A DNA stretch of 52,863 nt, taken from Bacteroidota bacterium. GTDB taxonomy: Bacteria > Bacteroidota > Ignavibacteria > Ignavibacteriales > Ignavibacteriaceae. The notes under the pieces were generated by a model. It was given only the letters and a program-made list of their open reading frames with translations, made no database searches and was not told the DNA's origin. The DNA lies in contig JAMCWE010000005.1 of the NCBI GenBank assembly GCA_023475265.1, forward strand, positions 1-52,863. The letters are read 5' to 3'. Shown here in pieces: positions 1 to 52,863 of the stretch. Made by a program: the position numbers and the translations under genes. The stretch's first letter is position 1. Each line of letters opens with the position of its first letter.

Positions 1-14
1 AGTTTCAACTGAAA

Positions 15-1640
15 TTATTTAATAAGCGGAATTCCGATGCATCCGGACGGCTCGGTAATTTTTAATAGATCCGCCACGGTTGCAGCAATATCTACAATAT
101 AGACCGGCGTATCTACAGTTTGTTTCGGCACGTGCCAGCCGTAGAAAATCATTGGAACATGAGTGTCATAATTATATGGCGCACCATGTGTAGTTCCTTT
201 CTTCATAAAAGAAACCAGATAACCAGGCTGAAGTGTTATTGCAATATCACCAGATCGTGCGGGATTAAATCCGTTTAAAGTTAGGTTTGTTGAAGTACGA
301 TTTGCCGTTTGCATTTCAAGATCATCTCTTGTAAAAACTGATGCAATATCCGGGAAAGTATCTCTTAAATAATCGGCATATCCTTGTTCAACTTTATGAA
401 TATCCAAATTCATCGTTTCAATTAAATTGTGGTCTAAAAAAATCTGGTTGTTGGAAAAATTTTCAATTAATTTTTCATCACCAAAAGTTCTGATCGTAAA
501 ACTTTTAAGTGAATCCGAAGCTCTTTTGTAATTCAGTTCGCCGGTTGGAAGATTATGTTCTTTCAAGTATCCGGGCGTATCAAGGGCGCCATGGTCAGCA
601 GTAAAAAACAAAAGATAATTTCCCTTCCCGACTTGTTTATCCAAAGCATTCAAAAGATCAGCTATCTGTTCATCAAGCTTAATATATGTATCTTCTAATT
701 CATAAGAATAATTTCCGTAAGCGTGCCCGATAAAATCTGTAGATGAAAAACTTATTGCCAAAAAATCTGTTTCGTTTCCTTTTCCCAAATTTTCATTTTT
801 CAAAGCAGCTTTTACAAACTCTTCAACAATCTGATTTCCAAACGGTGTCGATTCCAAAATTCCATATTTATCTTCAGGCTTAACGTGTGTGAATGAATGT
901 GGAAATGAAGTTTTACCTTCTGAAAAAACATCTCGTTCATAAGGCGATTCATCAGGATTAGAAATTTGATAATCGAAAATAGGTTCTGACAATTTCCATT
1001 CTTCCGATAAATATTTATCGGCTAATTTTTCTCCATTGAAATCCTCAACCCATTTTGGCAGCGATTTAATATAGTAAGTTGAAGAAATAAATTTACCGGT
1101 TTTGTTATCATACCAATATGCCGCATTTGCCCAATGTCCGCCGGGCAGAACTGCTGCGCGATCTTTTAAAGAAATGCTGATAACTTTTGATTTGCCGCTT
1201 GTCGCCAGCTTTAACTGATCAGTTATTGTTGTTGCTAAAAGATTTCTCGGAGACATTTCACCTTCATCATCATTGCTGCCGACACTTTTTTCTGTGGTAT
1301 CATTTACGCAATAAATCATTTTTCTTTTTGTCTTATCGTACCAATCGTTTGCAATTATGCCGTGGTAAAAAGGAGTAGTTCCTGTGTAGATTGAAGAATG
1401 GCCTGGCGCAGTGTAAGTTGGAACGTAATTAAAATGAGCAAACGTAAAATTTGTTCCATCATTCATTAATCGGTTAAATCCGTTTTTGCCAAAGTATGAA
1501 TTAAAGCGATAAAGATAATCATACCTCATTTGATCGATCACAATTCCAACGACTAATTTGGGCATTTCAATTTTTTGCGAAAATAAATTATTCACTTGTA
1601 AAAAGACGAGAAGCAGGATAAAGCCAATTTTTGTTTTCAT
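15..1640 (-). CDS. Secreted PafA-type alkaline phosphatase
   Basis: The protein has 541 residues with an N-terminal signal peptide (about 1-21), so it should act in the periplasm or outer membrane. It belongs to the alkaline phosphatase / nucleotide pyrophosphatase superfamily and most resembles PafA phosphate monoesterases of Bacteroidota, which release phosphate from many organic esters. Visible active-site residues are Asp36 (VIDQM), nucleophile Thr77 in PTYTAPGH, Asn98 in IIANDW, and Lys159/Arg161 in SLKDRAAV. The Asn and Lys/Arg set is typical of PafA-like monoesterases rather than diesterases. TADHGAL and a late THGAP motif supply metal ligands. It is the last gene of a minus-strand unit and starts 36 bp after the HAD phosphatase stop. 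Phosphate-starvation control is plausible but no Pho box was recognised. Confidence 0.93.
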   Translation of the reverse strand: MKTKIGFILLLVFLQVNNLFSQKIEMPKLVVGIVIDQMRYDYLYRFNSYFGKNGFNRLMNDGTNFTFAHFNYVPTYTAPGHSSIYTGTTPFYHGIIANDWYDKTKRKMIYCVNDTTEKSVGSNDDEGEMSPRNLLATTITDQLKLATSGKSKVISISLKDRAAVLPGGHWANAAYWYDNKTGKFISSTYYIKSLPKWVEDFNGEKLADKYLSEEWKLSEPIFDYQISNPDESPYERDVFSEGKTSFPHSFTHVKPEDKYGILESTPFGNQIVEEFVKAALKNENLGKGNETDFLAISFSSTDFIGHAYGNYSYELEDTYIKLDEQIADLLNALDKQVGKGNYLLFFTADHGALDTPGYLKEHNLPTGELNYKRASDSLKSFTIRTFGDEKLIENFSNNQIFLDHNLIETMNLDIHKVEQGYADYLRDTFPDIASVFTRDDLEMQTANRTSTNLTLNGFNPARSGDIAITLQPGYLVSFMKKGTTHGAPYNYDTHVPMIFYGWHVPKQTVDTPVYIVDIAATVADLLKITEPSGCIGIPLIK

Positions 1641-1676
1641 ATTTTAATTCCTAAAAATAAAATTCGATTTCAATAT

Positions 1677-2333
1677 TTATAAATCAAGTAAGTTTTTTAA
1701 ATCAGTTATTTTCAAAATGATTAAATCAGCGCCTTCTTTTTTAAGCTGCTCTTTCGTACGATAACCATAAGCAGCGCCGCAAGTTTTTGTCCCGGCATTC
1801 TTCCCGCATTGAATATCTAGCTCTGTATCGCCGACCATCAAAGTATTTTCCGGTTGAATTCCCAACTCATTACAAATAAATAAAAGCGGTTCGGCTGATG
1901 GCTTGTTTGCAATTCCGTTTCTTCTTCCCATAACGAATAAAAAATATTTTCGCAAATTGAAATGATCAATTATCTTATCCGCCTGGCTTTGGAGCTTTGT
2001 TGTTAGTAAAGAAACACGAATATTCTTATCAATTAAAAACTGAAGTGTTTCAATTGCGCCGGAATAAATTTTTGAATCGCCGATAAAATCAAAATAATAA
2101 TCTTTATAAATGCTGATGAACTGTTCAAAATCTTTTACCGGAATATTCAAATCTCGAAATATATCGATGAAATGCTGTCCGATCCTCTTATAAAATTCAT
2201 CTTTGTCGACCGGTGTATTTATTTTTAATTCTTCAAGTGATTTAATTGTTGTTTTATAAATTGTCTGGTACGAATCGACAATTGTTCCGTCCAGATCAAA
2301 TGCAATGTGCTTAATTGGAAAAGATTTGATCAT
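1677..2333 (-). CDS. HAD-family hydrolase, phosphoglycolate phosphatase-like
   Basis: A 218-residue HAD superfamily phosphatase. Motif I is FDLDGT with nucleophile Asp13 and acid/base Asp15. Motif II is LLTTK around Thr111, motif III contains Lys144 in NKPSAEP, and motif IV is VGDTELD around Asp169/Asp173. The helical cap between residues 20 and 90 makes it a subfamily I enzyme similar to Gph/PpaX. Substrate cannot be assigned from sequence; phosphoglycolate or pyrophosphate are the usual candidates. Its start codon overlaps the stop of the upstream zinc-binding miniprotein by four bases (ATGA), which indicates translational coupling. Confidence 0.9.
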   Translation of the reverse strand: MIKSFPIKHIAFDLDGTIVDSYQTIYKTTIKSLEELKINTPVDKDEFYKRIGQHFIDIFRDLNIPVKDFEQFISIYKDYYFDFIGDSKIYSGAIETLQFLIDKNIRVSLLTTKLQSQADKIIDHFNLRKYFLFVMGRRNGIANKPSAEPLLFICNELGIQPENTLMVGDTELDIQCGKNAGTKTCGAAYGYRTKEQLKKEGADLIILKITDLKNLLDL

Positions 2334-2530
2334 TGATTTTTTTCGGTTGGGGGATTTAAATTTTTAGAAGTTTCAGTATTGCACTGTTCGCCGCGGCAGC
2401 ATTCATCTATGTTTGTTCCGCATAAAGAACATTGCCCGTGTCCATGAACCCAAATAATTTGAGAAGGCAGCCCGCACCATTGACAAACAATTAAATTCTG
2501 GTTAGTACATTTTTCTTGCGGTGGTTGCAT
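2330..2530 (-). CDS. Cysteine-rich zinc-binding miniprotein
   Basis: This 66-residue protein contains CQWCG (Cys16, Cys19), then HGH at 29-31, then CSLCG (Cys34, Cys37), followed by a DECCRGEQC cluster. The two CxxC knuckles suggest a small zinc ribbon, and the tail cysteines may bind a second ion. The C-terminus is polar and probably disordered. It is the first gene of the unit with the HAD phosphatase (four-base overlap) and PafA. Function is unknown; the overlap is the main evidence that it is expressed. Confidence 0.75.
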   Translation of the reverse strand: MQPPQEKCTNQNLIVCQWCGLPSQIIWVHGHGQCSLCGTNIDECCRGEQCNTETSKNLNPPTEKNQ

Positions 2531-2780
2531 AAAGTCAATAATTTATTTCGGATTTAAAATAATTATAAAAAAAATAGCTGGCAACTACAGATAAATTAAT
2601 AATAAAAACTTAACAAAGGGATCGACATTTAAATTAAAATTTACCATATTATATCAGAATTAGTTAATCAGTTTAAAATTATTGTCCGTTAAATTTGCCT
2701 TATTCAGTTCCAACTTAGAAATATTCCATTTCCTTTGAGCGGTAAATAAATTAATCCCATAAAATAATAGAGGTGCGTAA

Positions 2781-3209
2781 ATGAAAAATCTAAGCGTAAC
2801 ATTTGTTTTGTTAGTTGCATTCATCCTAATTGGAATACCGCCGATAATTCGCGCTCAAAGTTCTCCGGTCATGTATTTTTGTGAAAGATATGACCATGAT
2901 CAGGGTGAGGTTGGGATTAGCGATAGATTCACTAAAGGTTATTTAACAGTGATGGTTAAAGCTGATAAACCGCTAGGCTTAAAAAATGTATTTGTTGAAT
3001 TTGACAAATACAATTGGTATTCACATAAATTCGAATTCTATAAAAAATTTAATTACACAATCGATCCCGACATGAAATATGTTTTCTTTGCAAAGAACGA
3101 AGACAGCGATTTGAAATTTGAAGAAGCTGGTTTTTACCGCGTATTTCTTCTTAATGATGCAAGTGAAACTGTTGCGAGCGCTTTGATTGAAATAATAGAC
3201 TCTAACTAA
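2781..3209 (+). CDS. Secreted hypothetical protein, about 140 residues
   Basis: A 142-residue protein with a clear signal peptide (residues 1-25, hydrophobic core then RAQS), so it is exported. The mature part of about 115 residues contains RYDHDQGEVG, then alternating hydrophobic strands (GYLTVMVKA, LKNVFVEFDKY, KYVFFAKNEDSDL) that suggest a small beta-sandwich. No catalytic motif or cysteine-pair pattern is visible. It stands alone, with its own downstream terminator at 3221-3249, and starts after a GAGGTG-like ribosome site. I do not recognise a named family. Confidence 0.8.
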   Translation: MKNLSVTFVLLVAFILIGIPPIIRAQSSPVMYFCERYDHDQGEVGISDRFTKGYLTVMVKADKPLGLKNVFVEFDKYNWYSHKFEFYKKFNYTIDPDMKYVFFAKNEDSDLKFEEAGFYRVFLLNDASETVASALIEIIDSN

Positions 3210-3220
3210 AATATTTTTAC

Positions 3221-3249
3221 AGCGGCACATTTAATCGTGCCGCTAACCT
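3221..3249 (+). terminator. Rho-independent terminator after the secreted protein gene
   Basis: Perfect 8-bp stem AGCGGCAC / GTGCCGCT (3221-3228 with 3237-3244), eight-base loop, followed by a short T-rich run. It lies 12 bp after the stop codon of the secreted protein gene. Confidence 0.8.
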
Positions 3250-3363
3250 TTTTAATAGATGCCTTCCCATTAATTCATTCCGGCATAACCTAAATCAAAA
3301 AATTTGATCACGTTATTGTTTAAATTTGATAAGGATTGAAAAAGCAAATTAGGATGTAATTTA

Positions 3364-4341
3364 ATGAGCGAAAATTTTTTTGATATAATTATTATTGGCG
3401 CCGGACCAATTGGATTGTCGTGTGGAATAGAAGCTGTAAAAAGAAAATATTCTCACTTGATAATTGAGAAAGGCTGCCTTGTAAATTCCATCTTCCATTA
3501 TCCGGCGAACATGACTTTCTTTTCAACTTCGGAAAGACTTGAAATTGGAGATGTTCCATTTGTGTCTCACGGCGACAAACCAACTCGAAGAGAAGCACTT
3601 GAATATTACCGGAGAGTAAAACACGCATGGAATCTGAATGTAAAAACTTATGAAAAAGTTGTCGCAATTGAAGAAGAAAAAAATAAATTTGCAATTACTT
3701 CAGATAAAGGAAAATATTTTTGCAAGAAATTAATAATTTCTACCGGTTTTTTCGATAAGCCGAATTATTTAAACATTCCGGGTGAAGAGCTTCCAAAAGT
3801 AAAACATTATTTTGATGAAGCACATCCTTACGCTTATTTAAAATTGGTTGTTATTGGTGCTGCAAATTCTGCTGTTGATGTTGCTCTCGAAACATATAGG
3901 CGCGGCTCGGAAGTAACTATGGTAATTCGAGAAGATAAAATTAGAGACAGCGTAAAATATTGGGTAAAACCGGATATTGATAATAGAATTAAGGAAGGAT
4001 CAATCAAAGCTTATTTTAATTCCAATCTTTTAAAGATTAAAGAAAGGGAAGTAGAAATCCAAACTCCCGATGGAATAATTACAATTGAAAATGATTTTGT
4101 CTTTGCCATGACGGGTTATCATCCCGATCATGAATTGTTAAGGAAAGCCGGCGTAAATATTTTAGGCGCTGAAGACAAAGCTCCTCAATTTGATCATGAA
4201 AATTTTGAAACGAATAGAAAAGGAATTTATCTTGCCGGGGTTGTTTGCAGCGGAATAGATACCGGGAAATGGTTTATAGAAAATTCGCGCTATCATGCTG
4301 TGAATATTTTTAATCATATTGAAAAAACATTGGTGGTATAA
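3364..4341 (+). CDS. ypdA: YpdA-family FAD/NAD(P) oxidoreductase (putative bacillithiol disulfide reductase)
   Basis: A 325-residue two-dinucleotide-binding-domain flavoprotein. The N-terminal FAD motif is GAGPIG (12-17) and a second NAD(P) motif, VIGAANSAVD, begins near residue 160. The C-terminal block LAGVVCSGIDTGKWF is characteristic of YpdA. It lacks the CxxC redox pair of thioredoxin reductases. In Firmicutes, YpdA (Bdr) reduces oxidised bacillithiol; whether this organism makes bacillithiol cannot be seen from the window. The gene is monocistronic by spacing. An alternative is a generic thioredoxin-reductase-like protein without thiol substrate. Confidence 0.87.
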   Translation: MSENFFDIIIIGAGPIGLSCGIEAVKRKYSHLIIEKGCLVNSIFHYPANMTFFSTSERLEIGDVPFVSHGDKPTRREALEYYRRVKHAWNLNVKTYEKVVAIEEEKNKFAITSDKGKYFCKKLIISTGFFDKPNYLNIPGEELPKVKHYFDEAHPYAYLKLVVIGAANSAVDVALETYRRGSEVTMVIREDKIRDSVKYWVKPDIDNRIKEGSIKAYFNSNLLKIKEREVEIQTPDGIITIENDFVFAMTGYHPDHELLRKAGVNILGAEDKAPQFDHENFETNRKGIYLAGVVCSGIDTGKWFIENSRYHAVNIFNHIEKTLVV

Positions 4342-4474
4342 TCTTTCCTAAATTAGTAAATAATTTTAGCATGCATACCTAAATTTAAATTGAATTCAAA
4401 TCGATTTAACCTTATTTTTGCATTGGGTTTTTTGTTTATAAACTGATTCATCAATTAAACTAACTGGAGATATA

Positions 4475-5524
4475 ATGTTAGAGAAAATAAAAGAACTGCT
4501 TGGGAAGGAAGCCGATTCGTTATTAAACTATAAAGCTAAATTTCCTAAAGAAAAAATTCACATTCCCGGACCGGATTTTGTCGATAGAATTTTTGCGCAA
4601 TCCGATAGAAACATTAATGTTCTTAAAAATCTACAATGGATTTTTATGACCGGAAGATTAGCCGGTTCAGGTTATCTTTCAATTCTTCCTGTTGATCAAG
4701 GTATCGAACACTCAGCAGGCGCATCATTTGCACCAAATCCGGAATATTTTGACCCGGAAAATATTGTTAAGCTTGCAATAGAAGGAGGCTGCAATGCAGT
4801 TGCTTCTACGCTTGGTGTATTAGGAATGACATCAAGAAAATATGCTCACAAAATTCCGTTCATTGTTAAAATTAATCACAATGAACTTTTAACTTACCCG
4901 AATAAGTTTGATCAAATTATGTTTGCCGGTGTTGAACAAGCTTATGATATGGGAGCGGCAGCTGTAGGCGCTACAATTTATTTCGGCTCTGATGAAAGCG
5001 GAAGACAAATTATTGAAGTAAGCCAGGCTTTCAAGTTTGCTCATGAGCTTGGTTTAGCAACTGTGCTATGGTGCTATCTTAGAAATCCTGATTTCAAAAC
5101 AAAAGAAAAAGATTATCACGTTGCCGCGGATTTAACCGGACAGGCAAATCATCTTGGCGTTACAATTGAAGCCGATATAATTAAACAAAAGCTTCCTGAA
5201 TGCAACGGCGGTTTTGAAGCGTTGAAATTCGGAAAGACAAGCAAGAAGGTTTATTCGGATTTGTCAACTGACAATCCAATTGATTTAACACGTTACCAGG
5301 TAATAAACAATTACATGGGAAGAGCCGGATTGATAAACAGCGGCGGCGCTTCCGGTGATAATGATTTTGCCGAAGCTGCAAAAACAGCAGTCATCAACAA
5401 AAGAGCAGGCGGTATGGGATTGATTTCAGGAAGAAAAGCCTTCCAGCGCCCAATGGCTGACGGTGTTAAGCTGCTAAATACAATTCAAGATGTTTATCTT
5501 ACTAAGGAAATTACAGTAGCTTAA
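4475..5524 (+). CDS. fbaB: Class I fructose-bisphosphate aldolase (DhnA/FbaB type)
   Basis: The 349-residue length is typical of bacterial FbaB. It splits fructose 1,6-bisphosphate to glyceraldehyde 3-phosphate and dihydroxyacetone phosphate through a Schiff base and needs no metal. Seen motifs are [12 protein letters not shown] near residue 70, the EADIIKQK block that probably carries the Schiff-base lysine, and the phosphate-binding [11 protein letters not shown] region near the C-terminus. A ribosome site (GGAGAT) lies just before the ATG. It ends at a strong hairpin terminator shared with the convergent cytochrome gene. The exact catalytic lysine assignment is inference. Confidence 0.92.
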
Positions 5525-5575
5525 GATTAGAATTGAGAAGCTGCTTTAACCGCTTTTCAATTTTAGTGAAATGTA

Positions 5576-5604
5576 AATGCCCCGTTAATTAGCGGGGCAT
5601 TCTT
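5576..5604. terminator. Bidirectional terminator between fbaB and cytochrome c gene
   Basis: Perfect 9-bp GC-rich stem AATGCCCCG / CGGGGCATT (5576-5584 with 5593-5601), eight-base loop, T-rich on the plus side. It lies between two convergent stop codons, so it can serve both. Confidence 0.88.
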
Positions 5605-5605
5605 A

Positions 5606-6028
5606 TTATTTGAGATCTCTGAGATAATCTGCAATGTTACCCAGAACTTTTACATCAATATTGTTGAATGAAGGCATCATAACATTAGGATATTTTGCTT
5701 TGAAATCCTGGAACCGTTTGGTACTCATATACGAACTTGGATTTCGTAAGTAATTTATTAATCCATCTCTCGACCAATTCTCTTTTACATTATGAAGATC
5801 AGGCGCCATTTTAGTCCCGGAAAGATCACTGCCATGACAGCCTGTGCAGCCGAGGCTTGCAATAAGTTGTTCAGGAGTTTTTGCTTGAGCAGATTGATCC
5901 GTCTGCGGCATGGTGCTTGGAGGCGCTCCCTTTACTTGCTCATCAGATCTCTTTGTGTTGTTTTCTAGAATAAATAATAAAAAGAATAATACTAGAACTG
6001 CGGCTATCCATATTTGAGGTTTTGTCAT
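5606..6028 (-). CDS. Membrane-anchored monoheme cytochrome c
   Basis: A 140-residue protein with an N-terminal membrane anchor or uncleaved signal (about 6-21), a polar Pro/Gln/Ala-rich linker to residue 50, and a compact c-type cytochrome domain. The single heme site is CTGCH (Cys61, Cys64, His65), and MMPSF near Met118 supplies the likely sixth ligand. This class of small periplasmic cytochromes passes electrons to oxidases. No oxidase gene lies beside it, so the partner is unknown. It is convergent with fbaB. Confidence 0.9.
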   Translation of the reverse strand: MTKPQIWIAAVLVLFFLLFILENNTKRSDEQVKGAPPSTMPQTDQSAQAKTPEQLIASLGCTGCHGSDLSGTKMAPDLHNVKENWSRDGLINYLRNPSSYMSTKRFQDFKAKYPNVMMPSFNNIDVKVLGNIADYLRDLK

Positions 6029-6245
6029 TGTTAACCAAATTTTTAATTCATTAAAAAGACAATAATAATTTTATGGTTCAAAAATAAGGAATAACAATGA
6101 CATTAATAAAACAAAAAACGAAGACCTGCGGACAATTTGATTTTAGATAAGCTAACTAAATATTTAAATCAACATGTTTGGAATTTGAAGCAGTAAAATA
6201 TTCGAATGATGAAATTTAATTTCTACAACATTCCATTATTCCAAT

Positions 6246-6977
6246 CTATTCAATCTTAAACGAAGCGTTAACCACCGCAGTTATTTCTTTATCAATTGAA
6301 CTAATATCATTTATTCCATAATCGGAAACTTGGTTAGAATATCTCGGAGTAATTTGTAGAACTCCCATTCTTGCACTTCGCATTGCACCAAGACTTCTCC
6401 CGGTTGCCTTTGCTATTTTCTCAGCACGGATCATTGCATCCTTGGCGGCTTCTGCCTGCATATCAATTTTTAGCTGTGCTAAATTTGTGTAATAATATTC
6501 AGGAGGATTAACATTAAAATTTACACCTTTCTCAATTACAGATGCGACTTCAATTGCAAGCTGTTTTATTTTGTTTACATCTTTAGATTGAATTTCAACC
6601 TGCTGATTGTAAGTGTATCCTTTAATGTTTTGAGTTTGATAACCATTTGCACCAACTTCATAAATTGGGAAATGTGTAATTGCGGATAGTTCAACTTTTT
6701 CTTTTGGGAATCCTTTTGATGCCAAGAATTGAAGAAGTGCAGGCCTTTCGCTTTCCAATTCTTTGTAAGCAGCTTCAGCAGTTGCGGATTGAGTTGTGAG
6801 CGTGCCTTTCAATATTGCAAGATCGGAAATGATTTGCTTTGTTGCCGATCCGGTGACGGTTATTGTTTGGTTAGAATTATAATTTGATTTCCAAGTAACA
6901 GCCAAAATTATTATACTGATCAAAAAAAATATTCCCCCTATTGAAACTGGTACGAGCAAATTGTTTTTGTTGTTCAT
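6246..6977 (-). CDS. SIMPL domain (DUF541) protein
   Basis: A 243-residue protein with one N-terminal membrane segment (about residues 7-28) followed by an extracytoplasmic SIMPL/DUF541 domain. It begins at NQTITVTGSATK and ends at AVVNASFKIE. The conserved features are the ITVTGSA strand, the long helix with AKDAMIRAEKIAKATGRSLG, and the final beta strand. The family includes BP26/OMP28-type proteins; molecular function is poorly known and often linked to oxidative or envelope stress. It is single-gene and transcribed divergently from the downstream YyaL gene. Confidence 0.88.
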   Translation of the reverse strand: MNNKNNLLVPVSIGGIFFLISIIILAVTWKSNYNSNQTITVTGSATKQIISDLAILKGTLTTQSATAEAAYKELESERPALLQFLASKGFPKEKVELSAITHFPIYEVGANGYQTQNIKGYTYNQQVEIQSKDVNKIKQLAIEVASVIEKGVNFNVNPPEYYYTNLAQLKIDMQAEAAKDAMIRAEKIAKATGRSLGAMRSARMGVLQITPRYSNQVSDYGINDISSIDKEITAVVNASFKIE

Positions 6978-7109
6978 TTGAAAATGATTTTTGTGATTGG
7001 AATTAGTTTATATCAACTTATTGAAAACGAAAATCAATCACAACTCTTAGTTATTGAAGTTCACTTTATATGTTATTTATAATATTTATATTGGATAAAA
7101 AAATTATCT

Positions 7110-9188
7110 ATGAAAAAACCTAATCGATTAATAAAAGAACAAAGCCCGTACTTGCTTCAACATTCATATAATCCAGTTAATTGGTATCCATGGAATGATG
7201 AAGCATTTGAAAAGGCAATTGAAGAAGACAAACCAATCTTTCTTTCAATTGGATATTCTACCTGCCACTGGTGTCATGTGATGGAAAAGGAATCTTTTGA
7301 AGATGACGAAGTTGCAAAACTAATGAATGAAGTTTTTGTTTCAATTAAAGTTGATAGAGAAGAGCGCCCGGATATTGATGGAATTTATATGAATGTATGC
7401 CAGATGCTTACTGACAGCGGCGGCTGGCCTCTTACAATAATTATGACACCGGATAAAAAACCATTTTTTGCCGGCACGTATTTCCCGAAGGAAAGCCGTT
7501 TCGGAAGAATCGGAATGCTTGAACTTGTACCGAGAATAAAAGAGTTGTGGAGTTCTAAACGTGATGAAATTATTTCATCAGCAAATGAAATAACCTCGGC
7601 ATTGATAAATTCTTCAAATGCAAAGGATGAAATTAAAATTGATGAAAAAGTTTTTGATAAGGCGTTTGATGAGTTTAATAGAAGATTTGATCATCAGTTT
7701 GGTGGATTTGGAAGCGCACCAAAATTTCCTACTCCTCACAATTTTTTATTTCTATTAAGATATTGGAAGAGGAATAATAATCATGACGCTCTAAACATAG
7801 TTGAAAAATCCTTGCATGAAATACGTAATGGTGGAATCTTCGATCATATTGGATTCGGATTTCATCGTTATTCAACTGATAGGGAATGGCTTGTCCCGCA
7901 TTTCGAGAAAATGCTTTACGATCAAGCGCTCCTTGCAATTGCTTATACCGAAATATATCAAGTAACTCAAAATGAATTTTATAAAAAGACAGCGGAAGAA
8001 ATTTTTACTTATGTTCTAAGAGATATAACTTCACCGGATGGCGGTTTTTATTCAGCAGAAGATGCTGACAGTGAAGGCGAAGAAGGAAAATTTTATCTTT
8101 GGAGTGAAGAAGAGATTAAATCAATTCTGAAAGAAGATTCTAATCTGTTTATAAAAATATTTGGAGTAGAAGAAGACGGGAATTGGATTGATCAAATGCA
8201 CGGTGGAAGGAATGGAGCCAACATACTTCACCTGAAAAAGAATTTAAAAGATTCCGCAGTAGGATTAAATTTAAGCTTTGATGAATTAGAACAAAAAATA
8301 AAACGAGCAAGGATAAAACTTTTTGATCATAGAGAAAAAAGAATTCATTCGTTTAAAGATGATAAAATTTTAACCGATTGGAATGGACTGATGATTTCAG
8401 CTTTGGCAAAAGCTGCTCAGACATTTAATAACAAACAATATCTGACAACAGCAGAGAAAGCAATGGAATTTATATTGGCAAGAATGAAATCTGAAGATGG
8501 AAAACTTCTTCATCGGTTTCGAAAAGGAGTCGCAGGCATTCCCGCTAACCTTGATGATTATTCATTTATTGTTTCTGCTATGATCGATTTATATGAATCA
8601 TCTTTTAATACAAAATATCTTAAAAAGGCGTTTGAATTAAATGATATAATGATAAAACATTTTTGGGATGAAAAAGATGGCGGATTCTTTTTTACAAGTG
8701 ATGACAGCGAACAGCTTCTGAGCCGGCAAAAAGAAATTTACGACGGCGCAATTCCTTCCGGAAATTCTGTCGCTATTTTAAACTTATTACGGCTTTCAAA
8801 AATTTCCGGTAATACTGAATATGAAAAAAAAGCATCAAGAATTATAAAGACTTTTTCCAAAACTATTAATTCTTCGCCTTCTTCATTTACTCAATTCCTT
8901 GTGGCATTGGATTTTGCTTTTGGACCTTCCTTTGAAATAGTAATTAGCGGTGAAAAGAATTCCGTCGATACAATGGAAATGTTAGAGACTTTAAATAAAC
9001 ATTATCTGCCAAATAAAATTGTGATTCTAAATTCTGCAAGCGATAAGGAAATCAAATTGATCGCTCCATTTACTGTTAATCAGGAACAAGTCGAACATAA
9101 GACAACAGTTTATGTTTGTAAGAATTACGAATGTAAAATGCCAATTACTAAAAAAGACGATCTTGAAAAACTATTAAATGGAATTTAA
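7110..9188 (+). CDS. YyaL/DUF255 thioredoxin-domain protein
   Basis: A 692-residue protein of the YyaL / spermatogenesis-associated protein 20 family. The N-terminal thioredoxin-like domain (about 1-165) carries CHWCH with Cys52 and Cys55. The remainder resembles an (alpha/alpha)6 barrel like N-acylglucosamine epimerase and contains [20 protein letters not shown] and [14 protein letters not shown] distant C-terminal block has [10 protein letters not shown]. Length matches the family's usual 670-700 residues. No biochemical role is firmly established. It is a single gene. Confidence 0.92.
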
Positions 9189-9366
9189 AATGTTATTTAG
9201 TTAAATGAGTTTTAACTGAATAACATAAATACATGTTAAGCTTAATTTGGGGTAATCAAAAAAAATATAGAATATTATAAACGGATAATGTAAATTTACC
9301 GGCAATTTAGCTGTATGTAAGTGTAATAATAAACATTTAAAATCCTTTTGGGATAATAGAAATCTT

Positions 9367-10110
9367 TTGACTCAAGATAATAAATTTATCCGTTCACTTT
9401 TAGAAAAAGTAAAGAAAGGCAACAACTCTTCCTTCGAACAACTCTATCAAATGTATGCAGGGCGGGTTTTTACTTTAAGCCTTAGATTATTAGGTAATGT
9501 TGATCTTGCTGAAGAAGCCGTAAAAGAAATATTTATTACGGCACTAAAGCAAATTTCTCTTATTCGGAAAGATTTATCTTTCCATTCATGGCTGGTTGGA
9601 ATTACCGTCTATAAAGCTCTTGAAAAATTAAGGGATCATGAAAATAGTAAAAAATCCGGCGATAATTTTCTTAAAGTTAAAAATGATAAAAAGAATTACC
9701 CTCTTAGTGATTTGGATAAAGGGATATTAATTTTACCTGAAAAGGAGCGTTTAGTTTTTGTCCTTAAAGTGATAGGAAATTATTCTGAAGAAGAAATAGC
9801 AGATTTGTTACTTACTAAACTGGAAGATGTGAAGAATTGTATTATCACTGCTCATAGCAAGTTTGAAAAATTAAAAAATTTAATTCAGCTCACTAATCTT
9901 TTGGATAATAAGAGTGAATCATCTGCAAATAATATTATGCCGAGTAATGAAATATGGAAAAATATTTATTCGGAAATAGACAAGACACAATTGAAGGAAT
10001 CAGAAAGTTTAAATAATGAAGAAACAATTTTAGTTAATAAATCCGAAACAAAAGTAAGTAATGATAAGACGGGGAAAAAATTTGGTTTATTCAGTTGGAA
10101 GAAAAAGTAA
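9367..10110 (+). CDS. ECF-like RNA polymerase sigma factor with C-terminal extension
   Basis: A 247-residue sigma-70 family protein. Region 2 spans about residues 18-90 (FEQLYQMYAGRVF, then HSWLVGITVYKALEKLR). Region 4 spans about 117-168 (LPEKERLVFVLKVIGNYSEEEIADLL). About 75 polar, Lys/Asn/Ser-rich residues follow. The start codon appears to be TTG at 9367, as no ATG lies before region 2. No anti-sigma gene is adjacent, which is unusual for classical ECF sigmas; the tail may do that job, as in some self-regulated ECF groups. Region 2.4 and 4.2 specificity cannot be predicted. Confidence 0.82.
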   Translation: MTQDNKFIRSLLEKVKKGNNSSFEQLYQMYAGRVFTLSLRLLGNVDLAEEAVKEIFITALKQISLIRKDLSFHSWLVGITVYKALEKLRDHENSKKSGDNFLKVKNDKKNYPLSDLDKGILILPEKERLVFVLKVIGNYSEEEIADLLLTKLEDVKNCIITAHSKFEKLKNLIQLTNLLDNKSESSANNIMPSNEIWKNIYSEIDKTQLKESESLNNEETILVNKSETKVSNDKTGKKFGLFSWKKK

Positions 10111-10127
10111 AGTAAACTTCTGTTAAA

Positions 10128-10169
10128 GCATGGCTGCATGAAAGATAAAACATTTACATACAACCATGC
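10128..10169. terminator. Hairpin between convergent sigma-factor and lpdA genes
   Basis: Thirteen-base arms (10128-10140 and 10157-10169) pair at 11 of 13 positions around GCATGG / CCATGC. The spacing between two convergent stops suggests bidirectional termination, although no long T-tract follows. Confidence 0.5.
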
Positions 10170-10181
10170 ACTAATGTGTTC

Positions 10182-11594
10182 TTATCTTTTCGGTCTATAG
10201 ATGTGCGTACTTTGACCAAAGAAAACTTCGGCCGCTTCCATTATTGTTTCAGAAAGAGTTGGATGAGGATGAATGCTCAACTTTAAATCGGTAACGTTCG
10301 CCCCCATTTCAATTGCAAGAACACCTTCAGCAATTAATTCTCCGGCTCCTGGGCCGCAAATGCCGACGCCAAGAATTCTTTCGGTGTCAGGATCGATAAT
10401 AAGCTTTGTAACTCCATCGCTGCGATCTAAAGTTGTTGCTCTGCCTGAAGCAGCCCATGGAAATTTTGCAATTTCAAATTTAATATTTTGTTCACGTGCT
10501 TTTGTTTCAGTTAATCCAGCCCACGCAATTTCCGGATCAGTAAATACAACTGCGGGAATTGCAAGCGGTTCAAATGCAACTTTATGACCGGCAATAGCTT
10601 CAACTGCTACTCTGCCTTCGTGTGAAGCTTTATGAGCGAGCATCGGTTCACCGGCAATATCACCAATCGCATAAATGTTTGAATCGTCCGTCTGCAATTG
10701 AGCGTTTACTGTAATCCAACCTTTGCTGTTCGTTTTTACTTTTGTGTTTTCTAATCCCAAACCTTTTGTATCCGGCTTGCGGCCAATCGACATTAAAACA
10801 TAATCATAAACTTGTTCGGTTACATTTCCTTCGCCATCCTGAAAGTTAACACTAATTTCATCTTTCACTTCCTTTAAGGAAAGAACTTTTGAATTAACCA
10901 TTACTTTTTCAAATTTCTTTTGAATATTCTTTGTAAGAAATGCAACAAGATCTCGGTCAGCGCCGGGAAGCAAGCCAGGCATCATTTCTACAACTGAAAC
11001 TTTTGTTCCCAATGCGCTATAAACTGAACCAAGTTCAAGACCAATATATCCACCGCCGATTACTAAAAGTTTTTTAGGAATTTCCGGAAGATCAAGAGCG
11101 GTTGTTGAATTCAGGATTCTTTTACTATCAATATTTAAAAAAGGAATTGTAGCAATAACTGAACCGGTAGCGATGATTGCCTTTTCAATTTTTAATTCTT
11201 CAGTTCCGCCCGAAGCTTTTTCAATTTTTAATGTGGAAGAATTAATAAAGCTGGCCGTTCCTTGAATATAATTTATTTTTCGCTGCTTGGAAAGAATACC
11301 AAGTCCGCTGGTTTGCTTATCTATTACTTTATTTTTCCATGCGCGTAATTTATCAAGATCAATTTTAGGTTTTGAAAAATCCAATCCCCAATTTTTCGCT
11401 TCTTCGGTTTCATTAATTAATTTTGCCACATGCAAAAGCGCTTTAGATGGTATGCAGCCGCGATAAAGACAAACTCCGCCTGGATTTTTTTCCTTATCGA
11501 TTAATGTTACTTCCATTCCAAGATCTGCGGCGAGAAATGCAGCTGCGTAACCGCCGGGCCCGCCGCCTATTACTGTTAATTTTATTTTATCCAT
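10182..11594 (-). CDS. lpdA: Dihydrolipoyl dehydrogenase (E3)
   Basis: A 470-residue flavoprotein that reoxidises the lipoyl arm of the pyruvate dehydrogenase complex with NAD+. The FAD motif GGGPGG is at 10-15, the redox-active disulfide is Cys42/Cys47 in GGVCLYRGCIPSK, and a second nucleotide motif, VIGGGYIGLELG, lies near residue 180. The catalytic His-Glu pair is in HPHPTLSE near the C-terminus. It is the last gene of the aceE-aceF-lpdA unit. A hairpin-forming repeat lies in the 106-bp gap between aceF and lpdA and may tune relative expression. Confidence 0.96.
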   Translation of the reverse strand: MDKIKLTVIGGGPGGYAAAFLAADLGMEVTLIDKEKNPGGVCLYRGCIPSKALLHVAKLINETEEAKNWGLDFSKPKIDLDKLRAWKNKVIDKQTSGLGILSKQRKINYIQGTASFINSSTLKIEKASGGTEELKIEKAIIATGSVIATIPFLNIDSKRILNSTTALDLPEIPKKLLVIGGGYIGLELGSVYSALGTKVSVVEMMPGLLPGADRDLVAFLTKNIQKKFEKVMVNSKVLSLKEVKDEISVNFQDGEGNVTEQVYDYVLMSIGRKPDTKGLGLENTKVKTNSKGWITVNAQLQTDDSNIYAIGDIAGEPMLAHKASHEGRVAVEAIAGHKVAFEPLAIPAVVFTDPEIAWAGLTETKAREQNIKFEIAKFPWAASGRATTLDRSDGVTKLIIDPDTERILGVGICGPGAGELIAEGVLAIEMGANVTDLKLSIHPHPTLSETIMEAAEVFFGQSTHIYRPKR

Positions 11595-11611
11595 TTGCTT
11601 CTAATATATTT

Positions 11612-11698
11612 TTTTATTCTTGATCTTACACTTAAACTTATAAATGATATATTTTGGAAAGTTCAAGTTCAAGAGTAAGTTCAAGTTTAAGAATTTGG
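11612..11698. repeat. Iterated AAGTTCAAG-type hairpin repeat inside the PDH operon
   Basis: Two arms built from repeats of CTTAAACTT / AAGTTCAAG words (left about 11616-11641, right about 11661-11694) are roughly complementary and can fold into an imperfect hairpin. The same word family recurs between DUF192 and gmhA at 22511-22590. Confidence 0.65.
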
Positions 11699-11700
11699 TT

Positions 11701-13350
11701 TTATCCTTCAATTAATATTTTCATCGGTTGTTCAAGAGCTTCACAAACCCAGCGCAAAAATCTTGCAGCATCTGCTCCATCAATTATTCTATGATCATAT
11801 GAAAGCGATAACGGCAGCATAAGCCTTGGTTCAAAATTATTTCCAACCAATACCGGTTCAAATGAACCACGGGAAACGCCAAGTATTGCAACTTCCGGTG
11901 AGTTTATAATTGGCGTAAAAGATGTTCCGCCAATTCCGCCTAAATTTGTAATTGTAAAACATCCGCCTTGAAGTTCTTCAATTGAAATTTTTCTTATCCT
12001 GGCTTTTTCTGCAATTGTGTTTAACTCAATCGATAGCTCGATTAGATTTTTTCTATCAACATTTTTTATAACAGGAACAATCAATCCGTGTTCAGTATCT
12101 ACAGCAACGCCAACGTTGAAGAATTTTTTATAAATGATTTCCTTCTTCTCAATATCGATGCTGGAATTAAACTGCGGGAAAACTTTAAGAGCAGATGCAA
12201 TTACTTTAAGAAGGATTGCGGTGACGGTTAATTTCCCGCCGGATTTTTCAATCTTAGGATTAAAAGTTTTCCTAACTTTTTCAAGCTCAGTAATATCTGC
12301 TTTGTCATGCTGAGTTACATGAGGAATAGAAGTCCAGGCGTAGCTTAAATGTTCCGCTGTCTTTGAACGAATGTTGCTCATTGATTTCTTTTCAACTTCG
12401 CCGAATTTAGAAAAGTCAGGCAATGGTTCTTGTTTAATACCAACAGCTTGTTGACTGGTTCGATCTTCGTTAAGCTTTTTCACAAAAGCTTTAACATCGT
12501 CCATAGATATTCTTCCGGACTGGCCCGTGCCATGAACTTTGTTTATATCAACACCAAGCTCTCTTGCAATTCTTCTAACTGAAGGAGCTGCCGGTGCAGC
12601 GCCTTTTAATATCGGCGGCTGCTGGTCTCTTTCATAAGGAAGAATACTTTCGCGTTCACCTTTCGGAGTTAGTTTTTCTGAAGGCTCTGTTACCTGAGGT
12701 TTTTCTTCTTGAATAATTTTTTGTTGAACAGGCTTTTCTTCAACAATAAAATCGCTTCCAGCTTGAACCTTAATTAAAGTCTGCCCGACTTTTGCTTTCT
12801 CTCCAGTTTTAATTAAAACTTCAATTATTTTTCCGGCTAAAGTTGCCGGGACTTCAATTGTAGCTTTATCCGTTTCAATTTCCATTATGCTTTGATCTTT
12901 TTCAATTGAGTCGCCGGGCTTAACTAAAACATTAAGAACGTCAGCAGCGTCAATGTTTTCACCCAACTCAGGCAATTTCATTTCAACAATTTGTCCATTT
13001 GTTGATTGTGGTTTCGGCAATGGTGCTGATTTAGTCTCAACAATTGGTTCTGTTTTTTTTGTTTCTGGTTTTGGTTCTGTTTGTTTAGCTTCAACTTTTG
13101 GAGCTTGGTTATTTCCGTCTTCAACTTTTAATAAAACTTGTCCAACCTTTACTTTATCGCCGGCTTTAACCAAAACATCCTTGATGGTTCCCGATACTGT
13201 TGAAGGAACCTCAATCGTAGCTTTGTCGGTTTCAATTTCAATTACGCCTTGATCTTTTACAATTGAGTCACCCGGTTTGACCAAAACATTAAGCACATCA
13301 GCGGCTTCAATATTTTCGCCTAACTCCGGTAATTTAAAATCTGTAGCCAT
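11701..13350 (-). CDS. aceF: Dihydrolipoamide acetyltransferase (E2) of pyruvate dehydrogenase, two lipoyl domains
   Basis: A 549-residue E2 component. Two lipoyl domains occupy about 1-77 and 122-196, each with the lipoylated lysine in ETDKATIEVP (Lys43 and Lys162). Pro/Glu/Lys-rich linkers follow. The peripheral subunit-binding domain is about 255-290 (PSVRRIARELGVD, then GTGQSGRIS). The acetyltransferase domain ends with SYDHRIIDG (His520, Asp524). I place the start at the ATG at 13350 because an AAGG ribosome site lies seven bases upstream; a TTG six bases earlier lies inside that spacing. It is the middle gene of the complex operon, 93 bp after aceE. Confidence 0.95.
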   Translation of the reverse strand: MATDFKLPELGENIEAADVLNVLVKPGDSIVKDQGVIEIETDKATIEVPSTVSGTIKDVLVKAGDKVKVGQVLLKVEDGNNQAPKVEAKQTEPKPETKKTEPIVETKSAPLPKPQSTNGQIVEMKLPELGENIDAADVLNVLVKPGDSIEKDQSIMEIETDKATIEVPATLAGKIIEVLIKTGEKAKVGQTLIKVQAGSDFIVEEKPVQQKIIQEEKPQVTEPSEKLTPKGERESILPYERDQQPPILKGAAPAAPSVRRIARELGVDINKVHGTGQSGRISMDDVKAFVKKLNEDRTSQQAVGIKQEPLPDFSKFGEVEKKSMSNIRSKTAEHLSYAWTSIPHVTQHDKADITELEKVRKTFNPKIEKSGGKLTVTAILLKVIASALKVFPQFNSSIDIEKKEIIYKKFFNVGVAVDTEHGLIVPVIKNVDRKNLIELSIELNTIAEKARIRKISIEELQGGCFTITNLGGIGGTSFTPIINSPEVAILGVSRGSFEPVLVGNNFEPRLMLPLSLSYDHRIIDGADAARFLRWVCEALEQPMKILIEG

Positions 13351-13443
13351 TTTCAACCTTGTATAAATTTTTTATTTTGAAAAAATTATAATCATTCTTT
13401 AGATTGTAAATCAATCTGCTAATATGCAGTCAAGAATGACTAA

Positions 13444-16113
13444 TCATAAATAAATCGGATTAGGTTTATTTGGATCGATACCATAATCCTTTATCGCTTT
13501 TTCAACTACTGTGTTTTTAATTTTATTATCAACAGCAAGCGCATGAAGAGCCGCAATGACAATATGTTTAGCATCTACTTCAAAGAAGTCACGTAATCCG
13601 GCTCTGCCTTCACTTCTTCCGAATCCATCGGTTCCAAGCCCGACCAATGGGCGGGGAAACCATTTTGCAATTGAATCGGGAAGAGCTTTAACATAATCCG
13701 AAGCTGCGACGAAAACACCTTCTTCATCTTTTAACATTTTTGTAATATAAGGAACTTTTGGTGTTTCGGTTGGGTGCAGCATATTCCATCGGTCAACATC
13801 AAGTCCGTCTTTTCTTAATTCTTTATAACTGGTCACGCTCCAAACGTCTGTAGCAACTTTGAAATCTTCTTCCAATATCGCTTGAGCTTTCAATACTTCG
13901 TTTAGAATTGTGCCGCTGCCGAAAAGCTGCGCTTTTAACTTCAATGTTTTTTTGCTTGAAGCTTTAAACTTATACATTCCTTTTAATATACCTTCTTTAG
14001 CTCCATTAGGCATCGGAGGCATTTCATAATTTTCATTCATTACGGTTATGTAATAAAAAACTTTTTCCTGTTCTTCATACATTCTTCTAATGCCATCACG
14101 AATTATAACAGCAATTTCATAAGCGAATGCAGGATCGTAAGCAACAAGATTTGGAACCGGATATGCCATCAAATGACTGTTGCCGTCTTGATGCTGCAAA
14201 CCTTCACCGGCAAGAGTTGTACGCCCAGCAGTTCCGCCGACAAGAAATCCTTTACAGCTCATATCGCCCGCGGCCCAAATTAAATCTGCTGCGCGGTTAA
14301 ATCCAAACATTGAATAATAAACGTAGAAAGGAATCATATTTATTCCGTGAGTTGCGTAAGCAGTTCCAGCAGCAATAAATGAAGACATCGCACCGGCTTC
14401 GGTAATTCCTTCTTCAAGAATTTGTCCGTTGGTTGCTTCTTTGTAATAAAGAAGAGTTTCTTTATCAACCGGCTCGTAAAGTTGTCCGGCGTGAGAATAA
14501 ATTCCAATAGCGCGGAACAAAGCTTCCATACCAAATGTTCTAGCCTCATCGGGAATGATCGGAACAATCAGCTTGCCGATTTCTTTATCTCTAAGAAGCT
14601 TAGCCATAATTCTTACCAGTACCATTGTGGTAGAAGCATCTTTGCCTTCGGTTCCTTTATAAAACTCTTCAAAAATTTCTTCCGGCGGAGTTTTAAGCGG
14701 ACGAATTGTAGTTTTTCTTTCAGGAACAAAACCGCCAAGATATTTCCTTTTTTCTTTAATGTATTTTATTTCAGGGCTGTCTTCAGATGGTCTGTAGAAA
14801 GGAGCTTGAGCGACTTCTTCATCGGAAATCGGGATGCCGAATCTTGTTCTAAATTCTGCAAGTTCGTCTTCATTTAATTTCTTTTGCTGGTGGGTGATGT
14901 TCTTTCCTTCGCCAGCTTCGCCTAATCCGTAACCTTTAATTGTCTTTGCAAGAATAACCGTAGGCGAGCCTTTATGAGCGACCGCAGTTTTATATGCTGC
15001 ATAAACTTTTTCAGGATCATGGCCGCCGCGTTTCATTTTTCTTAATTGATCGTCGGAAAGATTTTCCAGCATCTTAATTAAATCAGGATCACCGTTGCAC
15101 AAATGCTGACGAATATACTGCCCGCTTTCGACGGAATATTTTTGATACTGTCCGTCAACAATTTCACCGAGGCGTTTAACCATCTTGCCGTCAATATCTT
15201 TTGCGAACACCGGATCCCAATCGCTTCCCCAAACAACTTTAATAACATTCCATCCTGCGCCGCGGAAGGCAGCTTCTAGTTCTTGAATAATTTTTCCGTT
15301 GCCTCTAACCGGGCCATCAAGGCGCTGAAGGTTACAGTTGATTACAAAAATTAAATTGTCGAGCTTTTCTCTTGCAGCTAAAGTAATAGCTCCGAGAGTT
15401 TCCGGCTCATCAGTTTCGCCATCGCCCAGGAAAGCCCAAACTCGGTTTCCGTTCATTTTCTTTATACCGCGGTCTTCAAGATAACGGTTAAATCTTGCCT
15501 GGTATATCGACATAATCGGACCGAGCCCCATCGAGACAGTAGGGAATTCCCAGAAGTTCGGCATAAGCCAGGGATGAGGATAGGAAGATAATCCGCCGCC
15601 GGGTTTTGATTCCCTGCGGAAGTTTTCCATTTGTTCCTTTGAAATTCTTCCTTCAAGAAAAGCTCTGGCATAAAAGCCGGGAGAAGCATGTCCTTGAAAA
15701 TAAATTTGGTCGCCGTCGTACTCTTCGCCTTTGCCGCGGAAGAAATGGTTGAATGCAATTTCGTAAAGTGTAGCCGCGGAAGCATAGGTAGAAATATGTC
15801 CGCCGATTCCGTGTTCAATTTTATTGGCTTTTACAACCATAGCCATCGCATTCCAGCGAATTAAGCTTTTAATTCTTCTTTCAATTTCTCTATCGCCGGG
15901 GAATGGAGGCTGCATTTCTCTCGGGATTGTATTTATGTAAGGTGTGTTAGCCGAGAAAGGAATTTGAACGCCCGCTTTATGCGCGCGTATTTGCAGCTCT
16001 TGAAGTAATTCTTTTACTCTTTCAGGCCCGCCGTGTTCTAAAACGTAATCTAGTGAATAAAGCCATTCCCTTGTTTCTACATCAATAAATTCTTTTGAGT
16101 TATCGTTACTCAT
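13444..16113 (-). CDS. aceE: Pyruvate dehydrogenase E1, homodimeric type
   Basis: An 889-residue thiamine-diphosphate enzyme that decarboxylates pyruvate and acetylates the lipoyl arm of AceF. The sequence matches the single-chain AceE form, not the two-chain PdhAB form. The ThDP/Mg site is GDGETDEPE (about 230-238) followed by NCN (259-261). The C-terminal transketolase-like part includes GLQHQDGNSHL and GTDGFGRSE. The start is set at the ATG at 16113 because GAGGAAA sits eight bases upstream; the earlier ATG at 16128 overlaps that ribosome site. It is the first gene of the operon. The 1.1-kb leader side holds no other gene. Confidence 0.95.
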   Translation of the reverse strand: MSNDNSKEFIDVETREWLYSLDYVLEHGGPERVKELLQELQIRAHKAGVQIPFSANTPYINTIPREMQPPFPGDREIERRIKSLIRWNAMAMVVKANKIEHGIGGHISTYASAATLYEIAFNHFFRGKGEEYDGDQIYFQGHASPGFYARAFLEGRISKEQMENFRRESKPGGGLSSYPHPWLMPNFWEFPTVSMGLGPIMSIYQARFNRYLEDRGIKKMNGNRVWAFLGDGETDEPETLGAITLAAREKLDNLIFVINCNLQRLDGPVRGNGKIIQELEAAFRGAGWNVIKVVWGSDWDPVFAKDIDGKMVKRLGEIVDGQYQKYSVESGQYIRQHLCNGDPDLIKMLENLSDDQLRKMKRGGHDPEKVYAAYKTAVAHKGSPTVILAKTIKGYGLGEAGEGKNITHQQKKLNEDELAEFRTRFGIPISDEEVAQAPFYRPSEDSPEIKYIKEKRKYLGGFVPERKTTIRPLKTPPEEIFEEFYKGTEGKDASTTMVLVRIMAKLLRDKEIGKLIVPIIPDEARTFGMEALFRAIGIYSHAGQLYEPVDKETLLYYKEATNGQILEEGITEAGAMSSFIAAGTAYATHGINMIPFYVYYSMFGFNRAADLIWAAGDMSCKGFLVGGTAGRTTLAGEGLQHQDGNSHLMAYPVPNLVAYDPAFAYEIAVIIRDGIRRMYEEQEKVFYYITVMNENYEMPPMPNGAKEGILKGMYKFKASSKKTLKLKAQLFGSGTILNEVLKAQAILEEDFKVATDVWSVTSYKELRKDGLDVDRWNMLHPTETPKVPYITKMLKDEEGVFVAASDYVKALPDSIAKWFPRPLVGLGTDGFGRSEGRAGLRDFFEVDAKHIVIAALHALAVDNKIKNTVVEKAIKDYGIDPNKPNPIYL

Positions 16114-17272
16114 ATCTAGTTTCCTCATTTCAAATTAGTATGTGAAAAAGTTTTGCTTCTTTCAAAAAGCCGTTAAACCCTTTAAGCTTTGTAATACATT
16201 TGCATGAATATAAAGCTAAAGCGGAATAACAGTCTTAAAACCATTTTGTAAACGGTTTAACGTTTAAATTATTTAAATTTTTGCTTGCATAAGCGCAAAC
16301 TGGTAAGTGTTATCCGTAAAATTAGTAGCTCAAAATAAATGATTTGATATATAAATACAAGAAAATGAGCCTCTATCTCATCTAGAAGTGATTTAGAGAA
16401 ATATATTTTAGCTGAAATGGAAGATGTTTGATGAAGATGTTAATGGTAGAAAAATCTTTGTTGCCTCTTTGCCGAAAGTAAAAAACATTAAATCCTTTTA
16501 CGGAATATTACAAGGACAATGCGTAACAAAAAAATATCCTTGTAAAAGATTTAAGTGGTTTTATTTTTCTTCCAAGAAGCTAGACGGCAATTGAAAATAA
16601 TTTGCAGATGGTTTAAAATCCTTTGACGGGAATTGTAAACGCTCCGACTGCTTAAAAGAATTGTGCGACGGACAATTTAAATACTTTGACGGGAAAGTAG
16701 AATCGCTTGACGGAACTTTAGAATGCCATGACGGAGGTTTATAATTGCCTGACGGCACATAGAAATTGCCTGACGACACATTAGAATGGAATGACGAAGG
16801 TTTAGAACAGCTTGACGGAAGGTAATAATGATTAAAATAGCAAAAAAACAAAGGAAACGGCCTTTTTAATAGGGATTTTTGAGCAATTAATATTTATTAA
16901 GCTAAGTAATTACGGTTCGCTTGGAATAAATAATTGAATTACAATTAATCTGACGATTAGGATGCTAAAAAAATTAAAGATGAAAATAATATCTGTTTTT
17001 AATTGAGGAATTTTTTAAGTTATATCCATCTTTGTAACGCTACTATGAAGAATGATTGCAGAGTCGATGAATTGGGCGAGATACTTATAACAATTAAAAA
17101 TGAAAAATTTAAAATTTTCTCCGAAGTGAAGGAGATTGATTCTATATACAAATAGATATTAAATAAAAGAAAGCGGTTGTTAGACGCGAATTTTTTTAAA
17201 TAACGACCTTATTAGGAACTGGAAATTCGAGTTAAGTAATAGTTGGGTGTTTCATAAAACTTAGGATTTTAA
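16114..17272. other. 1.1-kb intergenic region with a repeat array and no convincing gene
   Basis: The left part must hold the aceE promoter on the minus strand, but no clear promoter motif was recognised. The centre is a 21-bp periodic array (listed separately). Two short open frames, 16424-16594 (56 residues) and 17045-17155 (36 residues), look like eroded gene remnants because neither has a good ribosome site or a recognisable domain. Confidence 0.7.
16583..16820. repeat. 21-bp periodic repeat array, TGACGG core
   Basis: A GACG-type core recurs with its first G at 16625, 16646, 16667, 16688, 16709, 16730, 16751, 16772, 16793 and 16814. Every step is exactly 21 bp, and two weaker units lie at 16583 and 16607. 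Best units read TGACGG, a few variable bases, then a TTTAGAAT-like block. The variable interior differs between units, so this is not a recent tandem duplication. Because 21 is a multiple of three and units lack stops, one minus-strand frame stays open with a seven-residue PS-rich period; I regard that as a by-product. Confidence 0.88.
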
Positions 17273-18064
17273 ATGAATAATTATCGTTTGATAACAGATG
17301 GTGACTTGATTGAAAAAGAGTGCTGGAATTTATTTGTTGGAAATGAATTTTCAACCTATGAAATCTTTTGGATTGATTATATTATTCCCTTAACAAATAG
17401 ACCAAGTGATATACATTTTAAAACAAATCAAGAGTTAATTCAGATTGGTAAATCAGAGAAGGATATTTGTATTGCTCAATTAAATTACTCCATTCTGCGT
17501 CATTTGAAAGTAGTTTATGGATTAAAAAAATTAACACAGATTGACCTTGATAAATTAACCGAGGGAATGGTTAGAATCTGTGGAGCTTTAGATAACGCAT
17601 TTGAATTGTTGGAAAGATACAGTAATCCAATCTATAATGCTTGGGTCAATGGAAAACAAGCTAGAAGAAATTGGCAAAACAGAAATGATCATCCTTTAAA
17701 ACAATTAAGAGGTTATCGAAACCATTTAATTCACGGAAGATTGACACCAAGTGATGAATCAAGTGCGCAGTTACTTGTACCAAATTTTGGTTCTGAAGAA
17801 AAATATTATGATTGGCGTTTGATAACTAATTCGACTAAAAATCCTGGGTTGAACAGTGCCGATTTAAAATCTTCAAAAGAAATATTAAATAAATCTTGGC
17901 AAGATGCAATTATTTATCTCGAATCAAATTGGAAAACTGTTCTAATGAACGGAAAAATTTATCCGAACTTACCACAAATAAATGTCACTAGTGAGATTAT
18001 AAATTCAATAAGCGGCTCAAATGTTTCGCAATCATCTACTCCTAAAAGTGGTAGCGTTCCATAA
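17273..18064 (+). CDS. HEPN-like protein of unknown function
   Basis: A 263-residue, mainly helical, soluble protein. The only recognisable feature is RGYRNHLIHGR at 147-156, where Arg149, Asn150 and His154 fit the RNxxxH signature of HEPN ribonuclease-type domains, placed after a helical stretch as in that fold. The C-terminus is Ser/Thr-rich and probably flexible. No partner nucleotidyltransferase lies beside it. It sits in the accessory stretch between the 21-bp array and a zinc-ribbon membrane protein. HEPN assignment rests on one motif, so it is tentative. Confidence 0.7.
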   Translation: MNNYRLITDGDLIEKECWNLFVGNEFSTYEIFWIDYIIPLTNRPSDIHFKTNQELIQIGKSEKDICIAQLNYSILRHLKVVYGLKKLTQIDLDKLTEGMVRICGALDNAFELLERYSNPIYNAWVNGKQARRNWQNRNDHPLKQLRGYRNHLIHGRLTPSDESSAQLLVPNFGSEEKYYDWRLITNSTKNPGLNSADLKSSKEILNKSWQDAIIYLESNWKTVLMNGKIYPNLPQINVTSEIINSISGSNVSQSSTPKSGSVP

Positions 18065-18409
18065 TAAAAACATAAGTTCTTTAATAACTAAAAAGTCCCG
18101 CTTCGCTAACAGCTATGGCGGGCAGGCTGGGCGACGGGTTAAACTCAACGGTGTCGGGTGTTTTAATGATTGGTAAAATAATATGATTAAAATTATTTTT
18201 ATAGGGTTATAGTAATTGTTATTAAAGCTTCAGAAAAATCATATGCTCAATCCGATGAAGATTCTAAACTAACATTTCTTCTAAACGTGTATGACATTAA
18301 ATCTATGACAATGCTAAAACAATTTTACGCTCAATGGCAAAGTGAAACGGTCTATAAAAAATTTAGCGTAATTAGTAATTAAGACTAATATTAAAAGAAG
18401 TTAAATAAA
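18065..18409. other. 345-bp gap with a GC-rich palindromic element and a short coding remnant
   Basis: At 18097-18140 a locally GC-rich segment contains the inverted words CCCGC and GCGGG around GCTAACAGCTATG, unlike the AT-rich surroundings. From 18212 to 18382 there is a 56-codon open frame with no start codon, coding-like in composition, which may be the 3' end of a lost gene. Confidence 0.5.
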
Positions 18410-19516
18410 ATGAATCAACAAAAAAATGTTTGTCCATATTGTGGATATCTAATTAGTGCAGATGCTAGATTTTGCGTAAGATGCGGTAACCAGATTACGT
18501 ATGAAAAAAAAATTGAAAATACAATAAAGGACATTGATGTTTCACCCACACAAAAAAATGAATTCAAAAAGAATAAAAAATTACTACTTATGTTTATATC
18601 AGCGTTTATTTTCATAGTAGTTATTATAATTGCTACAAGAAAAAATTCTAATTCAAATTTTCAAAACGATAATGCAATAACAAATAACTATGAAACTCAA
18701 AAAGTTCAGCAAGATCTAGTTATGCAAGGTCATCCAAAATTGGAAATACTTGAAGTAATGAAATTTCCAGGTAGAGCAAAAAATGATTCAAGTATATCAA
18801 AGAGATTTCTTTTAAATGAAGAAGGAGATACATTAGAAGAGGATGATAACTTAATCTTTTTAAGAACAGTTAATAGTTTTGATAATGATTATAATTTAAT
18901 AAAAAAAGCTATAATACAAAAAGGTGAAAAAGATATTCCATTATATGAAGCTAAATATGATAATAAAAAAATAATAGAATCTAGTGTTTATCCTCGAATG
19001 GATTCTAAAATAACAACCTACTACAATCAAGAAGGCCTGCCCCAAAAATCTATTTATTCATGGTTAGATTGGGAAACCATTTATGAATATTCGGATGATA
19101 ATAAATTAATTAAAGAATCAACATATAATTATAATAATAATGCATTACTAAATTCATATACCTATAATTATAAAAATGAATTATTAGTAAGCAAAGTTTA
19201 TTCTGATATTTTCCCTCCCAATGATTCTATTTTTGCATATCAGTATAATAAAAGGAATAGAATTATTGAGGAAAAAGTTTTGGGAATGCCTATTGTACAT
19301 GGTGAACTTTCTGTGGTTAAACTGACAAATTATGTTTATGATGGTCACAATGACTTAACCGAAGAAATAAAATTTGGGAAAAATAAATTGGGTGTAATTG
19401 ATAAAAATATAATTATGGAAAAAATAAATTATAAATATGATTCAAAAAATAGATTAGTAGAGAAAAAAACAGATGATGGAGTCATTTATAAATATATTTA
19501 TAATAACCTTAATTAA
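18410..19516 (+). CDS. Zinc-ribbon, single-pass membrane protein with YD-repeat-like ectodomain
   Basis: A 368-residue protein. Residues 9-26 form a double zinc ribbon (CPYCG, then CVRCG). A lysine-rich linker leads to one transmembrane segment at about 58-76. The remainder is rich in Tyr, Asn, Asp and Lys with strand-turn units such as YYNQEGLPQKS, YEYSDDNKLIKES and YKYDSKNRLVEKK, resembling YD/Rhs-type repeats. The topology implies a cytoplasmic zinc ribbon and an extracytoplasmic repeat domain. Codon composition is very AT-rich even for this window, which may indicate transfer. Function unknown. Confidence 0.8.
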   Translation: MNQQKNVCPYCGYLISADARFCVRCGNQITYEKKIENTIKDIDVSPTQKNEFKKNKKLLLMFISAFIFIVVIIIATRKNSNSNFQNDNAITNNYETQKVQQDLVMQGHPKLEILEVMKFPGRAKNDSSISKRFLLNEEGDTLEEDDNLIFLRTVNSFDNDYNLIKKAIIQKGEKDIPLYEAKYDNKKIIESSVYPRMDSKITTYYNQEGLPQKSIYSWLDWETIYEYSDDNKLIKESTYNYNNNALLNSYTYNYKNELLVSKVYSDIFPPNDSIFAYQYNKRNRIIEEKVLGMPIVHGELSVVKLTNYVYDGHNDLTEEIKFGKNKLGVIDKNIIMEKINYKYDSKNRLVEKKTDDGVIYKYIYNNLN

Positions 19517-19577
19517 TAAGTTACCATACGCAATTGTTAATGTATTTAAGATTAATCAACAACAAGTTATCATTAAT

Positions 19578-19690
19578 CTTTGCGACCTTTGCGTTTTCTT
19601 AGCGATCTCTGCGTGAATTGTCTTTCTTTTTTTCTCGCAAAGACGCAAAACCTTACGCCAAGAACGCCAAGAAAAAATTTGTGCGTAAGG
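19578..19690. repeat. CTTTGCG-word inverted repeat element
   Basis: The left half (about 19578-19614) iterates CTTTGCG, TTTTCTTAGCG and TCTCTGCG. The right half (about 19636-19690) has the complementary words CGCAAAGACGCAAAA and AAGAACGCCAAGAA, so the element can form a long imperfect hairpin. Comparable CTTTGCG/TCTCTGCG-rich intergenic elements occur in many bacterial genomes. Its right edge abuts the truncated DUF4258 reading frame. Confidence 0.75.
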
Positions 19691-19826
19691 TGACTTATTA
19701 AATAATAGACCGATACATGTTGTAGCTGCTCTGGATGATGATCAAAATAAAGTATATATTATTACAGCTTACGAAGCAACATTAGACGTATTTGAAAATG
19801 ATTTTAAGACAAGGAAGAAAAAATGA
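19689..19826 (+). pseudogene. 3' remnant of a DUF4258 toxin-like gene
   Basis: An open frame of about 45 codons without a start ends at a TGA that overlaps the next ATG by two bases. It encodes RPIHVVAALDDD, then YIITAYEATLD and NDFKTRKKK, the usual C-terminal half of DUF4258 proteins found upstream of YgiT-type zinc-finger antitoxins. The N-terminal half is missing and the CTTTGCG repeat element occupies its place. Confidence 0.75.
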
Positions 19827-20068
19827 AAGAAGAAATTTGTGCAATTTGCGGTGGAGAGAAAGTCGATTCGACGACAAGCTTTACTGTTGATTTCAATAAT
19901 GGAGTAGTTGTAGTAAGAGATGTACCTGCAAAAGTTTGTATGCAATGCGGTGAAGAATGGATCAGTGATGAAATTGCTTCAAAGTTGGAAGGTATTGTTT
20001 CAATTGCCAAAAAACAAAATCAAGAAATTTTTGTAGCAAAGTTCGGCAGTTATTCTTTGGCTTCATAA
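19823..20068 (+). CDS. YgiT-type zinc finger antitoxin
   Basis: An 81-residue protein. Two CxxC pairs (CAICGG near residue 6 and CMQCGEEW near residue 38) flank a beta hairpin containing VVVVRDVPA, the usual layout of YgiT/MqsA N-terminal zinc domains. The C-terminal helix (SDEIASKLEGIVSIAKK) is typical too. These proteins are antitoxins paired with upstream DUF4258 or MqsR-like toxins; here the partner is only a remnant, so the antitoxin is orphaned. There is no C-terminal HTH like that of full MqsA, so DNA binding is doubtful. Confidence 0.85.
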   Translation: MKEEICAICGGEKVDSTTSFTVDFNNGVVVVRDVPAKVCMQCGEEWISDEIASKLEGIVSIAKKQNQEIFVAKFGSYSLAS

Positions 20069-20075
20069 ATTGTGC

Positions 20076-20136
20076 ATTTCATTTCAAATACTTATCAAAC
20101 CAAAATCTTCTTAGTTCGTCAACTTCCTTGCGATGG
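20076..20136. repeat. 61-bp direct repeat, distal copy (relic of hydrolase 3' end)
   Basis: This segment matches 20951-21011 at 57 of 61 positions. In the minus orientation it encodes HRKEVDELRRFWFDKYLK plus stop, three substitutions away from the C-terminus of the alpha/beta hydrolase. It is therefore a detached, slightly diverged copy of a gene end; the match stops abruptly after CGATGG. Confidence 0.9.
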
Positions 20137-20233
20137 ATTAAAGGCGCTGCGCAAAGTTAAAACACAATTAAAGAAGGAATACTGTTCTAAATCCTCATTG
20201 CGTGTGGTTAACTAATTAGTTATCTTAATATTA

Positions 20234-20578
20234 ATGAAAAGAAAAATTCTATTCTATAATAATTATTTTTTAGATTTTTATTCTCAACAAGATGATAAAA
20301 CAAAAGAGAAAATAGATTTTGTCCTCGACTTAATTAGAAATATAGAAAGAGTTCCTTCAAAATTTCTAAAATATTTGGAAGGTACAGATGGTTTATTTGA
20401 AATTCGTGTTATCACAAGTCAAAAAAGCATAAGGATATTTTGCTTTTTTGATGAAGGAAAACTTATTATACTATTAAATTGTTTTGTAAAAAAAACAAAT
20501 AAGACTCCTAAAAAAGAAATAGAACAAGGTATGAAATTGAAGGAAGATTATTATAAAGAAAAAATGAAAAGGAAATGA
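20234..20578 (+). CDS. HigB-like (Gp49 family) toxin
   Basis: A 114-residue basic protein of the phage-derived Gp49-like / HigB group of RelE-fold ribosome-dependent mRNA interferases. Typical blocks are KFLKYLEGTDGLFEIRV, SIRIFCFFDEGKLIILL and NCFVKKTNKTPKKEIEQ. It precedes the antitoxin by one base, the toxin-first order usual for higBA. The pair lies between two 61-bp direct repeats. No frameshift is visible, so the toxin is probably functional. Confidence 0.9.
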   Translation: MKRKILFYNNYFLDFYSQQDDKTKEKIDFVLDLIRNIERVPSKFLKYLEGTDGLFEIRVITSQKSIRIFCFFDEGKLIILLNCFVKKTNKTPKKEIEQGMKLKEDYYKEKMKRK

Positions 20579-20579
20579 G

Positions 20580-20870
20580 ATGAAGAAGTTAACATCATTT
20601 GAAAAACATTTAGACAAACAATATGGGAAAAAGGGAACTATAAAAAGAGATAAATTTGAATCAGAATCCCTTGCATTCAGGCTTGGTGAAATGTTAAAAG
20701 AAGAAAGGAAAAAAGCTAAATTAACGCAAGAACAGCTTGCAGAAAAAACTGGTACAAAAAAAAGTTACATTTCAAGAATTGAAACCGGCAAGAGTGACAT
20801 TCAAATTTCTACATTTAGCAGGATAATTGAACAAGGCTTCAATAAAAGAATCAATATATCAATTACCTAA
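20580..20870 (+). CDS. HigA-like XRE-family HTH antitoxin
   Basis: A 96-residue protein with an N-terminal lysine-rich helix and an XRE-type helix-turn-helix at about 36-90 (LAFRLGEMLKEERKKAKLTQEQLAEKTG, split here only for description). The recognition region is KKSYISRIETGKSDIQ. It neutralises the upstream HigB-like toxin and probably represses the operon promoter within 20137-20233. The gene starts one base after the toxin stop. Confidence 0.92.
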   Translation: MKKLTSFEKHLDKQYGKKGTIKRDKFESESLAFRLGEMLKEERKKAKLTQEQLAEKTGTKKSYISRIETGKSDIQISTFSRIIEQGFNKRINISIT

Positions 20871-20950
20871 TACATTAAAATCAACACACGTAATAAGTTC
20901 TTTAAATCGACTTCTAAGAAAAGTAGTCTGTTAATTAATCAGCTTCTTTA

Positions 20951-21011
20951 ATTTCATTTCAAATACTTATAAAACCAATATTTTCTTAGCTCGTCAACTT
21001 CCTTGCGATGG
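20951..21011. repeat. 61-bp direct repeat, gene-end copy
   Basis: This copy contains the last 18 codons and stop of the alpha/beta hydrolase. With its partner at 20076-20136 it brackets an 814-bp segment that holds the HigBA pair. Confidence 0.9.
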
Positions 21012-21793
21012 TTTTTTAGGAAATGATCTCCGCCTTCAAATATTACAAGTCGATGAGGGATATTTAATTCATACATTTTCTTTGCCATATCTATTGTCTG
21101 CATTGGTGAAACTGTTTTATCATTTCCACCGTGCAAAAGCAAATGAGGAATATTCGGAAGCTTATCAACAAAATTTATTATAGTTCTTTTATCCAATTCT
21201 TCATCAAAATTTTTATCGCCGATCATTTGTTTAAACAGTTGTGCCTTTTCTGGATTTGCATTTATATATTGTTTTAGATTTGAAATTGCACCGCTCAGCA
21301 CGGCGCATTTGAAATTATAATTTTTTAAGAGAGTAAGGTAAGTCATCATACCGCCGCGGCTCCATCCTTCAATTCCCCAAATATTTTTATCAGCCTGCGG
21401 AATTTCATCTGCAAGCGGAATGAGATTTAGAATATCATTTACATCATCGCCGCCCATCTGTTCTTTCCCTTCACTGCCGGCATTGCCGCGGTACTGCGTA
21501 GCAAGAACAACATAACCCCAGCTTGCAAGCTGACCGTAAACACCTCGTGCTGTAAAAGAATCAATCGCACCGCTTTCTCGGCTTCCGCCGCGGTTCCAGA
21601 TTATACACGGATATTTATTTTTGCTTTCCGCCGGGTAAGCAATATATCCTTTTACTTTTAAATCATCCGAAAAGTACGTAATCTTTTCAACAACCGAATT
21701 CTCAAACACATCCCAGCCCCAGCCGCTGATGATCATTTTTTCCTGCTGCGGAGTTAATGTAATTTTTTTTCTATCAAGTATTAGTGATTTCAT
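20954..21793 (-). CDS. Alpha/beta hydrolase, prolyl oligopeptidase-like
   Basis: A 279-residue cytoplasmic serine hydrolase. The nucleophile elbow is GWSRGG with Ser145. The likely acid is Asp225 in HGGNDKTVSP and the base is His257 in GGDHFLKNH, in the order expected for the S9/dienelactone-like alpha/beta fold. An oxyanion block, IIWNRGGSRESG, lies near residue 65. No beta-propeller domain is present, so it is a stand-alone hydrolase rather than a full S9 peptidase. Its last 18 codons are part of a direct repeat bounding a toxin-antitoxin insertion. Confidence 0.9.
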   Translation of the reverse strand: MKSLILDRKKITLTPQQEKMIISGWGWDVFENSVVEKITYFSDDLKVKGYIAYPAESKNKYPCIIWNRGGSRESGAIDSFTARGVYGQLASWGYVVLATQYRGNAGSEGKEQMGGDDVNDILNLIPLADEIPQADKNIWGIEGWSRGGMMTYLTLLKNYNFKCAVLSGAISNLKQYINANPEKAQLFKQMIGDKNFDEELDKRTIINFVDKLPNIPHLLLHGGNDKTVSPMQTIDMAKKMYELNIPHRLVIFEGGDHFLKNHRKEVDELRKYWFYKYLK

Positions 21794-21928
21794 TTTATAA
21801 AATTCAATATAAAGCTTGCCTAAAAATAATATATGATTTAGAACAAATAAAAATTTGGTCAGAAGTATTTAAATGCTGAAAAACTTTTGTAAGTTTCGAT
21901 TCATAAAAAACATATTGAAGTAAAATTT

Positions 21929-22492
21929 ATGGCAAAGAAGAAAATCAATAAACCGGAAACAAAATCATCAACTAATAAAACTGGAAACACTAAATTAATT
22001 TGGAAAATAGTTCCCGCACTTCTGATTATTGCAATTGTAGTTTATTTAATTATGTCTAACTTTTTGAAAAAAAATACAGAGGACAGCGAATACTTGTTCA
22101 GAAAAGATGGTACGTTAACTTTTGTCGATTCGCTTAATAACGTTAAAGCGAAAATCGATATTCAAATAGCTGCTACAGACTTTGACCGCGAGCTTGGACT
22201 TATGTACAGAAAACATATGGACGAAAACCAGGGCATGTTATTTATATTTCATAAAGAGGATATACAGAACTTTTGGATGAGAAATACTTTTATTCCGCTT
22301 GATATGATTTATGTAAATTCTAAAAAAGAAATTGTAACTATCCAGCATGCAACGCAAACTCTTTCGGACCAAACTTATTCGTCAACAGCTCCTGCAGAAT
22401 ATGTTATTGAAGTGAACTTAAACTTTACGGATAAATTTAATATTAAGGTTGGGGATAAAATAGACTGGGTAAGAACACAGCCGGGATTGTAG
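21929..22492 (+). CDS. DUF192 protein with N-terminal membrane anchor
   Basis: A 187-residue protein. The cytoplasmic Lys-rich N-terminus leads to a single membrane segment (about 25-48), followed by the DUF192 domain. Recognisable blocks are ATDFDRELGLMYRKHMDENQ (20 residues), FWMRNTFIPLDMIYV and EVNLNFTDKFNIKVGDKI. The family is common but uncharacterised and is usually exported or anchored. It is convergent with the gmhA gene and separated from it by an iterated hairpin repeat. Confidence 0.9.
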   Translation: MAKKKINKPETKSSTNKTGNTKLIWKIVPALLIIAIVVYLIMSNFLKKNTEDSEYLFRKDGTLTFVDSLNNVKAKIDIQIAATDFDRELGLMYRKHMDENQGMLFIFHKEDIQNFWMRNTFIPLDMIYVNSKKEIVTIQHATQTLSDQTYSSTAPAEYVIEVNLNFTDKFNIKVGDKIDWVRTQPGL

Positions 22493-22510
22493 AATAAACA
22501 CTTTAAAATT

Positions 22511-22590
22511 TTCTTGTTCTTGAACTTAAACTTAAACTTGATCTTGAACTAACTTTATAGAGTTCAAGTTTATGATCAAGTTCAAGAGAA
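22511..22590. repeat. Iterated AAGTTCAAG-type hairpin between convergent genes
   Basis: Left arm 22511-22549 (words CTTGAACTT and CTTAAACTT) and right arm 22562-22590 (GTTCAAG and ATCAAGTTC) pair imperfectly. The element lies between convergent DUF192 and SIS genes and probably terminates both. It belongs to the same word family as 11612-11698. Confidence 0.7.
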
Positions 22591-22591
22591 A

Positions 22592-23179
22592 TTATTTCTT
22601 CCCGTATAATTCTTCTTCAACTAACTCACAAATTATATGAGCAACAGTTATATGTCCTTCCTGTATGCGCTGTGTGTTTGAAGATGGAATAACAATTGGC
22701 AGATCAACGAGTGATTTTAATTTGCCGCCGGTGCCGCCGAGAAATCCAATTGTCTTTATGTTTTTTGATTTTGCCATTTCAACAGCTTTGATAACGTTTG
22801 CTGAATTTCCGCTTGTTGAAATTGCAAGTAAAACATCGCCGCTGTTTCCGAGTCCTTCAACATTTCTTGCAAAAACATTTTCATAACCGATATCATTGCC
22901 GCCGGCTGTTAAGTTTGAAGTATCCGTAGTTAATGCAATTGCTGCAAGCGCCGGTCTTTTAATGTTGTGGTTTAATCTTATCATCAGTTCGGTTGCGATA
23001 TGCTGGCAGTCGGCAGCGCTTCCTCCGTTGCCGCAGAGTAAAAGCTTGTTGTGGTTTTTATAAGCACTGACAAGCAAATCAACAGCGGAAAGAATATCAT
23101 CGGAACATTCTTTTTGAATTTTAATTTTTGTTTCGGAGCTTTCCACAAGCGAGTCTGAAATAAATTTTCTCTTGTCCAA
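22592..23179 (-). CDS. gmhA: SIS-domain phosphoheptose isomerase-like protein
   Basis: A 195-residue single SIS-domain protein matching GmhA, which converts sedoheptulose 7-phosphate to D-glycero-D-manno-heptose 7-phosphate for LPS heptose synthesis. The substrate loop GNGGSAADCQH lies near residues 50-60. AISTSGNSANVIKA is the second phosphate-binding loop, and RIQEGHITVAH carries the conserved C-terminal glutamate and histidine. It follows the GGGPS gene by 37 bp on the same strand and may be co-transcribed. Other heptose genes are not in the window, so a related DiaA-like role is possible. Confidence 0.88.
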   Translation of the reverse strand: MDKRKFISDSLVESSETKIKIQKECSDDILSAVDLLVSAYKNHNKLLLCGNGGSAADCQHIATELMIRLNHNIKRPALAAIALTTDTSNLTAGGNDIGYENVFARNVEGLGNSGDVLLAISTSGNSANVIKAVEMAKSKNIKTIGFLGGTGGKLKSLVDLPIVIPSSNTQRIQEGHITVAHIICELVEEELYGKK

Positions 23180-23216
23180 CTTTTCCTCTATAAAAATCTT
23201 TTTGATATAAAAATTA

Positions 23217-23972
23217 TTAAACGACTACCGGAATTTTAAAATGAACAGCATCAGCAAAATTTTTAACTAAATGCCATTTATCTTCTTCTTCAAAGAAATT
23301 TCCGGTAACAATTATTTCCGCGCCGTTATCAACTTTTTCTCTAGCTGCTTGTGGAGTTTTAATTCCACCTCCAACGATTACCGGTATGTCGCAATATTCA
23401 GAAACAGCTTTTACCATTTCATTAGGAACCGATTGAGAAGCGCCGGAACCTGCTTCGAGGTAAATTAATTTCATTCCCAAATATTGAGAAGCTAGTGCTG
23501 TTGCGGCGGCTATTTCCGGTTTGTTTCTTGGTACCGGTTTACTTCCGCTGATGTATTCCGCAGTTGTCATCGAGCCGGATTCTACAATTATATAGCCGGT
23601 TGATATAGGTTCAATTTTTTTCTTTTTAATTATTGGTGCGGCTAAAACGTGTTTTCCAATAAGATGTTCGGGATTTCTCCCGCTTACGACCGAAAGAAAT
23701 AAAATTGCATCTGCCGGTTGGCAAACTTGATTTACCTCTCCGGGAAAAATAATAACCGGTAAGCTTGTTGAGCTTTTTACTTTCTTAAGAAAGCTTTCAA
23801 AGTCACCATCGATAATTAAACTTCCTCCGACTAAAAAACCATCTGCTCCATTCATTTCACAATTTTGAATGAATGGAATTAATTTGTCATCAGATAATTT
23901 ATCAGGATCAAGGAGAATTAAATATGCGGCTCCTTTTGAAGAAATAGTATTTAACAGATACTCATAAATCAT
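23217..23972 (-). CDS. Geranylgeranylglyceryl phosphate synthase family prenyltransferase
   Basis: A 251-residue TIM-barrel prenyltransferase of the PcrB/GGGPS family that joins sn-glycerol 1-phosphate to a polyprenyl diphosphate. Seen motifs are LLDPDKL at about 20-26, the YLEAGSGAS block that binds phosphate, and VGGGIKTPQAAREKVDNG with IIVTGNFFEE at the end. In archaea it makes the first ether bond of membrane lipids; group II bacterial members in Bacteroidota are active but their physiological lipid is unclear. It lies 37 bp upstream of the gmhA-like gene on the same strand. Confidence 0.92.
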   Translation of the reverse strand: MIYEYLLNTISSKGAAYLILLDPDKLSDDKLIPFIQNCEMNGADGFLVGGSLIIDGDFESFLKKVKSSTSLPVIIFPGEVNQVCQPADAILFLSVVSGRNPEHLIGKHVLAAPIIKKKKIEPISTGYIIVESGSMTTAEYISGSKPVPRNKPEIAAATALASQYLGMKLIYLEAGSGASQSVPNEMVKAVSEYCDIPVIVGGGIKTPQAAREKVDNGAEIIVTGNFFEEEDKWHLVKNFADAVHFKIPVVV

Positions 23973-24155
23973 ATTAAATTATATATGTTGTAGTGGAATA
24001 TATAAATTTTGATTTATAGAAAAAAGATTCCCAATTCTTTAATTACATTTTTTCTAAATGAATTATAAAAATCAAAATGTAATTTTTATACTTTCCTTCT
24101 TTACTTGAATGGTTGGATTTCATTTAATATATTTAATTAAAACTTAGAGAATTTA

Positions 24156-24448
24156 ATGGAGATAATTTTTGAATGGAACAAGAAGAAAGAGGGATTAAAT
24201 TATTAATAACATGGTATTAATTTTGAAGAGGCTAAAACAATTTTTTATAATCCCTTGCAAAAATATTTGATGATGAAACCCATTCATTCGGAGAAAAACG
24301 AGAGATTATTATCGGTCATTCTTTAAGAGGAAAATTAATGATAGTTATATTTACAGAAAGAAAAGAAAATACTATAAGAATTATTAGCGCAAGGTATGCA
24401 AATAAAAAAGAGCAAAAAGACTATGAAGACAATAAAAACAACGTATAA
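24156..24448 (+). pseudogene. Decayed BrnT-family toxin gene
   Basis: The frame opens with ATG and MEIIFEWNKKKEGLNY, then meets two consecutive TAA codons at 24204-24209. It resumes with HGINFEEAKTIFYNPL and then needs a one-base shift near 24260 to continue as KIFDDETHSFGEKREIIIGH, IVIFTERKENTIRIISARYA and a final KKEQKDYED. Together these are the full BrnT ribonuclease-like toxin. Two independent lesions show it is inactive. The 3' end overlaps the intact downstream antitoxin by 26 bp. Confidence 0.85.
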
Positions 24449-24665
24449 AAAAGATATAGATATGCTGGAGGAATACAATTTTGATTACAAAAAGGCAAAG
24501 CCTAATCGTTTTGCACGGTTGATTAAACAGAACCAAGTTATCATTCCTCTAGATGAAGATGTAGCTGAAGTTTTTAGCACTCCCAATGAAGTGAATAATG
24601 CACTTCGTGCGCTAATAAAAGTTTATCCTCGTAAAAAGAGAAAGAAAATTCGTAAAATATCATAG
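24423..24665 (+). CDS. Antitoxin partner of BrnT-type toxin
   Basis: An 80-residue protein from the ATG at 24423; an in-frame ATG at 24396 would add nine residues. The conserved core EEYNFDYKKAKPNRFARL, then VIIPLDEDVAEVF and VNNALRALIKV is the short antitoxin commonly encoded after BrnT-like toxins in diverse bacteria. The C-terminus is very basic (RKKRKKIRKIS). The toxin upstream is a pseudogene, so this is an orphan antitoxin with an intact frame. No other gene is close on this strand. Confidence 0.8.
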   Translation: MKTIKTTYKKDIDMLEEYNFDYKKAKPNRFARLIKQNQVIIPLDEDVAEVFSTPNEVNNALRALIKVYPRKKRKKIRKIS

Positions 24666-24736
24666 ACGATAATGATAAAAGATAATTTACATTAATAAAT
24701 TATTCGGTAATCTTTATTTATGGAAATTATTTCTGT

Positions 24737-26926
24737 TTAACTCTTCATGCTTAACGAAATTCTCTTCCGCTCCAAATCAATTGCAACAATTGTTACATCA
24801 ATGATGTCTCCAACATTGATAACATCGAGAGGATTTTTAACAAACTTATTTGCAATCTGTGAAATATGAAGCAAGCCATCTTGCTTAACGCCGATGTCCA
24901 CAAACGCACCAAAGTCAACTACATTTCTTACCGTGCCTTTTAATTTCATTCCGACTTGTAAATCTTCCATCTTCAAAACATCGCTGCGAAGAATTGGCTT
25001 TGGAATATCTTCACGCGGATCGCGGCCAGGCTTTTTTAAGTTCTCGATAATATCTATTAAAGTCGGTTCACCGATTCCAATTTCTTCGGCTAATTTTTTT
25101 GATCCTTTTTGTTTTAAAAATATTCCGATCATCGCTCCGGAATCTTTTATGTTCGCAATTGGTAAATTGATTTTGCCAAGAAGCTTTTCTGTCGCTTGAT
25201 AAGATTCAGGGTGGATGAAAGTATTATCCAACGGATTTTCGCCGTCGCGGATTTTTAAAAATCCAGCTGACTGTTCAAACGCTTTTTCCCCAAGACCTGT
25301 AATATCAATTAATTCTTTTCGTTCTTTAAACTTACCGATTTTTTCGCGATGCTTAACAATATTTTCGGCAATCCTTTTGTTCAATCCTGAAACATAAGTT
25401 AAAAGCGAAGCCGAAGCTGTATTAACATCAACACCGACATAATTAACACAACTCTCCACAACAAAATCCAATTTTTCTGCAAGAAGTTTTTGATCAACAT
25501 CATGCTGATATAAACCTACGCCAATTGATTTAGGATCAATTTTAACAAGCTCTGCGAGAGGATCGAGCAATCTTCTCCCTATTGAAATATTTCCGCGCTG
25601 GCTGGCTTCAAGATCGGGAAATTCTTTTTTAGCTATTGCAGACGCAGAATAAACCGAAGCGCCGGCTTCATTAACAATAATGTACTGGCATTTTAAATTA
25701 TTTTTTTTGATTAATTCGGCAATGAAAAATTCCGTTTCTCTGCTTGCAGTTCCGTTGCCGATTGATATTACATCAACTTTATATTTCTTTATAAAATTAA
25801 GGACGACTTTTCCCGCTTCTTCAATTTTATTTTGCGGCGGATGCGGGTAAATTGTCGAGCCTTCTAGATATTTCCCGGTTTCATCAATTACTGCAACTTT
25901 GGAACCTGAAACAAATCCAGGATCAATTCCCATAATTATTTTGTTTAACAGCGGCGGCTGAAGTAAAAGTTGCCTGAGGTTGGAAGCGAATATTTCAATT
26001 GCGTGGAGATCGGCAATTTCAGTTAAATAATTTCGAATCTCCTTTTCGATTGACGGGAAAATTAATCTTGTAAATGAATCTTCAATAGTTTGATCAAGAA
26101 TTTCCATGAATACTGATTCGAAATACTTTAAGAATTTTTTCTTGATCAATTTTAAGGCCACCGGCTCATCAAAGCTTAAATTTATTTTAAGTACTTTTTC
26201 TTTTTCGCCGCGATTGATTGCAAGAGTTTGATATGGCTTTATTTTGGAGATCTCAATTTTAAATTCATAATAAATTTGATAAATCTCCTTTTTGTCTTTC
26301 TCTTTCTGCTTTTCGCTTATTTGTTCTTCGGAAGATTTTTCTTTTGCCTTTTCAGAATTTACGGTCGATGATTCAGATAAATATTCTCGTACAATTTTTC
26401 TAACTTCGGCATCGTCGCTAATCATTTCTGCAATAATATCCTTTGCGCCTTGCAGAGCTTCTTCAATTGAAGCAACTCCTAATTCTTCATTTATAAATTC
26501 AGAAAGCTTTTCGTCAAAGTTTCCGGTGAAGTTTGGATTTTCTAAAATGAATATTGCAAGCGGTTCCAATCCTTTTGCTTTTGCAATTGTGCCGCGGGTT
26601 TTTCTTTTCGGCTTGTAAGGAAGATAAAGATCTTCTAACTCTTGAAGTTTTACACAATCCATTATCTTAGCTTTTAATTCGTCGGTAAGCTTGCCTTGTT
26701 CTTCAATGCTTTTCAAAATAGTTTCGCGACGTTCTTCAAGCAGGATTAAATAATTTCTTCTGTCTTCAATCTGCCGTAAAATTTCTTCATCTAGACCGCC
26801 GGTAGCTTCTTTACGGTATCTTGCGATAAATGGAATAGTGGCATCTTCAAGAAATAATTTGATTACGGAATCAACCTGTTCAACTTTAATGCTCAGTTCA
26901 TTTGCGATAATTGCGTGAATATTCAT
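24737..26926 (-). CDS. tex: Tex-family RNA-binding transcription accessory protein
   Basis: A 729-residue protein with the full Tex architecture: N-terminal helical domain, YqgF/RNase H-like domain (GIDPGFVSGSKVAV near residue 335), helix-hairpin-helix region (VNTASASLLTYVSGLNKRIA, then GLGEKAFEQSAGFL), and a C-terminal S1 RNA-binding domain (about 650-729, GTVRNVVDFGAFVDIGV). An unusual Lys/Glu/Ser-rich insertion lies at about 191-215. Tex binds nucleic acid and affects transcription; its precise role differs among species. The gene is single and divergent from the dienelactone hydrolase gene. Confidence 0.94.
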   Translation of the reverse strand: MNIHAIIANELSIKVEQVDSVIKLFLEDATIPFIARYRKEATGGLDEEILRQIEDRRNYLILLEERRETILKSIEEQGKLTDELKAKIMDCVKLQELEDLYLPYKPKRKTRGTIAKAKGLEPLAIFILENPNFTGNFDEKLSEFINEELGVASIEEALQGAKDIIAEMISDDAEVRKIVREYLSESSTVNSEKAKEKSSEEQISEKQKEKDKKEIYQIYYEFKIEISKIKPYQTLAINRGEKEKVLKINLSFDEPVALKLIKKKFLKYFESVFMEILDQTIEDSFTRLIFPSIEKEIRNYLTEIADLHAIEIFASNLRQLLLQPPLLNKIIMGIDPGFVSGSKVAVIDETGKYLEGSTIYPHPPQNKIEEAGKVVLNFIKKYKVDVISIGNGTASRETEFFIAELIKKNNLKCQYIIVNEAGASVYSASAIAKKEFPDLEASQRGNISIGRRLLDPLAELVKIDPKSIGVGLYQHDVDQKLLAEKLDFVVESCVNYVGVDVNTASASLLTYVSGLNKRIAENIVKHREKIGKFKERKELIDITGLGEKAFEQSAGFLKIRDGENPLDNTFIHPESYQATEKLLGKINLPIANIKDSGAMIGIFLKQKGSKKLAEEIGIGEPTLIDIIENLKKPGRDPREDIPKPILRSDVLKMEDLQVGMKLKGTVRNVVDFGAFVDIGVKQDGLLHISQIANKFVKNPLDVINVGDIIDVTIVAIDLERKRISLSMKS

Positions 26927-27204
26927 GATTCAACAAAAATTAAATTAAACATTTTGGAATTAACGGTTCCAAAGAAATGGTAAAGAAATTAATATTTCAA
27001 CTTGATAATAAGCTAAAAATTTTAAAGAGAAACATTTTTTTTCAAAAATTATTTTGTAAAGACTTTTTAGCTAAGGTTATTTATCTCACAACTTTTGCAA
27101 TTTAATAAATTTTTGTTGAAATGAATTTCGCAGTTCAATATTATATCAATAACATTCTTAATCTATTCTAAATAATCTTTCATAAAAATAACTTGGAGGA
27201 ATTT

Positions 27205-28011
27205 ATGAAAATGTTCCCAATCTATAGTTCGGTCATTTTCTTTATGTTATTCGGCTTAACTTTAGTTAAAGCTGAAACAAAAACGAATGTCAATAAATTT
27301 GCCGGAATGCAAAAATCATTTTCAATTGAAACTTCTACAGTAAAATATTTAAGCGGCAGCGACACGGTTAGCGCATATTTGGCTGTTCCAAAGGGCAAAG
27401 GGAAATTTCCGGCGCTGATTGTAATTCATGAATGGTGGGGATTAACTCCGTGGATGAAAGGCAACACAGAGAACTTTGCAAAGAAAGGTTATGTCGCTCT
27501 TGCAATCGATCTTTATCATGGCAAAGTTACTTCGGATCCGAAAGTTGCAGGAGAACTTGCTCAAAGCTTGCCGGTGGAAAGAGCGGTTACAGATTTGAAG
27601 TCTGCATATGCTTATCTAAAAAATTTACCTGAAGTGAATACAAAAAAAATCGGATCAATCGGCTGGTGCTTTGGCGGAGGGTTTTCATTCCAATCTGCTT
27701 TAAATCTTCCTGATCTTAAAACTTGCGTTGTTAATTACGGAGCTTTGTCATCAGATGAAAATCAAATTAAAAATATTCATTGTCCAATTCTTTGTGTTTT
27801 TGGAAATGAAGACAAGGCATTTCCGCCCGCAACAGTAAATGCATTTGATAAGGCAGCAAAAGCTGCCGGACTAAATGTAGAAGTGAAATTTTATCCGGGA
27901 GTTGGGCACGCGTTTATGAACCCCGGAAATAAAATGGGATACAAAAAGGAAACTGCTGATGCAGCATGGAAAGAAATTTATGCCTTCCTCGATAAAACTT
28001 TGAAAAAATAA
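27205..28011 (+). CDS. Secreted dienelactone hydrolase family protein
   Basis: A 268-residue protein with a signal peptide (about 1-24), so it is exported, unlike classical cytoplasmic dienelactone hydrolases. The catalytic triad is visible as Cys155 in GWCFGGG, Asp203 in NEDKAFPP and His235 in GVGHAFMNP, with Glu76 in HEWWG as the usual companion. The ATG at 27205 is chosen because GGAGG at 27195-27199 lies five bases upstream; an in-frame TTG at 27193 overlaps that site. It is a single gene with a downstream terminator. Substrate unknown. Confidence 0.92.
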   Translation: MKMFPIYSSVIFFMLFGLTLVKAETKTNVNKFAGMQKSFSIETSTVKYLSGSDTVSAYLAVPKGKGKFPALIVIHEWWGLTPWMKGNTENFAKKGYVALAIDLYHGKVTSDPKVAGELAQSLPVERAVTDLKSAYAYLKNLPEVNTKKIGSIGWCFGGGFSFQSALNLPDLKTCVVNYGALSSDENQIKNIHCPILCVFGNEDKAFPPATVNAFDKAAKAAGLNVEVKFYPGVGHAFMNPGNKMGYKKETADAAWKEIYAFLDKTLKK

Positions 28012-28017
28012 TTTAAG

Positions 28018-28050
28018 GTGAAACTCATTTTTAAAGTGAGTTTCACTTTT
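28018..28050 (+). terminator. Rho-independent terminator after dienelactone hydrolase gene
   Basis: Perfect 10-bp stem GTGAAACTCA / TGAGTTTCAC (28018-28027 with 28037-28046), nine-base loop, followed by TTTT. Confidence 0.85.
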
Positions 28051-28196
28051 AAAATTCTTATTTTTTCACAGTTGAAGTTTTATTGTTATTAATTAAGTGA
28101 AAAATTTGACTTCTTCTTTTATACAACGATGCTCTGCTTATCCAAAAGAAAAAGTGGAGATGAATAACCTACTCAAAAAGTAAAAAGGGTTCCATC

Positions 28197-29417
28197 ATGA
28201 ACAAAGAACAAAAAAAAGATTTCGAAACTAAATGCGTCCACGCCGGAATGGGCGAATATGAATTTGGTTCGGTAGTTCCTCCAATTTATCAAACATCAAC
28301 TTTTAAATTTAAATCTGCTCAGCATGGCGCCGCACTTTTTGCCGGTGAAGAAAAAGGATACATTTATACGCGAATGTTAAATCCTACTGTGGAAGCTCTG
28401 GAAAATTGTATCGCTGAATTGGAAGGTGGTTACAAGGGACTTGGCTGCGCAAGCGGAATGGCCGCAGTGCATACTGTATTTGGGAGCTTGACTCAAGCGG
28501 GAGATCATGTGGTTTGTTCAACCGCGGTATACGGTCCTACTACAACGCTGTTAAATTCTATAATGAAAAAATATGGAGTTGAAACAACTTTTGTTGATAC
28601 GTCGAATACTGAATTAGTTAGAAGCGCAATCAAGCCTAATACAAAAGTTGTTTATGTTGAAACACCAGGTAACCCGACTTTGGCAATTTCCGATCTCAAA
28701 GAAATATCTAAAATTGCTCATGCTAATAATGCGATAATGGTTGTTGATAATACTTTCATGAGTCCCGCGCTTCAGAGTCCGATTGAATTTGGCGCTGACA
28801 TCGTTCTCCACAGCTTAACAAAATTTTTAAATGGTCATGCTGATGTTGTTGGAGGAATTATAGTTGTTAAAGATGAAGAAACTTACAAACATTTTAGAAA
28901 AACTTTAAATCAGCTTGGCGGAGTTATAGATCCGTTTAATTCATTTCTTGTTCACCGCGGGATAAAAACTTTATCAATAAGAATGCAGAAACATTGTGAG
29001 AATGCGATTGTTGTTGCAGAATATTTAGAGAAACATCCTCTTATTAAAAAAGTTTTTTATCCCGGATTGAAAAGTCATCCGCAATATGAGTTGGCAAAGA
29101 AACAGCAAAAAGGTTCCGGCGGAATGATTACATTTGAACTTGAAGGTGGTTTCGAAGCTGGGCAAGTGTTGATGAATTCAGTTAAGCTTTGTCAGCTTGC
29201 TGTAAGCCTTGGCGGAGTTGAATCGCTCATACAGCATCCGGCAAGTATGACGCATTTTTCAATGGGAAGAGAAGCTAGAATGGCTGCAGAAATTTCCGAT
29301 GGATTAGTAAGGCTTTCTGTGGGAATTGAAAATGTAAATGATATAGTTAAAGATTTAGAACAAGCGCTTGAAAAGGTAAATGAATTACAATCAAAGGAAG
29401 TAGAGCATTCTTTATAA
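28197..29417 (+). CDS. PLP-dependent gamma-lyase / trans-sulfuration enzyme (methionine gamma-lyase-like)
   Basis: A 406-residue enzyme of the Cys/Met metabolism PLP family. Tyr57 and Arg59 (YTRMLNPT) bind cofactor phosphate of the neighbouring subunit, Asp184 is in VVDNTF, and Lys209 in SLTKFLNGH forms the Schiff base. Overall it is closest to methionine gamma-lyases, which release methanethiol, ammonia and 2-oxobutyrate. The position equivalent to the characteristic methionine gamma-lyase cysteine appears to be Pro114 (VYGPTT), so cystathionine gamma-lyase or mixed activity is equally possible. The next gene starts three bases after the stop. Confidence 0.88.
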   Translation: MNKEQKKDFETKCVHAGMGEYEFGSVVPPIYQTSTFKFKSAQHGAALFAGEEKGYIYTRMLNPTVEALENCIAELEGGYKGLGCASGMAAVHTVFGSLTQAGDHVVCSTAVYGPTTTLLNSIMKKYGVETTFVDTSNTELVRSAIKPNTKVVYVETPGNPTLAISDLKEISKIAHANNAIMVVDNTFMSPALQSPIEFGADIVLHSLTKFLNGHADVVGGIIVVKDEETYKHFRKTLNQLGGVIDPFNSFLVHRGIKTLSIRMQKHCENAIVVAEYLEKHPLIKKVFYPGLKSHPQYELAKKQQKGSGGMITFELEGGFEAGQVLMNSVKLCQLAVSLGGVESLIQHPASMTHFSMGREARMAAEISDGLVRLSVGIENVNDIVKDLEQALEKVNELQSKEVEHSL

Positions 29418-29420
29418 AAT

Positions 29421-30146
29421 ATGCTTTCAGCAAAATCAAAAAATATCAGCTTTAAAATATTGTTTATTACAGCCGCTGTAATTTTTTCTTCTTGTTCGGC
29501 GAAGATAAAAATTATTGATTCGCCCATTTCATTTTCTCAAAAAAGAATTGAATTGACGAAGCAATATATAAAAGAGCATTATGGAATAACATCAAACAAC
29601 ATTTCGATAGTTCCTAAAATTATTGTACTTCACTGGACTGCGGTTGGTACGTATGATTCTTCATTTGCCGTTTTCAACAAAGAAACCCTGGAAGGCTCTC
29701 GGCCGGAATTAGTTTCAGCCGGTGATCTAAATGTTTCAATTCAGTTTCTAGTTGATAAAGATGGAACGATTCATAGATTGATGCCGGAAACATGGTTGGC
29801 TCGCCATTGCATCGGATTAAATTATGAATCAATCGGAATTGAAAATGTCGGCGGTGTAGATGATGTTGATGATCTTACCGACGCACAAATAAAATCTAAT
29901 ATTCAACTTGTAGAATATCTTGCAAAAAAATATCCAACGGTAAAATTTTTAATTGGTCATTTGGAATACAGAGATTTTGAGGGAACAAAATATTGGTTGG
30001 AAAAAGATTCAACTTATAGAACAGTAAAATATGATCCTGGCGAGAGGTTTATGAATGCAGTGAGAAAAGGTGTCGCTGATCTTAATCTGAAAGGGCCTTC
30101 TGATATTGCAAAAGAAAATACAATTGAAGTTAATACGTTTAAGTAA
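29421..30146 (+). CDS. Lipoprotein N-acetylmuramoyl-L-alanine amidase (Amidase_2)
   Basis: A 241-residue putative lipoprotein: signal sequence 1-24 with lipobox ending at Cys25 (FSSC). The amidase_2 domain (about 60-205) contains zinc ligands His71 (VLHWTA) and probably His180 (LIGH), and RHCIGLNYESIGIEN with His129 and the conserved glutamate. It should cleave the amide between MurNAc and the stem peptide in cell-wall turnover or recycling. It lies three bases after the gamma-lyase gene, so the two are probably co-transcribed, though no functional link is evident. Confidence 0.9.
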   Translation: MLSAKSKNISFKILFITAAVIFSSCSAKIKIIDSPISFSQKRIELTKQYIKEHYGITSNNISIVPKIIVLHWTAVGTYDSSFAVFNKETLEGSRPELVSAGDLNVSIQFLVDKDGTIHRLMPETWLARHCIGLNYESIGIENVGGVDDVDDLTDAQIKSNIQLVEYLAKKYPTVKFLIGHLEYRDFEGTKYWLEKDSTYRTVKYDPGERFMNAVRKGVADLNLKGPSDIAKENTIEVNTFK

Positions 30147-30210
30147 AAATTGTAAATGGGTTTGAAGATTTAATTCACTTATTAAAAAACAAAACGCGGG
30201 AAAATTTAAG

Positions 30211-31335
30211 ATGGAAACGCAAAAATCCGAACGACTTCTTTCACTTGATGTTTTTAGAGGAATAACAATTGCCGGAATGATCCTTGTAAACAATCCTGGC
30301 AGCTGGGGACACATTTATCCGGCACTCGAACACGCCGCTTGGAACGGAGTAACTCCGACAGATTGGATATTTCCTTTTTTCCTTTTCATTGTCGGAGTTG
30401 CAATTAGTTTTTCTTTATCAAAAAGAAAAGAAAGAGGAGACAGCCAGAAAAAATTATTAATCCAAATTTTTAGAAGAGCAATTATACTTTTTGTTCTTGG
30501 TTTAATAATGTACGGTTTTCCTTACTTCAACTTAGCCACGCAAAGAATTCCTGGCGTGCTTCAAAGGATTGCCGTTTGTTATTTTATTTCCTCCTTTATT
30601 TTTCTAAAAGCCAACATTAAAACTATTTATTACATCGCCGGCGCATTGCTTTTTATTTATTGGGGAATGATGACTTTAATCCCTGTACCGGGAGTTGGTT
30701 TCCCAAATCTTGAACCGGCAACAAATCTTGGTGCCTGGCTCGATAGAACTATTCTTGGTCTTGATCATCTTTGGATAGGCTCTAAAGTTTGGGATCCTGA
30801 AGGAATACTTAGCACAGTTCCAGCAATTTCAACAACTCTAATCGGTATTTTAACCGGTTACTGGTTAAAACGCAAAATAGATCCAGCGACAAAAGTTGTT
30901 TGGATGTTTGTGTACGGATGTTTCGCATTAGTACTTGCAGCAATTTGGGATATATGGTTCCCGATCAACAAAGGAATTTGGACAAGCTCATACGTTTTAT
31001 TTACTGGCGGAATGGCGCTGATGTTTTTAGCTATTTGCTATTGGCTGATTGATGTAAAAGGATATAAGTGGTGGACAAAACCATTTGTGGTTTACGGAAT
31101 GAATGCAATTACAGTTTTCTTTTTCTCCGGAATTTTAGGAAGAACTATGGGTCTCATAAAAGTAACGGATTCCACCGGCAAGGATGTTTCTTTAACTGGA
31201 TATTTATATAATTTGCTATTCACATGGTGGCTAAACCCTATTAATGCATCTTTGGCGTGGGCTCTGCTTAACGTTGTCTTTTGGCTTGGAATTCTTTGGA
31301 TCTTATATTGGAGAAAAATTTTTATAAAAGTATAA
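30211..31335 (+). CDS. HGSNAT-like multi-pass acyltransferase (DUF5009/DUF1624 type)
   Basis: A 374-residue membrane protein with about ten hydrophobic segments. It opens with LLSLDVFRGITIAGMILVNN and has EHAAWNG with His41, matching the catalytic histidine block of heparan-alpha-glucosaminide N-acetyltransferase. It ends in a paired aromatic helix and a basic tail. Bacterial members are thought to acetylate amino sugars across the membrane. It follows the muramoyl amidase by 64 bp on the same strand, which hints at a role in cell-wall sugar handling, but this is inference. Confidence 0.88.
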   Translation: METQKSERLLSLDVFRGITIAGMILVNNPGSWGHIYPALEHAAWNGVTPTDWIFPFFLFIVGVAISFSLSKRKERGDSQKKLLIQIFRRAIILFVLGLIMYGFPYFNLATQRIPGVLQRIAVCYFISSFIFLKANIKTIYYIAGALLFIYWGMMTLIPVPGVGFPNLEPATNLGAWLDRTILGLDHLWIGSKVWDPEGILSTVPAISTTLIGILTGYWLKRKIDPATKVVWMFVYGCFALVLAAIWDIWFPINKGIWTSSYVLFTGGMALMFLAICYWLIDVKGYKWWTKPFVVYGMNAITVFFFSGILGRTMGLIKVTDSTGKDVSLTGYLYNLLFTWWLNPINASLAWALLNVVFWLGILWILYWRKIFIKV

Positions 31336-31468
31336 TTGATTATAGATTTTATTACATCATCCTTTAATGGTTTTGGAAAAGAATTTTACCCAATAACTAC
31401 AATCAACTATGCTTTTTATTTTATTCTTTCATTCTTTATTTTTCCCGACGAAATAATAAGAGGTTAAG

Positions 31469-33004
31469 ATGAGATTTGAACGCGCTGCCGGTATTTTACT
31501 TCACCCAACTTCATTACCGGGAAAATTCGGTATTGGTGACTTAGGAAATGAAGCTTATAACTTTGTTAATTTTCTAAAATCTGCCGGACAAAATCTTTGG
31601 CAGGTTTTCCCGCTTGGCCCTACTGGATATGGCGATTCACCGTATCAATGCTTTTCCGCATTCGCAGGAAATCCATTAATCATTAGTCCCGAAAAACTTC
31701 ATGAAAAAGGTTTTCTTTCCAAAGAAGATTTAGATCATGTTCCGCATTCAAATCCTCATCAGATAGATTTTGGAAAAATTATCGATTACAAAAAAAGTCT
31801 TCTGAAAAAAGCCTTTGAAAATTTTAAAGTAAATAATAACGGCACTAAAGAATCATTCGAATTATTTTGTGCTTCTAATGATGAATGGCTGGATGATTTT
31901 TCTTTTTTTATGGCGGCAAAAAATTATCACGGCGGTGGAGTTTGGACTGAGTGGCCGAAAAAATTAATTGTCCGGAACGAATCCGCAATGAAAGAATGGA
32001 AAGAAAAATTAGCTGATGATATTCTCTATCATCAATTTGTGCAGTTTCAATTTTTTACACAATGGAAAGAATTGAAAAAATATGCAAATGAAAATGGAAT
32101 AAAAATAATCGGCGATATGCCTATATTTATTGCTTACGACAGCGCTGACCTCTGGGCGCATAAAGAACTTTTTACAGTTGACGAAGAAGGTAAATTAGAA
32201 ACCGTTGCAGGTGTTCCGCCGGATTATTTCAGCGAAACAGGACAGCTATGGGGAAATCCTCTTTACAGATGGAAAGTAATGGAGAAAAATGATTTCCTTT
32301 GGTGGCGGCAAAGATTTTCCCAGCTTCTTGAAATGATAGACATAATTCGCATCGACCATTTTCGTGGCTTTGATGCTTATTGGGAAATTCCCGGTGGTTC
32401 AGAAACAGCAGTTAACGGAAGGTGGGTAAAAGCTCCCGGAGATAAATTATTTAATACAGTAAAAAAATATTTAGGCGAGCTTCCTATTGTTGCGGAAGAT
32501 CTTGGTGTGATTACAAAATCTGTAACTGCACTAAGAGAAAAATTTAATTTTCCCGGAATGAAAATTCTTCAATTTGCATTCGGTACCGGAATGGAAAGAA
32601 AATTTTTGCCGCACAACTTCGTTCAAAATTGCATGGTATATACCGGCTCGCATGATAACGATACAACGCGAGCTTATTTTGAAAAAGCTAAAGTTGAAAA
32701 CCATGATATTTATTCTCACACGCAACGATACCTTAATTATTATGGTGATGATATTGTTAAGCAGTTAATTAGAGCCGCGTATTCTTCGGTTGCTGATCTT
32801 GTAATTATTCCAATGCAGGATATTTTAAATCTTGGCGGCGAAGCAAGAATGAATTTTCCGGGAAAGCTTGGCGGCAACTGGACGTGGCGGTTCACCTGGC
32901 ATCAGGTTCATCACGATCTAGCAAATTATTATAAAGAACTTACCGAGCTTTTTGAAAGGCCGCCTAAACCGGAAGAGACTGTGGATATTGAAGTGGAAGA
33001 ATAA
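31469..33004 (+). CDS. malQ: 4-alpha-glucanotransferase
   Basis: A 511-residue GH77 enzyme (amylomaltase), the usual length of the short bacterial form. It opens with RAAGILLHPTSLPG. IIRIDHFRGF near residue 290 carries the nucleophile Asp, PIVAEDLGVI near 340 the acid/base Glu, and YTGSHDNDTT the third carboxylate. It disproportionates maltodextrins in glycogen or starch use. An AGAGG ribosome site precedes the ATG. No other glycogen gene is in the window. It is followed by a repeat-rich gap. Confidence 0.95.
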   Translation: MRFERAAGILLHPTSLPGKFGIGDLGNEAYNFVNFLKSAGQNLWQVFPLGPTGYGDSPYQCFSAFAGNPLIISPEKLHEKGFLSKEDLDHVPHSNPHQIDFGKIIDYKKSLLKKAFENFKVNNNGTKESFELFCASNDEWLDDFSFFMAAKNYHGGGVWTEWPKKLIVRNESAMKEWKEKLADDILYHQFVQFQFFTQWKELKKYANENGIKIIGDMPIFIAYDSADLWAHKELFTVDEEGKLETVAGVPPDYFSETGQLWGNPLYRWKVMEKNDFLWWRQRFSQLLEMIDIIRIDHFRGFDAYWEIPGGSETAVNGRWVKAPGDKLFNTVKKYLGELPIVAEDLGVITKSVTALREKFNFPGMKILQFAFGTGMERKFLPHNFVQNCMVYTGSHDNDTTRAYFEKAKVENHDIYSHTQRYLNYYGDDIVKQLIRAAYSSVADLVIIPMQDILNLGGEARMNFPGKLGGNWTWRFTWHQVHHDLANYYKELTELFERPPKPEETVDIEVEE

Positions 33005-33010
33005 TTAAAA

Positions 33011-33143
33011 AAGTTATCAAGTCATCAGGTTTGAAGGTTATCAGGTTTTCATGTTATAAATTTTGCAAATTGTTTTGAAATTTTTGAAATAATAAATTTT
33101 AAATTTGATAACTTGCAAACGTGGGAACTTGATAACCTGTTAA
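33011..33143. repeat. Iterated CAGGTTATCAAG-type hairpin element, left copy
   Basis: Left arm 33011-33058 repeats ATCAGGTTT and GTTATCA words; right arm 33104-33143 carries TTGATAACTTG and TTGATAACCTG, roughly complementary. A related segment lies at 33293-33344, so two copies flank a 47-codon open frame. Confidence 0.75.
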
Positions 33144-33172
33144 CATTTATTAAAAAATTAAAAGGTGGAATT

Positions 33173-33316
33173 ATGACTATTCAAAAATTTGAAGAAAATT
33201 ATTCAAAATCAATTTCAATTATAAATCAGATCTCAAAATTCATAACCTATTTAAAATCTTCAAATAAAACAACCGCCGAACCAAACACAACTAAACCTGA
33301 TAACCAGCAAACTTGA
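33173..33316 (+). CDS. Short open frame between iterated repeats, possibly a gene fragment
   Basis: A 47-codon frame from the ATG at 33173, preceded by AAAGGTGG four bases upstream, a good ribosome site. It encodes MTIQKFEENYSKSISIINQ and a likely second helix ISKFITYLKSS. The last ten residues (NTTKPDNQQT) are encoded by the repeat element itself, so the natural C-terminus may be lost. No family is recognised. It could be a genuine small helical protein or the start of a larger gene cut by the repeat. Confidence 0.45.
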   Translation: MTIQKFEENYSKSISIINQISKFITYLKSSNKTTAEPNTTKPDNQQT

Positions 33317-33344
33317 AAACCTGTAAACTTGATAATCTGAAAAA
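33293..33344. repeat. Iterated AACCTGATAAC-type repeat, right copy
   Basis: This repeats the words AACCTGATAACC, AAACTTGAAAACCTG and AAACTTGATAATCTG, in the orientation complementary to the left arm of 33011-33143. It lies between the small frame and the convergent permease gene. Confidence 0.7.
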
Positions 33345-33352
33345 TTGATTTA

Positions 33353-34708
33353 TCAATTTTTCTCGTTCAACTTTTTTACTAACAAAAAAGCCGGATAACT
33401 TAAAACCGCATAAATTAAAGCGAAGAATGCATTCAGCGGATCACCAATGACATCTCCAATTAAAAAGATAAGTGAGCCAATTAAAAATATTAATGTCGTC
33501 CAAGGGTATCCCCAAACTTTAAATGGTCTTGCCAAATCGGGTTCTTTTTTTCGTAAAACAAAGAGCGCTGAGAAACCTGCAAAATAATTTGCAACATAAA
33601 AGAAGGCAGATAAAGCAATCAATATTTCAACTGTGCCGGAAGAAATGAGAAGAATAGAAAAGATTGTACTTAACAATAATGCTGCACGCGGTGTCCCCGT
33701 TTCGCTGACTGAAGAACTTTTTGTGGTGAAAAGTCCATCACGGCTTAAACCATAAATAATTCTTGTAGCGATTAATAAAACTGCATTTAGGATACCGATA
33801 AGAGAAACAATTGAAAGAACGGTAATAATCTTTGCGCCCCCATTTCCGAAAATAGATTGTGCTGCATCAGTTGCCGGTGCTATTGACGCAGCAAGTTTTG
33901 AAACCGGCAGAACATACAACAACCCCAAATTAACAAGCAGATAAATTACGATTGTAGCAAGCACTCCGCCTATTGCAGATTTTGGCAAATTCTTTCCGGG
34001 ATTCTTATCTTCTTCAATAAAATAAACTGCGCTGTACCAGCCGTCGTAAGTAAAAATTATTGATTGCAGTGCGATTACGAATCCAATGAATAAAGCTGAT
34101 ATTGTTGTCGGTGTATTTACCGGAATTCTCGAAGTAATATTTTGATTGCCTCCGAAGATAAAACAAGCGGCAACTAATGCAATAAATCCAAATGCTTTTA
34201 GTATGCTTGTCACCTCTTGTGTTTTACTTCCGGATTTTAATCCAATCCATTGAATCATTGCAAATGCAATTACAATTATGATTGAGATTGTTTTTATATC
34301 ATAAGATAATTCCGGAAATAGAACCGAGAAAAATTCTCCGACTGCTAATGCAATAGAAGCCAGTGAAGCGCTCGTTGCAATCCAATCACTCCAACCGATT
34401 ATAAATCCAGCATAATCACCAAAAGCTTTTCTAACAAAAACATACCAGCCGCCGGCTTTAGGAAACATTGTTCCAAGTTCGATAACAGAAATTGTTCCAA
34501 GCAGCGCATAAATTCCTCCGATAACCCAGGCAATAAAAATAAGCCATGCGCTGCCAAGCTGTGAGGCAACCATTCCTGGCGTTCTTAAAATGCCGACGCC
34601 GATCGTTCCTCCGATGGTTACTGCTATCCCGAAGCTTACGCCAAGAATTTTTTTCAGCTTTCTTTTATTGACTTGTTCTTCGATGATAAAATCAGATGAA
34701 TTTTTCAT
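33353..34708 (-). CDS. APC-superfamily amino acid permease
   Basis: A 451-residue integral membrane protein with about 12 hydrophobic segments. The APC signature GVSFGIAVTIGGTIGVGIL is at about 24-42, and ALLGTISVIELGTMFPKAGG with WYVFVRKAFGDYAGF follows. A helix with EEDKNPGKNLPKS marks the cytosolic loop before TM7. Substrate cannot be read from sequence; amino acids or polyamines are likely. It is divergent from a second APC permease by 210 bp, possibly sharing a control region. Confidence 0.9.
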   Translation of the reverse strand: MKNSSDFIIEEQVNKRKLKKILGVSFGIAVTIGGTIGVGILRTPGMVASQLGSAWLIFIAWVIGGIYALLGTISVIELGTMFPKAGGWYVFVRKAFGDYAGFIIGWSDWIATSASLASIALAVGEFFSVLFPELSYDIKTISIIIVIAFAMIQWIGLKSGSKTQEVTSILKAFGFIALVAACFIFGGNQNITSRIPVNTPTTISALFIGFVIALQSIIFTYDGWYSAVYFIEEDKNPGKNLPKSAIGGVLATIVIYLLVNLGLLYVLPVSKLAASIAPATDAAQSIFGNGGAKIITVLSIVSLIGILNAVLLIATRIIYGLSRDGLFTTKSSSVSETGTPRAALLLSTIFSILLISSGTVEILIALSAFFYVANYFAGFSALFVLRKKEPDLARPFKVWGYPWTTLIFLIGSLIFLIGDVIGDPLNAFFALIYAVLSYPAFLLVKKLNEKN

Positions 34709-34918
34709 CCGGATATTTCTTTACTTTATTATAATTAAGATTGAACTTAAAGAAATTGCTTAATCGATGCAATCGGAATAACAATTAAAAATTCACTTAG
34801 CTTAGTTAAATAAGAGAGCAAGTTCAACTAACTGACAGTAAAAAATTTTTGATTTATTTAAAAAATAATTTGTAGATTAAAAAGGTTTCATATTACTTTT
34901 TATTAATTAAAGGTGTGT

Positions 34919-36403
34919 ATGACAGACAAGCCAAATTCTAACGCAGGGGAAGGCACTTCTAGAACATTTAAAAGAGAACTTAAGCTTCTCGATTCAACCA
35001 TGTTAGTTATCGGTTCAATGATAGGTTCGGGAATTTTTATTGTCAGTGCCGATATTGCGCGGACAGTCGGTTCACCCGGTTATTTATTGTTGGTTTGGCT
35101 TATTACAGGTCTGGTTACCATTATTGCAGCGTTAAGTTATGGTGAGCTTGCCGGGATGATGCCGCACGCCGGAGGACAATATGTTTATCTGCGTGAAGCT
35201 TATAATCCCCTGGTCGGATTTCTTTACGGATGGACTTTATTTTTAGTTATTCAAACCGGAACGATTGCAGCGGTTGCGGTTGCTTTTGCAAAATTTACAG
35301 CCGTGCTTATTCCATGGTTTGGCGAATCAAATATTTTATTCCAGGTTTTTGGATTGAAGATTTCATCGGCTCAAATTCTGGCAATCATTTCCATCATCAT
35401 TCTTACAAATATTAACATTCTCGGTTTACGCGCAGGAAAAATTGTGCAGGATATTTTTACTTCAACAAAAACGATTGCATTGTTCGGCTTAATTGTATTG
35501 GCTGTTTTTGTAGGAAGAAATCTTATTGCTACGGGAAATAATTTTTCAAACTTTTGGAATCCAAGCTGGTCGCATCTTTTAGATGGGAAAGTTGTTTCAA
35601 TTGAACAATTATCGGGAATAATGCTGCTAGCAGCAATCGGCGTTGCAATGGTTGGATCTCTATTTTCAAGCGACGCATGGAATAATATTACATTTACTGC
35701 CGGCGAAGTTATAAATCCGAAGAGGAATATTCCATTAAGTTTATTCCTGGGAACTCTTATAGTAACCATTTTATATATTCTTGCTAATGTAGGATACATT
35801 CTTGTTTTGCCGCTTCATGGAAATCCGGGTGGGATTGATACAATAGACAGAGGAATTCAATTTGCATTAAGCGATAGAGTTGCTACTGCCGCATCGTCAA
35901 TGATTTTCGGAGCGCCTGCAGTAGTTATTATGGCAGTGCTAATAATGATTTCGACCTTCGGATGCAACAACGGATTAATCCTTTCCGGTGCGCGCGTTTA
36001 TTATGCGATGGCAAAGGATAATTTGTTCTTCAAAAAAATTGGGACACTTAATAAAAATTCTGTCCCAGGAGTTGCGCTAATTTTTCAAACTATTTGGGCA
36101 AGTATTCTTTGTCTATCCGGTACATACAACGATTTGCTTGATTATGTAATCTTCGCAGTATTGATTTTTTATATTCTAACTATTCTTGGAATTTTTATAT
36201 TAAGAAAAAAACGGCCTGATGCTGAGCGTCCATATAAAGCTTGGGGTTATCCTATAGTCCCCGCAGCTTATATAATAGCCGCCGCCGCTATCTGCATTGA
36301 CTTGCTTATATTCAAACCAATGTATACCTGGCCCGGAGTTGTTATAGTTTTATTAGGGATACCGGTCTTCTTTATCTGGAGAAAATTTGCTGCGAATAAA
36401 TAA
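34919..36403 (+). CDS. APC-superfamily amino acid permease
   Basis: A 494-residue membrane protein with about 12 segments. The N-terminal APC signature is MLVIGSMIGSGIFIVSADIA and SYGELAGMMPHAGGQYVYLREA follows. AWNNITFTAGEVINPKRNIP is the cytosolic loop motif. It is close to the LAT/serine-threonine exchanger branch, but substrate is not assignable. I use the ATG at 34919, five bases after AAAGG; an earlier in-frame GTG at 34913 overlaps this site. It is divergent from the other APC permease. Confidence 0.9.
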   Translation: MTDKPNSNAGEGTSRTFKRELKLLDSTMLVIGSMIGSGIFIVSADIARTVGSPGYLLLVWLITGLVTIIAALSYGELAGMMPHAGGQYVYLREAYNPLVGFLYGWTLFLVIQTGTIAAVAVAFAKFTAVLIPWFGESNILFQVFGLKISSAQILAIISIIILTNINILGLRAGKIVQDIFTSTKTIALFGLIVLAVFVGRNLIATGNNFSNFWNPSWSHLLDGKVVSIEQLSGIMLLAAIGVAMVGSLFSSDAWNNITFTAGEVINPKRNIPLSLFLGTLIVTILYILANVGYILVLPLHGNPGGIDTIDRGIQFALSDRVATAASSMIFGAPAVVIMAVLIMISTFGCNNGLILSGARVYYAMAKDNLFFKKIGTLNKNSVPGVALIFQTIWASILCLSGTYNDLLDYVIFAVLIFYILTILGIFILRKKRPDAERPYKAWGYPIVPAAYIIAAAAICIDLLIFKPMYTWPGVVIVLLGIPVFFIWRKFAANK

Positions 36404-36465
36404 ATATTCTATTATTCAATTAAAATTTGTAAGTAATGTTAATTTGGCTGGAGGCATTCAAAAAG

Positions 36466-36494
36466 CAATTTAACAATTAGACAATTAAACAATG
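36466..36494. repeat. Short iterated CAATTTAACAATTAG-type repeat
   Basis: Three near copies of a 9-10 bp word (CAATTTAA, CAATTAGA, CAATTAAA) sit 43 bp before the NCS2 permease start. Such words are frequent in this type of genome; too short here for a structural claim. Confidence 0.4.
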
Positions 36495-36536
36495 AAAAAT
36501 ATCAATCAATTTTTCACTTTTAAATTGGGAGACTAA

Positions 36537-38156
36537 ATGAAACAGAATCAAGAGCCAGCGGCTCAAACCGGATTTAAATATAAATGGTTTGTCGCTGGTG
36601 ATATCAACGGCTTCTTCGGCTTAATGTTCGATAACCTTACAGTACTTTCGTTCCTTGCCGGAATATTAATTTTTGCCTTTAAATATCCAGCGGATATTGT
36701 TTATGGAAAAATGTTTCCGGGCACTGCATTCGGAGTTCTATTCGGCGATCTTGTTTATACTTGGATGGCTTTTAGATTGGCGAAGAAAAAAAATAATCCT
36801 AATGTTACTGCTATGCCGCTCGGGCTTGATACTCCGTCAACAATAGGCATTGCACTTACGGTTTTAGGTCCGGCATTTATTTATTTGAAAGCAAAAGGAA
36901 TGGCGGAACACGATGCTGCTATGATGACCTGGTACATCGGCATGGCAACAATGGTAATTATCGGCGTTTTCAAATTAATTTTTTCTTTCATCGGAGGATG
37001 GGTTCAAAAGATTGTACCGCAAGCCGGACTGCTCGGAAGTCTTGCCGGTATCGGATTAGCATTGATCGGCTTCGTTCCTTTAATGGATATTTTCGGACTT
37101 CCTGTAATCGGCTTAATTTCTCTTGGATTAATTTTATATACGCTTGTTGCAAAGATAAATCTTCCTAAAAATTTTCCCGGTGTGTTTGCGGCGATTTTCA
37201 TTGGAACAGTTTTGTATTACATCTTAGCGCCAATGGGATTGTTGGGAGGAAGTTTCTCGACGCCATCGATGCAGCTACATTTTGGAGCGCCTATTCCTAC
37301 TTTAGGTTTTGTTAATGGCTTTTGGGAAGCATTAAAATATTTGCCAATCGCTCTTCCGTTTGCAATACTTACTATTGTCGGTGGAATTAACGTAACCGAA
37401 AGCGCCAGAGTTGCCGGCGATGATTTTAAAACAAGAGATATTCTTCTTACCGAGGCTTGCTCAACACTAGTTGCCGGAATTTGCGGTGGTGTTGCACAGA
37501 CAACTCCTTACATTGGCCAGCCTGCTTACAAAGCGATGGGAAGCCGCGCCGGTTATACAGTGCTTACAGGATTGTTCATTGGTCTTGGCGGAATTCTCGG
37601 CTATGTTTCATTCTTTGTTGAATTCATTCCTCGTGCAGTCCTTGCGCCGATATTAATATTTGTTGCTCTCGATATTGCAGTGCAGGCATTCAAAGCAGTT
37701 CCGCCCGCACATACAACCGCGGTTGCATTTTCGTTGTTTCCAAATATTGCGCGGCTGCTTCAAATACAATTGAGCAATCCGGATGTTGTGCCGATTGCAA
37801 ATTTTACTAAAATGCTAACACTTCCTGGAAAAACTCTGCCGCAGCTTTTGGTAATTGTAGCGCTTGGAAACGGATTTATTTTAACGGCAATGCTGTGGGG
37901 CGCGTTTGCAGCTAAGCTTATTGATAGAAAGCTGAAGCAGGCAAGCATTTACCTGGTAATCACTGCGGCATTTACATTCTTCGGAGTAATTCATTCGGCT
38001 AATCCCGACGGTAATATGTACTTTCCCTGGCAGCTAACCGGAATGTTTCAGCAGATACCGTATCAATTTACCGCAGCGTACTTAGTACTTGCGGCAATGC
38101 TGTTCTTTTTATCTTATACAAAGAAAAGTAAAGAGATGGTGAGTGTAGTGGAATAA
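36537..38156 (+). CDS. NCS2-family nucleobase permease-like transporter
   Basis: A 539-residue protein with about 13 hydrophobic segments in the xanthine/uracil/AzgA-like group. Landmarks are WFVAGDINGFFGLMFDNLT at the start, VTAMPLGLDTPSTIG near TM3, GLLGSLAGIGLALIGF, and NVTESARVAGDDFKTRD followed by GGVAQTTPYIGQPAYKAMG. Nucleobase uptake fits the purine nucleoside phosphorylase downstream in the window, but the branch is divergent and substrate is uncertain. A 14-bp perfect terminator follows. Confidence 0.85.
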   Translation: MKQNQEPAAQTGFKYKWFVAGDINGFFGLMFDNLTVLSFLAGILIFAFKYPADIVYGKMFPGTAFGVLFGDLVYTWMAFRLAKKKNNPNVTAMPLGLDTPSTIGIALTVLGPAFIYLKAKGMAEHDAAMMTWYIGMATMVIIGVFKLIFSFIGGWVQKIVPQAGLLGSLAGIGLALIGFVPLMDIFGLPVIGLISLGLILYTLVAKINLPKNFPGVFAAIFIGTVLYYILAPMGLLGGSFSTPSMQLHFGAPIPTLGFVNGFWEALKYLPIALPFAILTIVGGINVTESARVAGDDFKTRDILLTEACSTLVAGICGGVAQTTPYIGQPAYKAMGSRAGYTVLTGLFIGLGGILGYVSFFVEFIPRAVLAPILIFVALDIAVQAFKAVPPAHTTAVAFSLFPNIARLLQIQLSNPDVVPIANFTKMLTLPGKTLPQLLVIVALGNGFILTAMLWGAFAAKLIDRKLKQASIYLVITAAFTFFGVIHSANPDGNMYFPWQLTGMFQQIPYQFTAAYLVLAAMLFFLSYTKKSKEMVSVVE

Positions 38157-38167
38157 ATTATTATTGG

Positions 38168-38200
38168 AGATACCCAACGTTGTTAAAACGTTGGGTATCT
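38168..38200 (+). terminator. Strong hairpin terminator of the AGATACCCAA family
   Basis: Perfect 14-bp stem (38168-38181 with 38187-38200) and five-base loop directly after the NCS2 permease. Related hairpins occur at 38929-38960 and 43457-43489. Confidence 0.85.
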
Positions 38201-38256
38201 GATAAATATATTTATTAGATTTGTGTAGAATTATAGGCAATGAAAAGATAATTATT

Positions 38257-38547
38257 ATGGGCAGAGAAGAAGCTATAAAGATAATAAAAGACCTTAGGCC
38301 TGAAATAAATGATAAGTTCGATGCCGATATAATCGGACTATTCGGCTCGTTTGCAAGAGCAGAGGAAACTACCGAAAGCGATATAGATTTATTAGTTGAA
38401 TTTCATAAACGTGCTACACTTTTCAACCTTTCAGCTTTAAAAATTTATCTTGAAGAAAAACTTAGTAGAAACGTAGATATTGTTACGAAAGCCGCTCTTC
38501 GGAAAGAAATCGCGCAGTATGTAGAAAATGATTTAATCTATATATGA
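38257..38547 (+). CDS. mntA: MntA-type minimal nucleotidyltransferase antitoxin
   Basis: A 96-residue nucleotidyltransferase-fold protein. The catalytic signature is LFGSFARAEETTESDIDLLV, with Gly30-Ser31 and metal-binding Asp42/Asp44. MNT antitoxins AMPylate and silence the HEPN partner HepT. The ATG at 38257 gives the standard length; the longer frame back to a TTG at 38221 would add 12 residues with no family match. Its stop overlaps the HepT start (ATGA), so translation is coupled. Confidence 0.9.
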   Translation: MGREEAIKIIKDLRPEINDKFDADIIGLFGSFARAEETTESDIDLLVEFHKRATLFNLSALKIYLEEKLSRNVDIVTKAALRKEIAQYVENDLIYI

Positions 38548-38897
38548 GAGATTATAAATTATTCTTAAAAGATATTTATGTAGCAGTTTGTGCTATTGAG
38601 ATATTTATTGGTAATATGAGTTTCGAAGAATTTTCCAGGGATGATAAAACGATAAGCGCAGTGCTTAAGAAATTTGAAATTATTGGAGAGGCTTCCAAAA
38701 GAATTCCAACTGAAATTAAAAACAAATATCCTTCAGTTAAATGGAAAGAGATGGCGGGGTCTCGCGATATTTTAATTCATACTTATTTTGGAAGTGATAT
38801 AAATATAATATGGGATACAATTAAGGAGGAGATACCGCCTTTGAAAATTACCTTTGAAAAAATTTTGAATGAAAATAATGCTAGCTCAATTAATTGA
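38544..38897 (+). CDS. hepT: HepT-like HEPN RNase toxin (DUF86)
   Basis: A 117-residue helical HEPN protein. The RNase motif is GSRDILIHTYFG: Arg74, Asp75, His79 and Tyr81 fit the RxxxxHxY pattern, here RD rather than RN. KFEIIGEASKRIP is the second family block. HepT toxins cleave RNA and are silenced by MntA through AMPylation of the Tyr. Overlaps the mntA stop by four bases and ends before another AGATACCCA-type hairpin. The frame is intact. Confidence 0.92.
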   Translation: MRDYKLFLKDIYVAVCAIEIFIGNMSFEEFSRDDKTISAVLKKFEIIGEASKRIPTEIKNKYPSVKWKEMAGSRDILIHTYFGSDINIIWDTIKEEIPPLKITFEKILNENNASSIN

Positions 38898-38928
38898 ATT
38901 GTAAAGAATCTATCTGTTTGAAATAGTT

Positions 38929-38963
38929 AGATACCCATGTCTCCAAGTCATTGGGTATCTTTT
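38929..38963 (+). terminator. Terminator after hepT, AGATACCCA family
   Basis: A 9-bp perfect stem (38929-38937 with 38952-38960) followed by TTTTC. It shares the stem sequence with the terminator at 38168-38200, so both ends of the MntA/HepT module carry the same hairpin. Confidence 0.75.
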
Positions 38964-39008
38964 CAATGTTGTTTATATTGATATAAATAATCCTTATTTT
39001 TCAACCGT

Positions 39009-39668
39009 ATGAAAAATCAAGATAACATAAAGCTTGATGGAATCATCGCTGCTATCGTAGATCAAATGGGCGAAGTTGATTTATACCATCTTAATAAGCT
39101 CACTTATTTATTCGAATTCTTATTTATAAAAAACTTTGGGAAAAGATATACAGGCGAATTGTTTATTAAACTTCCTCATGGCCCAGTTATTACTAATTAC
39201 AAAAAAGTATTTGAAAGATTATTCCAAGCAGGAATACTAGAGACTGATTTGGAAAAACTAAAAGAACAAAGAAAACTATCGGATGATTATCATGTTAAGA
39301 TAGAATTGAAAAAAACCGAAAAGACTACATCTATAATTAGACTTGACAAAATGATTATGGATTTCATTAAAAAGATTATCATTAAATACGGATATTTAAG
39401 CGTTAGTGATCTTGAAAAAGAAGTTTATAAAACAAAGCCGGTTAAAGAATATCAATCCAAAGTTGAAAATGGATTTAAGCAGCAAACCGGCAGCTATGTA
39501 CTTAGGGATTGCATTAAATTATCAGAATACAAAAACACTATAACATTAGGACGAAAGCTAGCATTAGAACACTTAAATAAATATCCAGATATTATTACAA
39601 AACAATATCAGACTTATGAAGAAGAATTTTCATCACTAAAGAAGTTAAGGCCTGCATGGGAGAATTAG
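39009..39668 (+). CDS. Panacea-domain (SocA-like, DUF4065) antitoxin
   Basis: A 219-residue protein with an N-terminal Panacea/SocA-like domain. Landmarks are LYHLNKLTYLFEFLFIKNFG, TGELFIKLPHGPVITNYKKVFE, and a C-terminal region with KYGYLSVSDLEKEVYKTKPVKEY. Panacea domains neutralise many unrelated toxins. Its 3' end overlaps the next gene by 13 bp, and that gene encodes a PemK/MazF-like protein, a reasonable toxin. It follows the hepT terminator and likely heads its own operon. Confidence 0.82.
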   Translation: MKNQDNIKLDGIIAAIVDQMGEVDLYHLNKLTYLFEFLFIKNFGKRYTGELFIKLPHGPVITNYKKVFERLFQAGILETDLEKLKEQRKLSDDYHVKIELKKTEKTTSIIRLDKMIMDFIKKIIIKYGYLSVSDLEKEVYKTKPVKEYQSKVENGFKQQTGSYVLRDCIKLSEYKNTITLGRKLALEHLNKYPDIITKQYQTYEEEFSSLKKLRPAWEN

Positions 39669-40087
39669 GGGATAAACTAATCGAAATATTTCCACCAAAG
39701 CAAAGAGAAGTTTGGATGATCGAAGATAAAGAGATTCGATTAAATCCGAACAACCGTGAAGATAAATATAGAAGGCCAGCCTTAGTTGTTTCAGCAAAAG
39801 AACTATTAGATAATAAAGATTTTCCGCTTATTAACATAATACCTTTAAGCAGGCAGGGAAAGCCCGATAAACTTTCATTTCCAGTTGCTAGAGGTTATGA
39901 AGAATGTGCCGATGATTTTAAACCGGATTCAAACTCATTAGCAGTGCTTCCATATTACCAGCCAATAGAAAAGAAATTCTTTAAACAAAGATGCGGCACT
40001 ATTGATGAGACAACCTATAATGCTATAGTAAATGTTTTATGTTCTGAAGTTGTCGGCTGCGATGATTTTGATTTGAACGTAGAATAA
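39656..40087 (+). CDS. PemK/MazF-like putative toxin
   Basis: A 143-residue protein resembling the MazF/PemK mRNA interferase fold. REVWMIEDKEI begins the first strand, YRRPALVVSAKELLD is the next, NIIPLSRQG follows, and DSNSLAVLPYYQPIEKKFF leads to a C-terminal helix (TIDETTYNAIVNVL). It lacks a classical RGEV/RDIV start and has a longer insert, so it is a divergent member. The 13-bp overlap with the Panacea gene makes toxin-antitoxin pairing likely; catalytic activity is inferred. Confidence 0.75.
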   Translation: MGELGDKLIEIFPPKQREVWMIEDKEIRLNPNNREDKYRRPALVVSAKELLDNKDFPLINIIPLSRQGKPDKLSFPVARGYEECADDFKPDSNSLAVLPYYQPIEKKFFKQRCGTIDETTYNAIVNVLCSEVVGCDDFDLNVE

Positions 40088-40148
40088 ATTTAAATCAAAA
40101 ATTTCAATATGTAATAAATTGCCTTAATAATGTGGTCTATAGAATTTA

Positions 40149-41180
40149 ATGGCTAAGAAAAAAAAGAAAAAAAAAGAACCCGTTTATAAAAGTGAAAAAT
40201 CAAGAAAAAGAGCATTACGGAAGAAAAATCCTTTTTATCACAGATTTAGTTCAATAAGTAAAAGAAAAAATTCAAAAATATATGATCTTGAAAAAAATCC
40301 CGAAATTTTATATTTAATAGCACCCCAAAACTTTAGCTTAAGTAAGCTATCTTATATTGAAGCAACATTAAAATTTTTCAATAAATTGGATTCAGGGGTT
40401 CATCGATATAATAGTGTATTCTTAAACATGGAGAATATTACTTTCCTGAGCGAAGATGCAATCTTGTATTTATTATCAAGATTACACGCGTATAAAATTA
40501 TGTATCCGAATTATTCTGTTAGCGGTAATTTCCCCAATGATAAAACTTGCGAGAAATTATTACTTGATTCTAATTTCACTAAATATATAATTACTAAAAG
40601 GAAACCCAAAATAAATAATAAAGAGATATTCCCTATTCGTGATGGTATTGATTCTGATGGTGAGATTTTAGGTGAGGTGTTAAATTTTATTGAATCTAAA
40701 ATTGATCTATCTGAAGACAATAGCTTTGATATGTATGGACCTATGTTGGAGTGTTTAACTAATTCAAAAAATCATGCATATAATAATTCTATGTCAAAAC
40801 TTCATAGATGGTGGTTGATTGCCATACCTGATAAGAATCATAAAAAGGTGCATTATACTAGTCTCGATAATGGTCTTGGTATTCCAACAACAATAAATAA
40901 AAAATTTGCTGATATAGTGAAATCGTTTGTGAGTAATAAAGATCCTGATTTAATCATATCAGCACTTAATGGAGAGTTTAGAACACGTACTGGTAAAGTA
41001 GAAAGAGGAAAGGGATTACCCTCTGTATTCGAATCAACAAATAACAAGCAAATAGATAATTTGACAATTATTTCAAATTTTGCCTATGTTAAAATAGGTA
41101 GAAATAAAAAAATTCTTGAAAAAGAACTATTAGTAAAAAGATTTCGAGGAACATTAATAAGCTGGGATTTTGTAGAGTAA
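40149..41180 (+). CDS. GHKL ATPase with N-terminal STAS-like segment, first gene of a three-gene module
   Basis: A 343-residue protein. A Lys-rich start (AKKKKKKKEP) is followed by a STAS-like segment at about 50-155 (VFLNMENITFLSEDAILYLL). A GHKL/HATPase domain follows: N box MLECLTNSKNHA with Glu201, Asn205 and His209; G1 box SLDNGLGIP with Asp240; G2-like ERGKGLPSVFE at 285-295. It has no dimerisation/phosphoacceptor helix, so it is not a sensor histidine kinase; it resembles SpoIIAB/RsbT-type ATPases. A DUF4325 gene begins 16 bp downstream, which suggests a partner-switching pair. Confidence 0.82.
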   Translation: MAKKKKKKKEPVYKSEKSRKRALRKKNPFYHRFSSISKRKNSKIYDLEKNPEILYLIAPQNFSLSKLSYIEATLKFFNKLDSGVHRYNSVFLNMENITFLSEDAILYLLSRLHAYKIMYPNYSVSGNFPNDKTCEKLLLDSNFTKYIITKRKPKINNKEIFPIRDGIDSDGEILGEVLNFIESKIDLSEDNSFDMYGPMLECLTNSKNHAYNNSMSKLHRWWLIAIPDKNHKKVHYTSLDNGLGIPTTINKKFADIVKSFVSNKDPDLIISALNGEFRTRTGKVERGKGLPSVFESTNNKQIDNLTIISNFAYVKIGRNKKILEKELLVKRFRGTLISWDFVE

Positions 41181-41196
41181 AATTATTGAGGGTAAT

Positions 41197-41529
41197 ATGG
41201 ATGCTTCAAGTAAAATAATTAAAATAAGTATAGCAGGAGATTTTTCCTTAACACCTGGAGCTCGCTATAGATCTGATGGGCCAAAGTCTGGCGAAGAATT
41301 TAGAGAAGATTTTTTAGAAAAATATTTTAAAGATCCAAGTGATGATACAATTATTGAAGTTTTCCTTGATGATGTTAGGGGTTATACTACTTCTTTTTTA
41401 GAAGAAGCATTTGGAGGATTAGCTAGAAAATATGGTAAAGAAGTAGTTAAGAAACGAATTAAAATAATTTCTAAAAAACGATTGTTGTATAAAGAGAAAG
41501 CTGAACAATACATTGAAAACACAAAATAA
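41197..41529 (+). CDS. DUF4325 STAS-like protein
   Basis: A 110-residue protein. Conserved blocks are RYRSDGPKSGEEFREDFL (about 24-40), then a strand IIEVFLDDVRGYTTSFLEEA and FGGLARKYG, the hallmark of DUF4325. The family is STAS-like, and GHKL ATPases are natural partners. A ribosome site (GAGGGT) precedes its ATG, 16 bp after the ATPase stop. Its 3' end overlaps the membrane-protein gene by 17 bp. Very likely one operon. Confidence 0.85.
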   Translation: MDASSKIIKISIAGDFSLTPGARYRSDGPKSGEEFREDFLEKYFKDPSDDTIIEVFLDDVRGYTTSFLEEAFGGLARKYGKEVVKKRIKIISKKRLLYKEKAEQYIENTK

Positions 41530-42085
41530 AAATAACACAAGTGTTTTCATATTGATATTCATAGGTGGTTTATTAATAGGATTTATAATCTCTTTTTCAA
41601 TCAATAATCCTCTTAATTATTTTTATCTAAAATTTTCAGAAATCATTCAGGTTGCGACTACATTGGTTGTTGGTATTTATGTTTCTTATTACTTGGGTAA
41701 TAAAATTACCAACCTTGGAAAACAAAAAGAAATTATATTAAATAGTATTAATAAATTAGAAAATCAAACTGAAAAACTACAAACTTATTTTTTGAATATT
41801 GTCTATAATAAGAATAAAAAAGCATCTAGTTCTATTATTAGTTTATTAGATAATATGATTGCTTTGTCTGAAACTTTATTAAATATTAAAAATTTAAATA
41901 ATCATATTTTCTTAGAATCAATAGAAGTTGTAAATGATAAAGTATCTAGTCTTTGGGATTATATTACTGGTGATGAATTAAATAATTTGAATTACAAAGA
42001 AGATAATATTGAAAAAATAAAAGAAACTATTCATTCATTAAAAAGCGACTTACACAATTGTAAAATAAATCTATTTATTAAATGA
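41513..42085 (+). CDS. Two-TM membrane protein with coiled coil, third gene of ATPase/DUF4325 module
   Basis: A 190-residue protein with two transmembrane helices (about 10-32 and 42-63), then a charged, Asn/Lys/Ile-rich helical region of about 125 residues (KEIILNSINKLENQTEKLQ onward) that is probably coiled-coil and cytosolic. No catalytic motif is seen. The start overlaps the DUF4325 gene by 17 bp, tying it to the upstream ATPase. A membrane output or effector for the switch is the simplest idea; function unknown. Confidence 0.72.
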   Translation: MKTQNKNNTSVFILIFIGGLLIGFIISFSINNPLNYFYLKFSEIIQVATTLVVGIYVSYYLGNKITNLGKQKEIILNSINKLENQTEKLQTYFLNIVYNKNKKASSSIISLLDNMIALSETLLNIKNLNNHIFLESIEVVNDKVSSLWDYITGDELNNLNYKEDNIEKIKETIHSLKSDLHNCKINLFIK

Positions 42086-42731
42086 ACGTATAAGTAATCA
42101 TTTTTTTATTCATAATAAGTTAATTATAAAATTTTCTCCTAACTTATTGAATTTTAACATTTTAATTTTTAGTTTCGTACTAGTTTTATTGACGGCTGAT
42201 ATTTTTCAGGGGAGATAAAGTCCCGATCTTATTTTCCACGAAAATTTTATTAGTCATTTAAATAATATTACAGCGGCATACATCCTGTTTTTAAGCCTGT
42301 CTAATGGTAAGTTTTTGGCGAAAGGGTGTTATGGTAAAGGGTCCTTAATTTTTTCATTTTTTTAACCTTCTATTGTGTCAGGTTTTGCAAAGCCTGCTTA
42401 ATTAGTAATCCCCGCTTTATCTACTTTCGGCAGGTATAAATGCTTTTCCGGCAGTTCTAATTGCATTTTCGGCTGTTCGAAATGCTCTTTCGCCGGCGAA
42501 GACGCTCTTCGAATGAGCGAAAATGGACTTAGAAGGTGCGAAAACCCTTAAAGAGTGGGCGAAAACGTATAAATACGTGACGAAAAATCACATTGAATAG
42601 GCGAAAATTGTCTTGGAAGTAACGAAAATCAATTTAGATGTGACGAAAAAACATTTAGTGCCTAAATTATCCAATTTTGGGAAAACAAAGGCCATCAGAA
42701 TAATATTTACAAAAATAATAGGAGATATGTT
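42086..42731. other. 645-bp gap with a divergent repeat array and no gene
   Basis: The left 340 bp is AT-rich with no credible frame. The right half holds the divergent 21-bp array (listed separately), which ends about 75 bp before the next ATG. No tRNA or known RNA motif recognised. Confidence 0.7.
42425..42652. repeat. Divergent 21-bp periodic repeat array (TTTTCG ... CGAAAA)
   Basis: Left half: the CG of TTTTCG-like cores lies at 42428, 42449, 42470 and 42491. Right half: the CG of CGAAAA cores lies at 42518, 42539, 42560, 42581, 42602, 42623 and 42644. All steps within a half are exactly 21 bp. The halves are inverted about roughly 42505. The bases between cores vary, so there are no conserved spacers or repeats of CRISPR type. 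The A-tracts on a two-turn period predict curved DNA. The array lies 75 bp upstream of a gene of unknown function. Confidence 0.9.
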
Positions 42732-43448
42732 ATGTCTAGTTTACAGCCACTACCAAGGTTATTCAAAAGTACAGATTTAGAAATGACCGATGAAGCAAGA
42801 AAGATTTATGGTTTTTTCAATGAAGACATAAATGATTTTATAAAGTTCGATCCGGATTTTGGCGATTCTTTTGCGCCCGCATGGTTAAAAGCAATTGAGG
42901 ACGCTGAATCTTTACAAAGTAAGGATTCGCTGGATGCAGAACAAAAAAGCTTAACCCAAGCAGTGGAAGATAAAATGAAAGGATGCAGAAATAAATTTCA
43001 AAGCTCTAAGTATTTTATTGAAAAAGCATTTCCTAATAATAAAATTGTTTGGGATGAATTCGGTTATAAAAAATATGATGCAGTTAGAAACTACCAAATT
43101 CAGATGAAAGAATTCATGCGGAACTTTTACCGTACTGCATCTAAGTATTCTGCAAAATTGATTGAAGTAAAATATTCTGCTGAAAGCATTGCAGAGATAA
43201 ATACGTTGTTAAAAGATCTGGTTGATGCCGATGCTGCTCAGGAAGATTTTAAGAACGGCAGGCCGATGCTTACACAGGATAAGGTTGGAAAGCTTAATTT
43301 GTGTTACAGCACCACTTCGAAAGCAGCCAATGTGGGCAAGCAAATTTTTGCGAGTGATTATGCTAAGCATAAAAGATATGTCTTAAGCTCTGAGCCTGTA
43401 CTGGCGCCCGTTACACCACCGGCTAATCCAAATAATCCGCCGGCTTAG
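42732..43448 (+). CDS. Unrecognised 238-residue helical protein downstream of repeat array
   Basis: A soluble, mainly helical protein. It starts LPRLFKSTDLEMTDEARKIYG, has acidic and basic helices with CRNKFQSSKYFIEKAFPNN and YQIQMKEFMRNFYRTA, and ends in a Pro/Asn-rich tail (VTPPANPNNPPA). No catalytic motif, signal peptide or membrane segment is visible. A strong GGAG ribosome site precedes ATG. Its only notable context is the divergent 21-bp repeat array immediately upstream. The base composition is less AT-rich than the module to its left. I do not recognise the family. Confidence 0.72.
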   Translation: MSSLQPLPRLFKSTDLEMTDEARKIYGFFNEDINDFIKFDPDFGDSFAPAWLKAIEDAESLQSKDSLDAEQKSLTQAVEDKMKGCRNKFQSSKYFIEKAFPNNKIVWDEFGYKKYDAVRNYQIQMKEFMRNFYRTASKYSAKLIEVKYSAESIAEINTLLKDLVDADAAQEDFKNGRPMLTQDKVGKLNLCYSTTSKAANVGKQIFASDYAKHKRYVLSSEPVLAPVTPPANPNNPPA

Positions 43449-43456
43449 AATTATTA

Positions 43457-43489
43457 AGATACCCAATGTCTTAGAAACGTTGGGCTTCT
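43457..43489 (+). terminator. Imperfect AGATACCCAA-family hairpin after the 238-residue gene
   Basis: Left arm AGATACCCAA (43457-43466) and right arm TTGGGCTTCT (43480-43489) pair with two central mismatches. It matches the sequence family of 38168-38200 and 38929-38963, implying a dispersed terminator repeat. Confidence 0.6.
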
Positions 43490-43497
43490 CTTAATTA

Positions 43498-43630
43498 CTT
43501 ACTGAAGTTACACATTAAACCTTCGAGGTCACTGCTCTAGACCTCGAAGGTTAAAATTATGCTACCTTGAAGGTCTGAAACCAGTGACCTTCAAGGTAGG
43601 GGTTCTCTTTGCATAACTTCAGTTACTTAA
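43498..43630. repeat. Nested palindromic element between convergent genes
   Basis: Three inverted pairs nest here. Outer arms ACTGAAGTTA near 43500 and TAACTTCAGT near 43614 enclose two 13-bp perfect hairpins: AACCTTCGAGGTC / GACCTCGAAGGTT (about 43518-43553) and TACCTTGAAGGTC / GACCTTCAAGGTA (about 43563-43598). The two inner hairpins resemble each other, and the outer arm overlaps the symporter stop codon. It can act as a bidirectional terminator and looks like a REP/MITE-type element. Confidence 0.85.
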
Positions 43631-45397
43631 TATTTCCCAACCGCGTTTGTTCATCTGATAAAAAATTATTCCGCCGAAAACAAAACCGCCGATTAGAAAT
43701 AAAATTCCTAAAGGTAAGCTGCCGAGAATGATTTGTCCAAGCCCGAATAAGAAGCAGTAGATCATTGCTACGCCGCTAATCCAATTTATCAAATTAAGTA
43801 TTCCATCTTTAGAAGGGGTTATATCGGAAGCTTCTTTTGCTATTGGTCCCCAAAATCTTGCATTTGGCCTGACTCTACGATAAAATGAAAGGAGCTTTTC
43901 TTTTGGCTCGGCAGAAGTTAAATAAGTTACAATAATCCAAACAGTAGTTGTAAATGCAACAGTAATTAAAAGCAAATATGCAAATTGCTTAGGATCGTTT
44001 TCATCAAAGTGAAAGCCGAACTGAAGAGTAAGTGAAACTACGAACGCCGCAATCATTGCGGAGATTTCGCTCCACGCATTTATTCTCCACCAGAACCAGC
44101 GTAAAATATAAACTAAGCCTGTGCCTGCACCAATTGCCATTAAGAATCTCCAAGCGTCTGCGATTGAATCCATGTAAAAAGTGACAATAGCAGAAAGGAT
44201 CATCAAAACCATAGTAATAGCTTGTGAAAAATTAACGTAATGTTTCTCGGCTTTTTTAGGGACTAATCTTCTATAGACATCATTAACTAAATAACTCGCT
44301 CCCCAATTTAATTGAGTTCCAATTGTCGACATATAAGCCGCTGCAAATGCAGCGATCATTAATCCGCGCAGATATGCCGGTAAATCTGAAACTAAAATTC
44401 TTATATAGCCGGTTTCCGGATCGGCTAAGAAACTTGCATCATGTTGAAGACGGACGACAGCAACCAATGCGACAATGATCCATGGCCACGGCCTCAAAGC
44501 ATAATGAGCAACGTTAAACCACAAAGTTGCAAGCAAGGAATGCTTTTCATTTTTTGCGCTGAAAATTCTTTGAGCAATATAACCGCCGCCTCCGGGCTCG
44601 GCGCCGGGATACCACGAAGCCCACCAGTTAACTGCAATGAAAACAAAAAATGTAATCATCGGCATCCATGTGGAATTTAAATTTGGAACCATAGCTAAAA
44701 TTGAGCTAGAAGGATCGCGGGCTTTATCAATTGCATGAAGCTGACTGAGAAGTGAGCCCATTCCGCCGGTTGCATTAACTGCAAAAACTGCAAGCAGAAT
44801 TACCATTCCCATTTTCAAAACGAATTGGAATAAATCTGTCCAAAGAACTCCCCACAAACCGGAAAGAGTAGAGATTGAAGCAGTGATGAACATGATTGCA
44901 ATTGCGATACCGAGCGCTTCTATTTTATTTACTCCGAGTACAAGCATCATAATTTTTACAATTGCAAGATTAACCCATCCCATGATAATTAAATTGATTG
45001 GAAGTCCAAGATAAATTGCACGGAAGATTCTTAAGAATGCGGCAGGCTTTCCACTGTAACGGATTTCTGCGAACTCGCAATCAGTAAGTACACCGGCACG
45101 GCGCCAAAGTTTAGCATAAAAGAAAACCGTAAGTATTCCGCTGAAGACCATGCTCCACCAAATCCAGTTGCCGGCAATTCCATTTTTAGCAACGAGACCT
45201 GAAACTACTAACGGTGTGTCGGCTGCAAATGTGGTAGCAACCATAGACGTACCGGCAAGCCACCAGGTAACATTTCTGCCGGATACAAAAAAATCGCTGA
45301 CACTTTTTGTCGCTCTTTTTCTAAGATAAAGACCGACTGCAAGATTGAAAATGAAATAGAGTGCAATTACGATCCAATCAATTAAGCTTAGCTGCAT
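43619..45397 (-). CDS. Sodium:solute symporter (SSS family)
   Basis: A 592-residue membrane protein with about 14 hydrophobic segments. Landmarks are DWIVIALYFIFNLAVGLYL, SVSDFFVSGRNVTWWLAGTS (the SSS N-terminal signature), and AAYMSTIGTQLNWGASYLVNDVYRR. The C-terminal extension with two to three helices is common in sugar/vitamin transporters of Bacteroidota. I use the ATG at 45397 because GGAG lies seven bases upstream; a longer frame to 45442 adds 15 residues with no signature. Substrate unassigned. The stop lies inside a palindromic element. Confidence 0.9.
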   Translation of the reverse strand: MQLSLIDWIVIALYFIFNLAVGLYLRKRATKSVSDFFVSGRNVTWWLAGTSMVATTFAADTPLVVSGLVAKNGIAGNWIWWSMVFSGILTVFFYAKLWRRAGVLTDCEFAEIRYSGKPAAFLRIFRAIYLGLPINLIIMGWVNLAIVKIMMLVLGVNKIEALGIAIAIMFITASISTLSGLWGVLWTDLFQFVLKMGMVILLAVFAVNATGGMGSLLSQLHAIDKARDPSSSILAMVPNLNSTWMPMITFFVFIAVNWWASWYPGAEPGGGGYIAQRIFSAKNEKHSLLATLWFNVAHYALRPWPWIIVALVAVVRLQHDASFLADPETGYIRILVSDLPAYLRGLMIAAFAAAYMSTIGTQLNWGASYLVNDVYRRLVPKKAEKHYVNFSQAITMVLMILSAIVTFYMDSIADAWRFLMAIGAGTGLVYILRWFWWRINAWSEISAMIAAFVVSLTLQFGFHFDENDPKQFAYLLLITVAFTTTVWIIVTYLTSAEPKEKLLSFYRRVRPNARFWGPIAKEASDITPSKDGILNLINWISGVAMIYCFLFGLGQIILGSLPLGILFLIGGFVFGGIIFYQMNKRGWEILSN

Positions 45398-45534
45398 TAT
45401 GAATCTCCATTTGTTAATCAAAATTGAAAATGCTTTCGGCAACCTAACTATTTTAAATTTTATAGTCTATAATTTTGTAAGCTTTATTTTTGATAAAAAA
45501 GATTCTTGACTTAAAATGATTTTCATTTTCACTT

Positions 45535-45569
45535 TAATAAAAAACCCAACTTCCTTAGGAAATTGGGTT
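45535..45569 (-). terminator. Terminator of the phosphate acetyltransferase gene
   Basis: A 12-bp stem with one wobble (45543-45554 with 45558-45569), three-base loop, and a minus-strand T-run, immediately after the minus-strand stop at 45595. Confidence 0.82.
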
Positions 45570-45594
45570 CTTAGATTTTCGATATGAAATATTT

Positions 45595-46572
45595 TTAACT
45601 CATCAAAGCGGCGATGGAAGCAGTGTTAACGATATCTTCAGCACTGCAGCCGCGGCTTAAATCGAAGTAAGGTTTTTTCAATCCTTGGATGATCGGGCCG
45701 ATTGCTTCGCACTTGCCAAGTCGTTGCGCAATTTTGTAACCGATATTCCCAGCGTCTAAGTTTGGAAAGACAAGCACGTTTGCTCTTCCGGCAACTTCGC
45801 TGCCCGGAGCTTTTCGTCTTCCGATTGAATCAACAATGGCAGCATCAAATTGCAGTTCGCCGTCGATCATAAGATCAGGACGCTTGCCTTTTGCAATTTT
45901 TAATGCATCAAGAACTTTATCTATCAATTCATGTTGAGCGCTTCCTTTAGTAGAAAATGAAAGCATTGCAATGTATGATTTTTCGCCCGTAAGCTTTGCA
46001 TGATTTTCTGCTGAAGAGATTGCAATGTCGGCAAGCTGTTCAGCATTTGGATCCGGAACAACTGCACAGTCGGCAAAGGTATAGGTTTTTTCAGGAAAGA
46101 CCATTAAGAAGAAACTCGAGACAATCGAAATTCCTTCCGGCATACCAACGCATTGAATTCCAGCTTTTAATACATCAGCTGTTGATGCAGTAGAACCGGC
46201 AACGCTTCCATCGGCTAAACCTTCTCTTACCATCATTGCGCCGAAGAAAAGATCGCGCTTAACAGTTTCGCGAGCTTCTTCGATGCTTATTCCTTTTTTC
46301 TTTCTTAGATTAAAATAAATATTTGTAAAGTCGCTTAGCTTTTCTGACTTTAGAGGATCAATTATTCTTACGCCGGATAAATCTATTGCAAGCTTATCTG
46401 CAACAGGTCTGATTTTGTTCTCATCGCCTAAGGTAATAATTGAAGCTATTTTTTCTTTGGATAAGATTTCAGCGGCTCTTAAAACTCTTTCGTCGTGAGA
46501 TTCAGGCAGAACAATTGTCTTTTTACTTTTAGATGCTTTTTCTTTGATACCAGCTAATATTGTATTTTCCAT
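45595..46572 (-). CDS. pta: Phosphate acetyltransferase
   Basis: A 325-residue enzyme, the usual length of single-domain Pta, that interconverts acetyl-CoA and acetyl phosphate. Seen motifs are VLPESHDERVLRAAEIL near residue 20, MMVREGLADGSVAGS near 112, and VFPNLDAGNIGYKIAQRLG near 265-285. The acetyl-CoA is supplied by the AceEF-Lpd complex encoded earlier in the window. It is a single gene with its own terminator; acetate kinase is not in the window. Confidence 0.94.
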   Translation of the reverse strand: MENTILAGIKEKASKSKKTIVLPESHDERVLRAAEILSKEKIASIITLGDENKIRPVADKLAIDLSGVRIIDPLKSEKLSDFTNIYFNLRKKKGISIEEARETVKRDLFFGAMMVREGLADGSVAGSTASTADVLKAGIQCVGMPEGISIVSSFFLMVFPEKTYTFADCAVVPDPNAEQLADIAISSAENHAKLTGEKSYIAMLSFSTKGSAQHELIDKVLDALKIAKGKRPDLMIDGELQFDAAIVDSIGRRKAPGSEVAGRANVLVFPNLDAGNIGYKIAQRLGKCEAIGPIIQGLKKPYFDLSRGCSAEDIVNTASIAALMS

Positions 46573-46751
46573 AAATAATCCGGGTTAATAAAATAATTTT
46601 TCGATTTAAAATTAATAAAATTAAGAATGAGTTATTTGAATAAGTTGGATTTAAATTGTTTATTTTTAAGAAACAAAATAGATAACTTAGGCAGTCATTT
46701 AACGTTGATTATTGATATGAAAACCTATAAATTCACAATCTTAATTTTTGT

Positions 46752-47456
46752 ATGGTAGCCGAAAATCTACACGAAGTTAAGGAAAAGATTCAAAAAAGAT
46801 GCATTGAAGTTAGTCGAGATTTATCTGAGATAAAACTGATTGCAGTTTCAAAAAATTTCGGTGTTGAAGAAATTGAGCAGGCTTATAATGAAGGTATTCG
46901 GGATTTTGGCGAGAATAGGGCACAAGAATTAGATATAAAATATTCGAGACTGGGGGATAAGATCATTTGGCATTTTATCGGCAGCCTGCAAAGAAATAAA
47001 GTTCGGTTCGTAGTAAATTCCGCAGAGTATATTCATTCTGTAGATTCACTTTTGATTGCAACAGAAATTAATAAACGGGCTGGATCGATAAACAAAGTCC
47101 AAAAAGTTCTTTTACAAATTAAAACATCCGATGAGGAAACAAAATCCGGGCTCACTGATTATAATGAAATAAGAGACCTGGCAAATTATTGTATTGATTT
47201 CCCCAATTTGGATTTGGTAGGATTGATGACAATAGGTCCGTTAACCGATGATAAAAATTTGATTAGGAAAAGTTTCAGCCATTTACGTAAATTAAGAAAT
47301 CGGTTAAACAGCGATAATATTAATATTAAAGAGTTATCAATGGGAATGACTTCCGATTTTGAAATTGCAATTGAAGAAGGTTCAACAATGTTAAGAATTG
47401 GTTCAGCAATTTTCGGACAAAGAGATTATTCAACAAGCTGGAAGGAGAAGCTATGA
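46752..47456 (+). CDS. YggS/PLPBP-family pyridoxal phosphate homeostasis protein
   Basis: A 234-residue alanine-racemase-fold protein that binds PLP but is non-catalytic. The lysine is Lys34 in LIAVSKNFG. IRDFGENRAQEL and IWHFIGSLQRNK follow, and the last block is LSMGMTSDFEIAIEEGSTMLRIG. It controls cellular PLP and amino acid pools. In many bacteria it sits beside cell-division genes; here it overlaps a DivIVA-domain gene (ATGA, four bases), matching that pattern. It heads a tight operon reaching ileS. Confidence 0.94.
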   Translation: MVAENLHEVKEKIQKRCIEVSRDLSEIKLIAVSKNFGVEEIEQAYNEGIRDFGENRAQELDIKYSRLGDKIIWHFIGSLQRNKVRFVVNSAEYIHSVDSLLIATEINKRAGSINKVQKVLLQIKTSDEETKSGLTDYNEIRDLANYCIDFPNLDLVGLMTIGPLTDDKNLIRKSFSHLRKLRNRLNSDNINIKELSMGMTSDFEIAIEEGSTMLRIGSAIFGQRDYSTSWKEKL

Positions 47457-47989
47457 AAGTTTCCCCAATTAGCATTAAGAAGCAGGAATTCAACAAAGGT
47501 TTGAGAGGTTATGATAAAGATGAAGTTCAGGCTTTCCTCGAAAAACTTTCAGATGAATTCGAAACTCTTCAAAAGGAAAATGAAACTTTAAAGAAAGAAC
47601 TTGAGGAAGCAGCTGCAAAATTATCCGATTTCAGAAAAATAGAAAAGAATCTTCAAGATACTTTATTGAAGGCTCAAGAATCATCAACAAAATCTATTGA
47701 ATCTATAAAAAAACAATCGAGCTTGATGATAAAAGAAGCTGAGATTAAATCTTCACAGCTTTTGGAAAAAGCAAAAGAAAGCGCCAACGAAATTAGAAGT
47801 GCCGTTATAAATTTGAGAGAAGAAAGAGATTTGATAATTGCGAATTTAAAATCTATAATTAATTCGCAGGCTCGTTTGCTTGAGCTGAAAGTAGAAGATG
47901 CCGGCGAAGAAGAAATAGAAGTTAAACAAATTGAACAGCCCAAGAAAATAGATATTAATATTGATGAAGTTGTAAATAAACTTTTATAA
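47453..47989 (+). CDS. DivIVA-domain coiled-coil protein
   Basis: A 178-residue protein. The N-terminal DivIVA domain is MKVSPISIKKQEF then KGLRGYDKDEVQAFLEKLSDEF, followed by a long coiled coil (about 35-150) with heptads rich in Lys/Glu/Leu and a short acidic tail. DivIVA proteins bind curved membrane and recruit pole/septum factors; bacteria in this group use the domain less consistently. Four-base overlap with yggS and four bases before punA. It is probably a growth or division factor. Confidence 0.9.
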   Translation: MKVSPISIKKQEFNKGLRGYDKDEVQAFLEKLSDEFETLQKENETLKKELEEAAAKLSDFRKIEKNLQDTLLKAQESSTKSIESIKKQSSLMIKEAEIKSSQLLEKAKESANEIRSAVINLREERDLIIANLKSIINSQARLLELKVEDAGEEEIEVKQIEQPKKIDINIDEVVNKLL

Positions 47990-47993
47990 TTAG

Positions 47994-48815
47994 ATGAATG
48001 ATTTAATTCCCAAAATACATGAAGCTCTAAATGTTATTCGTAAAAAGACGAAAGACGAATTTCCAGTTGGAATTATTCTCGGTACCGGTCTTGGAGGATT
48101 GGTAAAGGAAATAAAAATAGATCTTGAAATTGACTACGCCGAAATTCCGCATTTCCCTTTATCCACTGTTGAATCGCACAAAGGAAAATTAATTTTTGGA
48201 ACAATAAATAGTCAAAAAGTTGTTGCCATGCAGGGCCGCTTTCATTATTATGAAGGTTACTCAATGCAGCAAATTACTTTTCCTGTTAGAGTAATGAAAT
48301 ATTTGGGCGTTAAAACTTTACTTGTATCAAATGCTTGCGGCGGAATGAATCCTCTTTTCCAAAGAGGCGATATTATGTTGATGGTTGATCATATTAATCT
48401 CTTGGGTGATAATCCTTTAATCGGCAAGAATGAAGATGAACTTGGCCCGCGGTTTCCCGATATGAGCGAGCCATATAATCATGAGCTGATTAAACATGCT
48501 GAAGAAGTTGCACTTGAAAATAAAATTAGAGTTCAAAAAGGAGTTTATGTTGCAGTGCCGGGGCCTAATCTTGAAACTAAAGCTGAGTATAGATTTTTAA
48601 GAGCTATAGGAGCTGATGTTGTTGGTATGTCAACTATTCCGGAAAATATAGTTGCAAATCACATGGGAATGAAAGTTCTTGGAATCAGCATTGTTACGGA
48701 TGAATGTTTTCCGGATTCACTTAAGCCGGCTAAAGTTGAAGAAATAATTGCAACTGCAATGAAAGCAGAACCACGAATGACATTAATAATGAAAGAAGTA
48801 ATTAAGAGGATTTAA
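47994..48815 (+). CDS. punA: Purine nucleoside phosphorylase (PNP-I type)
   Basis: A 273-residue trimeric-type purine nucleoside phosphorylase that cleaves (deoxy)guanosine and inosine with phosphate. Seen are GIILGTGLGGLVKEI near residue 22, MQGRFHYYEG near 80, VSNACGGMNP near 114, GPNLETKAEYRF near 188 and GMSTIPENIVANHMG near 207. It is in the middle of the yggS-divIVA-ileS operon, starting four bases after the DivIVA stop and ending directly at the next ATG. Together with the NCS2 permease it supports purine salvage. Confidence 0.94.
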   Translation: MNDLIPKIHEALNVIRKKTKDEFPVGIILGTGLGGLVKEIKIDLEIDYAEIPHFPLSTVESHKGKLIFGTINSQKVVAMQGRFHYYEGYSMQQITFPVRVMKYLGVKTLLVSNACGGMNPLFQRGDIMLMVDHINLLGDNPLIGKNEDELGPRFPDMSEPYNHELIKHAEEVALENKIRVQKGVYVAVPGPNLETKAEYRFLRAIGADVVGMSTIPENIVANHMGMKVLGISIVTDECFPDSLKPAKVEEIIATAMKAEPRMTLIMKEVIKRI

Positions 48816-49430
48816 ATGGAAAATAAAAAAATCCATTATTATTTCACGCCGGCATTGCTTGGCATTCTGATGTTCGCTTCTAATTTTTTGAATACTAATC
48901 TCTTCAAGTTTGGAGATAATAATTTTTCAGTATGGTTTGTTCTTTCAGTAATGTGTTTTGCGTGCGGCTGGTTTATCAGTAAAACTTTAGGATGGCGGTA
49001 TGGCGGTAAAGTAGTTTTTGCAATGATTATTGCAGTTACAATTATCAGTGTTCTAATGATTTCTTTCTTCCGCGATTATTTTGCTGCTAATGAATTGCTG
49101 ACTGAAAATTTAATTTTGTATAGTCTTCGCGATATAACTTTGGGGGCAATGGCTTTCTTCGGAATGTCTGTTGTAGAAATTCTAACTTATCAAAGAGACT
49201 CTTTAGTGCTTAAAGAGAGGCTGAAGACTTATGAAGACCTTGTAAGAGATGCAAAGAAAGAAGCAGAACTTGAAATAAGAGAAGCTAAGGTAACTGCACA
49301 GAAGATAATTAATGATGCAGAATTAACCGCAAAAAATACAGTTCTAAAAAAAGAAAGAATTGAAAAGGAATTGAAAGAATTCATTCAAGCTGAAAAAGAA
49401 TTAATTAAAAGGTATGAAAATATCGGTTAG
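48816..49430 (+). CDS. Membrane protein with C-terminal coiled coil
   Basis: A 204-residue protein with about four hydrophobic segments between 9 and 122, then a strongly predicted coiled coil (about 128-200) rich in Lys/Glu/Ala (DAKKEAELEIREAKVTA). It starts exactly after the punA stop (no gap) and lies 43 bp before ileS. The coiled coil facing the cytosol and the upstream DivIVA partner suggest a membrane anchor or scaffold for division proteins, but this is inference. No family name recognised. Confidence 0.75.
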   Translation: MENKKIHYYFTPALLGILMFASNFLNTNLFKFGDNNFSVWFVLSVMCFACGWFISKTLGWRYGGKVVFAMIIAVTIISVLMISFFRDYFAANELLTENLILYSLRDITLGAMAFFGMSVVEILTYQRDSLVLKERLKTYEDLVRDAKKEAELEIREAKVTAQKIINDAELTAKNTVLKKERIEKELKEFIQAEKELIKRYENIG

Positions 49431-49473
49431 CCGATAAAATCAAATTAAAATTCAATTAAAAATTATTGCTGTA

Positions 49474-52400
49474 ATGTTCAAACAAAATTTAGAAAAAATA
49501 AATTATCCGGAAATTGAAGAAAAGATTTTAAAGTTCTGGCAGGAAAATAAAATTTTTGAAAAAAGTATTTCGTCAAAAGATGAATTAAAACCTTTTACAT
49601 TTTATGAGGGCCCGCCGACTGCCAATGGCAAACCTGGAATTCATCATGTTATGGCTAGAACTTTAAAGGATCTAGTTTGCAGATACAAAACATTAAAAGG
49701 TTTTCGTGTTGAAAGAAAAGCTGGATGGGACACCCACGGTTTGCCGGTTGAAATTGAAGTTGAAAAAAGAATCGGTATAAAACATAAAAGTGAAGTTCTT
49801 GAATACGGCGTTGAAAAATACAATCAAGCTTGCCGCGATTCAGTTTTTACTTATCTCGATCTCTGGGAAAAAATGACAACCCGAATGGGGTATTGGATCG
49901 ATCTTGATTCTGCTTATATTACTTTAAAGAATGATTATATCGAATCAGTTTGGTGGGCGCTAAAAACTCTTTTCGATAAAGGATTAATCTATAAAGATTA
50001 CAAAATTGTTCCGCAAGATCCGAAATCAGAAACGGTTCTTTCATCTCATGAGCTTGCTCTCGGTTACCGCGAAACAAAAGATCCTTCGGTTTATGTTTTC
50101 TTCAAAATAAAAAATAAAGATGAATATTTTCTTGTTTGGACAACAACTCCGTGGACACTTATTTCAAACGTTGCACTTGCTGTCGGTAAAGATGTTGAGT
50201 ATGTGAAGATCAATCATAAAAGTAAAAAAATAATTTTAGCCAAAGAGCGTTTGTCTGTAATCGATGGCGAATATGAAATTGTTGAACAGGTAAAAGGCAA
50301 AGACCTTGAAGGAATTGAGTACGAGCAGCTTTTTGGTTACATAAAAGTAAATGGAAATTCTGCTTTCAAAGATAAGAAAGCATTCTTTGTTTGCCTCGGC
50401 GATTTTGTAAGCACAGAAGACGGTTCTGGAATAGTTCACATTGCGCCTGCATTTGGTGCTGATGACTATGAGCTTTCCAAAAAATATAATTTGCCGATGC
50501 TGCAGCCGGTTACCCGCGGTGGTTTATTCACAGATGAAGTTACTGATTTTGCCGGACAGTTTGTTAAAGATGCCGACAAAGGAATCATCCAGAAAATGAA
50601 AGAGGAAGGTTCACTTTACAGAAAAGAAACTATTACTCACTCGTATCCTTTTAGCTGGCGGCACGAAAATGTTCCGGTAATTTATTATGCACGAGAATCT
50701 TGGTTCATACGAACAACTTCTGTTGCCAATAGAATGGTCGAACTCAATAAGACAATTAACTGGCAACCGCCGGAAGTTGGTTCCGGAAGATTCGGCAATT
50801 GGCTTGAAGAAAATAAAGACTGGGCTTTGTCGCGCGATAGATTTTGGGCAACTCCGCTTCCGATCTGGTTAAATGAAGACGGTGATATGATTGCCGTTGG
50901 AAGCATAGAAGAGTTGAAAAACGGATTCATAGAAGAAAACGGAAAGAGAATTTCAGTAAGAGATATTGAGAATATCGATCTTCACAAACCTTTCGTTGAT
51001 AAAATTCTTTTTGAAAAAAATGGGAAAATTTATAAACGAACACCGGAGTTGATAGATGTTTGGTTTGACTCCGGTTCAATGCCGTTTGCGCAATATCATT
51101 ATCCTTTTGAAAATAAAGAATGGTTTGAAAAACATTCCTTCCCGGCTGATTTTATCTGCGAAGGAATTGATCAGACAAGAGGATGGTTTTATACTCTTCA
51201 TGCAATTGCAACAATGCTTTTTGACAATGTTGCCTTCAAGAATATAATTGTTAATGAACTTATTCTCGACAAAACCGGATTAAAAATGTCTAAGTCGAGA
51301 GGCAATACAGTCGATCCGTTTGTATTATTTGATAAGTATGGCGCTGATGCAACAAGGTGGTATCTTGTTACAAACAGTCCGCCGTGGCGGCCAACATTAT
51401 TTGACGAAGTAGGATTAGTTGAAGTCCAGAGAAAATTTTTTGGAACATTATTAAACACGTTTTCTTTCTTCGCACTTTATGCAAACATAGATAAATTTAA
51501 TTTCGAGGAAGAATTAGTTCCTTACGAAAAACGTCCGGAAATTGACCGGTGGATTATTTCTAAATTAAATTCATTGATTGTTGATTATGAAAAAATGATG
51601 GATGAATACGATGTAACCAAAGCAGCGAGAGCTGTTTCCGATTTTACGATCGATCATCTTTCCAATTGGTATGTAAGAAGATGCAGAAGACGTTTTTGGA
51701 AATCTGAAATGAACGAGAACAAACTTTCGGCATATCAAACTTTGTATGAATGTTTAATTGTTATTGCCAAATTAACTTCCCCGTTTGCGCCTTTTATTTC
51801 AGAAGAATTATATCAAAACTTGAATTCGGTTACAAAAAAGGAGATGTTTGAGTCGGTTCATTTAGCGGATTTTCCAAAAACAAATTATTTTGAAAAAGAA
51901 TTAGAAGACAAAATGGAAATTGCCCAAAAAGTTGTATATCTTACAAGATCGATGCGGGCAAAAAACAATTTGAAAGTTAGGCAGCCTCTCTTGAAACTAA
52001 TGGTAGTAGTTGATAAAGAAAAAAGAGAATCGCTTAGAATGATGAAAGATGTTGTCCTTGATGAAGTAAATATAAAAGAGATGATCGTTCTTAATGATGA
52101 TTCGGAAATTGTAAATAAATCGGCTAAAGCAAACTTCAAATCGATTGGACCTAAGTTTGGTAAAAAAGTAAATCCGGTTGCAAATGCAATTAAATCATTT
52201 GGTAAAAGTGAAATAACAGCAATTGAAAAAGGTGAATCAGTAAAAATTCAAATTGATGGTGAAGAAATAGTTTTATCAAAAGATGATGTGGAAATAATCG
52301 GATCAGAAATTACCGGGTGGCTGGTTGAAACACAAGAAGGCGTAACTGTTGCCCTTGATACTGAACTCAACAATAATTTAATAGCTGAAGGATTAGCAAG

Positions 52401-52647
52401 AGAGTTTGTTAATCGAGTTCAGAATATGAGAAAGGACGCCGGTTTTGAAGTAATAGATAGAATAAAAATTAAATTTAACGGAAGTAGCAATCTTGTTGAA
52501 GCGGTAAAATCTTTTAGTGAATACATCTCTAACGAAACGCTTGCCGAACAACTTGTTAATGAGAGTAAGTTCAACGGCGGTTTTAATCAAGAATGGAAAA
52601 TCGGAGAGTATGATTGCTCAATTCAAATTGAAAAGGTGAATCCCTAA
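49474..52647 (+). CDS. ileS: Isoleucyl-tRNA synthetase
   Basis: A 1057-residue class I synthetase with full-length architecture. The HIGH-type motif is PGIHH around residues 55-58, preceded by FYEGPPTANG. The KMSKS motif is at residues 604-608 (GLKMSKSRGN). An editing domain (TTTPWTL, then GSGIVHIAPAFG) lies between them and an anticodon-binding region after. It lacks the usual C-terminal zinc finger motif CxxC but ends in a longer domain typical of the eukaryote-like IleS type. It charges tRNA-Ile. Last-but-one gene of a six-gene operon. Confidence 0.96.
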   Translation: MFKQNLEKINYPEIEEKILKFWQENKIFEKSISSKDELKPFTFYEGPPTANGKPGIHHVMARTLKDLVCRYKTLKGFRVERKAGWDTHGLPVEIEVEKRIGIKHKSEVLEYGVEKYNQACRDSVFTYLDLWEKMTTRMGYWIDLDSAYITLKNDYIESVWWALKTLFDKGLIYKDYKIVPQDPKSETVLSSHELALGYRETKDPSVYVFFKIKNKDEYFLVWTTTPWTLISNVALAVGKDVEYVKINHKSKKIILAKERLSVIDGEYEIVEQVKGKDLEGIEYEQLFGYIKVNGNSAFKDKKAFFVCLGDFVSTEDGSGIVHIAPAFGADDYELSKKYNLPMLQPVTRGGLFTDEVTDFAGQFVKDADKGIIQKMKEEGSLYRKETITHSYPFSWRHENVPVIYYARESWFIRTTSVANRMVELNKTINWQPPEVGSGRFGNWLEENKDWALSRDRFWATPLPIWLNEDGDMIAVGSIEELKNGFIEENGKRISVRDIENIDLHKPFVDKILFEKNGKIYKRTPELIDVWFDSGSMPFAQYHYPFENKEWFEKHSFPADFICEGIDQTRGWFYTLHAIATMLFDNVAFKNIIVNELILDKTGLKMSKSRGNTVDPFVLFDKYGADATRWYLVTNSPPWRPTLFDEVGLVEVQRKFFGTLLNTFSFFALYANIDKFNFEEELVPYEKRPEIDRWIISKLNSLIVDYEKMMDEYDVTKAARAVSDFTIDHLSNWYVRRCRRRFWKSEMNENKLSAYQTLYECLIVIAKLTSPFAPFISEELYQNLNSVTKKEMFESVHLADFPKTNYFEKELEDKMEIAQKVVYLTRSMRAKNNLKVRQPLLKLMVVVDKEKRESLRMMKDVVLDEVNIKEMIVLNDDSEIVNKSAKANFKSIGPKFGKKVNPVANAIKSFGKSEITAIEKGESVKIQIDGEEIVLSKDDVEIIGSEITGWLVETQEGVTVALDTELNNNLIAEGLAREFVNRVQNMRKDAGFEVIDRIKIKFNGSSNLVEAVKSFSEYISNETLAEQLVNESKFNGGFNQEWKIGEYDCSIQIEKVNP

Positions 52648-52664
52648 TTAAAGGAGACCATAAT

Positions 52665-52863
52665 ATGGCAAAAAAATCTACCACACATAAAGCTGCAGCA
52701 AAACAAATAAATAAAAAGACTGCAAAACCAAAACCAGCTGGTAAAAAGAAAATCTCAGCAGCAGTTAAAAAAGTTGCAGTGAAATCTGCCGCAAAAAAAA
52801 TTACAAAGAAAGCTGATGATACAAAAAAAGCTACCCATGCAAAGAAAATTACTAAACTGAAAA
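52665..52863 (+). CDS. Lysine/alanine-rich protein, cut by window end (possibly DksA/TraR-type)
   Basis: Partial gene: 66 codons from ATG at 52665, preceded by AAGGAG eight bases upstream, running open to the window edge. The visible part is a histone-tail-like Lys/Ala/Thr run (MAKKSTTHKAAAKQ, then PKPAGKKKISAAVKK) with no folded domain yet. In related genomes the gene after ileS is often a DksA/TraR zinc-finger protein with a basic N-terminal tail, then lspA; that identity is inference. Confidence 0.6.
   Translation, partial: MAKKSTTHKAAAKQINKKTAKPKPAGKKKISAAVKKVAVKSAAKKITKKADDTKKATHAKKITKLK

Follow-up and report, generated by a model that had tools for sequence, protein, structure and literature searches.

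The locus analysed here raises the question of what is served by DNA units whose length is kept and whose sequence is not, standing in front of a gene of no known function. The window, which is the whole stretch of 52,863 nucleotides analysed from a Bacteroidota bacterium of the Ignavibacteriaceae, contains an array of 21-bp units at 42425–42665. The array is real, and chance is no explanation for it. Identity at lag 21 (150 bp) peaks at 0.587 at about 42495, against a window mean of 0.296 (SD 0.049). The segment score for lags 21 and 42 is 82 for 42425–42649; when the whole window was simulated 30 times with a first-order Markov model, no score exceeded 16. The sole place with a higher lag-21 identity is a second array, with 0.647 at 16657; the next peak is 0.473. 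This second array (16612–16817, plus strand) has a segment score of 104, the core TGACGG, and a second block, TTTAGAAT.

The array at 42425–42665 is inverted about a palindrome. The left arm (42425–42494, minus strand) is composed of four units with the plus-strand cores TTTCG or TTCCG at 42425, 42446, 42467, and 42488, a 21-bp step as read from the sequence. They read as the right-arm unit, roughly ATTTAGAAgtGnCGAAAA, in reverse complement. The right arm (42495–42665, plus strand) is composed of eight units at an exact 21-bp step, with CGAAGA at 42497 and CGAAAA at 42518, 42539, 42560, 42581, 42602, 42623, and 42644. The palindromic centre, TTCGCCGGCGAA, lies at 42489–42500 and has no strand of its own. 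Its axis at 42494.5 is the best inverted register, in which 43 of 69 positions are complementary. An earlier note on this DNA described eleven units at an exact 21-bp step, with a switch of core orientation near 42505. The step is indeed exact in both arms and the inversion is present, but there are twelve half-sites (4 + 8), including an extra right-arm core at 42497 that overlaps the centre, and 42505 is the next-best register (44/80). The filler between the cores had been considered variable. It is not free, as a second, weaker conserved block, TTTAGA, recurs in it. Adjacent units of this array are 38–76% identical.

The spacer between the array and the gene (42666–42731, plus strand) carries AGGAGA, which resembles a Shine-Dalgarno sequence. 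A candidate promoter of the Bacteroidota type in this spacer, TTTG-N21-TAATATTT, is weak and no better than chance (P 0.22). Scanning for TTTG/TAnnTTTG across loci with up to one mismatch gave 9/59 in the forward and 8/59 in the reverse direction. On the other side of the array, the window contains a cluster (39009–42085) of SocA/Panacea antitoxin-like, PemK-like toxin, DUF4325 STAS-like, and small membrane-protein-like genes, together with a gene for an unassigned 343-aa protein that looks GHKL ATPase-like by eye. Six window proteins (39009–43448) were scanned against Pfam, and none of their matches is to a cas family. A CRISPR array was considered as well and rejected; no constant repeat block with unique spacers is present.

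The gene downstream of the array (42732–43448, plus strand) encodes 238 residues, which are predicted to form an all-helical bundle with a Pro-rich C-terminal tail. No Pfam family matches this protein. It matches the NCBIfam entry NF052641, "PQLLE family protein", with 28.4 bits (E 1.2e-6), where the curated cut-off is 80. It is a distant homologue of NF052641 and not a member by the curated rule. Twenty-five of 43 family members match NF052641 at E <= 0.01. In the tool output, the entry states neither a function nor arrays. AlphaFold2 with 50 family rows gives an elongated all-helical bundle (pLDDT 94.9, pTM 0.80). A search of the structure database with the family profile yields no solved relative worth the name, the best match being OTUB1 (E 0.018). 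Fold searches return only coiled coils and generic helical bundles and no DNA-binding fold; such a missing match is no evidence for a new fold. The sensor domain of TorS (3i9y), from the TorS/McpS-like class of helical bimodular sensor domains, aligns with the window protein over 177 residues with Z 8.1 and rmsd 4.2, below the level trusted for helical bundles.

The C-terminus of many family members is made up of a Gly-rich linker and a Pro-rich tail. Among the ten longer members scanned, one (L065) has a C-terminal carboxypeptidase regulatory-like domain, and another (L184) has a weak fn3 match below the cut-off. The family is rather acidic, with a median pI of 5.5; the pI of the helical part is above 8 in 19/87 and below 6 in 45/87. 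Among near genomes, 8 of 59 have homologues found by the protein alone; the count is 20 of 164 for the order and 24 of 395 for the phylum, the genome of the window being included each time. This genome (4.77 Mb, 270 contigs) has several relatives of the gene, 4 or 9 matches depending on the search with the gene itself counted, and up to 9 family matches occur in one draft genome. Ten homologue records belong to metagenome-assembled Bacteroidetes, Bacteroidia, Chitinophagaceae, and Ignavibacteria. Residence on plasmids or phages is not supported: the window protein had no match by tblastn, a distant relative had none against plasmids, and none of 12 pattern matches on viral contigs was confirmed. 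Just 3' of the gene lies a MITE-like element (43492–43632) with terminal inverted repeats around TAACTTCAGTTA and nested GACCTTCAAGGT palindromes. An element with the same ends is located between array and gene at another locus, L016.

Is the array a property of this one locus or of the gene family? Family genes were collected without reference to arrays, and the 1,300 bp upstream of each was scored against a threshold of 45, which was chosen after the first loci had been inspected. An upstream 21-bp array is present in 29 of 48 family genes of the first set and in 32 of 41 of the second, phylum-wide set. These sets were reduced from 63 and 43, respectively, by dropping matches with less than 700 bp upstream and, in the first set only, those under 30 bits. 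In all 32 array-bearing loci of the phylum-wide set, 21 is the best upstream lag among lags 14 to 35. A third set consists of the 17 new loci among 30 with NF052641 matches; here, the whole locus was scored without an upstream-length filter, and arrays are seen in 11 of 17, all of them preceding the match.

The controls are low. Downstream of the first-set genes, arrays are seen in 3/48; of these three, the one at L065 belongs to a second paralogue and lies upstream of it. Six other lags give 0/48 upstream and 1/48 downstream. In three genomes that have the family, 8 of 544 other reading frames (150 aa or longer) are positive, several of them through low-complexity coding DNA or one shared array. 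In three relatives without the family, the uncorrected count is 5 of 491 genes, and all five are beside 7-bp microsatellites. The difference between 61/89 and 8/544 corresponds to 8e-54 in Fisher's exact test, in which the homologues are not independent. The array and the gene are thus coupled, and the array is on the upstream side. The earlier note had suggested an undescribed array-plus-gene system, to be abandoned if arrays were not enriched beside homologues of the gene. They are strongly enriched there, and the suggestion is supported.

At the genome scale the picture is similar. A sample of 924 kb from three family-bearing genomes has nine arrays at 21 bp. It shows no comparable arrays at lags 16–20, 22–28, 30, and 33, apart from two stretches of low complexity within reading frames; two such stretches (L130 and L138) were dropped from the 11 background segments. 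The 800 kb covered in three family-free relatives have no genuine 21-bp array once four lag-21 segments are discounted, of which three are 7-bp microsatellites and one is an acidic coding stretch on inspection. Lags 20, 23, and 24 give a few segments in these genomes as well.

The family-free relatives bear on the role of the array. It is conceivable that the phased array serves RNA polymerase or a general nucleoid protein as an enhancer or upstream activating region, and that the gene is merely regulated. The upstream position, the phasing, and the A/T-containing cores of the window array would agree with this. However, this type of array is rare beside the 544 other genes, and it is missing from the relatives without the family. 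We consider this explanation unlikely.

The coupling is not complete, which counts against array and gene being one module. No upstream array is detectable in 28 of the 89 family genes, and solitary arrays exist. In the protein tree, arrays are present in 59 of 82 rows and are clustered (13 changes vs 20.2 when shuffled). One clade of seven loci (L068, L069, L080, L085, L086, L087, and L097) has no upstream array at all, and can be considered as a natural control group. L085 and L086 of this clade have an array downstream instead. Eight of the nine arrays in the 924-kb sample are solitary. Four of the eight are at contig ends, and the adjacent gene may be cut off there. The second array of the window is solitary, with no family gene match near it; the nearest gene downstream (17273–18064) encodes a 263-aa protein. 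Nine loci were compared with their flanks, and as a whole they have only the family gene in common, so that the module seems to stand alone. Some pairs of loci, such as L057 and L060, share one or more genes.

What is conserved among the arrays is the step and not the letters. The 64 family arrays have a median of 11 units (range 4 to 34). Their excess self-identity is 0.36, 0.40, 0.32, 0.36, 0.31, 0.35, 0.28, and 0.32 at the eight multiples of 21 from lag 21 to lag 168, and falls to about 0.02 one base to either side of the multiples. The even multiples score above the odd ones, indicating that many arrays alternate with a period of 42 bp. The median identity between neighbouring units is 0.62; 44% of the pairs are below 0.6, and 6% are at least 95% identical. 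Nevertheless, 562 of 581 informative neighbour pairs are at exactly lag 21, alongside 3,197 base differences, although the low indel count comes partly from finding and delimiting the arrays by lag 21. The earlier note had proposed selection for geometry, and the conservation of the step rather than the sequence favours this proposal. The same figures speak against one recent tandem duplication with decayed identity, which it had named as a refuting outcome.

The unit sequences differ between loci. Examples are CAACTGGAG..CCGGAAA at L016, CTTCGAAGTCGTGGAAAACAT at L020, TAACAACCTAAAAATACTATC at L208, and TTCCGAACGGCGTAAAGACCT at L174. Paralogues of the same genome with similar proteins can carry unlike units (L175, L196, and L197), and unit similarity tracks protein similarity weakly (rho 0.10, P 0.02, n = 63). 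Several unit types of the same length can be found inside one array, as in L206, L178, L198, and L152. A universal unit motif was sought and rejected; CGGAA/TTCCG is mildly enriched (10/73 arrays vs 0.9 expected). The divergent arrangement named in the earlier note is not a defining trait either. Of the arrays that can be tested by score, 5/53 are inverted (the window array, L061, L065, L201, and L206).

The unrelatedness of units between loci and the mixture of same-length unit types in one array are also what would be expected if slippage, template switching, or an enzyme step produced 21-bp units as a functionless, tolerated by-product of mutation. A few near-perfect arrays, which might be young, fit this origin as well. 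Against it, diverged arrays are still in phase, the same 21 bp is seen across the phylum, and the arrays are coupled to one gene family on its upstream side. A mutational by-product is regarded as improbable.

As 21 bp corresponds to seven codons, the array could be suspected to code for a heptad-repeat peptide, and some arrays, L020 and L151 among them, are open in one or more frames. No codon-position signal is seen (combined p 0.83, with 2/36 under 0.05), and 12 of 36 arrays, including the window array, have stops in all six frames. The array is non-coding. Heptad coding is refuted as a general explanation, and we give it almost no credence.

Another possibility is that the array acts as RNA. 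It might be transcribed, as a long 5' leader or as a separate RNA, and the family protein, or a ribosomal or chaperone protein, might bind the RNA every 21 nucleotides, for example in translation control or in an RNA-protein particle. The position is suitable. The array ends upstream of the estimated gene start, at a median distance of 181 bp, distances being counted from the first methionine near the profile start, which is possibly inside the true start (42783 instead of 42732 in the window). The sense strand is biased to purines, with 26 of 64 arrays having a purine fraction of 0.55 or more and 8 of 64 having 0.45 or less; 21 arrays are dominated by [GC]GAA and 8 by TTC[GC]. The rather acidic character of the protein also counts for this possibility. 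When entire arrays are folded, they are on average a little more stable than column shuffles (mean z -0.69, standard error 0.33, sense strand), and this difference is mainly due to inverted arrays, L065 for example. On the other hand, the units do not form hairpins. The mean column-shuffle z is 0.02 for the sense and 0.01 for the antisense strand (n = 36), and local folding of the sense strand has z under -2 in 3/36 arrays and over 2 in 2/36. Rfam finds no family in the window at the gathering threshold. In 12 loci searched with E up to 0.5, it gives three matches, all under gathering scores and none convincing. The inverted arrays suit DNA better than RNA, and in single-stranded RNA nothing obvious would call for a step of exactly 21 nt. 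A role at the RNA level is rather doubtful, somewhat less so than the enhancer or the by-product.

Intrinsic curvature, which the earlier note had offered as one possible selected trait, is not supported. In a calculation with wedge parameters, the arrays are hardly more curved than their column-permuted versions (mean percentile 0.52, mean z 0.41, standard error 0.24, n = 67); 7/67 are above the 95th percentile and 2/67 below the 5th. The window array has a curvature of 1.26 against a background of 1.08 and exceeds 99% of the window segments sampled, as periodic sequences tend to do. There is no half-unit periodicity of 10.5 bp, and the conserved columns have no second block at half a unit. 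Contact with the same helix face accordingly has no support beyond the 21-bp step itself. The replication or nucleoid site that the earlier note also raised stays a conjecture.

The two-turn spacing over more than eight units, the drifting letters, the occasional inversion, and the fixed place upstream of the gene point to a platform of double-stranded DNA. We propose that the array and the gene form one module, in which a cis-acting DNA platform is read by its spacing and occupied by protein every two turns. This is the reading we prefer, with a confidence a little short of even. The platform would be a row of about 11 (4 to 34) units at a median of some 180 bp upstream of the gene for the helical-bundle protein. 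The step of 21 bp would be two turns of B-DNA, with the weaker 42-bp alternation superimposed and the letters free. Its likeliest occupant would be a regularly spaced nucleoprotein assembly in contact with the same helix face every two turns.

Two actors can be considered for this assembly. The simplest is the module's own protein, which might assemble there as an oligomer and direct its flexible Pro-rich tail, or its C-terminal extension, away from the DNA. The acidity of the family and the absence of a DNA-binding fold among the folds found argue against it, and strict recognition of a sequence by the protein is hard to reconcile with the unlike units of paralogues whose proteins are similar. 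Alternatively, a DNA-binding protein of the host might occupy the array and be regulated by the module's protein. In either case, each copy might control its own gene in cis, perhaps by autoregulation, or mark its own locus. The purine bias of the sense strand is a point against the DNA platform, as it hints at an oriented, perhaps transcribed element and keeps a role at the RNA level alive.

A more far-reaching reading of the platform is that bacteria of the Bacteroidota type carry a hitherto unrecognised class of chromosomal array-gene module. In this class, a rod-like helical protein, or a complex governed by it, would be laid on a fixed 21-bp step with little sequence preference, and each paralogue would keep its own array. 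We regard this as possible and would sooner expect it to be wrong than right. If it is true, geometry and not sequence is inherited, and a genome can have many independent addressable sites.

Known systems resemble the module in part. The iterons of plasmid origins are direct repeats of about 17–22 bp beside a rep gene, often autoregulatory, and the Rep initiator reads one sequence in them. They share with the module the many units at about two helical turns beside one gene. Iterons have one recognised sequence, whereas the unit consensus of the module differs between loci, and up to nine family matches in one draft genome are a further difference. An iteron module needs a Rep initiator, and none is seen in the Pfam/NCBIfam matches (E <= 0.01) of 43 members; one of the 43 matches a PHROG named replication initiation protein with E 0.0038, which is taken as chance. 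Plasmid centromeres of the ParR/parC type are phased repeats upstream of genes, on which a binding protein with a flexible C-terminal tail builds a nucleoprotein superstructure. Phased upstream repeats and a tail on the protein are seen in the module too. ParM-ParR-parC includes an adjacent actin-like ATPase, while the nine module loci have no such partner or any other constant one. ParR is a ribbon-helix-helix protein, whereas the model of the module protein shows an elongated bundle made up of helices only. Ordinary bacterial tandem repeats (VNTRs) are also tandem units upstream of a gene, and some module arrays are nearly perfect like them. Unlike VNTRs, the module units stay exactly 21 bp across the phylum, with neighbours often less than 60% identical.

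The TAACTGA direct repeats are intergenic repeats of Beggiatoaceae, cyanobacteria, and some Bacteroidetes, in which a fixed heptamer precedes many unrelated genes (PMC4679880). They are like the module in being intergenic, upstream of genes, and partly from Bacteroidetes, and they differ from it in having one heptamer for many genes, in contrast to a fixed period with free sequence for one gene family. The NF052641 proteins have a region homologous to the module protein, and their matches also carry 21-bp arrays. A search of the open-access literature brought up no description of such arrays or of "PQLLE", most subscription papers being beyond this search. Within that scope, the pairing of a period-fixed, sequence-free array with this gene family is undescribed.

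A non-coding array with a conserved period and not a conserved sequence is thus coupled, across a phylum, to a protein family of no known function. The arrays are a marker that can be searched for by autocorrelation alone, and they give a nameless protein family a testable partner. They also raise the question of how the cell keeps the 21-bp register while the sequence drifts. If proteins do occupy them, the arrays would be DNA-binding platforms read by geometry and not by a consensus motif.

Several other elements are seen around the arrays. Conserved DNA upstream of the array is found within close subfamilies only. A conserved 130-bp element is located there in L071 (1824–1956), L095 (1858–1990), and L082 (3944–4081), and carries an inverted repeat, AAGAACTAATTGC..GCAATTAGTTCTT. 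Between L071 and L095 it is more conserved than the gene stretch (85% vs 67%). Between array and gene, L016 and L067 (and, imperfectly, L049) have a palindrome-like sequence, TGTGATTnnTGATCACA; in L020, L024, and L066, TGTGATTAATGAACA is common there instead. In L059 (L012), a gene, presumably of the GxxExxY type, is inserted between the array and the family gene, and the array is shifted to about -1,090.

In L112 (13698–14406), a 21-bp array lies 72 bp upstream of a minus-strand gene for an unrelated-looking 155-aa protein, so that arrays of this kind may accompany a second gene family. L134 (3357–3618) is a solitary array in the genome G001, and its unit, ATCAACTGGAGTC.GGAAAG, hardly differs from the one in the family array of L016, which belongs to this genome too. 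This similarity indicates that units may spread within a genome.
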